Assembly (NCBI RefSeq): GCF_024713975.1
Contig: NC_091103.1
Coordinates: forward strand, 2,031,501 to 2,095,500
Source of the DNA: Paralichthys olivaceus
Taxonomy: Eukaryota > Chordata > Actinopteri > Pleuronectiformes > Paralichthyidae
DNA length: 64,000 bases
Reading direction: 5' to 3'
The position numbers and the translations under genes were made by a program. The number at the start of each line of letters is the position of its first letter. Positions within the stretch are counted from its first letter, which is position 1. Shown piece after piece: positions 1-64,000 of this stretch. The notes beneath the pieces were generated by a model. It saw only the letters and a list, made by a program, of their open reading frames with translations, did no database searches and had not been told where the DNA came from.

Positions 1-775
1 AGAATAACAAGTCTAAGGAGAAGATCATCAGAAGCTGTAAATGACCTGAAAACAGGAAGTTATCATTTAGATCTATTTAAAGGGTTGATGGTCCCTAAAC
101 CTGTAAACAATATTTTTTTTTTTTTACCCATTGCTGATTAAATTTAGCACTGAAATCTCTAGACCGAGATTTACATTCAACAACTCCCAACACATGTGCT
201 GCGACAGCTCATCAGCTAAATTGGAGCCGGTAATTTTGCATGTTTATTGTGTGTGTTTCAGTCTCTGTTCCTACACAATTTCAGTTTCAAAATTCTACGC
301 TTTTTTTTTTTTCCACCGACCTTTCGGGATTATTTGTGATCATCTCTCTTAATGGAAATGTGTCTCCTGCCTCCCACACAGAAAGTCAGTCAGAAGACTT
401 TAAAATTATTGCACATTAAAACATGAATGAACAATTTCACAAACACTTTCTTACAAAATCATCATGAGAAAACGTGTCATTCTTTGTCAATTTAATTATC
501 AACCTTCATCTTTAAAACTGCTTATAAAAAAGAAAATAATTTTTTGAGAGTTGCAAGGATTGATTATATTTTATCTATTAAACTGTACTGACAAAACTTT
601 AACTGTTTAAAATGCAAATAATAAAACGATCATCAGCATTTACTAGTTTAGATGACAAATATCAGGTTTTGAATTTAAAATGACATTATTACAGGGGAAG
701 GCTAATATTCACATTTCAACAGTCACTAAACCATTTGTATTTCTACAGGTTTTATAAAGTGAAGATTCTTATTAC
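1..775. other. sae1 intronic sequence, left edge of window
   Basis: This AT-rich stretch lies downstream of the last sae1 exon present (gene on minus strand). I see no further sae1 coding exon here: the C-terminal part of the E1 subunit, including the cysteine-free half-domain end, is not readable in any frame. Short T-runs occur at about 114-125 and 301-312. It is most likely part of a large sae1 intron. Confidence 0.6.
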
Positions 776-3700
776 CATGAAGAAGGAAGTAGTCAACTGG
801 TGTTCGCTTCAAACCGGCTTTAGCCTTCTCACTCGTCCAATCAACCTCCAGAGCCTCCTTCAGCGTGCAGAAGCTGGACGTCTAATTGGTTGGATATTCA
901 AATCAAATAAAAGAAAGTAATTTTTAGGACAAACATGAAGCAATGCCTGAAATCATGTCTGCATAAGGAAAAGAGTTACATTGATTTAGACTTGTGATTA
1001 AAAACCCATGTATTAAAAACTGGTTCATGTTTGAGAAAGAGAGAGAAAGAAAAGTATTACATTCAACCCAGAAGGGTTGGTTTCATAAAGAAGAAGATTT
1101 CTATCCCCCCAACGTCCATTTAAAAAGGAAATCATTTTATTCACAATCAATACAAACATTTCATGGAGCAAAATTGATGGAAAATATATTTGTAGACAAC
1201 ATTTCTTTGGGGGACAAAAAAGGTGGATTTGACGGAGAGGTGGTTTTCATACCTTCTTCACCATGGTGGTCTCGTTCGGGTCGACTTTGGCTTTCTTTGC
1301 CTCTGGGCCGTCTCCAGTGGGTTTCACTATTTTAGGTTTCTCCCTAAAGAGAAAGAGAGAGACAGTGAAGAACAGAGCTGTTTTACATTATCAGCAAATA
1401 AAGGTTTGTTCAGAAAACGAGGCTCACCACATGTATTGTATTTTGTATAGTACTGTGTGTTCATGTACTGTAGTGGATCAGATGGATTCAACAAACAGAG
1501 TAAAGTTGCAAAAAAAAAAAAAAAAATAGTTGCAATGGGACCTATCACTAATTTGTGGTTTGTCAGTCAGCCTGCCCTGCTGCAGTGCCTTTGAGCAAGA
1601 CATCACTGCAGCTTCCGCTGTAAAAACTGAACCTGTCCCATGGGTAAATGTATTAAACCCAGTTTGGATCGCTGTTGAAACTCACTCAACATAGTTGTGC
1701 TCCTTTCCAAGGTTGCAGAACATGTAACCATAGTAACCGTGGACGTCACCACAGAAGACCTTGATGTTGCGCTGAGAACAGAGCTGGTCGACCCGCACCA
1801 TCAGGTCTCTGGAGCAGCCCGTCAGACACACCTGAGGGAATCAAACACGGTGGAACAGTTGAAGGTTAGTGGACTTTCTCCTTTTGAAATAAGTGGAGCA
1901 GAGAGTTTACGAGTCTTCGTGCTGCACTTGTGTGGCTACTTCGGGGGATTCAAACCTGGAGGCTACGAAACAAAGTTAAATAAGGCTTAACAACATATAG
2001 CTGTGATGCTGTGATCAAACCTTTATTTTCAAATACCAAGATTTATTGTTACCTTGGGATGTTGTGTTTTCACCACTGACTGTCGGTTTGTTTGTCAGTA
2101 GAATTACACAAAACTTCTGTAAAGACTTCCATGAAACTTGGTGGACGGATGGATGGAAAAAAGAACCAGATCCACACAAAGGCTGAATATCCAGGATTTC
2201 TTTACCACTGTCTTCAACATTGTGAGTCAGCCTGATTGAATGTAAGGGGACAGTTGGGCCTTGACAGAGGTATGAGCTCTACTGAGTTTCATTCTAGTTA
2301 CAAAGGGATGTATCAGAGACCTGAACAGTTGTGAAGCAAACATCGCAGTGTTTAAGAGACTCCTTTCAAATGTGACCAATAACTTAAGAGATACATTTGT
2401 AAAGAAAAAAAGTCCTTGTGTTTTTCTATAAATAATTTAATCTTTCACCATATATGCAGTGATGGATGTTTACTGACCTCTCGCAGTAAAATAAGGTTTG
2501 TACTTTCTATACCCTTCTGAAACTTCAATATCTAAAAATGAAGATTTGTGAAAATGAACTCCACTGTGCTGCTCTACTGGGCACCTTCTCCGCCTCTACC
2601 ACCCTGCCGTTTTGTTTTTGTGCTGTTATTCACTCATTTCCATTCTTATTAACATAACAATAAAACTGCTAACAATAACAGAAACATCAAATTATATCGT
2701 CCATCTCCTGCTTTATCCCCAAGAGAAAGGCAGACATATATTACTTCTAAAAGTTAGCTGCAACCCTTAAAAAAACACACACAAAAAACGAATTAATCTG
2801 CATCTTTCAGCCTCACAAGAACAACAACACAACTGAACGGTGGCTGGTTGACTGACAAACTGAGACACACCTACAGCAGAACAACCAAACAAGGCTGGAG
2901 ACAACACAGTGACACAGCGTACCATGGCAAAATCAGGGTGGATCAGTGTATGCCTGTAAACAACTGACCGGGGGGGCTGGGTCCGTCTTATCCTGCCGAC
3001 CCAGTCCAGCCCCAAAAACACCCTCAGCTCACTGATAACACTGATGCTGCATCGTTGACATCTCAGACTGTTCAGAGCAAAGCAGCAGAGACCAGAGTCA
3101 CGGACCAGCGCGGCCAAACAGGACTAAAAAAAAGGATGCATCAACCTGGTGGACATGCAGATCACCACTTATTTCCCTCTTATGATAAGCAATCATTATT
3201 TACCAAGAGCAAGCATGTAGTTAAAGCATCAGAAGAACAGGGAAGTGATTTTAAGGAACGCATTGCTAAACTAGAGCGTCATTCAGTACATCTCATACCT
3301 CCGCCAAGACCCAACAGATCCCTTATGAAACCACATCTGATTCACTAGATCCAGGTTTTTATTTGGATCTGAATACACATACAGTTTCTGTGATCTTTCT
3401 CTGAGAAATATTAATTCATATTAATTATAAAATTTTAATGTTAAAGAAAGTGAAAAGAAAATCTGGATCCACCTCCCGACTGCAGAACACACATATATTT
3501 TTAATTGTAGTATAAACAGACAAAGAGGGTGAACGACAGTGTAAGTAGCCAGTCAGCTGTATTCTGCATATACCAGATGGACAGTGTGCTTTTCATTTGT
3601 ATTCATTCTTCAGTAATTAGGCCACTTGTATGAAATCTGTGACCACACTCCAAACACTCTACTTTAATCACCCTCCATCTTCCCGCTGAGACACAGACAC

Positions 3701-6700
3701 ATCCGAGGAAGCACATGAAAGTGATGTGTTTGTTTTTTTCTCTCTCTAGCCTTTTCAATTATCCCACTTTCTCTTCTCTTACCATCTCTTCCTTTCTCGC
3801 TCTGTCCTCCAATTCATCCCATCCTCACTTCGCTTTATTATACTGATATCTTCTTCGTCTTCCTCCCGTCCCACTCTCCCCCCTCCCTCTTGCTGACCCT
3901 CTCTAAGCACCCCCAGAGGGAGGAAGGCTGCCAACAATTCAGACACAACAGGAGGGGGAAAAAACCTTCTAATTTTTTCTTCTGATGGTGTTTAAACACA
4001 TTCTTCCCTTCAGCAGTTGAACGTGTGCGTATATGACTGCCTGTGGAAATTCATTTTAATTGATGCTGAAGTAACTTTTTACCTTACAAACAATCACCCA
4101 TCATATATATACTGCACATCTTTGAGGTTCACTGGGAGAGTTGGAAACAATCACAGGGGATATTCATACATTCTTCATTATAGTACATTGCATTTACAGT
4201 ATTCACACCATGTCACCTTATAAATTGTTATGTTGCAGTCTAATGCCTAAATTCATTTTTCAATCTACACGCAATAGCTCATAATGAGAGTGAAAACAGA
4301 ATTTTTAAAATGTCTGATTTAATTTGTAATTATTCACAAAGGAAAAACACAGGCACAAGTGTACAAGTGGATTTGGGGATTTTCTGCTCTGCTTCTCTGC
4401 AGAGCCTGTAAAGCTCGATCAGGGATTGTTGGTGAACATGTTCAGGTCTCTGAGAACTTTGATTGGGTTCATGGCTTTGGCTGCTCCACTCACAGACATC
4501 TATACAGTTGTCATGAAGCCACTCCTGTGACAAGCCAGCAACTATACTCATTGTGTGTTTAATACTATTTAATATGACAATAAGGTTTTTTTCCAGTTAT
4601 ATCAGAAGACAGTTGCATGATAAAACATTCAGGACAAAAAGTTAGCATTAATATTTTCTTAAATGTGAAGCAAAGCTGAAGCCATTCCACTGCTACAAGC
4701 CCACTTCATAGAAATCTGATGTTTTGGTTCTGACAGAGCAAAACATATATGGGCAACAAGCGACATCTAGCGGCCACTTGAGTACTACAAGGCTCGGTGG
4801 ACACATTTCTGTGCTATTGTACAAATAATACCAGACAACCCTAAAACGCAAAACTACATTCAGACAGAACTCCAAAGAGGTAAACAAACCTTTTTTAAAG
4901 TGTTTATACTGCATATTTCAAGATCTGATTTCCGGAAATACACATTTGGGCTACTTTACTACTCAAATTATTTAAATAGGTTCTCTATTATCCCAATTTA
5001 ATTTATATTTCATGATATTTGAGTGCAGCTGTCTTTTAGTTATACAGTGTATTTGACTGTATGTTTATATTTACTCACTGTATCAAATTGCAGAAAGAAG
5101 TCATCTGGTTTGTCTTCGACTCTGCCTGGGTCGGCATGGACTTCCACCATTGGGTTGAGATTCTGTGCTCGTTCAAGAGAGGCCTGGGCCCGATTCTTAC
5201 CCTGGGCTGTCACTGGAACCAGAAACTGAGCTCGACATGTCTCCTCTGACACCTGATTAACACACAAATAGAGAATATATGGAATGGTGTTGTTTAATTT
5301 CCTCTGAGACCCTTACTTTATTTATATAGCACAATTAAAAACCAATCTTCAAAACTATATGAGGCCAGAATTAAGCTGCAATTACAATTTGCCATAATAA
5401 ATATAACTGGTTTCTTTCATTGCTGGGTTGTTCAAATATTACTTTGCAACATGCACCCTCTCCTGGACATTTGTAACAATGCAGATTTCAAATGCCACAT
5501 AATGAAAATCTACTCTCAATCTATTTTTATTGGCAATGAACAAATCAGACAGATGTTTAGTTTATAGCTGAAAACAAATATTTGAGGATTCAAAGTGAAA
5601 CCTAAATCCTCTCTGTGAATAAAAGTTTGTTCTGACAACAAAAGGGGGAACCTGTGTGTCCCGTGCAGGACGTACCTGTTCATGATCCAACAAAGTGAGA
5701 CTTTTAACTCCAGCGAGGATGAGGTTTTTGGCCACTTCAGCCCCAAGACCACCTAAACCTGCCAGGAGCACACGAGACCCTCGCAACCTGTAACACAAAG
5801 AAACACATGCAGACTAACTATTAAATACACTCATCTGTATTTGAACTGCCCTCTCCTAGAAACCACACACAGGTAAACCAAACTACTACAAATTACATAC
5901 ACACAGAGGTAGATTCAAGTTGCTCAGAAATCAGAAACACAGTTTAAAACAATTTTCAAGCAAAATTTGAGATTAAAGAAGTAGAGGTTCAGGATTTAAA
6001 TGATGAATAAAAGGACACAACTTAAAAATAAAAAAATGGGTTAAAGTAGTAAAATAATACAGAACAATTGACAGAACTGTATAAAATAAAATAAAAGTAG
6101 AACACAATACAATGGTACGACAGAATAGTTAAAAAGTGCAATATATGGACTTTATTAGAGTCTAGTAACAGCGAACCTGACTGTTATGACTGTTAAATGA
6201 AACTTTGAACTCTGCCCCCACTGACACAACTTGATTACAACCATGTGTAATGGATCAATGTGCAATAACCATCACAATAATCTGCACTTTAAACAAACAC
6301 ATATCTGCCTCTACTCTGCATCCTTGTACAGTTTTATTACATTTCGTAGAGAATACTTGCACTATTTTCTATTTCTATATATTTCTTTTAATACTATTTT
6401 TCGGCAGACTGAAAAACAAAGTAGGAATTTCACAACATGCTGTAAACTGTGTTTATCTGCTGTGCGCATGACGATAAACATCTTGAATCCATCAGCGAAG
6501 ACAATGAAAAGACCACGACATACAAACAAATAGACACTGGTCATTTCAAGAGTGAGTCCACACAGCGCATGATCCAAGAATCATTCAACAACAACTTCCG
6601 ACAAATTCAAACACGGGTCGGTCAAACGCTTTCTACCGGTGCAACAAGCCAAACCCTCCGCTGCACTGATTAGCTTTGAAGGCTAAGAGTAAGCTAACCG

Positions 6701-6803
6701 ACCTCTTCTGAGCATCCAGCCCCCACAGTCGAATCTGACGGTCGTACTGTGCCGCCTCCTCCTCGCTGATGACCGGGTCCTCCTTCTCGATCGTATCGAT
6801 CAT
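776..6803 (-). CDS. sae1: SUMO-activating enzyme subunit 1 (partial, 5' six coding exons)
   Basis: SAE1 pairs with UBA2 to form the heterodimeric E1 that adenylates SUMO in the nucleus. Coding exons, in transcript order: 6803-6703, 5787-5676, 5252-5079, 1831-1686, 1343-1253 and 881-776. All junctions are GT-AG and their phases join without a break, giving residues 1 to about 243 of an expected ~350. The start is the ATG at 6803-6801, followed by the family signature [22 protein letters not shown]. Exon 2 carries the glycine-rich nucleotide-binding segment ([20 protein letters not shown], residues 41-60) and LLDHEQ. Exon 3 carries the conserved [19 protein letters not shown]. Exon 5 is a lysine-rich linker ending TTMVKK, and exon 6 contains KEALEVDW. 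The C-terminal exons must lie beyond position 1. Intron 3 (1832-5078) holds dispersed repeats. The gene is divergent from zc3h4. Identification is very secure; the exon 6 acceptor (at 882) is the least certain boundary. Confidence 0.95.
2040..2185. repeat. Dispersed teleost repeat fragment
   Basis: The segment, in sae1 intron 3, contains a block about tolerance of a missed 'gtttgtttgtcag' motif, then a 'ccatgaaacttggtgga' block, which I recognise as a recurring fish dispersed repeat. A second piece that seems to belong to the same family lies at about 3285-3480. Assignment is from memory of the motif, without a search. Confidence 0.4.
3285..3480. repeat. Dispersed repeat fragment, probably same family as 2040-2185
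   Basis: It contains 'cctccgccaagacccaacag' and a 'ggatccac' block near the end, which commonly accompany the repeat seen at 2040-2185. It is located in sae1 intron 3. The ends are not defined. Confidence 0.35.
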
Positions 6804-6914
6804 GTCGATTCACCCTAAACACGAGAATGTCGCTGAAATAATTATCGAATTGTTCAGGCGCTGTTGTCGATGTTTCAAATGGAGCGACGGTCCCGCTGAA
6901 TGGGCGCTGGGTGA

Positions 6915-6922
6915 TGACGTCA
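6915..6922. promoter_or_regulatory. Palindromic CRE on the sae1 side
   Basis: The sequence TGACGTCA is a perfect match to the CREB/ATF consensus, close to the presumed sae1 transcription start. Confidence 0.6.
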
Positions 6923-7752
6923 CAAGCGAAACAAAAGAAGTGGTCTCACAACTTTTAATTTTAATTTTAAAATATTTTAGAATGATCGCCATGGATTTCT
7001 GGGTCTTACTTCCGGTTCATGAATAAAAATATTGTACACCATTGTCACTTAATGTAATTTGTAATATATCACTGTAATGGGATGCTTGTCTCTTAAACAG
7101 CGTGTCAGTCATGAAGCCCATCAGTGTTACACAGGTATGTGGTATTATTGGCCTGTGTGCACATTTTGAATGACTTCTCTTCATTTGTAGCATTAGTCTC
7201 GTGTATATTCCATCAGGACTTTTTGTCGAGCTTTAGGGAACCTACTCACAGAGTGCCTGTGCATTATGCATTTCTGAATACCCCCCCACCACGATAGGTT
7301 ATTTCTATCAGAATGAACGTTCGATCTATAAGACTACATGCTCAATGTTAATTTACTGTCTTTTCTTTTTGTCCCTACTGACACGTGTAAAGCGTCTTTG
7401 GGTCTCTTGAAAGTTGCCAAACACACTCAAGTTATGATTATGATTATGCAATTGTCCCCATTACCTGGTTTAATAAAGGACTTTTTATTCCTATGATTAT
7501 TAACAACCTAGTTGCATTTTACACATGCCTCTACCTTTTTGCATAGAAAAGACCTCATGCCCAACAACAAATATTATTTGACATAAAATCGTATCTGAGT
7601 TAGATCAGTGTATTATATAAAGTCTATAACAAATAAAACTGCAATTAAGGAAAACGTCTGTGAGGCACCTGCGAGTCAAACTCGGGGGCTTGTTGATACC
7701 CGTCGAATCTCACATTCGGTAATTTCCGTGAGACGCACACACGTATTCGTTC

Positions 7753-7760
7753 TGACGTCA
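7753..7760. promoter_or_regulatory. Palindromic CRE on the zc3h4 side
   Basis: A second perfect TGACGTCA, followed 40 bp later by a YY1-like GGCGGCCATTTT (7801-7812). This combination is common in housekeeping promoters. Confidence 0.6.
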
Positions 7761-8030
7761 TCCTCGGAGAAACACGCCCCCTTTCTCCTTGGACAAGACT
7801 GGCGGCCATTTTACGTTCACCAGTCGTCATTTCACATCGCTACAGTAGGACGGAGAGCGTCAGGACTCACTTTCATCATATTTCTATGACAACTGTAGTG
7901 GAGAATTGCCTACAATGAACTGAAACTCTTCCTGAAATCAAAATCAAGTAGATCCTAGTGAAGTGACGCATAAGCCAGTGATTTCAAGTGTCGAGTTGTA
8001 ATTTTTTGCACCTCAATGTAGCTAGAGGAA

Positions 8031-11000
8031 ATGGCTGTGGAAAGCATGACTGTGCATCCAAACTCCCCAACTACCAACCACGAACACAACAGTCTCCTGA
8101 CTGACGAAAGGTCGAGTAATTCTACAATCATATTGAAATGAAATTATTTATTTGTCCTGTGCTTTTACACAAAAAGCCCGGAGTTTCTTTTTCCTTTTTT
8201 TCTGTCAGAGGGATTAAATCCACGTTTTCTGGAAAACGAGTACAGAGGTAAAGAACGCCATGTTGACACGACAACGCCAACTGGGAGGCCACATAGCACC
8301 TGGGATAACGTTATTCCCCGTGTTCTTAGTACGTGTCCACAATCCACGGTCAATTGACTCAAGACAACGTGACAAGAGACAAAAAGACGCGAGTGAAACC
8401 GCCGACCACTTCGCCGCCATTCTTCACTTCATCGAGTAGAAAGCATCGGTTGAAAACTTGCCCACATTTAAAAGATCCATCGACTCAATTAGCGTTGATT
8501 CACGCGTGTTTTTGTGCGGTGACGGTTACGAAAGTCCCGCAGGTGCAACGAATACAAGCGGTTGTTTTTATTGCTAATGCGGGCCTACTCTCAGGCTAAC
8601 CTAGCAACATTAGCACGTTAGCTAGTGCTACTGTTGGCAACAGAGTGTGGGTGGCTAAGCTAATGGCTAATGATTTTGTGAATAGTAATTTGCTAATCAT
8701 CCGCGTTTCCACTCAACGCATCGTCGAAATAAATACAGCGTGTGTAACGGCATCAGACCAGTGTGGGTCATGAAAATTAGCTTTACGTTAGAATCCATTC
8801 GGTAATTTGCTGTAAACTGTGACGCTGTTGCGAAATAACTTGGCTCAACGTTGTCTACGCACTTGAAATTTGTATTCGCAGTCTTTTTACGTTAATAATA
8901 ATCGTACTGAAAGTTGTTTCGCTGCTGAATGCTTTTACATTGATAGTTTCTTCATGTAAACTCTTAAATGTTGCCTAATTTAGGAATATTTAACTTTCTA
9001 GAGATGCCGATTAACCAGTTTTATTGTCTGGAGAATCTCATTCGATAATCGTCTTAACGCGTTTTTGTTGTTTGTTGCTCATTTGTCTAATATATCACTT
9101 TTATTTCCATTCGTTCCCTCACTGACTCGTCCCAAACATCCACAAAAGTCCCCAAAAGTGCAAAACGTCTGCAAAGCATCCCAGAAGTGTTTCAAGTCAA
9201 ACACAAAGTTCCATTTTTCCACAGTGTCCCCAGTTGGCAAACCCAGTGTGTTATCCAGTTGACCCCCAAGCCCCACAGACCCCACTAGTGTCCTTTAAAG
9301 GTTAGGGATAAAAAGTTTTTTGAGTGTGGAGAAAACCTGTCACAGTAAGTATTCCCCATTTTAATCACGGCCCTTTTGCTTACAGAATTAATGAAGCTAT
9401 GGATTCTTCCACTAAGTTAATAATGTACCATAATGCATGGTAAATCCTTTGATTCAGTCATATTCTGTTGATGAAAATAATCTTGTGCTGTGTTGAACTG
9501 TCAGATCTTCCCACAGTTGTCTGTTAGTATGGTGTTCTCCAAGATTTTATAGTATTGAGTAGTGTTAATGAAATGTTAACTGGTTTAACAAAGTGTACAT
9601 GGATGGCAGATACTGCACAGACCTGTGTTGCACTTAGTTTCCAGCAGTTCTTTGGTTTTTGTCTTGAATGTGATCATTAATCAAAAACCCATCAAGGTTG
9701 TAACAATGATTCCTCTCTGCAAGTCTGTTAGGCCAAGATTTATGTGTGTAGACTTTATGGACTGTCACATTCACACTGAACCGACTTGTTAATTTCTAGA
9801 CAGTGTTAGTGTGCATTTTAAGTTTTCTCTAAACTGGCACATTGTTGGCAGCAGCTGATGTGTATTTAGTATCTTGACAGGCCAGAGCCCATCAAGTTCC
9901 TCCCATAGTGAATCCCAGCTGCCCCCTATTCACCACAACTAGCTTTCATAATATAACCAAATCCCTTCGCAATGAGATACAGGGGGGCAGGAGAGTATTC
10001 CTTGTGTCCCATAGGTCTTAAAGAGAAAGCTGCTTTGTATCACATGCCAATAGTGAGATAAAGTGATTTGACTGTTGGGATGATTCACCTGTGTGTGGTC
10101 TTTGGATTTAAAGGTGACTGCTGGTGCAGAATAAAGAACCTGTTAGAGGAGGTCAAATGTTGACAGACTTATTTAATCGTGTTAAATCATTTTGAGGAAA
10201 AGCGCTGAGGTTGTTGGTATTGATACAAGTTGTATCTGGATATATTTGTATATTTTTTTATACTACTTTGCACATAAGAAAGATGCTAAAAGTAATGTGG
10301 AACGTTATTTTGGCTTTTGTTCTAGAGCAAAATCAAATGGAGTTGTCTGGAATGTATCTGTATCAAACAGCAGATAACAGGATTTTATATGGGGAGCAAC
10401 TTAAGTTTTTAAAATAACAATAATGATAACATAGGAGCCTGTTCTAAAAACGGAATATCTGGATAACTTAGCTCTGTAAAACCAGTTCTCCTTCTGAGCT
10501 TGAGTTACTGATTAAATAAGATCTTTACTCAGCAAGGTTTTCCAGATAACTTTCTTGTGAAGCAGGTCCTTGATATTTTTAGTGTATGTTGTAGTTCTAG
10601 ATGAAGACAAATACATTTTTAAGTTAACAGCTTTGAATGATTTGACTTGAAGTCTTATTTTCTGACAGAAAACACAAAGTTGTTTACTTGCATCAGTTTT
10701 CATTTATGTGTTCCAGTAATGAAATGAGCACATGACTAAATGCAGTGGTTACTTCTTTCTGAATTGATCTTGAAAAAGTTTGAGGCTCATCTGCTAAACA
10801 GATTATTAAGGCTGATTATTTTTGCTCTACCCAGAGGAAGCTAGCATGCTGAGGATGTGGTGTCGTGCAGTGTACACATACAGTGCAGCTGACATACATC
10901 ATCAAAGCCAGTTGACTGTACAAACCACCTGTGTTGTGTCATGTTCACGTCACCCTGGTCTCTCTCCTTGGCTTTTGCAATTTTCTTCAGACATGAGCCT

Positions 11001-14000
11001 GCTTTGGGTGTGGTCCTTTGTGGCAGAAGCCAGGACCTAAATACAGAGTGATTAATACTTTGTGACTTCATTTTTACAAAAAGTTAACTCCTGTTCTAGC
11101 TTGTGCCATAAATCGTACAGTTTTCATCCTGGAAAGTTCTGGAAAACTCTGTACTTTTGGTACCTGGAGCTTTTTAAAACCTCACCCCAAACCCTACCAA
11201 CAACTTCCTGCAGCCCCCACTTGCTGCAGCAGGCCTTCATCATGTGATTCATATCAAACAGGATCTCATGGTTTGGTCAAACTGCTTCATGGCAGGATCA
11301 GTTGACCACTGTCCCAGGACATCAGAAGTACATTTTCCGTCCATCACGCAATGTCATAGAATTGGGATCCAATCGGCCGTGGGTATTTTGGGGTGTGTGC
11401 ATACATGCATTATCCACACTTACTTAGCCCTTTTTTTACAGGATGGGTTATATATTCAAACCATTTTGCTGTGTGTTAAACACAATCTTACATTTTCTAG
11501 TTTGCATTAAATGAACATGAAGCAGTGGCACGTGCACATTTGTTGTGTATTTTGACTTGCCATTGGATGTATTGACTTATTGTGTGGCAGCTTGTTTGGC
11601 TGACATTCAGGTATGTAGGCTAGGCTGAAGTTTAAAATATCACCACAATGGGGTTTGTTTTTGTTCACTAGACAATATGTGTCTTCAATACACATCCCTG
11701 TAGAAAGGTTTATTATCAGAAATGTCCACAGAAAATAAAATGTATCACAAGGAAATACATTATTTATCACAGGTTTCCTATTAACCAATTTTTTTACCAT
11801 GAACATTATCAGCTATTATTTCACATTATTTGTCTTGCTGTTATAATATTTCCAACCTGTGTAATGCATTATTACTTGTATTATACCTCAGGGAACCAGC
11901 CCGCTATAAAATATTAAGATGTTTTTTTATTCATTTTGTGAAACCTTATTTAAACATTTATAAACGCTTGTTTAACTCACAAAACTTGATTGAAATGCTG
12001 TGTAAATTATTCAGCGATAGACAGTAGACTTGATGATGTTGAGTTTCTGCGATCTGTACCAACCCTCTGTTCTCGTTTTCCTACCGTTTTATCCATGACC
12101 TCTGAAAACAAATCACAAAATGTGGATTTTATTTCCTCCTGGTTTCTTTCATGTTTTACATTTACTACATTAAAAATGAAGTCCTAAAAATTCATAGGCT
12201 GGTAGAGTCGGCTACAGCCAATGAAAAGATGAGATGTATAATATCTCTCCATGTGCGTTCTTTTCATATGCAGGCCAGAGGATGGAGAACTGGAGGAAGG
12301 TGAGCTGGAAGATGATGGGGGAGAAATTGAGGAGGAGGATGTGGGTGGAGGTGCATCTGCAGCAGCAGGAGGAGGCAGAGATGGGGGTGATGAAGCCGGC
12401 GGAGGAGGTGAGGCAGGAGGGGAAGGGGTCGTGGAGAAGCCTCGGCAAAGTAAGGAGCACCAAGCCAGTAGCGAGTCTGATGAAGAGAGATCGCACCGTC
12501 GCAAGCGGAAGAGGAAGAAAGAGAGGGAGCGAGAAAGGGAGAAGAGGAGGTCTAAGAAGAAGCGCAAGTCCAAACACAAAGTGAGAACTGGCAGATCCAC
12601 AGAACAAAAATAATTCTCAATCCAGTTTCCACATGTACCTGTTTTATCTATGAAATATGAACCTTTGTGTCGCTTACATTCACTCAGTATCTCTGCGGTT
12701 CGCTCTCTGTCTTTCAGCGTCATGCATCCTCTGATGATGACCACTCGGACTACAGTGAGGACTCGGACTACAGTCCCAGTGAGAAGAGGAAGTACAGAGA
12801 GTACAGTCCCCAGTATCCCCCTTCTGTAAGTCAAAAGAGCAAGCATTGTCCATACTAACATTAAAATCATGCCAATTTTACAGCCAGTTTTCTACATCAG
12901 ATAAAATGATATTTCAAAGGTAGAAAAGTATTTCAACAGTCTAGATTTTTCAATATTCAATTATTCTTTTTGTGGAAAGTAAAATCACCTAATATGTTTA
13001 ACTTTCTCAAGTCTCATGGAGGCTACGGTGGCTCAAAGAAGGGCAGCTACATGAAGATGGACAAGCAGAGCTATGGAGGCTACGATGACTATGAAGAAGA
13101 AAACTATGAGGGAGAGGAAGAAGAGGAAATGGTGGAAGAAGACTATGACGACTTCACAAAGGAACTCAACCAGTACCGCAAGGCTAAGGAGGGAGGAGGT
13201 GGCCGCGGCGGACGAGGTGGGTGCATGATTTTCTGGTTTAACTTTTGGAATTTAAAAATAGACATGTCGTGCCACAGATTAAGCTGTATGCTAAATATTT
13301 GCTCTGATGGGATTTGATCCAGTCCTCACTGACTCTGAACACAACTGATACAACTAGAAGACCTCAGACCTTACACGACATCTTAGACCAGATGTGATGA
13401 TGTCCACTTTTGTTTTGTAGACTACATTTATAAAAATCTGACCATATAATATGTGTAACCTTATACTGGAAGTATTTAATATTTTTAAGAAAAGTTTTTA
13501 CTAGGTTTTCATTGACCTTCAGGAAAGTAAACAAGGTTTGTGCCACAATGTGACAAAAGCTTAGTGATGTAGACATCACCACGTGCTTGCCTTTAACCTG
13601 AATTCGCTCTGTTGTCAGATAATGGAGCTTATTTGCTAAAACTTTCAATCCAAATTCCATAGATACATTACTGACTGTCTTTTGTGCCTCCGTAGCTCAC
13701 TCTCGCTTCATTCCTCTCTTTGTCTGTGTGTCTCTGCAGGGGGCAGAGGTCGTATGAAAAGCCTGAGAGGTCGTGGAGGAATGAGGGGAGGAAGGAGGGG
13801 TAGAGGAGGAGGCGGCAGCAGAGGAAGAGGAGGACGAGGTGGAAAGATGGGAGGAGACAATGATGACGGAGATGGCTATGGAGAAGAGATGGAGGTGAGG
13901 TGTTGAACTCAGAATGACACTCATTGTTTATTTACTTTGGTCACAACCCTGGGAACAAGTTGTTGCTGTGTTTTGTTTATTTACACAGTTGCTAAAATAT

Positions 14001-17000
14001 ATTTCACATGTAATCAGAAGTCAACAGATACTCACTGTTCAGTTCTGGAAAAAAACCTGCTGGTGGTGATTATAAGAAAAGTGAATATTGTCCTATTAAT
14101 GCAATCATAGGTCAAATAGTTTGGGGTGTCTCCCAGTATTATTTCTGTGTTCTAATTTCCCAAAGCAAACCAAACAGAAAGAATAACATTTTTTCTATTG
14201 GCAAAGGATAGATCTAAATAGTTTTCACCAACTTTATATACCAGCTTCCGCAGTTTCACAGAGCCTTAAGTCTTGCTTAAATGATTTGGAATTTAAAAAA
14301 TAAATCTTTATATCATGAATCAAATCAGTGACACCTTTGAACTGTCCTTACAGTATGGAGACGATGACTATGACAACATGGGGGATGACGACTATGATGA
14401 CTACTCAAAAGAATTCAATCCATACAAGAAGTCCAAAGACAGAGGCAGAGGTGAGTTCCGGCCTTCGTGGGTTTCCAGGTTTTTGTGTGTGTGGTTTTTC
14501 ATCCATCTTCTTCGGCTGTAATAATGATGCATAGGGTGTCTTACAAACCTGTATCTGATAGTGTTAAATTTCAGTTTTTCCCTAAAAACAATTCACTTAC
14601 TCTGACTTTCTGTACCAGGAGGTAAAGGAGGCCGTGGGCGAGGCAGAGGTAAAGGAGGACGGGGAATGATCAGAGGAGGAAAAGGTCGAAACAGAGGGAG
14701 AGGAAGAGGTGACATGGGGAATGATGACGACAATGACATGGACAATGGGGTAAGGTTTCTATAGTTGTTATTCAGCCCAAGTTGACTAGATATTGAATCA
14801 GAAACAGATGGCATGGACGTGTTGGTTTGTGTATTGTAGGATGGATGTGGAGGTGATGGTCCTGGACTAGGAAGGAGGAATCTGAATGACAAACACCAGG
14901 ATAAGAAAGGAAAGGCCATCTGCAAGTACTACATTGAGGGGAGATGTACCTGGGTAAGAACAGATACATGTTTGCTATTTTGACTTAATAAGGGACAAAA
15001 TATCTAAAATATTGTTGTTTTTTTTAACCTTCTGGTCTCTAGGTGTGTCTTCAAATTTTGTACCCCGGGACAAACAGATGTAATCATGTTATTTTTTAAC
15101 CATCAGGGGGACCACTGCAACTTCAGCCATGACATAGAACTGCCTAAGAAGAAGGAGCTGTGCAAGTTCTACATTACTGGATTCTGCGCTCGAGCTGACC
15201 ACTGCCCTTACATGCATGATATCCTTCACTGAGAGACTATTAGCACAAGGAAATTCTGGGTAAATTGTTGAGTGCTTATGTGTTCTGTCAAATGAAAATT
15301 GTCTCTGAATAGAGGTAGATAAATAGTAAAACTGGCTATTTGTTTTTACCAGACTCAAGTTACATTATTCAGATTTCACCTTATTTAAAGCATGATAGGT
15401 TTGGCTGAATATTTTTGCGAGTATCACTCCTTGACTCCCGTCCTACGTGAATTCCCCTGTAAGTTGTTCCACACCACAGGTAACTGTGTCAATGGCGACG
15501 AGTGTATGTTTTCACATGATGCCCTCAGTGACGACACTCAGGAGCTGCTTAACAAGGTAAGATCCAGGGCCTTATTGTTAAGGTGCATACCACACATGTC
15601 ATATAACATGCTTTGGTTTCTTGTCTTTATCTAGACCCTCAACTTTCAAACAAATGAAAAAATACAAAAGATTTTTTAAATACACCCAAACAACGAGAAA
15701 CCAAAGAGTTTATTTGTTCAAGTTATTCAGTGGTCTAAAGTACAACGAATACAGCTTTTGTGTTTATACAATTAACAAAGTTATTTCTCAAGCAGAAACA
15801 TTTTCATAAATACTTTTCCTTAAATACCTTTAGAAACAGTTCAGATACATTTATCAGTGGATTCTTTGCAACCTTCTTTTCCAGATGCTGGCAGAGGATG
15901 CCGAAGCAGGAGCTGAGGATGAGAAGGAGGTGGAGGAACTCAAGAAGCAGGGAATCAATCCTCTCCCCAAACCCCCTCCTGGAGTGGGCCTCCTCCCCAC
16001 CCCTCCTCGGCCCGTTCCTATAGACACAAACACAGGGCCTGGGGATTTTGTTGGGCCACCACCAGGAGACTTTGGGGGTCTTCCTGGACCTAACCAAGGA
16101 CCCCCAGGACCAGTACCGGGACCAGGGCCTGTCCCTATGCCGAATCCCTGTGCTGGTCCCCCTGTCCTTGGCCCTGATGGAAATCCTTTCCAAGGCATGC
16201 CCATAAATCCTAACATCCCTCCGCCCCACATGGGCCCCCCACCTCCCTGTCCTGGAGGGGGAGGTGGTGCAGGGAAGAAAATCCCCTCATTGTTTGAGAT
16301 TAAAGTTCAGCCGACAGGACAGCTGGCTCAGAAACTGGCTGTCAGGTAAGAGATTAAAAACTAAACATTAATAAACTGTTGTATTACTTACCTTTATTCA
16401 AGGGTATTATTATTATGTTATTTGTAATTATAGACCCTGACTAGACAGACAGAACACAGACCCTACAATATACCCTACATATATAATAACAGCAGAGACT
16501 ACAACCCTATCAGACCCAAGAACTGTTCATTCAGCTGTGGAAAATAAACAAATGTTATTATACCTGATTCCAAATTCTCCCTCTTATATCAGGAGCCAGA
16601 CTCCCAGTGGCAGCCAGGGTCAGACCACAGCACCTGGACCTCAAGGGGCCCCTGGTACCACCCCAATCTGCTTTCCTCCCCCGCCAGGCATGATGTCCCC
16701 TGACATGCAGAACATGGGCCCGAACCTCGGGATGAACCAAGGGCCCCCCAACATGGGCCCTGGCGGACCGCCCATGATGGGGGGATTTCCATCTGGTGAA
16801 GGTCCTCCATTTGGCGGTCCCATGCCCCCAGGTCCACCTCAGGGTGGAGGAAACTTCTACCATAACTTCCTCAATCAGCAGGAGGGTAGGACAATGGAGG
16901 GAGTGGTTCCCGAAGGTGTGTAATTCATAGTTATTAATTACTTCAAGAGTAATTATTTTGAATGTTATTGAATATTTTTCAGGTGATGGCAGCAAAGATA

Positions 17001-19279
17001 CTTTATTTCTGCTAATACATACATTGGCTGTTCCTTTTTAGGTGACAACTTTCAGGGTTTTGCTGGCATAGATGAGAGAGGAGGAGCAGGGAAATTTGGG
17101 AACCAGTCAAGTAGTCAAGACGGCTCTGCTAATGGAACATCAGCCAATCAGGGAGGGATTTCTGTTCCTGACTTCCTGCCTCCAGCACAACGTGTCCTTT
17201 TTATGAGGATCCAACAGAAGCAACAGGAAGAAGAGGAAAGAGCTCGCAGAATGGCAGAGGGAGGGGCAGAGAAGAGTAGAGACGCTGAAGGTAGAGAAAA
17301 ATCATCTGCACCACCTCTGTGTGAAATATATCTGTTATTCCTTTGTAACAGTGAGTTGTCATCTTTTCCCTTAATGCTTTGTGATTTCTCTTAAAATTTC
17401 ACATAATCATAACAATGATAATCTGTCTTTCAAGGGTAAGACGCTGTATTTAGTCTTCAGGAAAGTTGTATGATGCCTTTAAAGATTTCTTCAATGATAA
17501 TCAGTAGTATCTGCTGGAAAGTGTTATTTAGTTAACTATCACAGTTAACTCCAATACAAACATGTCTGTCGGTCCTTTCTAGGTGACTCAGGGAACTGGT
17601 ACTCCAGTGAGGATGAGGATGGTGGTAGTAGTGTGACCTCAATCTTGAAGACACTCCGTCAGCAGACCCAGGCTCCTCAAAAATCTGACTGCCCCCCAAG
17701 TGACCCCCGCCTGCAGAAGGCCTCCCCTGCCCACCCTCCGCCTCGCCCAGCAGACCCTCGCTTGTTCCGGGACCCACGCTTGGCGCGCACTGCCGAGTCT
17801 TCCTCTGACTCCTCCCACTCAGTGCCCACAACATCTTCCACCGGACCACCTGCAGACCCCAGGTTAGCTCGACTGGCTGTCGCTGCCTCAACTGGATCCA
17901 CATCCCACTCACCTCCAACCACTAAACAAGAACCTCCTCTGGTCTACAAGCCCCCGCCACTTACAACCCCAGCAGTGGAAGAGGAGGAGACAGAGCGGGT
18001 TCTACGGGACAAGCCAGTACCAATTCCTCTAGATCCACTCATGGGCATGGCTCTAAGGGATCCGCGCTCTCAACTACAGCAGTTCAGCCACATCAAGAAG
18101 GATGTTGTTCTCCACATGCCAGCTTTTGCTAAAACCATCACTTGGTCACCTGAAGATCTCCTTCCTCTCCCTATCCCCAAGCAGGACCTCCTGCCTCTTC
18201 CACCAGGCATCCCTCCTGTGTCATCTCTGGACCCCCGTCTGTCCCGTGCTCAGCAGCAGCTCCACACGTCACTTCCTCAATCACAGCCTCCTCCTGTACA
18301 GTCTCCTCCCTCCTCGGACCCACCTGCTCCCTCCTCCTCCACCTCCTCCATCCCGGACTTTGAGCTCCTGTCTCGCATCTTGAAAACGGTCAACTCCAGC
18401 CCATCGCAGAACTCCTCCCCTCCTCTCTTACCCACCTCTTCTGCCCCTATGTCAATAATGAGTCCAACCCCCATCATGCCTCTTGCCCCTGCAGAAAAGC
18501 CCGCTGACCCCCGTGTGGCTCGTAAGGGCCTGATAGACCCGCGCCTCCAGCCCCAGAAGTCAGCACTGAAGCAGCCGTCAGAACCCACACCTGCTCCTGT
18601 CTCATCTACAACTCCAGCAACAAAATCTAGCTCACCTCCTCCTACCATTGCCCCCTATGATCCAAGGCTGCTTACGTCAGGTGGGGCAGGGCGCGGTGTG
18701 GGGACTGGGGCACCAGGGGGAGCCAATGTGCTGAGCAACATCAGTCTTTATGACCCAAGGACTAACAAACCAGGCAGCCCTGGTACTAGCAGTGGCTCTA
18801 ACAACTCTCCCAACTCAGCCAGCACAGAGTCCAAACTCAGTGACACCACAACGGCTAAACCCAAGTCCAAGGAGCCCCTATTTGTTCGTAAGTCTGCGTT
18901 GGACCAACCAGAGCCAGAGAAAAGTGGAGAACAAGGGACAGACAGATACAATAGTTATAATAGGCCCCGGCCAAAGCCCGCACCCTCGCCTAACTCCACA
19001 TCCCAGGGAGCGCCCACTGCAGCAGGGGCTGCTGCAATTGGAGGTCAGGGTGTTCCTGGAGCTTCTGCAGACCAGGGGCCTGCAGGCGTCCACAACCTAC
19101 CAGTGTCCTCTCTATTTGGCGTAGTGAAACAGGCAACAAAGCCTGGTGGTGGGACTGGCAGCCCCTTCGGAGGTAACAGCCCAGCGCAGCCTGACCAGGC
19201 GGCCACAGAGCAGGACAACGCCTCACTGAAAGACGTTTTCAAAGGCTTTGACCCCACAGCCTCACCGTTCTGCCAGTGA
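8031..19279 (+). CDS. zc3h4: Zinc finger CCCH domain-containing protein 4
   Basis: ZC3H4 is a nuclear RNA-binding protein of the restrictor complex that ends non-productive early transcription. Coding exons: 8031-8110, 12274-12580, 12718-12825, 13012-13216, 13740-13894, 14354-14450, 14619-14749, 14840-14953, 15107-15218, 15447-15556, 15885-16345, 16593-16915, 17042-17290 and 17583-19279. Phases join throughout and predict 1,382 residues (human about 1,300). After an acidic start ([17 protein letters not shown]) come a KRKRKK-rich basic block, two RGG-rich and acidic stretches, and three CCCH fingers: C389/C397/C403/H407, C418/C426/C432/H436 and C441/C450/C456/H460. These are followed by [18 protein letters not shown], a long proline/glycine region, and a final 565-codon exon with many DPR(L) motifs. 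The end [18 protein letters not shown] matches the mammalian C-terminus. The exon 1 donor (GTCGAG at 8111) is weak but phase-correct. The intron after codon 436 is an AT-AC intron. Confidence 0.96.
15219..15446 (+). other. Probable U12-type (AT-AC) intron in zc3h4
   Basis: No GT-AG pair joins finger 2 to finger 3 of ZC3H4. The exon ends at 15218 and the intron opens with ATATCCTTC, an 8 of 9 match to the U12 donor ATATCCTTT. A branch-site-like TCCTTGAC lies at 15428-15435, its branch adenosine (15434) 12 nt before a terminal CCTAC. The intron is 228 nt long. Removing exactly this segment restores codon 437 (glycine) and the expected YMHGEFPCKL, as in mammals. The minor spliceosome would be needed for this message. 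Confidence 0.88.
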
Positions 19280-21560
19280 CCTTTTGATTCTGGAACCACA
19301 AAAGCATCACTTGGTTGGCTCTTGGCCTCTTTTAACGCTTTTGACACTGAGCAGATTAGTGAAAAGAAGAGAAAAGCGCACTGAGGCATCTGTCTGTAAG
19401 ACTGGTTGACAAATGTCGAACAAACGGATGTTATTCATCATGTTTCATGTACACACAGACATGTGCTGAATCAGATTCTATAAAAGACTCGGGTTTTGGG
19501 AGGGGTTTAAAAATGAATCTCTAAATCTCTATTTTAAACAAAGTTATTGATGTTTAAATAAATGTATTCATCTCAATGCTTAATGAAAATAGTTATTCAG
19601 ACAGCAGCAAAAACACATTTATATTCATTTCATTATTCCCTTTCCATTTCAGTTCTGCTTCATTTTTTGCAAATCTAATCTATGAACTGTTTGATATACT
19701 GAACTGTATATTGGGCAGTTGAAGTCGGCAGTGCTCCTGGCAACTGAAGAAACATAGGTTTCAGTTTTCTTCTCAGATTATTGGTAATTTCTGTTTAGTT
19801 GTTACAAAAAACAGCACTGAGGCAACTCCTCAAGTCCTGTTGCTGAAACATATTGTTTTCGCTACATCACTGACTTTGCATTTACTGTCCTCTTTATTCC
19901 TTTTAGAGACTGTTGTCAAACAGAAGCTTATATTTTGTCAGTATGATTCATCAAGTCACATTTTCTGCAGAAACACTTGCTACTAAATACTTAAACTCAA
20001 ATCTATATTCTGCTTGATTTTTTTTAGTATTTATTTTTCTACTTCTTTGTCGGTTTATGTCCTCTGAGGGTTGTATTAATATTTTTAATGTCTGTATCTC
20101 CTCCAGCTGTCTAACACGGTTTCATATCAGGTATTTAGCTCTTACCCCAAAACAAGCAACGTTGCTGTTTATAGGAAGTGACCTGTGACCTTTCAGTACT
20201 GCCTCCCTGCACCACTACATCACTGTTGTCCCTCCCCTCCACCTTCATTTACTTTTCGTATTTTATCAGTGAAATCGAAGAGTATGCGGTTTATAAATAT
20301 ACGTTTCTGTGGCTTTAAGGTAGCGGACATGGATATTCAATTTTGCTTCTCAGACTACAGACATCCACATCATCCTGCCCCTCCATATTTGCTGGCTGAT
20401 GGTTCGCCATGTCTTCATTGATGGTGTAGGGACATTAAACAATTTTCTGTTTTATTTTTTCTCTCTGCTGAAAAGATATTTGCTCCACCTGTAATTACAG
20501 AGCCTTTATGTGTTTCACACTGATCAGAATAGGACACTTTGATTCACTAATTATAAAAATCATTTCATTTTTAACTTTTTGTTAGGAATGGAAAGAAATC
20601 CCACAGGACATGCTGTAGATTTCTGATGATTGAAAAAAATTGCAGCATTTCAGCATCAATTTACAAGATTTTGGCTCTAGTGGTTAGTGACAATGTGAAA
20701 TCATGAACTAGAGTTGGACCTAAAATCCAATGAATGCATGAATCTTGCATTAATCTGCAGGTGCTCCCTCTTCTGTCAGTCTGAACATTTAACACAACTG
20801 AACATGTTTTCTCTCAGACTTACAGTAGAAGTGCACGCTTCATGGTGGAAATGTTCAAAGTTAGGATAAGTGATTCAATCTCCTGAACTTCCCTGACTAG
20901 TTTCTGCCTTATACCATAAACCGTTTAAGTCAGACGTGAGTGCAGCATCTGAATCAGGGTGAGGTTAAGTTACATGTTTTGTCTGGTGAGCCAGAGACTT
21001 CATTGTCAGGCTTGTCTGAAAATCAAGTCACTGTAGCGGAGCATTAAGAAGATTTGGTCTTCTTGAAGGAAAAGATTGTGCAACAGCTGTCAGGATTGTC
21101 GTCGACTGTCTTGTGTATAAATGTTGATCATTTTAATTTATTTTTTATATACTTGGGTAAATATACTTCCTCACTTGTCGTTTTTGAACTGAATCATTTT
21201 ATATATCAGGAATATGAAAGTACCACTCACCTCAGTGGGATGCAGGCAACCTGCCACAGTGTGAAGAGAGGAGAAATTTTTTTATTTGGTTTTGTGTATA
21301 AAGACTCAAACTAGCAAAATATTCACAATTGTCTCTTTCCTCCCAGGCTCATCAAAAAGCCTCTTAGCGGCTCAGTGTCAGCTAGTGTGAAAGTTATTGT
21401 TGATTTGATCTTTTATTGCTTTGTTGTTTTGTAAATTCATGTTCTTTTTTTTCTTGCAATGTAAATTTGACCAGTATCCTGTCTTTGGAGGAGTGGAGTT
21501 TTCTAACTGTACACTGTAGGTGAGGTTGTCAAAGTATTTAAATAAAGTTGATACATGATC
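19280..21560 (+). other. zc3h4 3' UTR
   Basis: AT-rich sequence without a credible coding frame follows the stop codon. A canonical AATAAA lies at 21541-21546, and an earlier one is near 19557. The distal signal gives a 3' UTR of about 2.3 kb, which is plausible for this family. No other gene is seen here. Confidence 0.55.
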
Positions 21561-22323
21561 AACCAGTTATAATTATGCTTTCAGCCACTGTCTTTGCCTC
21601 AATTTCATTTGACCAGTTTATATCTGACATGATATGAAAGCTTGATAAACACAACCTTTAGGGAAGTTGGTTTAAGACCTTTACTGCAGCCCGCCACTAC
21701 GGGGTGATTGATACACTTTGGCTTCAGTTATGGAGCTGTTATGCCATCCATCTTTACTTATAGTCTCTGGTTGATGCTAGTGTGGCTATAAATGTAGTTG
21801 TTTTTATGTTATTTTTCTTTTAGGACCTGTTAATGATAAATACATGTCATCTAAAAGGCTAAAATATATTTTTTTAGTTATCTGTATACAAGTCTACCTC
21901 AAAATGTGGATTTTAAGCTATGATTTTAAGCTTCTTAGAGAACCAGATGGGTGGGGTTTTGTAAATCAGGAAGGTTCAGGCTGTGGTCACTGAAATGACC
22001 TTTGTTGCCTTTGTTTTAATATATTTTTTTTATTTTGCCCGGTCTTTCTGCTTCCCTGTTAAAACGAGAATTATTTAAAAACGCCCTTTCACCCAGAGCC
22101 CTAAAATCCCTTTATTTGACTGACATTGTTCCTTTCTAACTTTAGGACTCCAGTGATTGGTGCTGCGCGGCTCTTGGCTCCGCCTCGGTGGATTTGGATC
22201 AGCACCCAGCCTGTTTCCTTGTTCGCTTCGATCCTGCAGTGAGTCACTTCCTGTTCCCCTCCCATCCTGCAACACTGGCTCCAAGAAGACGCATCATTCA
22301 TCCAGTAACTCAAAGGTTTCCTA

Positions 22324-22324
<1 letters not shown>

Positions 22325-22360
<36 letters not shown>
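22325..22360. repeat. (CA)n microsatellite
   Basis: An uninterrupted CA dinucleotide run of about 18 units. Confidence 0.95.
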
Positions 22361-22362
<2 letters not shown>

Positions 22363-23099
22363 GTGAGCTGCCAGTTTGCTGGGTACACGTATCTATCTGC
22401 ATGTTGTCCCTCTTTTGGCCTTCAAAAGCTGTTGTGGTTTTGAAAAAGATATCGGATGGTTTGTGCACGACTGTGGCCGAAGATAAAGATTGCTGAAGCG
22501 AGTTCTGAGTAAAAGATCCAAAGATGCTCAGTGGGGTTAATATTTAGAGACATTGCAGACCGCCAAGGTAATGAAAACTCATTGAGTATTCAGTGGTGAT
22601 GCATATTTAGTATTCATCAGAGTGTAGATGAACAGCTGTCAGATAATCAGATAAAGACAGCAGTCATATATGAGATGCTCAAACCAGCACCTCGAGCTGC
22701 ACCGGACGTTAAACTGAACATTAACTGATGTTTATTTAAGAACCACCACAGTAATATGAAACACACTTAAACCTGTTGAATGTAGAATTTGTTTGAGGGT
22801 GCTGATGCATTCATGTAGTGTAGACACACAAATATACGATTAGTCAGGTGATCTGTAGAGTGACAAAAGCTGAGGTGAACTGATCAGCAGGCTGGGTTTT
22901 TGTATGAATCATTTTCCGTCTCACAGTCGTTGTCTGAGACACACTAACACAAATCCTGGAGACGCCTGTAATTGAGCCAGGTGGATTCCTGAACCGTGCA
23001 ACCATGTGTGTCACAGTTTCACAGTGATTGCAAAACAAAAGAGCCAGACATGCAGGATTCTGTACTTAAACAAATTAAACAAGTATGACACAATAAACT

Positions 23100-23150
23100 G
23101 TTTAAAATTCAATTCAACTGTATTTGTATAGTGCCAAAGCATAATAAACA
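23100..23150. repeat. Short dispersed repeat tail
   Basis: It contains 'ttcaattcaa' followed by 'tatttgtatagtgcc', a common 3'-tail motif of fish retroposons. Only this tail is recognisable. Confidence 0.4.
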
Positions 23151-24940
23151 GAAGTGGCATTTAATTTGTTTTCATTGTAACTTTGAGCAGATTTTTCTTT
23201 ATAATGTATTCTTGAGAGTTTTTGCCCAAATAATTGTCATAAATAAAAGTCATATTGAAAATACACGAATATATGTATAAACACACAAGATCACATGATG
23301 ATGTGGTGCAGTGATTTAGAAGTCTTACTGGGCCTGTTCAGCATTTCATCTCTGTTTTTTTCGCGGAGCTCCCTGAAACACTGACAAGTTGTGTGTTCAC
23401 CTCATCTTTAATCAGTAATCTGCTTAGCTCCCTGTTCTGGAAGCTAACTGTGGTAAGTGTGTATATATAGAAGATCTGATCCTCTTAGAGAAGACTTTGG
23501 ATGGGATTTGGAGATTGACGGAATGTTGGCTGCAGTACTGCTTCTGTACTTGTGGGGACGCTGTGTATGTGAATGGCAGTGTTGATGACTGGGCTGAACG
23601 TCAGTCTCCATTCTATCAATGTGTTTTGTCTCTCTGCTTGTTTGAGACCAGGTAAACCTCTGCTTAATAAATTACATAATACTTAAATATGCCCACATGC
23701 TGCACTAAACATAGCGGTGGACACCAGGGTTAAAGAATTATTGGGCATTTATTATACTCAGGGAGCTGGTCAGAGCTATTTAATACCTTCTTTACTCAAA
23801 AACAATTAAATGGCATTGAACAGCTCAGTTTGTCTGTTAAGGACACATTCTTTTCCTATGATAGTTTTCATTCTCCAGCGTCCACACCCTCCAATCTGTC
23901 TGTCTGAGTGTTGCTTGTTCTAACATCTCCAGATAACAATCTCTGTTAAATTCCTCCCTCTGATTTCCGTATTGTCTTTATATGTTGGTAGAAAGTCAAG
24001 CATTAAACCTTCCCAATCCTGTGAAATGGCAGCTGTGATAAAATCCACTTGTAGGTGAAAACTCCACCTGATGTTGCTTTTGTGCTGCACGATATCACAA
24101 TATTCTGTCTGTCTCAGGTCTATAATCAGTTTTATCTACCTTTTAAGGAGACGAGTAGGAACTGTATGTCCTGGAGCTGACATTTTAACAGATAAAACTT
24201 AAAACACATACGCCACCATCACCGTGTTATGACTGGTTGTTATATCAGGAGGACGTTTGTTCATGTCTCTGGGGGTAACCTCAAATGTCCACTTCTGAGT
24301 CAAATTCTCTGAAAAATCAAGGAAAATCTTGACAGACATCATATCTGTCTGTCTGTCTGCAAAAACACCTCAGGGTCAGCTGTTAATCAGCTGTTCTCTT
24401 CAGGGGAAATTAAGACTTTTTAAATTCGACCATGCAAATCATTACAAATATTTAACTTGAGTTTAACAGATGCGTCAGTGATCAATATTTCTGATCTGCA
24501 CCTAAAAAAGCAGCTTATTCATGGAGCGCAAATTTACTATTTATTTTATTTAAATTGATTTTTACTCTCAATTCTTTGGATCTGATCTTGAGCTGCTTCT
24601 TGTTCTGCCTTCTTTCACTGTTCAGTATCCACCCAGCTGTTCATTCAAACTACATCAAATCAATTTTGTGAGAGTATCCGGAATATTCAGTTTGACTAAC
24701 TTGGGGCGTCATGTCATAGTTTCGCAGAACTTCCCACGTCACCGTATACGAATGATTTTTTTCTCACTGCACAGGACACTGATAGAGAAAAGACTCGACA
24801 ATGTTCACCTCGACCTTCAGCCGCAGAGTTTCTGATGAATAGATCAGCAGTCTGAGGTTGAGATGAACAAACTTATCTCACTGTGTTGGTATTTATCTGC
24901 TCAACATGTGAAAGGGGCCTTTGTGGCAGCCACATGCTTG

Positions 24941-25011
24941 GTGTGTGTGCGTGCGTGCGTGCGTGCGTACGTGCGTGTGTGTGTGTGTGTGTGTGTGCGT
25001 TGTGTGTGTGT
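24941..25011. repeat. GTGC/GT microsatellite
   Basis: Tetranucleotide GTGC units pass into a GT run, then an interrupted GT run ending near 25011. Confidence 0.9.
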
Positions 25012-25021
25012 TCGTTTGTTC

Positions 25022-25131
25022 AGATCTACTTCATACAATTGAGTACTTGTGACATCACATGTATGGCTGCATTAGTGTGTGTGTATTCGTATAGATCTGC
25101 ATTATACAATTGAGTATTTGTGACGTCACAT
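25022..25131. repeat. Imperfect 71-bp tandem duplication
   Basis: A block of about 39 bp starting AGATCT at 25022 recurs at 25093. Both copies contain 'atacaattgagta' and end in 'gacatcacat' or 'gacgtcacat'. The offset is 71 bp. GT tracts lie on both sides, which suggests duplication by slippage or unequal exchange. Confidence 0.75.
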
Positions 25132-25140
25132 AAGGACTGG

Positions 25141-25141
<1 letters not shown>

Positions 25142-25219
<78 letters not shown>

Positions 25220-25294
25220 CGCGCGCGTGTGCGTGCGTGCGTGTGTGCGCGCGCGCGCGCGTGTGCGTGCGTGCGTGTGTGCGCGCGCGCGCGC
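25142..25294. repeat. Compound GT/GC/GTGC microsatellite, alternating purine-pyrimidine
   Basis: A (GT)n run of about 68 bp passes into two GC runs separated by GTGC units. The GC plus GTGC block repeats with a period near 36 bp. The whole stretch of about 150 bp alternates purine and pyrimidine, the composition that favours Z-DNA. Confidence 0.9.
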
Positions 25295-25629
25295 TCATTT
25301 CATTCACAGTAAATATCATCTCAGATCAGTCTTGTCCTTTCAAACCAGCATGTAGTGTAATTGCAGTCAAATGAAACACCATCCAAGAGTTAGAGCCATG
25401 AAGTAAAGCTGCACTTGCTGCACTGCACAACATGCAAATCTGTGCAACTGACCAACAACAGTGTTCCATCGTTGTCAGGACAAACACACCATGAACTATA
25501 AGATGATGCTGTTTCATACTATACTTCTCTAGTGATATAAGATTAAAGCACAAAGCCTTTTTGTTTCCTGATATTTCATTGTTAGTTTTATTAGTGTGCT
25601 TTGAGGTTAGCTCACTAATTAGTGATGAA

Positions 25630-25765
25630 AACCATAGACAGTATATATAGAAGGACAACATGGCTCCCCAAAAGTGAAGCCAAACTGTCTTGATCGCCCC
25701 CTAGTGACTGGCTCCAAATTATGTCATAATCCCTGCCTCTTCCCTGTTAGTGGAAGAGGCGTAAA
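25630..25765 (+). repeat. Dispersed teleost repeat
   Basis: It contains 'acagtatatatagaagga', then 'aaaagtgaagccaaactgtc' and 'gccccctagtg'. I recognise this order as a widespread fish dispersed repeat. Related pieces in this window are at about 29165-29500, 37465-37580 and 59490-59525. Confidence 0.5.
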
Positions 25766-26989
25766 AGTCTATCCTAGTAATAAAAACTGAGCTCTCTTGT
25801 TAGTTATTTCTGTGTTGACGCTTCCTTCTGCTGATACTATAATTCAGAGAGTTATTCCCTGACTCTCTAGTTCACACCAGCTCTTCAGAGCTTTATAGAG
25901 TCTTTAACTCACTGGTTTGTTTTTTTAAGCCCACAGCTTTGGTTATGGTTCACTCTCATAGCTGTCATCAGGCAGCTGCTTTCAGCCAAAGCGCTCACAT
26001 TTCAAACACCCACACAGTTAGAGACCAGCTGGTGAACATAGTGTCCATCCTCTCCAGGGATAACAGTGTTTATCCCACCACTGTGTCATGCTAAGAATGG
26101 GACTGTCATATCTGCTGCTCCCATGAGACCGTGGCACATACACCCTACTTCCTGTTCCATGTTCCCATCAAGCCAATACTGCTTGGAAAGACACTTTCTG
26201 TGTGTGCGGAGGTTACTGCAGGTCAGGTTTTTGTGCTTCTCTTGAGGAATGATGGTCAGTCTAATTCATCAAAACAAATTCTTTCCATATCTCCTCCTGT
26301 TCTTCTCCTCATGCTCCACATTGGTCAGAGTGGGACAAGCCCATTTCTCCTCCTTGATGAATCACTTTGCGAACAAACAAAACAATGCTGTGCTTTCCTG
26401 TCATGGGGAAGAGGAACATTATATTCTCAGTCCCGCTGCAGCCAGCCTGTCTATCTGCTGAGAAAAAATCAACCCACCTCGAACTGTTTCCTCTGTACGA
26501 TGATTATCATCCTTGAATTGAAAGTTAATGTCTTTATTCAAGTTTTATAATTTAATGGCCGTGAACTTGAGAAACCTTCTAAGAAAATCTGTAAACGTGT
26601 GCATGACAGCTCTCTCTCTGTTTCTGTTGTTGCATCACTTGGTTTTGATAATTAATCTTGTGTAGCTTGTTTTTACTCTGATGTTGTTCTTTGGTTATGT
26701 AAACTCAGTCTATGAACCTGTGGTGAGTGTATTTTCTGAAGTTTTATCAGTTTGTGGAGCTGAAGTTCATGCTGTGCCTGCAGCACATTACGTTTTTATT
26801 CCAAATACTGTAATCTGTTACAAATGCAATGAATTTATGCATTCGTGTTTAGAAATGATTCTAATACATGTTATTAGAAAGACATACATATTTATCTAAT
26901 CATCTTGTCATGTTGGAGCAGTGCAGGAGCTTCACTTGATGTTCATATCAAAGATCAGGATGGTGACAAAATATGATCTCAGTGTGCGG

Positions 26990-27390
26990 AGATTCTGTGG
27001 CGAGAAAACGCCTTGTTAATATCAGAGGTCAGACTGGCTGGAACTGATAGAAAAGTAACCGTGCTGGTGGTGTGAGGTTGTGGGGGATGATTTTTTGCAT
27101 GCCTTGAGCCTTAATACCAATCAATTATGGTTTGAATTCCATCTTCTAAGTTATGTTGCTACAGCCACAGTTTACCATCTTCTAATGGTTTCAGCAGGAT
27201 AATGCATCATCTCACAAATTAAACATCATCTCAAGCTGGTTTCATGGACACAACAACGACTTCAGTGAACTGCAGAGGCCTCCTCAGTCAGCAGATGTGA
27301 ATCCAAAGGAGCATCTTTGGGATTTGGTAGAACAGGAGATTGGCAGCTTGAATGTGCAGCTGAAAAATCTATTGGAAAATCTGTTGGAAA
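26990..27390 (+). mobile_element. Tc1/mariner-type DNA transposon relic
   Basis: From 27195 one frame reads QDNASSHKLNIIS and, further on, PPQSADVNPKEHLWDLVEQE. These are the second catalytic aspartate block and the D/E third-catalytic block of Tc1-like transposases. Upstream, about 26990-27060 resembles a more N-terminal part of the same gene ('gagaaaacgccttg', 'gaactgatagaaaag'), joined almost directly to the later part. A large internal deletion is therefore likely. No terminal inverted repeats are visible and the frame is broken, so this is a dead copy. Confidence 0.8.
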
Positions 27391-27917
27391 TTCCACATAT
27401 CACTGACTCAGGATTACAACTGAGACTGATGACATATTTATTCCCACTCAAGTGCTTGTAAATTCCAGTGGGAATAATATGACATAAATGCCGGACTATC
27501 CCCGTAGACCAGAATGGCCTGGAACAGCTGGATCATCCCACACCATGACGATAGAAGAGACATTTAAAAAAACTCCAAAGACCTGAAGATTTATCACCTG
27601 GTCACTGATAATAACACCAGTTAACTTGTCAGCAGCAGGAATACAAACCTAGTAAAAACATTTGTAATAGCATGTCTGGATAAAACAAGAGGAGATGTGA
27701 ATCTAATTCTTACTTCAGACTCCGCTCACCCACAGAAGAGTCGGTGGGGAACGATTTTGAATGACGTCGACACGATATGTGGTGGTGAATCTGTCTGTCA
27801 GGCATCGTCTTCCTCTGTTCCCAGAGACGCCAACATCAACATCTTAACTTCCTGTTGTGGAGCAGACCGATCCAAACCACAGGACAAATTTAAAACTGAC
27901 CATGGCTGGCATGTGCC

Positions 27918-27919
<2 letters not shown>

Positions 27920-27952
<33 letters not shown>
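27920..27952. repeat. (CA)n microsatellite
   Basis: An uninterrupted CA run of about 16 units. Confidence 0.95.
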
Positions 27953-27954
<2 letters not shown>

Positions 27955-28344
27955 GTGTAAACATAAGCACAGGACATTGGACTCATCTCTCGTGTGTGTT
28001 GTTTGAGAGATGTAGACATTTTATTCTCTATGTCACGCACACATGTGAGTCCCTACGAAGCTGTTGCTCCCAGTTTTTGGACTCTCAAACTTGGTAAAAC
28101 AAGCACCACCACACACATATGCACACAAATACACCTCCAACTGGAAGCTTTCCAGAATCAACGAGGCATTGGATGTTTGTTTGTCTTAGTGTTCAACCAT
28201 TCAGGTTCCCAGCTCTAGAACGTCAATCACACGCACACATGTAAACACATATGTTTGCACTGTAAACCATACTACAGTCCCTATAGCCCCCATCCCCAAT
28301 GTTAACATGAATCAAACGGACCTTGATCCCTAAAACACAAGTGT

Positions 28345-28415
28345 TGAAGGAAAAGTTCAATGTTTTCAGAAATATATTTCTTCTAATTCTTTCTGAGAGT
28401 CAGATGAGAAGGGCG
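28345..28415. repeat. Dispersed repeat fragment
   Basis: The order 'gaaggaaaagttcaatgtttt' (shortened), 'tatttcttctaattctttct' and 'gagagtcagatgag' matches a frequently seen fish repeat motif. Only a short fragment remains. Confidence 0.35.
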
Positions 28416-29164
28416 TCCATCCTGTCGCTTCCCTTCCCCTCTTTCTCTGCCATTGTCTATTTTGGTGTGTTTGTTCCAGGCGGGCAGGGACCCTCCGGAT
28501 GACCCCTGAGCCTTGAGGAAGGGGAGAGGGGGGAAATGCAGGGAGACGATATAGGAGTGGAGAGGAGTGAAGGGGAGGATTGTGGGAACGGAAGGAGGCC
28601 AGAGAGGTGGGAGGATCAGCCCTGGATCAGGGAGGGAGGGAGAGAGAGAGAGAACGGGTTAAATAAGTTGATGTGCATTTCTGAGTGTGTTTGTGTGTGT
28701 GTGAGAGAGAGAAGTTGTATGCATAACCTTTGTGTAACACATATTAATTTATATGAATGCATGTATGTGATAGCACTCTGCAGTTCCTCCGTGAAGTGTT
28801 TATGTAAATTGTTCCGTATTTGGGACTGACTTTGACACATTTACGATGTCCTGTGTTATTTTGCCCTCGGCCCTCTTACATCATTCATTGTTTTGCTTTC
28901 CAGTGCCGTTCACTCTCTGGAAAATGCTGCTGGAAAACATGGAGTTGCTCTGCATTTACACTTTCTCTCTAAAATGAAGCCCAGTAGCAGTTAAGCCACT
29001 GCAACTTTCCCTCAAGGGTCAAAACTCAAAGCTGAGATGGTTTTCGTGGCTAATTTTATCCATATCAACAAATGAAAAAGTGTTTTGCTGTTGAAGTGGC
29101 ACAAATGGAAACCAACAGTGAAAAAAAAACTGATGAAGGTCTTAAAATAAAGATAGCCTTGTCT

Positions 29165-29500
29165 CAACTTCCGCCCATATTCTAGAAATGAAGCCAAAAT
29201 ATCTTGGATATGATGACATCATTTCAGCATAGTAATCGTTGTGTCGAGCCGTGGTAACGAGGTCCCTCCAATAACACACATATTTAATCACAACTCAGTC
29301 GCACCTGCCAAGACATCTTATCTTTTTCCTTTTTAGATTGGCCCATGTCCCATCTCTTAACATGGAGGAGGTGGGGTTTAAAACCCATACTGCAGCTATA
29401 GTCTATGGTCAATAGCTGTTCAGATGTTTGACTCAAAACCACAGATGGTGGCGCTAGAGGGACAGTCAGGGGCTCACCAAAGGTTGTAGGATTCATTGTC
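29165..29500. repeat. Degenerate dispersed repeat pair
   Basis: The left end has 'gaagccaaaatatcttgg' and 'gatgacatcattt'. The right end has 'acatggaggaggtggggt' and 'tatagtctatggtc' in the opposite orientation. These resemble the repeat at 25630-25765 and 37465-37580, apparently two truncated copies facing each other. Confidence 0.4.
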
Positions 29501-31058
29501 TAATGCTGAATAGATTTTCATCAATTCAAACCATTATAAAAAAACATTTGAATTTCACAGTTAGATCTCATATAGAAGGTCAGTTTTAATTCAGCTGTTG
29601 GACAGAGGGATTACTGTTGGATTAAAGTTAACAGAGAGATGCTTCAATGTTCCTCAGATGTAGGAAAACAGCTGGAAACCACTTCTTCTCTCTGAGGTCA
29701 TCCCTTTATGAGCCTCTTTTCTTGTTTCTTCCTTCTCTCTCTCTCTTGCTGCTGTTGTTTGTGAATCTCTGTGGCCAAACTCAACCTGAAAACATGACCA
29801 ACAGGCTTGTTTAAAGTATTTTTCCTCTTCTTCTTTCCTGGATTTGTTCTTGTTTTCTCCTCATCCTTCTTCCTTTATTTTCTCTTTGGTCTTTTTCGTC
29901 TCTCGTTTCCTTCAGTCGATCAGCCCGAGGCTCTACAGCTCTAAATGGAAACACATGGAGGGTCATTTACTGACAGATTCCCAGAATTCCTGGCGATGAG
30001 GTCACACAGTGTCTCAGTTGTATACTGATCCTGACTTTTGCTGCTCGGAGGTGGAAATATAACCTCGTGCTCACCAGGAACCACTGCGGGCTCCATGTTG
30101 GGCCATGTGTGTTAGGACTATTCAGGTCAAACCATCTAAGATGATTTGTTAAAACAACAATTTTAGGATTTATTTTAAGAGCTTCAGAGCAATAATCCAG
30201 ATGATGACACATTCGGACAATGACAATGAAACTGCTCCTAAAATAAGTTAAAATATATTCTGAAACAGCACAGAGAGGAAAATCTTCATAATCTTCAGTT
30301 CTGCTGGAACCATCGACCACAGTTCAAACTAAATGCAAGCCAATGTAATGTGAGCTAAATAACACGTAAACACCGAAGCACCAACATCTAGAATGTCTCG
30401 TGCCAATATAAGATATCTTCTAATATTTTACTAATATTTGACTATTTCCCTGCAATATTGTCATTTACTTTGTTAATTAATTGCTGCACAGGGACAATTC
30501 AGGAGAGTCATTAAGTTTGAAGCTAAGTTTTCATCAGCAGGTGACTAAACTTTTAGGGAAGTGACTCAACCACTTTTTCCTGATCTCGACTCTTTTATTG
30601 TGAAATCTATGAGACTGCAAGTGTCATGGGAACGGATTAATTCCACCTGGCGGAGCGAGCCTGTTGCATAATAACCTTACAATGAGAGAGGAAGGATTGG
30701 CTGCCAGCGTCAGTTCCTAGCATCAGTATTGTGCCATATTTTCAAAGAATAATCTTTTTCCCTCTTCCTGTATTTCTATCCCTTCTTATTTTTCCTTGAA
30801 TACAGACATTTTTCTAATTTGTATCTAGTTTTTCTTCCCACCTTTGCATGTACCTCTTCTTTTCACTTTCAAACTGCTTCTATGGCTTTGGCAGACCTCA
30901 CATTGGTCCTCGATGATTGCACAGGGTTAAACTGTAACAGAGAATACACACGTCCAAACCACACCCCGTGCTCCGTCCGAGAGCTGGAGAAACACCAAAC
31001 TCTCTGGGGGTCTTAGCATGGGGGCGACACCTGGGGGGCTGCATGGAGCCCTGCCATG

Positions 31059-31060
<2 letters not shown>

Positions 31061-31122
<62 letters not shown>
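31061..31122. repeat. (GT)n microsatellite
   Basis: An uninterrupted GT run of about 31 units. Confidence 0.95.
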
Positions 31123-31124
<2 letters not shown>

Positions 31125-33089
31125 GAAAGAGATATGATTGTGAATTCTCATGTGGACCCACCCCATACTGCCCTGATTACATCTTGATTCACTTAGGTGA
31201 TGTCATATCTGACTGTGTGTGTGTGTGATGTAACACATCTTTCAGAGACTTGGTGTAATTCTCTGATTATCTAGTTTACACATTCCAGTCAGCTTCAAAC
31301 GCTCAGAGAGTGAGTCAGTGAGGGAGACAGATAAAAGGTGTGTGTTCTCCCTGCAGCGTTCGTGATTCTCCTGGAAACTTTCATCTTCTCCAGAGACCCC
31401 AAAGAGAGGTCAAGATTCCAGAAGCACTTAATGTCTAGAGAAAAAAGAGACAAACACAGGAAAAGTTGGAAGAGCTTTCAACTCTTGTGACGTTTCCTCT
31501 TCTCTGTGAAGTTGTGGTAGAAAATATCTTCCCTCTCAAACCCAAAACCCTGACAGTAACATTAAGTGTTGTTTGGAGGTCTTTCTGCTCGTGTGCAGTT
31601 TTATTAAGTGATGCTGCTTCAGCGGAAAAGACGCCCATGCATCTTTCTTTGCACAAATCACACACCAGTGGACGAGCAGAGAGGGAACGGGTTTAATTTG
31701 CCTTGCAGGCATCCTGCAGGAGCTGTAAACAAGATGTGTCTGCAGCCTGACCTACGAACAGCAAACGTCTGCATTCTCCATTTGTTAAATCCTCATTTAC
31801 TCTCTGTAATTATGCACAGAGCCAACCCTGCTGGGGCCAAACCTTACGCTCCAGTAGGTCTCCACTGAGCCAGCGGTAAAAATGTGAGAGCCCATTTAAA
31901 TGTCTAATTATTCCTCAGAATGTAGAGACTTTATAACTCTGTGGCGAAAACAAGCAACAGAAGCTGTAGGCAGATATATGACCCTTTGGTTCAGTAGATA
32001 CACCCCCGCACCTGATTTTGATTGTAGATCTGTGCCTGCTCCTGTTTATCTGTTTTTAAATCTGTCACTGTTGTGTGAACCAGTAAACCCGGTGGTTTCT
32101 GTCTGCCGATAATCAAATCGCAGACACTTCATCACCTCCTCACCGTCTGTCACAGCAACAGATCCACACTAAGACAGCTCTCTGATTGGCTGGATGAAGT
32201 GGACAGTTGGTCAGGAATCATGACTTAACAGTTTCCCCTGCAGTATTGGAACAACACATTATACTTTAAACAATTCAATAATCTTAAAAACAATAAATCT
32301 GATTATGTTTTACAAGTCGATAGAACCCAATCCATAGGTTAACCTTTGAGAGGTCCTGTTGTCCTGGAGACTAGTTTATGACAATCAGGGGGTCTGCTGT
32401 GTGAAATGAGTGTGACAGGAAGCCAACCTTTATTCCTTTCAAAATAAATCACATGTTCTTTGTAGCTGACAAACATAATGACATACATTAAATAATATTG
32501 TATTATTTTTCAGTGTTGGTAGACAATAATTCCACTTTTTAAAATTGACTTTGAAAAGAATGCCTAAACTGTGGCTGATGCCAAACAAACAAAAAAACTA
32601 ATTTTCTATCTTGTGGTTTTGTTAAATGTTAATATATTAGTCATATTTTAGTAAAAGATTGCTCCATATGGCATAAAACGTAGGGAAACAGGGGAAATGA
32701 AAGTTTGATTATTTTATTCATTATTATTTTATCACTGTTCTGTCTCAACAGATGTGAGGACTCTACAGGTGGACCCTGCCTGCTAGGATGAGATAGGCCC
32801 ACTCATAATGACTATATGTATGTAATATTATAATAGTTATATACCATGTTTTTATTGTTTCTGTATTTACTATGATATAATTATTCTTGTCTCTATAGAT
32901 GTACTCTCTCTACAGATGGACCCAGACTCATACACTGTTACAGCACGTGTTCAGAGCTGAACATCTTATTTTGAAATTCCTCTCTGGAAATGCCTCGTGC
33001 TCAGCCCCGCAGACTTGAGTCCTCTCCCTGAGCTGGAGGCTGGTGTCGGTACTTTCTCCGTCAGTGGTGATCAGACACTAAGAGGTTTA

Positions 33090-33140
33090 CCTGCTCTGTC
33101 CTCCTCACCAGGACTTCAGCTGCGACGCTTTGCTCTGCAG
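33090..33140 (+). other. Candidate 5' UTR exon end for the CDC42EP gene
   Basis: The sequence GCTCTGCAG followed by GTAAAT at 33141 is a good donor after a G+C-richer stretch. A matching acceptor (CTCCCTCACAG) ends at 38200, 510 bp upstream of the CDC42EP start codon. Family members usually have a non-coding first exon, so a transcript spanning the two is plausible. The exon start is not defined. Confidence 0.35.
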
Positions 33141-33839
33141 GTAAATGTCACAGATTGAAATGTGTTCGCTCGTTTTATTCGTGTTTGCTTCTTTCTACCT
33201 GTTCAATAGATCTGTTGTTTTCTATCATGTGAGAAACGAGCAGAGGAGAAAGTGACAGTTGATATGAGAACATGGGATTCACTGTGTGACACCAGTGACT
33301 GTAGGTGACACTCCCTCTGGTTTGAGCTGGACAGAAAAGAATTACATTTAAATATCAACACATTTTATCCTCAAGTGACATGAAGGGTTTTACTTTGCTT
33401 CCTGCTCCTGTTTGAGAATATTTCAGTTTACTTTCTTCAGGGAAACTCAGATCAGATTGTGATGATGTGATTTGTGCCTTTTTGAGAAAACTGTGAAAAT
33501 ATGTGGACATCTTCTGAAAACACCTCCGGTGAGTCGGAGGGGCGGTAGTGCGTGTTACCTGCTCTGCTCCTGGAATAAGCTGCTCCCTGTGACAGGAGGT
33601 CACAGCTCTCAGATCAGCTGCTGTCCTGCTGCCTCAGAAGAGCTCCGAGTTATAACTGCACACTTGTGGATATTGTTGATGTAATTGTGTTTTGGAAAAG
33701 CCAAGACTCAAATTAAATGTGCGGTACTTTTGACTGTGGTTTATTATGATGATATTTTGGTTCAGTCCAGAGGAGAGAGGTTTGGTTTGCTCCTCAGTGT
33801 CCAGGAGGACAGAGCTGATCTGAGAGCTGCAGTTACACA

Positions 33840-33845
<6 letters not shown>

Positions 33846-33871
<26 letters not shown>

Positions 33872-33872
33872 G
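33846..33872. repeat. (GA)n microsatellite
   Basis: An uninterrupted AG run of about 13 units. Confidence 0.9.
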
Positions 33873-35494
33873 GAGTTAACCTCTGTACTTTAATTCGCTC
33901 TTCAACTCTCTGATCTTCTGATCTTCCTGCATCAGTTGTGGTCAGAATCAGTTTTTGTTTTAGAGTTGATCACTTGATTTATTTATTTATTTCCACTCCC
34001 TGTTAGAGATGCATCACTGCCTGTTTCTATGTGTACTGGTCGTTTCTAGTTTTAAAACTGAGCTAATATTGGACAGAAATGACGTGAATACACTTGACGG
34101 GTCATCATTAACTTCAGCAGACACAGAGTTGTAGGTGAGATGTGTTATGAATCCTCACAGTGAGAAAATCACTCAAATCATCTGCAGGACAAACTTTACA
34201 TTTATGATTCAAACAAGCGGATTAACAGACAAACAAATGACTTGTTCGTCCTCTGTGCACAATTACTCATGACGCAAGAGACTGTGCGGATGATAACAAT
34301 GGAAGGAAAGCAGCCCTCGTGCGTTCAGGCGTGCTCGCTCGGGCTGGTTGGTCCTGTAGAAGATGACAGTCATGGCTGGTGGGTGACTGCTTCTCTGTCC
34401 TCTGCAGTAAATGAAGCCTGAGAGCAGAAACAGATGTTCGCTCTGCAGCCTCGGTCTGTGGCTGATTGCATCATCTGTAATGTCCCAAATTCCATCTTAC
34501 AGGAAGGTGATGCACAGAAGAGAGACTCTGACACTGTTTCCCTTTTTATTACGTCAACTGTGTGAGGAGGGATTTGATTGTTCGTGTGTGTGGGAAGTGA
34601 CTTGTTTCTGTCTGTTCCTCTGCTGTTTGAGAGTTTAGATCGGAGATGAGAGAGACCAGAATCACTCACTTTCATAAAGGAGGACACATTCTCAGGTTAG
34701 CGTGAGGTTATGGGTTAGACTGTGTTCAGAGTGAAGTTTATGGTCGGACAGTAGTTGTGTCTCCAAGAATGAATGAATGTTTTGAAATCTGGCTTTTGAT
34801 CAACTAATTTTTGTATTGACCTAGAAATGTAAAATTCAAAATGAATCAAAATGAAAAATCTTTTAGAAACTATTTGTGTAATTCTAGTTTTTGTTATCTG
34901 GCTCATATGAACTGTGTTATAAAGCCCTGAATGTGAGTGTGTAAGTAAGTTTATTTATGTCACACTTTTCACAACAAAAGTCTAATCATGCTTTACTGGG
35001 CCAAAGAAGTTGAAACAGAGTCGCACCATACAAATATAAAGTCAGGACACAAACACACAGCTGAAGTTTGTCGCACTCTTGCACCAGTTCAACCGTCACA
35101 GATTACATTTTACTGATGCTCCAAAGAAATCAGGCACACGTCTGCTCAGTGGCTCATTAGAGTGAAAACAGGAGAGTTTGGTTAATGTTATAACTAAAGT
35201 TAGAACTGTTAAATTCAATCCTCATCTTCTCTTCTAAAATAACTTAACTTATCGTTGTTGAGGAACCATTTGAACTTTTGATCGTATGTAAACCAGAATA
35301 TTAGTCAAGTCTTGTCATGAAAAATAATTAAGTGATCATATAGTTTGTAAGGTTGATCGACAGAGACTCAGATTTATGACTCAGTTTTCCTTATTTGGAC
35401 GAACTATTCCTTTAAAGACAGGTCGGCCACATCTCCAACTTTAAATCCTCTGAGTCAATAATTCATCGATGAGGAAAAATCAGCATTGAAACTC

Positions 35495-35498
<4 letters not shown>

Positions 35499-35582
<84 letters not shown>
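35499..35582. repeat. (GT)n microsatellite with GTGC interruptions
   Basis: A GT run of about 84 bp, interrupted by two GC steps near 35546-35556. Confidence 0.95.
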
Positions 35583-36154
35583 TGTGGTCACATTTTCTCT
35601 CATTTCATCGTCTGTTTGGTTTCCTGTGGGTGTTAATGGATTCAGCAGTGCAGGTCCTCCCTTCGTTAGATGTGATAGTTTGTTAGCACAGCGGCTGCTT
35701 GATTCATTTGTTCCACTTCTTTGCTGCATAAATAGAGTTTGTATTGTTTTTCTCTGGAAGAGCTAAATGAGTTAATGTCTCATTTTATGACTCTCGGTGG
35801 CTGAAATGAGACTGAGCTGTTTTAGATCTCATCTTTAATGAACCTGTGGTCCAGACGTTTTTACCGTCAGAATGAGAGAATCTGTTTTCTTTCCCATCAG
35901 TGGATGATCGAGGTCTTTGGATAATGAAGAGAGATTTAAAGTTAGACTGAGGTTCAGCCCTTTAGAACCAGTTCTCACCTACAATAATACCCTCAGTGAT
36001 CCACACTAATTCCTTATCTAAACCTTATTTCTTGATTTTAAACAAAACTCAAACTTTATCTCCATTTAACAGAGAATTATCTTTTATCCAAATAACATTA
36101 AACCCTCATCTCATGTCCAGGGATATAAAAAATGGTATGAATCAATAATAATGA

Positions 36155-36345
36155 CTCCAATGATAAATGGAATGTATTCATATAGCACTCCCACACACAT
36201 TCATACAGTGCTTCTGTATGCTGCACTTCACTATCTTGCAGAAGACACTCTGGCATGTAGTCTGGAAAAGCTGGGGATCAAACCACTAAAAGTTCATCAC
36301 CCACAGTCATCCTCATGTTTTTTCCCTTCATTCGAGATCGAGCTG
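36155..36345 (+). repeat. Dispersed retroposon-like fragment
   Basis: It shows the order 'gtattcatatagcac', 'acacattcatacagtgcttc', 'gcagaagacactctggcatg' and 'ctggggatcaaacca', which I recognise as a degraded copy of a common fish repeat. The last element is like the B-box end of tRNA-derived sequences. Confidence 0.5.
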
Positions 36346-37464
36346 TGTCATCTCTGAGCTGATTACAACACATGAACAGTGTTAATGTCTCACAATAGCA
36401 ACTGACCTGAAGCTTCACTCGCTCCACTGCAGCCGTTAAATCCTGCAGCGACAGTCACTGAGAACTTAACTGAGTTCAGTTCACGTCAGTTTGTCTTAAA
36501 AGTTCCTGAGTTTTAGCAAAAGCTTTAATGTAAATCTGTGTCTGTCTATATTTAACATTATAACACCAGTAATATCAACATTTGACTTCCCTTTCTTAAT
36601 TTTTATTTAAAATAGTTTATTAACATGATAATATGAGAATTGTTTTTCTCTTTGTAAATTAGACTAATACACATTTAATCTGTCTTAAAACCAAAATCTC
36701 AGATTTTCTTTGGGCTGTTGTTGTGAACCTCTGATTTATGATCTCAGTGTTCTAGAGGGAACATAGTTCACCAGAGACTCAGCTATGGAGCTCGGTCCAT
36801 CCGAGCCTTGTTTTTAAGGAGGAGAACCTTAAAGTCTGGTCCCAGAACAAATTGATAGAGGAGTTTAGTTTTTTTTAGAGTTTTATAGAGTCGGAGCTGA
36901 ACAACAGGGAGAGAGAAAATATGATCAAACTCACATTTTAGACTGTGATCACTTTCAAAAACAAAATCTTGTTTTGTTCTCATTTGACCTGAAGCAACAA
37001 ATCTTGTGCTTTAGCCTCAGAAACAAAAATAAACAAGTCCTTCTCTTTTCTCCAGCTCCTGTGTTTGTGTGTGTTTGTGTGTGTGAACTGTGTGTGAACG
37101 TTCACAGGACTCTTTGAGATGCCTTTGTGGTGATCGCGTGACAGAGACAAAATCTTTTTGGCTGGAAACTCTTTCTGCTAATTTTATTATTATTTCTTCA
37201 GAAGAAATTGTTTAAATAGTGAAGTAAAAATGAAGCCGTGAAATCTTTTCCAAACTGTCACATAAACTGAACTGACTCAAACACTTCACTGAAATGTAAA
37301 CGTGTCAGACATGTCAAAGATCGAACACTGGACAAACGTTCAGAACCACAGAAACTAAACTGAGACTGCACGAGAATGAAAAAGGTAAAGTTTTATAAAC
37401 CTGTCAGTCCTCAGTGAACAATAAGATAAACATCAATACACAGTATTTTAGTTTTTCCTGACAG

Positions 37465-37580
37465 TAAATAAAGATGGATCTTCCTCTACCACGTTCAGAA
37501 ACTGAGCCAAAATGTCTCCGACATGAACGAAGACATTTTGCACAGATGACGTCATTTAGAGTCGGTGCAGTAGCAGTATG
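37465..37580 (+). repeat. Dispersed repeat fragment
   Basis: It contains 'gagccaaaatgtctcc', 'cagatgacgtcattt' and 'ggggggtggag' in the order expected for the family also seen at 25630-25765. The CRE-like TGACGTCA here is part of the repeat and should not be read as a promoter. Confidence 0.45.
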
Positions 37581-38709
37581 GGGGGTGGAGCTAATAATAA
37601 ATTCATAAACTCAACTTTACCTCATCAGCTTCTATCAACCTCAGAGTCTGAGCGTTCAGCAGGTAAATACCAAAGTGACATTTGTGATGGTGATGGATCA
37701 CGGAGGCCTCAGGCGTGACCCGCGTGTCATCCCATAATTCACAGTGTTTGAGTCGGGAAAGACACTTTGAGATTTTGTCGGTGATAACAGGCCGCGACAC
37801 GAGGACGCAGAGTCGTGAGGCCCAGAAAGCTTTTAAAACCCAACAATTTCCCAATGCAGTGATTTGTGTCTCCGCTGACGACGCTGAGGCTCTTTGGGAA
37901 TGTGTGTCCGATGTTTCAGGACTGATTCACCGACTCCGAGCGTAAACACTCCTCTGGTCTGAGTTCCACACAGTTTGGGACGGACAGACCCCTCCAGCAA
38001 ACACTCAGGATTCTTGGAGTGTTTTCCATCATTTGTCCCGAAGCTCACTGAAAAGAAACCTGTAAATCTCCCCCGCTGTCAGTCCTCTCTCCCCCTGCCT
38101 TCTCCCTTCCCCTTTGCCCCATCCGTCTCCCCTCGCTTCTCCTCCCTCTCTCTCTTCATCTCTTTAGCCTCTTTCTGACTCTTGTTTTTCTCCCTCACAG
38201 ATCTCCAGTGTTTTGATGTCACATTCCTGAAGAGGACTGACCCGACAGCAGACGGAGATCACACTCTTCATCCCTTCATCCCTGTTGTCTGACGACAGAC
38301 AAACAGGAGAGTTTGATGTTTTGAAGAAGAGGAGAAGAGGCTTGGATCGGACATGGCATTTCTGTGTGTGAGAAAAAGACAGAGGGAGCTGATCTGAGGT
38401 CAAGGCCTTCCTCTTCTCCCCCGAGTCACATGGCAGCGTGAGGCACACCCCCTGGGGTTGCTATCGCTACACTGACCGACCTAAATACTTGTGTACTCAC
38501 TGGGAGGAGCAACACAGACTGGAGCTCTCAGCACAAGGAGCCAAGAGAACTTCAAGTCGAGCTGTTGACAGTGGTTTGGTTTTAATCACCCTGAGAAACG
38601 GAGTCCTTCAAACCTGCCCAGTGTCCGACCCACCGACCCACCGACCCTGAGAACACACACTTTTCTCTGGAGAAACTGATTCAACTCACGTCGACTTATC
38701 AGAAACAAA

Positions 38710-39651
38710 ATGCCGGCAAAGACGCCAATTTACCTAAAAACTACGACTCCCAAGAAAGGAAAGAAGCTGAAGCTGCGTGACGTCCTCTCAGGGGACATGA
38801 TCAGCCCCCCGCTGGGTGACGTACGTCACAGTGCTCACGTGGGTCCTGAAGGAGAAGGCGACATGTTTGGAGATGTGGGTTTCCTGCAGGGGAAGATGGA
38901 CATGCTGCCGTCTCTGAGCCGGACACAAAACGGTCACGCACGCTCGCACAGCGTGGAGAGACGCCTGGACGAAGACTTTGCAGCCAAACACGACTCACAC
39001 AACTACTCCTACAACGGTTTCCATTATCAGCACACCTGCACCGGCCTGCTGAAGACCACCATCTCCATGCCCGTGTTCATCGCCCACGAACAGGCGCCAC
39101 CCAAACCCCCACGCCTCCACCTGGACGACCCCTCCCCTCCCTCCCTGCCCCCGCAGCAACAACACATCCAGCACAATCAGCAGTCGACAGAGACGAGCCA
39201 CAGACAGAACAACGGCTTCGATCACACAGAGAACCACGTCCAGCAGCACCCGACTCTGTCGCTCTGTGAGAACGGCGTGGTGGGACGTTTGGCATCAGAG
39301 CCCTGCCGTGACATCTCCCTGTCCCCCGCCATCCGCAGGCTCGTCCCCTCCTCTGGCTCCTTTTCAGAGGTCTCCTCTGAGGACTCCATGTCGGAAACCT
39401 GTGGGCCGCTGGACGCTCGCCGGGGCCTCAGTCTGGATTCTGACGCCGGCCTGAGCAACGAGGATCTGAGGAGCGAACGCAGCGAGTCTCCGTGTGCTGC
39501 CTTTCATCCGGCCGCTCTAGCGGACTCGCCCGGTGTGTCCCACTCTGACTCTATGGTGGGTTTAAACCTGGACCTGGGTCCGTCCATCCTGGAGGACGTG
39601 CTGAGCATCATGGACAGATACAAGACCACAGACAACCGCTGTGAGCTGTGA
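38710..39651 (+). CDS. CDC42 effector protein (Borg family, EP2/EP3-like)
   Basis: Borg proteins bind GTP-loaded CDC42 through a CRIB motif and link it to septins and actin at the cell cortex. This single coding exon gives 313 residues, starting at an ATG in good context (AAACAAAATGC). The N-terminus [10 protein letters not shown], then [17 protein letters not shown], is typical of CDC42EP3 and CDC42EP2. The CRIB lies at residues 31-45, followed by the family block [14 protein letters not shown] central [12 protein letters not shown] recalls CDC42EP2. The C-terminal [19 protein letters not shown] is the conserved Borg homology end. The middle is rich in Pro, Ser, His and Gln. The protein is longer than mammalian EP2 (about 210) and EP3 (about 250). 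The CRIB phenylalanine is replaced by valine (residue 38). I cannot decide between EP2 and EP3, so no symbol is given. Confidence 0.92.
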
Positions 39652-40540
39652 AACAAACATTAATGTCATATACAGATATTTTTTTATGGTCTAATATATC
39701 CTGAAATCTTTGTGTAGAGACTAAAGGAGGTGGAGGACGGAGGAATGGAAAATGTAGGGTGGAGAAAATGTCTTCTTCAAGAAGATTGACAGCTGAGGTC
39801 AAAGGTAATGAAAGACTGGAGGAGGCCTGTGGACATTATTGTTAAGTGCTGGTACGTTTCTGCTCGACATGACAACAGGCTGGTCCTCAGGAGCCGTTAT
39901 CGACCCTCAGACTTAAAAACGTTCACGGAGCAGAACCACAGTCGCCTTGTTATCACGAGCTTTGGACACATTCCTCTTCTCTGGACAAAATATCAGCAAC
40001 TATTCACTTTATATCGTCTGTTGATGAGTTTTTCTGCTTGTTAACTGATGTATAGAAATAAATATGATAAACTGACTCTGGGAAAATGGGAGAAATTATA
40101 TTCAGGAGCAGCCGGACACTCGTCTGTGGATAAACTGCAGCTCATAAGTCGTTTTCTGTCCTGACTCATTTGCTGCGTCAAGTGTTAAATTTAGGACCAA
40201 ATATAAATTTCTTCACTGTTTCTCTATAAAGACAGATGAAGATTTAAGTGAACTGGTCTGAGATCAGACGTGTCGGCAGCCGACTACTTTCTTCTGATCA
40301 GAGGAAAACTGAGGAAGTTTGTTTGCGTAGTTAAACTAATAAAAAAGTTAAAGTGTAATAAAAAGTGCTGCTTCGTAGATCATGTTGAGATACTGGTCCT
40401 TTTTAAACACACGTCACTCGTCCATGTTGCGGCTCAGTGTCACAGTCGCTGTCTGCAGCATTATCACAGTAGCCTAATATTCAAATGTCATTTATGATGT
40501 ATGTATATGTCACTGTACATGTATGAATAAAAGGTTCCTA
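39652..40540 (+). other. 3' UTR of the CDC42EP gene
   Basis: Non-coding sequence follows the stop codon. AATAAA signals lie at 40057-40062 and 40526-40531; the second is followed closely by a CA microsatellite. Confidence 0.55.
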
Positions 40541-40572
40541 TAAAAGAAACGCTTTGGATACATGAACAGTTC

Positions 40573-40574
<2 letters not shown>

Positions 40575-40616
<42 letters not shown>
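40575..40616. repeat. (CA)n microsatellite
   Basis: A CA run of about 20 units with a CG interruption near the end. Confidence 0.95.
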
Positions 40617-41129
40617 TGGTTGTAGTTGAGGAAACACTTTCCCATGCACCAGCAGATTGGAGCAATTGCCGTTCCAGTTCAGTGCTGGATTTCTCCTCTG
40701 GGGGCCCGTGGGCAAAACTGAGGCCACAGAAACACAGAACACGTCCGTCGTCCCATGATGCTCCGAGTCCCAGAAACCAAACCTCATCTCTACACTGGGC
40801 TGAAGTGTTGAAGATAAAATATGAAAAACTAGATTTACAGTCACCTCAAGCTCCTCAACCTGATCTGAACACTTCAGTGAGATGAATGAGTCGTTACTTT
40901 AAACCAGTGTTTGTTGGTTTGACTAAACATAAACTGAGTTGGACTTAACTAGTGTCCGTCAGCGGATATGTTCAGTATGAATGTCCAGTAGAAAACTGCT
41001 GAATGTGACCAGTAGAAAGTTTCAATCATTTTCCTCACGTGATCAGTTAATTCAGTTTCTGTTCGGTTCCAAAAGCAGATTTTAACCGAACTGAAGAACA
41101 ACCGCTTCGCTTCTTACCATCTTATTGTG
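40617..41129. other. Intergenic sequence without recognised features
   Basis: Between the CA tract and the tandem array upstream of ercc2 I see no gene, promoter element or repeat I can name. Confidence 0.5.
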
Positions 41130-41406
41130 AAAGGACCAACCGGAAGTTGAGTTAGACTGTATTGGTTGCATTGACTCTACTTTTACTCTTGAAATTCGAT
41201 CATGATCGACCCGCGTTTTCTTTGTTTCCCTCTAGCGGTCACAAAGTAGAACTGCAGGTTGTTTAATTAATAAAGTTATCGTTAATGCAGGTGCTTCCAC
41301 TACCTGTTTCCTCTTTCAAAAATAATTTACCGGATGTTGAACCACCTGTATTGTCTGCATTTACGTAATCTTTACAAAAACACAATGATGTAATATCCCG
41401 GTATGG

Positions 41407-41420
41407 CCACTGGATGGCGG
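41407..41420 (+). promoter_or_regulatory. CTCF-like motif, array copy 1
   Basis: CCACTGGATGGCGG matches the CTCF core consensus CCASYAGRKGGCRS at 13 of 14 positions; the sixth position is G, not A. Confidence 0.4.
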
Positions 41421-41619
41421 TAAAGTATAAAAGGTCAAATGTTCTTAACGCGGAACTGTAAAAATACTGAATTAGTAAAGAGCGTTGATGTGGGTATAAC
41501 ACATACATAAGCTTTTCCGGTTAATCCTTTCAAAATAATTTACTGAATGTTGAAAAAAAACTGTGTTGTCTGCATTAACGCGATCTTTACTACAACAGTC
41601 GTGTAGTTTCATACAACAA

Positions 41620-41633
41620 CCACTGGGTGGCAG
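41620..41633 (+). promoter_or_regulatory. CTCF-like motif, array copy 2
   Basis: CCACTGGGTGGCAG, 13 of 14 matches to the CTCF core, with the same sixth-position difference. Confidence 0.4.
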
Positions 41634-41803
41634 TAAACAGTCATGATCTGTAAAATACTGAATTAGTAAAGAGCGTTGATATATGATTCGTTAGCACTTC
41701 CGGTAAATCCTTTTTAAAACAATTTACCGGATGTTTAATAAACTGTTTTATCTGCATTAACGTAATCTTTACTAATACACTGTGATGTAATTCTACCTCA
41801 CGG

Positions 41804-41817
41804 CCACTGGGTGGCGG
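41804..41817 (+). promoter_or_regulatory. CTCF-like motif, array copy 3
   Basis: CCACTGGGTGGCGG, 13 of 14 matches, embedded in GGCCACTGGGTGGCGGTA. Confidence 0.4.
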
Positions 41818-42092
41818 TAAACAGTCATGAGACAAGCTCAACTCGACCCGGAAGTGTAAAAAACTGACTTAGTTAAAAAAAATGTTGAAGACACAATACG
41901 CTGGCGCTTCCGGTTAACCCTTTCAAAATAACACCTAAACCTCTTCAGAAATTATGAACATAACTAATATGGAGATAATAATAAAAATATTCACTGTTAT
42001 TCATTATTATTATTATTGTTGTTGTCTGGTTGTAGCGGAAGTAACTGTAGTACTAGCAGTGAGTACTGAGTGATAAATAAAGTATTATTCGG

Positions 42093-42106
42093 CCTGTGGG
42101 GGGCGG
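42093..42106 (+). promoter_or_regulatory. CTCF-like motif, partial array copy 4
   Basis: CCTGTGGGGGGCGG, 12 of 14 matches, followed by the TAAA that also follows the other three copies. Confidence 0.35.
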
Positions 42107-42246
42107 TAAATCCTCTTGGAGTGTTTAATTGCCATAAGTCTTAAAAGAAGAAGAAGAAGAAATAAAAGGAAACACTTCCTGTGTCTCCAGTTTTCATCGT
42201 GTTTTCTTTTTGTTATTTATTCTGAAGTTGTTGAATTAACGTCAGT

Positions 42247-42291
42247 GGAAGAAGAAGAAGAAGAAGAAGAAGAAGAGGAGGAAGAAGAAGC
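42247..42291 (+). repeat. (GAA)n tract in the ercc2 5' leader
   Basis: A near-perfect GAA run ends about 10 bp before the ercc2 ATG. It is purine-only on the plus strand and must fall within or next to the 5' UTR. Confidence 0.85.
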
Positions 42292-42300
42292 TGCACCAAC

Positions 42301-49930
<7,630 letters not shown>

Positions 49931-51950
49931 AGGTGACATACACTCCATAATGTCATCACCAAGGCAACTGGTCAGGGTACTTTGTACGACTTGTATAACT
50001 GATTTGTGAGCTGAAGCTTCAGTTTCCTGTCCTCAGAATACAGAAGCTGCCACCTGGAGCAATTTTTAAGTACTGTTAAAACTATCTTCTATTTAATCTT
50101 CTTGTTTGTTAAATAGAAGATAGCCTATTTTCAGTTTGATTTAAGTTTCCCTTTTATTTCCCTCATTAAAGAACACAGTATTACATGTTAGAGGAGGTGG
50201 GCGTGACATTCTGTAACCTTTGTGTACGTTCAGTATTTCAGTCATTCGTTTTCATGATACTGCAAAAACTGTTACTTAAAATCAAAGCAACACTATGAAA
50301 CTTTTTACCTTAAAGCAGCAGCTTAATAAAATGTGTTTGACGGTTCAATGACTGTGAATAAGGAGAACGTTTCCTCTTTGATTCCCACTCCTCACCCTGA
50401 GCGTCTGTCCTGTGTAACTTTGGTGAGTGGGTACGATCTCCTGTGAGAAGAACTGACAGAGCAGATCAGTTAAAAAGACCTAGAAGTTATTAAAAACCAG
50501 CGTTTACCTCCAATTTTCTGCAGGAAACTTTTGAATTATGAAGAATTCTGAACAGAGTTTGGTTCAGGGAGACGAGCATCATGGGTAATATCCAGTGTTC
50601 AGTTAGGTCAGAGCTCCTCTCAACACATTGATAGACTTTGTTTTTTCTCTACGTGGAAAAAAAACCTTTCATCACTCGGAGGGCGCTGTTGCTAAGTAAC
50701 AGGTACATTGTGTTGCTTTAAACTTCTAATGTCTATTTCAAACCAACATTATTTTGAAAGGTAACATGTTAGGTTTGAAATAAAAGAAGCAGGTGTGTTG
50801 AAAATAAGCATCATCAGTGGTTTAACACGTTGCATTAATAACAGGAATATTATTCCATCTGTGGGTGAAACATTGATCCATATAGTGTCTGTCATACAGA
50901 CATGACTGCTGTCGGTTTACTTTACTACTGCAACTGTAAGTAGTCACATTTTGAATGTTAAAGTTTGTGTATCTGTTTTTTCACCAGGAGGCTGTAATAT
51001 ACATGTTTCTATTTTACTACTGACTCGTGTTTTTCTTCTTGGTAAAGTGTTTTAATGTTACTGATACGTTTTACTGGTTAAAGAGACATTTCCATTCTGA
51101 CAAAAACAGGTTTAGTGCAAATATGTACTAATATATTAAAAGATCATGCAATCATGTAAATAACACACACTAAAAAACGAAGGGTATTAACATCTTATTA
51201 TAATTTATTTCAGCTCAAGTTTGCAAATATAAAATACAAACATTCATATTCACCAGAATAAACACAGCATCAGAAGAGATGTATTACATTTCCTACATAT
51301 TTTTTCCCAGTTTATGTGTAACAAACATAAGTGCTTCATATAGCTTGTAACAGACAGTAATTACTACAGTAACTAAAATAGTGTGATTTCAGCCCTTGCA
51401 ACAATCAGCAGTGTTGTCTTCTACCACAGCAAATGTACAATCAGTCGTTCTCAATCTTGGAGAATTAGGATATAAAGTATGTTTGATTGAGTGAAAAAGA
51501 AAATGAAGTGAATCCTAAGAAGAAAAGAATGGACTGAAATCCATGAGGGTCATTTTCAAGGAGCCAAGATTTCCTAGCAGCATTCTGTTGCATCTGAATC
51601 AAACTTCCTGAGAGTTAAGTGGGTGTGTATGGAATGAGTTATAGCTCTACCTGTGTTAACATAAAATTAAAGAAGCAGTGTTAATGTAAGAATTGAATCT
51701 TGACTTAAAGTAACTAGTTCAAGTAATTCTCTCTATAACAAATTAAATAGTGCACATAAATCTACATTATATTAAAAGCAATATTATTATTTATATTAGT
51801 AACTTGATGCATTGTGGATTTCAGGCATTTCAGTGAATGAGCATAAATGTAAAATTACAAGACGAAAGATTTAAAGTTGCTAAATTCAAAACTAAGAATT
51901 ATCACTTAAATCTGCGGCCCCATCGACGTTTGAGCTTTATATTGTTTCAG
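49931..51950. other. ercc2 3' UTR and convergent intergenic region
   Basis: ercc2 polyadenylation candidates are ATTAAA at 50165-50170 and AATAAA at 50325-50330. From about 50350 to 51950 the sequence is AT-rich and I see no coding exon. A minus-strand AATAAA (plus-strand TTTATT at 51204-51209) could serve a long klc3 3' UTR, but this is unproven. Confidence 0.45.
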
Positions 51951-51960
51951 CTAGTTGTTT

Positions 51961-52252
51961 GTGGAGCTTATTTCCTATCTTTATTCAAGAGCATAGTCTT
52001 CCAGTTTGAGGGCACGACTTTTCATCAAAACCCTGGGCTGAAGCTTGGAGCGCAGGAAATCCGTGCAAGCGACAATATATGTTGCAAGCACACAGTTTGT
52101 GCAGAAGCAGAGCGAATGTAAGTGCAAACAGGAGCTATTTAAGTGCAAAGACAGGGTTTTGGTGAAAAGTAACAATCTGAGCATAAATCCAACAAGTCAT
52201 GCCCTCAAACTGAAAGACCACGCTCTCGAATAAAGAAAGGAAAAAAGCTCCA
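51961..52252. mobile_element. MITE-like DNA element with long terminal inverted repeats
   Basis: The left arm from 51961 (GTGGAGCTTATTTCC, then 'ctttattcaagagc' and 'cagtttgagggca') is mirrored by the right arm ending at 52252 (reading inward on the minus strand TGGAGCTTTTTTCC, 'ctttattcgagagc', 'cagtttgagggca'). Arms pair over about 80-100 bp. The element is flanked by a perfect 9-bp direct repeat, TAGTTGTTT, at 51952-51960 and 52253-52261. There is no coding capacity. A 9-bp duplication fits Mutator-like elements best, but hAT cannot be excluded if the ends are shifted by one base. Confidence 0.82.
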
Positions 52253-52261
52253 TAGTTGTTT

Positions 52262-53490
52262 AGCTGTTTACTCACACTGGAGCATTTTTATCTGCCACAC
52301 TAGTTCGACCTGCTCAGCTCCAGACCAACACAGAGACTAGCTGGTAAACGTAGTCGAGCATCCAGCAGCTAAAGAGACAGATGTTTCCCTCAGGACTCGG
52401 TAGACACAGAAACACAGAAAATATTTGACTTCACGTGGTGGGCAGAACTTTTCACTGCCCCCCAAAAATCAGTAGGTGCAGTAGGTAACCCTGACTCAGG
52501 CACACAACAATAACTATGGGAGTCCACGTAGCATAAAACTGAAATGTTCTGAACAGAAAAGAAATTAAAAGCTCAACATGCAAAAAAATTATAAAATGGT
52601 AAAGTGTGAATAATAATGAAATATTGATTCATATTCTACGGTTGTTTCCAAAAGTATGACACCACTTTCCCTTTGATTTGAATGGTTAAAGGATTAATAA
52701 TCTTTCAGGTCAGATATGTACATTCTTTTCTTAGAGCTGGTGTTGGAAGTTAGGTTTAAAAACAGTTCATCCTTATTTTCATAATATGGAATGACAGAAC
52801 TGGAATGTGGAGTAAAACAGCTAAAGTAAACAGATTTGTGTTTTTATCATTATCATCTGGAAATATTAAATATAAATTGAATGACCTAAACATTTTAAAG
52901 GCAAAAGCATTTATCTTAAATAAATACATTTCTTTAACAGTATAAACTTTGCCCTCGTAAACAAAATGTAACATCTTAATTTTTACTAACATTTTTGATC
53001 ATTGTGCAAAAATACATTTACGTCCCTGTGCTCCTCAAAAAACAAGATTTTAAAAATGATAAGCTGGCATTTCAATAAATCTGTTAAACTTTAAAATAAA
53101 GTGATTTTTTTTTAAAAGTCTATCGTCAACAAATGAGTTTCCAATCCATAATCATTTAAGTTAAAAGTTACCTTTGGGTAAATAGTTAACTTGTAATGAG
53201 GAAACTGAATTTGATTTTACCGACATCCATGAAGGAACTATGTTAATTTCAAGAGAATAGGAAGGAAACATTACAGTGCATTGTAAATACATCAAGGTGT
53301 GGTCTCTTTCTGTTCCCCTCATTTAAAAAAAGGGGAATTTACTTTGGTGAAGTTCATCTAATTTAAACGGTCGATTCAGGGCTGTGAGTTTATAACAGTC
53401 AGAGCAGGTATTACATAGAGAGAAGGTGAGAACCGCTTTGAGCTATAGACCTTACAGAGTGAGGACATTGTGGGCTGCTCCTCACAAATT

Positions 53491-53492
<2 letters not shown>
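52262..53492. other. AT-rich region 3' of klc3
   Basis: No coding exon is recognisable. It may include the klc3 3' UTR, read on the minus strand. Confidence 0.45.

Positions 53493-53493
<1 letters not shown>

Positions 53494-53532
<39 letters not shown>
53494..53532. repeat. (GT)n microsatellite abutting the klc3 stop codon
   Basis: The GT run (CA on the klc3 strand) begins at the very next base after the klc3 TAA, so it forms the first 39 nt of the 3' UTR. Confidence 0.93.
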
Positions 53533-58513
<4,981 letters not shown>

Positions 58514-58543
58514 GGCTCCACCACTGAGGTTCCTCCTTTCACA

Positions 58544-59703
58544 ACTGACCTTGGAACAGCACACAGAGGAAAACATAAATAGCTGAATAAGTCATTGCAG
58601 TAGTTCTGGTGGTACAAGTGGAAGCTGAAAAAGCCTTGTGACATCCAAAGAAGACACAATATATTTACTGCAATAGTAGAATTAGACTTAACTGCAGCAG
58701 TAGTAAATACAGTGAAGTATGTGATAGCTAACCCAACCTCCTATTTTTAGGACACACACACACACAACCCTGTTCACTGTAGGTGGCGCAACAGGTCTCA
58801 GGCTGCAGTCAAACCAGCCTCCTTCTGAAACACCATCTAACCCCCCCACTCATTTCATCGTGCGTATTTTCTATAAACATTACGTTACGGGCATTACCGA
58901 TCATTACGTTACGTACACGTTAGCGTGATTTCAAAATAAAAGGCAACCTTCCTGTTAATGGAAAGGAAAAAACAAATTAAGAAAAAAATGATTATCGAAA
59001 ATACATAAAATGTTTAAACTATATTAAGAAATTATAACAAATACGATGAATGATAAGAAATTACGAATACCCATGAAACTATTATTAAGAAAAAGAGACT
59101 TAACAAATGAATGATTCATTGTCATGACAACTGTGGGAATAATTAGTCATAAGTAGACATTTTTATGACTTTCATTGTTTCCACAGACTGAAGTCACGTC
59201 ATGATGTCACGAGATGATTCTAATCTAGTTTCAAAGTAAAAGCCCTACAAAATATCGTATTTTCACTGCTTTCGCCTTTTATTTTGAAATCACTCTAGCA
59301 TGCTCGTCACGTAATGTTTGTAGACAATGCGCACTGAGAAATGAGTGGGCGCTGTTAGACGGTGTGTCAGAGGCTGCTCTGACCTCTGACCTCTGACCTC
59401 AGCCCAGGGGTCAAGACTCTTTATGTGAATTAAACTTCATTTAATAAAGTGACGCAAACAAACTGTCGACTGATGAAACGAAGAGTGCGTCACATCCTCT
59501 TTATATACAGTCTATGGTCACATCACGTTTCTGTTTATTTACTTTAACTTAGACCTGATGTGTGTGTGTTACTGTGCAACACACGCACACACGCACATAC
59601 ACGCGCACACACACGCACAGACAGACAGACAGACAGACCACACACACACACACGCACATACACACACACACAGACAGACAGACCACACACACACAGACAC
59701 AGA

Positions 59704-59763
<60 letters not shown>

Positions 59764-59768
59764 ACACA

Positions 59769-59817
<49 letters not shown>

Positions 59818-59839
59818 ACAGACAGACAGACAGACAGAC

Positions 59840-59870
<31 letters not shown>

Positions 59871-59942
59871 AGACCACACACACACACGCGCGCACACACA
59901 GACAGACAGACACACACACACAGGATTTATTTATAGCCTCAC
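58544..59942 (-). other. klc3 5' intron (inferred) upstream of the start codon
   Basis: On the minus strand a strong donor (GCAG then GTGAGG) lies at 59943/59942. An acceptor ending at 58545 (CCAAGGTCAG) sits 31 nt upstream of the klc3 ATG. These define a likely intron in the 5' UTR. The stretch 58560-59540 otherwise holds no recognisable gene; part of a dispersed repeat lies at about 59490-59525 ('atacagtctatgg'). Confidence 0.5.
59561..59922. repeat. Complex CA / GACA satellite
   Basis: About 360 bp of alternating (CA)n, (GACA)n and CACG units, including two GACA blocks near 59619-59640 and 59816-59840 and several CCACACA joints. It lies in the inferred 5' intron of klc3, 20 bp from the donor of its first exon. 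Apparent long open frames here on both strands are repeat translation, not genes. Confidence 0.95.
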
Positions 59943-60180
59943 CTGCTAAGTCTGCGGCGGCGTGTTGCCTGCTCTTTTTGTCCCTCCTGGGCTGCGGTGG
60001 TTGTAGCTCGAACTTGTCACAGACACACACACACACGCATGTCGCTCCCAGTCTGTGGCTGTCGGTGGCCGTCGGTGTATTTAATGTCGATCAGGTGGAA
60101 CATGAACAATTCAACTGTGAATCATTCACCTGCAGCTTCCTCTCTGCTGCTGCTGCCGTCATCACACACTCAACTTCCGC
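59943..60180 (-). other. Candidate klc3 non-coding first exon and promoter area
   Basis: Upstream of the donor at 59943/59942 the sequence becomes G+C-rich ('gctgcggtgg', 'cggcggcg') for some 200 bp, which fits a 5' UTR exon and promoter. The exact transcription start cannot be read. Confidence 0.45.
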
Positions 60181-60915
60181 TTCTAGCCTTCAGAATAAAA
60201 GCCTGATCACGGCACATAAATATATAGATCTCTAGGTCTCTGGTTATTTAGCTGGAAACTAGTGGGAATATTAATGTATATATTTTTTTTCTTTTATTCC
60301 TTTGTATGGATTTGTATGAATGTTATGCGTTTTTTGTCTTTTACTGGGTTTTGGATGTTTTTATTCTTTCTTCCCTATTCCAGGTCATTTGCCAAGATTT
60401 CGCCCGTTGTAAGAAAATAATTAAGTACTAATCTTAAAAAACTAAAATATGCAGGAATGTGTTTGTAATAAGAAATATATAAATATACCATAACATCAAT
60501 AACCTTATATTGTCTGACTTGAATATGTCTACTGAACACCTAAATTCGAAATATGTAAAACCTGGTGCTTTTATTCTGTTTATTCTGAAGTTATAGTCCC
60601 CTGGTTTCCTGTTTTTGTCCAGTTGTGTCTATTTAACTTGACGAAGCTGAGGAGCTTACCTGATTTCCCACCATACACTGCGGCACACCGTGATGTCCTG
60701 TCCTGAGACCATAGACAGGGACTCGGCCACCTGCTGGACAGATGAGATGCTGCAGGAGGAGAGACTGTCAACACTTTGCTGCTGCACAGTTTGTCCTCAA
60801 CGGAACAGTTTACACTCTGCACGTTTCATTTTATATATTTTTATTGATTTTTTTTTAAACATTGTTTTTGTTGTTGTGTTTTTATTTCTGCTGTGTAAGT
60901 TGACCTTGGGTGCTC

Positions 60916-60951
<36 letters not shown>

Positions 60952-61267
60952 TTAAGATGAAACTTCATATGGTTATCAGCTACAACTATAATGGACATAT
61001 GATATTATCTTAATATTTATTACATTACGTTTTATTTTGAAATAATCCATCCACCCTCCCTGCTTCTTTCACTGGACCTAGTTACTAAAAATATGTGATT
61101 TTATAATTACTATATCACACATACTTTGGATTTGATCTGTATCCTGACTCAGGATTCATGTTGCACTTTCACCTCATCTCACTCTCCCCTTCCAAACATG
61201 TAAGAGAACACGTGGTGAACTTCAGTTGTCATTAAAACTCAAAAGGTTTTAATTTTTCCAGTTTGGA
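60181..61267. other. Intergenic region between klc3 and the WD-repeat gene
   Basis: AT-rich, with an (ATT)n microsatellite at 60917-60951. I see no coding exon or named element in the rest. Confidence 0.5.
60917..60951. repeat. (ATT)n microsatellite
   Basis: An uninterrupted trinucleotide run of about 11 units. Confidence 0.93.
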
Positions 61268-61400
61268 TCACAGAAAAAAACATGGTGGCCTCCACAGAGA
61301 GGACCCCCCTGCATGTAAATATATATTTTTCCAAATACAAAGATCCATTCTATGATAAAGAAAACAACAATTCATACACTGAACCTTTAAGTCTATTCTA
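61268..61400. repeat. Dispersed teleost repeat, copy B (inverted relative to copy A)
   Basis: It contains 'acatggtggcctccacagag', 'aggaccccc' and, further on, 'aacaattcatac', matching the reverse complement of 58140-58215. It lies about 300 bp upstream of the WD-repeat open frame, so an apparent ATG at 61282 belongs to the repeat. Confidence 0.6.
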
Positions 61401-61694
61401 TCCTTCTCTGTCTCACACTCACTTTGCACTCATAAAACCCACTTTCCCAATTCTTCTGTTCGGTTTATTGGTGAGTGGCAACCAATGTCACAGTGCATTA
61501 CAGCCATATTGCTTTTTAATAAAGAAAACATTTGGATCAAAGCAACATATACAGCATGTGAAATCAAAGATGACTAGATTGAAGATTAAAGCAAAACAGA
61601 CTACTGATAGACTTCTTGATGGGTTAGGGATTGCCAAAGTATCTGAAGTACAGCAGTAGAAATATATGAAATTGTAAACGGACAAAGCTTGAAA

Positions 61695-64000
61695 ATGTTG
61701 ACTCCTTCAGATATTACAAAGATTGCAAAGGCAATTGATACAGATTGCTGCTCTGGATCCAAACAGCAGCTGGATTTTACGAAATTTTGTGCATTACTGA
61801 AGCCAATTTCTTTGAGTGACGATGAGATCAAGGTCCTCTACAAACAGATTGGCACAAGCCATGACCAAACCGTGGACAGTTATCAGGTGCTAAACTTTCT
61901 TGTGAATAGAAAACTAGCATATCAAAGATTGTATTTTGGAGCGCTCTTTCCTAAACCTTTCGAAATTGTACCGGTGGATCACTTCAAAAACATAGTTTGT
62001 GTGTTATTCCATCCCTTCGAGGATGAAAGCAATCACGATTATGATCAACAGGTTTCCACAGAACAGAACAGGGCTTTCAAGAAAGGTAAATACCTCTCAA
62101 TTAGCTCAGATGGTGTCCTCAACTTGTGGACTGACAGGTTTGACAGCAAACAAACAATTCCTTTATGCAAAATGAAAAAGGAAACATGTCTTTTCTCGAA
62201 CCACAAGAAAATGCGTGTTAAAGACATGGTCTACATCAAAGAACTCAAACAGTTGGCTATCTCCACAACTGACAGGGAAGTGTTGTTCTACGACTGTGAT
62301 TGTAACTCAGATATCAACTCAGACCCTGTAATCAGTCACTCTCTAACAGTGGACAAAATAGTGAATGTCATGAGCTACTGGTCCAATGAAACAAAAGCAG
62401 TGTTTTCCTTTGGTGATACAGAAGGCTATTTGTTTGTGTTTATCTCCTACACGATACAGACAAATGGCTTTTTCTGCCAAGATTTGTTTAAGAAAACCTC
62501 TCTGCAGTATCCAAGTGCTCATGTTTCCTCCTTGTTGAACAAACCCTCTGATCACTTGTGTGTTAAAGTGCACAACTTTTATGATGCATGCAGTCAGATC
62601 CAATACTTTCCATTGCTTGACAAATTTGTCACCTTAAGTGGTTCCTCCAGGGTGATGGTCCTCACATCCCTCAACACCTCAAATGGTACCACAGTCTCAC
62701 AAAGATTTGAAAGCAGAGGAGATCAAAAGTATTTTGTGTGCGCTGAACACGCCTCTTCATGTGGGTATATAGTGACTGGTGGTACTGATGGATTACTGCG
62801 GCTGTGGTTACCACACAGAAAGTTGTCCTGTGTGCGTTCACTAACAGGACATGTCAAACCCATCATTTACATTAAGTTTAATCCTAAGGACAGAGTAGTC
62901 CTAAGTTTGTCCGAGGACATGAATGTTCGTGTGTGGACAGAGAGCTGGCAGTGTATTCAAAGCTTCCAGGTTCATGGTATGGAACAAGCCCCAATGGCCA
63001 GTGCGTGTTATAACATACACAACAATGAGCTCATCCTGACTAACTCAGACATAAGAAAATGTCTTGGAAGAGGAACAGATGTTTATCAAAGCACATTAAC
63101 ATCCCATGACATGCCCCTGTGCTCTGCACTCTATCACAGCCATTACAAACAAGTCATTTCTGTCTGCCAGAATGGTGTGGTGACAGTGTGGGATGTTTTA
63201 ACAGGAAAGGCTGTGATGCAGTTTGATGTAACTCCACACAAACGTGAGGCAATCACTGCCATGTCATTTGATGAACCACAGGAGAGACTAGTCACGATTT
63301 CATGGGATGGGAAAGTGAGACTGTGGAACTTTAACAGTGGAATGGAGCTTGCCGTTCTCCCCGTGACTCTGCCAAACCAAGTGACAGGCATTGTTTGCAC
63401 CAAAAACAGGATATTTGTGTCAACAAAGGACTCCAAGATAATTTATGACCTGGATTTGGTGGGAGACTACAACAGACTTTTGGAGCATCCATATTTAAGT
63501 GACATTTCCTCCATGGATAACCATGAAAACACACTGGTTGCTGCCTCCAACAATAAAAAAGTAGTTGTCTGGGATGCCAGCAGTGGCGAGACTCTCTACT
63601 GGCTTGATACCAGAACAAGCCCTCAAACTCACTTGGCATTTAAAAAAGCTCAAGGCCAGATCAGGAGTCTCAGAGAAGAGAATAAGAAGAAGCGAGGAGG
63701 TGTCATAGACACTGGATTAATTCATCCACAAATAAGATATACAAGTATGACAGGGGCAAAATCAGAAGTGGAAATCAATCATCTTGTTACATGTCTGAGG
63801 GCTAGGGAGAACACTTGTACCACAGCCACATTGCTGACCACTGCAGATGGCTACATCTATGCCTGGTCTGCCAAAAGCAAGGGAGGTCTGTTGGGAAAGT
63901 TCATGGCTGTAAATGATGAAGATGCAACCATTATCATCATGTCAGCTGATGTCAGTGGACGGACACTTTTGACTGGTGAAAGTACTGGGAAGATTTGTCT
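61695..64000 (+). CDS. WD-repeat protein with EF-hand-like N-terminus, intronless, 3' truncated by window end
   Basis: One frame stays open for 2,306 nt (at least 768 codons) to the right edge, with no stop and no need for a splice site. The N-terminus is EF-hand-like (TPSDITKIAKAIDTD, then QLDFTKFCALL, residues 4-35), with a degenerate loop. WD-type strand ends follow at about residue 136 (SDGVLNLW), 361 (TDGLLRLW), 406 (EDMNVRVW), 491 (NGVVTVWD), 535 (WDGKVRLWNF), 621 (KKVVVWD) and 717 (ADGYIYAW). This suits two seven-bladed propellers. The layout of an EF-hand followed by about a dozen WD repeats resembles the WDR49/WDR64/EFCAB8 group, annotated in fish as 'WD repeat-containing protein on Y chromosome-like'. 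Those vertebrate genes are multi-exon as far as I know, so an intronless copy suggests retroposition. Start choice: 61695 is the first ATG in frame; the frame is open back to a TGA at 61644. Function is unknown. Confidence 0.85.
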   Translation, partial: MLTPSDITKIAKAIDTDCCSGSKQQLDFTKFCALLKPISLSDDEIKVLYKQIGTSHDQTVDSYQVLNFLVNRKLAYQRLYFGALFPKPFEIVPVDHFKNIVCVLFHPFEDESNHDYDQQVSTEQNRAFKKGKYLSISSDGVLNLWTDRFDSKQTIPLCKMKKETCLFSNHKKMRVKDMVYIKELKQLAISTTDREVLFYDCDCNSDINSDPVISHSLTVDKIVNVMSYWSNETKAVFSFGDTEGYLFVFISYTIQTNGFFCQDLFKKTSLQYPSAHVSSLLNKPSDHLCVKVHNFYDACSQIQYFPLLDKFVTLSGSSRVMVLTSLNTSNGTTVSQRFESRGDQKYFVCAEHASSCGYIVTGGTDGLLRLWLPHRKLSCVRSLTGHVKPIIYIKFNPKDRVVLSLSEDMNVRVWTESWQCIQSFQVHGMEQAPMASACYNIHNNELILTNSDIRKCLGRGTDVYQSTLTSHDMPLCSALYHSHYKQVISVCQNGVVTVWDVLTGKAVMQFDVTPHKREAITAMSFDEPQERLVTISWDGKVRLWNFNSGMELAVLPVTLPNQVTGIVCTKNRIFVSTKDSKIIYDLDLVGDYNRLLEHPYLSDISSMDNHENTLVAASNNKKVVVWDASSGETLYWLDTRTSPQTHLAFKKAQGQIRSLREENKKKRGGVIDTGLIHPQIRYTSMTGAKSEVEINHLVTCLRARENTCTTATLLTTADGYIYAWSAKSKGGLLGKFMAVNDEDATIIIMSADVSGRTLLTGESTGKIC

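What the first reader, a model, noticed from the sequence alone, without database searches (positions are those of the whole stretch)
41130..42110. Tandem array upstream of ercc2 repeats CTCF-like and ETS-like motifs
At least three diverged ~200-bp units each carry a 14-bp motif matching the CTCF core at 13 of 14 positions (41407, 41620, 41804), with a weaker fourth at 42093. They also carry CCGG-centred ETS-type sites (CCGGAAGT at 41140 and 41848; CCGGATGT at 41330 and 41727; ACTTCCGGT at 41696; GCGGAAGT at 42035). The motif cores appear more alike than the surrounding unit. An array of same-direction CTCF-like sites between a signalling gene and a DNA repair gene could act as a boundary or multi-site promoter. 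I have not seen this described.
Basis: partly seen in the sequence, partly recalled or inferred. Interest (0 to 1): 0.75.

Follow-up and report, generated by a model that had tools for sequence, protein, structure and literature searches.

The report
Duplicated CTCF/ETS promoter array before ercc2
In a fish genome, the DNA just before a DNA-repair gene (ercc2) has been copied in tandem several times, multiplying binding-site-like motifs for a genome-folding protein (CTCF) and for ETS activators, and it looks most like an enlarged gene switch rather than a proven chromosome boundary.

Summary
The array is real. Three tandem units (213, 184, 209 bp; 41312-41917) lie before the ercc2 start codon (42301), with a decayed unit before them and a solitary core after them (42090). 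A recalled CTCF matrix ranks the four forward cores 1st, 2nd, 3rd and 5th in the 64-kb window; a reverse site (41223) is 10th. Seven ETS octamers stand against 0.08 expected. CpG observed/expected is 0.92-1.14 over the array, 0.46 in the window. Two DNA searches of the 588-Mb genome found the unit only here.

The last core (42093-42168) matches, E 7.5e-6, a profile built from 47 dispersed copies of a CTCF-like element ending in (GAA)n; units U1-U3 do not. Those copies show promoter signs on one side: higher CpG downstream (36 of 47), more ETS cores (13 versus 2 of 47), long ATG-led frames (10 versus 1, 0, 2 of 47). Four precede OGG1-, SNAPC2-, RRP1- and TCTA-like starts.

Best reading: a tandemly enlarged ercc2 promoter with ETS and CTCF-type sites. 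Boundary function is untested. No binding or expression data were available.

The parts
41122..41311 (.). U0: decayed outer unit; ETS CCGGAAGT at 41140; reverse CTCF-like site at 41223-41241. Orientation ambiguous because the unit is partly palindromic.
   Evidence: R1 hits 41181-41317 minus (19.3 bits) and 41128-41190 plus (13.6 bits); both orientations beat most shuffles; matrix score 15.49 minus against 6.12 at 41226 plus
41312..41524 (+). U1: full unit; ETS CCGGATGT 41330; CTCF-like core 41404-41422
41525..41708 (+). U2: full unit with an internal deletion; left ETS lost; ACTTCCGGT at 41696; CTCF-like core 41617-41635
41709..41917 (+). U3: full unit; ETS 41727, 41848 and 41906 (minus); strongest CTCF-like match of the window 41801-41819
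42034..42168 (+). Promoter-proximal segment: ETS GCGGAAGT 42035, CTCF-like core 42090-42108, TTGCCA and (AAG)n; diverged member of a dispersed CTCF-like element with (GAA)n tail. Its left half is not demonstrably a copy of the unit.
   Evidence: R2 hit 42093-42168, 21.1 bits, E 7.5e-6; left half no better than shuffles (214, 384 and 485 of 1000 as good)
42248..42290 (+). (GAA)14 tract just before the start codon, presumably 5' UTR
   Evidence: position read
42301..42305 (+). ercc2 first coding exon (ATGAA, Met-Lys with the first base of the next exon); next exon from 42598, [19 protein letters not shown]. Splice sites inferred by reading.
   Evidence: exon sequence matches XPD residues 3-60, E 3e-30; start and splice sites read
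38710..39651 (+). Upstream neighbour: Cdc42 effector protein gene (BORG/CEP family), ending 1.5 kb before the array
   Evidence: Pfam BORG_CEP 1.3e-23 and PBD 1.6e-6

Best explanation
The array is the proximal promoter region of ercc2, enlarged by local tandem duplication of a roughly 200-bp segment that carries ETS sites near its ends and a CTCF-type site in the middle. Shown here: the duplication, the motifs, the CpG preservation, the position before the start codon, that two DNA searches found the unit nowhere else, and the kinship of the start-proximal core with an element that precedes other genes. Inferred: that an ETS factor (GABP or ELK type) binds and activates, that CTCF binds and holds the promoter open and perhaps docks distal enhancers, and that several copies make the promoter more robust. 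Any insulation from the upstream cdc42ep gene would be a secondary effect of the same bound CTCF.
For: Array directly before ercc2 in sense. CpG o/e 0.92-1.14 in the five 200-bp bins of 41001-42000, against 0.46 for the window and 0.16-0.54 in the seven bins from 42201. ETS sites 7 against 0.084 expected. The start-proximal core matches a profile built from 47 dispersed copies without window sequence, E 7.5e-6. Those copies have promoter signs on their 3' side: CpG o/e 0.74 (+60..+400) against 0.49 upstream (bootstrap 95% of the difference 0.15-0.35; 36 of 47 loci), ETS cores in 13 against 2 of 47 loci, ATG-led ORFs of 90 aa or more in 10 of 47 against 1, 0 and 2 of 47 in three control positions. 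Of 10 N-terminal peptides picked by eye (10 of the 47 loci), 4 hit Pfam above cut-off (Nop52/RRP1, SNAPC2, OGG_N, TCTA), 2 below it (UQCC3, DDE_Tnp_4), 4 not at all. In the 10 copies, whose search word left the first 12 CTCF columns free, 9 score in the best 5% of random 12-mers. Precedent: 104 of 168 CTCF sites tested in human promoters were functional, and promoters with functional CTCF sites are enriched for GABP motifs (PMC3491394, passages).
Against: No TSS, ChIP or reporter data exist here. The CTCF matrix was recalled, and all four forward cores have G where CTCF prefers A at matrix position 9. The kilobase before the array is not CpG-poor either (o/e 0.43-0.80 in 40001-41000). U1-U3 do not match the dispersed-element profile, so kinship is shown for the last core only, and U4's left half is not homologous to the units. 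The dispersed copies are mediocre CTCF matches on average (mean 12.5; 24 of 47 at 15 or more, 10 of 47 below 10). They are repeat-like: homology reaches up to 800 bp upstream in some pairs, so part of the pattern could come from repeats lying upstream of genes. At 50 aa the ORF test separates poorly (22 of 47 against 13, 6 and 18). Selection on the core is weakly supported (neutral simulation P = 0.021, ancestor and threshold chosen after seeing the data).
Confidence: 0.5

Rival explanations
1. A tandem CTCF insulator or domain boundary between cdc42ep and ercc2: several bound CTCF molecules stop cohesin, with one reverse and four forward sites.
For: Four forward cores and one reverse site within 0.9 kb are 5 of the 10 best CTCF matches of 64 kb. 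Tandem CTCF sites act as insulators in mammals (abstract of PMC7087399), and divergent sites are enriched at boundaries, though not required (passages of PMC10703910).
Against: The sites lie beside one gene's start codon; a related core recurs across the genome, with promoter signs, in front of other genes. Zebrafish CTCF at TSSs shows no clear motif orientation bias (passages of PMC8438036). The reverse site is weaker and its unit decayed.
Confidence: 0.22
2. A neutral, locus-specific tandem repeat: one ancestral segment happened to hold a CTCF-like and ETS-like match and duplication multiplied them.
For: Copies are non-independent; conservation is spread over several blocks; the units are 23-28% diverged and the outer one is decayed; two DNA searches find the unit only here.
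Against: The three cores keep high scores despite 12-16% divergence per copy (P = 0.021), the two changes within the 18-bp core fall at CTCF-tolerated purine positions (matrix recalled), CpGs are preserved over the array, and the start-proximal core is of the same type though its flanks are unrelated to the unit.
Confidence: 0.2
3. The cores are bound by another zinc-finger or promoter factor whose motif resembles CTCF's right half (GGCGGTAA).
For: GGCGGTAA is fixed by my search words; the dispersed element has conserved letters outside the CTCF footprint (CACACTCC before, itself a search word; TGCRCC and TTGCCAACCGCC after). Several of the first 12 columns score negative on average under the CTCF matrix.
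Against: Columns outside GGCGGTAA still follow CTCF information content (Spearman 0.71, p 0.009) and letters (0 of 10000 column permutations as good).
Confidence: 0.08

Closest known systems
Promoter-proximal CTCF sites with GABP/ETS motifs in vertebrate promoters (PMC3491394, passages; zebrafish CTCF at TSSs, PMC8438036, passages)
   Same: CTCF-type and ETS sites together in the proximal promoter of a housekeeping gene
   Different: Here the pair has been multiplied by tandem duplication of a ~200-bp unit; no occupancy is known
Tandem CTCF insulators (Pcdh, beta-globin, Igh: PMC7087399, abstract; Pcdh and HOXD boundaries: PMC10703910, passages)
   Same: Several CTCF sites in a row, mostly one orientation
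   Different: Cores only 184-289 bp apart, next to a single start codon, no looping or insulation data
CTCF-binding tandem repeats DXZ4 and D4Z4 (PMC3491370, PMC2639723; titles and abstract starts in the listing)
   Same: Tandem repeat units linked to CTCF
   Different: Those are macrosatellites; this is a 0.8-kb diverged array
Zebrafish transposon-derived CTCF sites and promoters (SINE3-1a, HATN9_DR; PMC9341505, passages)
   Same: The dispersed (GAA)n-tailed element is a repeat with a CTCF-like core near gene starts
   Different: Not identified with any named family here; the array unit itself was not found dispersed

Membership tests
CTCF binding site | High-scoring match to the CTCF core motif | tested here: met
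   Ranks 1, 2, 3, 5 (plus) and 10 (minus) of 64 kb, both strands; matrix recalled from memory
CTCF binding site | Occupancy by CTCF in vivo | not testable with these tools
   No ChIP data for this genome
Tandem CTCF insulator | Several CTCF sites in tandem | tested here: met
   Four forward cores in 0.7 kb plus one reverse, by motif only
Tandem CTCF insulator | Enhancer blocking, cohesin stalling, domain boundary | not testable with these tools
   Needs Hi-C or a reporter
Vertebrate CpG/ETS promoter | Lies at the 5' end of a gene, in sense | tested here: met
   Core 42090 is 0.2 kb and the end of U3 0.4 kb before ATG 42301; following exons match XPD
Vertebrate CpG/ETS promoter | Preserved CpG, ETS sites above chance | tested here: met
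   CpG o/e 0.92-1.14 against 0.46 (0.43-0.80 in the kilobase before); ETS 7 against 0.084
Vertebrate CpG/ETS promoter | Measured transcription start | not testable with these tools
   No CAGE or RNA data
Dispersed (GAA)n-tailed CTCF-like element of this genome | Significant match to a profile of the dispersed copies | tested here: met
   In the array region 42093-42168 only, E 7.5e-6
Dispersed (GAA)n-tailed CTCF-like element of this genome | Array units U1-U3 match the same profile | tested here: not met
   No hit at U1-U3 up to E 10 with default filters
Transposable element (for the ~200-bp unit) | Further copies elsewhere in the genome | tested here: not met
   Only the array itself is found (each first look gave one candidate, and diverged copies could be missed)

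The most novel reading that the evidence does not exclude
This fish carries a dispersed, orientation-fixed promoter module: a CTCF-type site with a (GAA)n 5'-leader, copied into the 5' ends of many genes (among them OGG1 and ercc2, both DNA repair), and at ercc2 the promoter was further built up by tandem duplication of an ETS-CTCF unit. It would be a mobile-element-like way of handing CTCF-dependent promoters to genes.
Probability: 0.25. Interest if true: 0.7.

Novelty: new member of a known kind. Interest (0 to 1): 0.42.

Why it matters
If the sites are bound, the locus is a compact natural test of what happens when a promoter's CTCF and ETS sites are multiplied: several graded copies sit in one 0.8-kb stretch. 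The wider point is the dispersed (GAA)n-tailed CTCF-like element. One pattern alone finds 87 places in this genome (2 for the reversed control), and the 47 copies examined show promoter signs on one side, which suggests that part of a fish promoter repertoire comes from one repeated CTCF-bearing module. That could be checked against public zebrafish or medaka CAGE and CTCF ChIP data.

Tried and rejected
Array unit as a dispersed transposon: no copy outside the array. The three other exact genomic matches of the 17-bp core (C5, C7, C10) look unlike the unit in their flanks by eye; a blastn of the array against them and L014 was cut at 40 lines, which held only L013 hits, mostly (GAA)n, so it shows nothing for the other three. 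R1 hits there (19.0, 13.5 and 13.7 bits; E 1.8e-4 to 0.009) lie over the core that selected them; the other 47 of 50 sources had none up to E 1. Foldable unit: U3 and U1 fold no better than shuffles (z -1.21 and -0.14; U2 not folded). Structured RNA: no Rfam match at gathering scores in the window. Second array elsewhere: one paired-core pattern finds only this array, another finds one place on C8 (L069, of which I saw only the truncated printed match) and, by its spelling, could not find this array; ETS plus core 10-40 bp apart finds none. Start-proximal segment as a fifth full unit: not supported. TCF25 as the gene after copy L040: recalled from its N-terminus, no Pfam and no PDB match. The second R2 hit (61451-61506 minus) as promoter of the next gene: unlikely, CpG o/e there is 0.11 and CpG-richer sequence lies near 59 kb.

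Literature: ten searches. In the listings I saw no paper naming the dispersed element or a CTCF array at fish ercc2; one search searched three of its 10-11-base words, and the 40 of 54 papers listed looked unrelated by title. A term search of the main text of a zebrafish promoter-architecture paper (PMC10695386) found no CTCF or ETS. Absence from this library proves little.

Count notes: the 47 dispersed copies are the distinct ones among the loci held (L014, L019-L068). Of the 87 places, 30 were cut out as loci and 4 more were held; 53 were not examined, among them the C12 cluster. In one search masked N runs inflated the threshold of the +75..+225 comparison; I rely instead. The 0..+100 CpG bin contains the search word itself; one search leaves it out.

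Full report
WHAT IS THERE. The 1.2 kb before the ercc2 start codon holds three clear tandem units, U1 41312-41524, U2 41525-41708 and U3 41709-41917. A weaker outer unit U0 (41122-41311) is recognised by a profile of U1-U3 on both strands (19.3 bits minus, 13.6 bits plus). Because the unit is partly palindromic (ETS half-sites and AT-rich blocks recur inverted), the orientation of U0 cannot be settled. After U3 comes AT-rich sequence, then a solitary core at 42090, an (AAG)n tract, a (GAA)14 tract and ATG at 42301. Two following exons match XPD residues 3-60 at E 3e-30, so the gene is ercc2, and the two residues of exon 1 fit. The neighbour upstream, in the same direction, is a Cdc42 effector gene.

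MOTIFS. With a CTCF matrix recalled from memory, the window's best matches are 41801 (22.0), 41404 (20.8), 42090 (19.4), 18707 (18.8) and 41617 (18.0); the minus-strand site at 41223 scores 15.5, tenth. So 5 of the 10 best in 64 kb lie in 0.9 kb. All four forward cores have G at matrix position 9, where CTCF prefers A. ETS octamers SCGGAWGY occur 7 times in the array and 13 times in the window, against a shuffle mean of 0.084 and a maximum of 2 in 500. Copies made by duplication are not independent, so these figures overstate the surprise. The 18-bp core is among the best conserved windows of the unit (0.5% as good), but the 19-bp footprint is not (20% as good). A neutral simulation gives P = 0.021 that all three cores keep their scores; ancestor and threshold were chosen after seeing the data.

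CpG. Observed/expected CpG is 0.92-1.14 in the five 200-bp bins of 41001-42000, 0.64 in 42001-42200 and 0.16-0.54 in the seven bins after that; the window as a whole has 0.46. The five bins before the array (40001-41000) have 0.43-0.80, so the step is sharper on the gene side than on the far side. This fits a region that stays unmethylated, as promoters do; it is indirect.

GENOME CONTEXT. The window lies in a 588-Mb, 25-contig assembly. The 633-bp and 222-bp array queries find only the array, each from a single first-look candidate, so diverged copies could be missed. The 17-bp core pattern has 6 places, 3 of them in the array, control 0. Two paired-core patterns find no second array.

THE DISPERSED ELEMENT. 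A pattern joining the last core to (AAG)n found one further place, before a gene with weak DDE transposase similarity. Widening it (a lead recalled from fish sequences) gave GGGCGGTAATGCRCC with 10 places and control 0, GGCGGTAA-N25-55-CAAGAAGAAGAAG with 10 places and control 1, and CACACTCC-N6-16-GGCGGTAA with 87 places and control 2, of which 15 lie together on C12. Forty-seven distinct copies were aligned and made into a profile without window sequence. In the window it hits 61451-61506 minus (E 1.2e-8) and 42093-42168 plus (E 7.5e-6), and not U1-U3; a third hit, E 2.1, is the (GAA) tract. The full CTCF matrix scores the 47 copies 12.5 on average, 24 of 47 at 15 or more and 10 of 47 below 10. 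In the 10 copies, whose search word left the first 12 CTCF columns free, 9 score in the top 5% of random 12-mers; L036 does not.

PROMOTER SIGNS OF THE DISPERSED COPIES. Downstream of the 47 copies CpG o/e is 0.88 in the first bin (which includes the search word), 0.69-0.78 to +400, and back to 0.48 at +500; upstream it stays at 0.35-0.52. Over +60..+400 it is 0.74 against 0.49 upstream, higher in 36 of 47 loci. ETS cores are found within 250 bp downstream in 13 of 47 and upstream in 2 of 47. ATG-led ORFs of at least 90 aa start in +40..+350 in 10 of 47, against 1, 0 and 2 of 47 in the three control positions; at 50 aa the figures are 22 against 13, 6 and 18, so short ORFs do not discriminate well. 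Ten N-termini picked by eye gave Pfam hits above cut-off to Nop52/RRP1, SNAPC2, OGG_N and T_cell_tran_alt (TCTA), below it to UQCC3 and DDE_Tnp_4, and none for four; one of those four matches a steroid 5-alpha-reductase structure. Among 232 collinear matches between copies, nearly all end between +8 and +99 on the 3' side, near the (GAA) tract, while a few pairs reach 430-800 bp upstream, which is repeat-like.

INTERPRETATION. The simplest account is a promoter: ETS sites for activation, CTCF-type sites for openness and enhancer contact, multiplied by local duplication. In human promoters 104 of 168 tested CTCF sites were functional, and promoters with functional CTCF sites are enriched for GABP motifs (PMC3491394, passages). 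A boundary role is compatible, since tandem CTCF sites insulate in mammals (PMC7087399, abstract), but nothing here tests it. Whether the dispersed element is a transposon end that became a promoter, or a promoter module spread by another route, is open.

VERDICT. Observation confirmed; interpretation partly supported; as an array it is a new member of known kinds (promoter-proximal CTCF/ETS clusters, CTCF tandem repeats). The dispersed element is the more interesting lead.

Noticed in passing
window 61451-61506 (minus): Best window match to the dispersed CTCF-like/(GAA)n element profile, E 1.2e-8, about 2.9 kb upstream of and on the same strand as a kinesin-light-chain-like gene (klc3 by recall; Pfam shows TPR only); CpG-poor, so probably an old copy.
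   Followed up: partly
G000 C12:23899089-24527312: Fifteen copies of the same 28-base match within 0.63 Mb, 7 on minus then 8 on plus; 9 of the 13 intervals within the two groups are 10.8-16.6 kb. Looks like an inverted pair of tandem gene arrays sharing this element.
   Followed up: no
L014 (G000 C7:19685900-19695800): A 286-aa open frame with weak DDE transposase similarity (below Pfam's cut-off; HARBI1-like by recall) starts 86 bp after a dispersed element core; perhaps a domesticated or recent transposase gene.
   Followed up: partly
L063, L037, L034, L045: Dispersed element cores lie 142-264 bp before the start codons of OGG1-like, SNAPC2-like, RRP1-like and TCTA-like genes, in sense.
   Followed up: partly
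window 59579-59922: Long imperfect (AC)n tract, 344 bp, upstream of the kinesin-light-chain-like gene.
   Followed up: no
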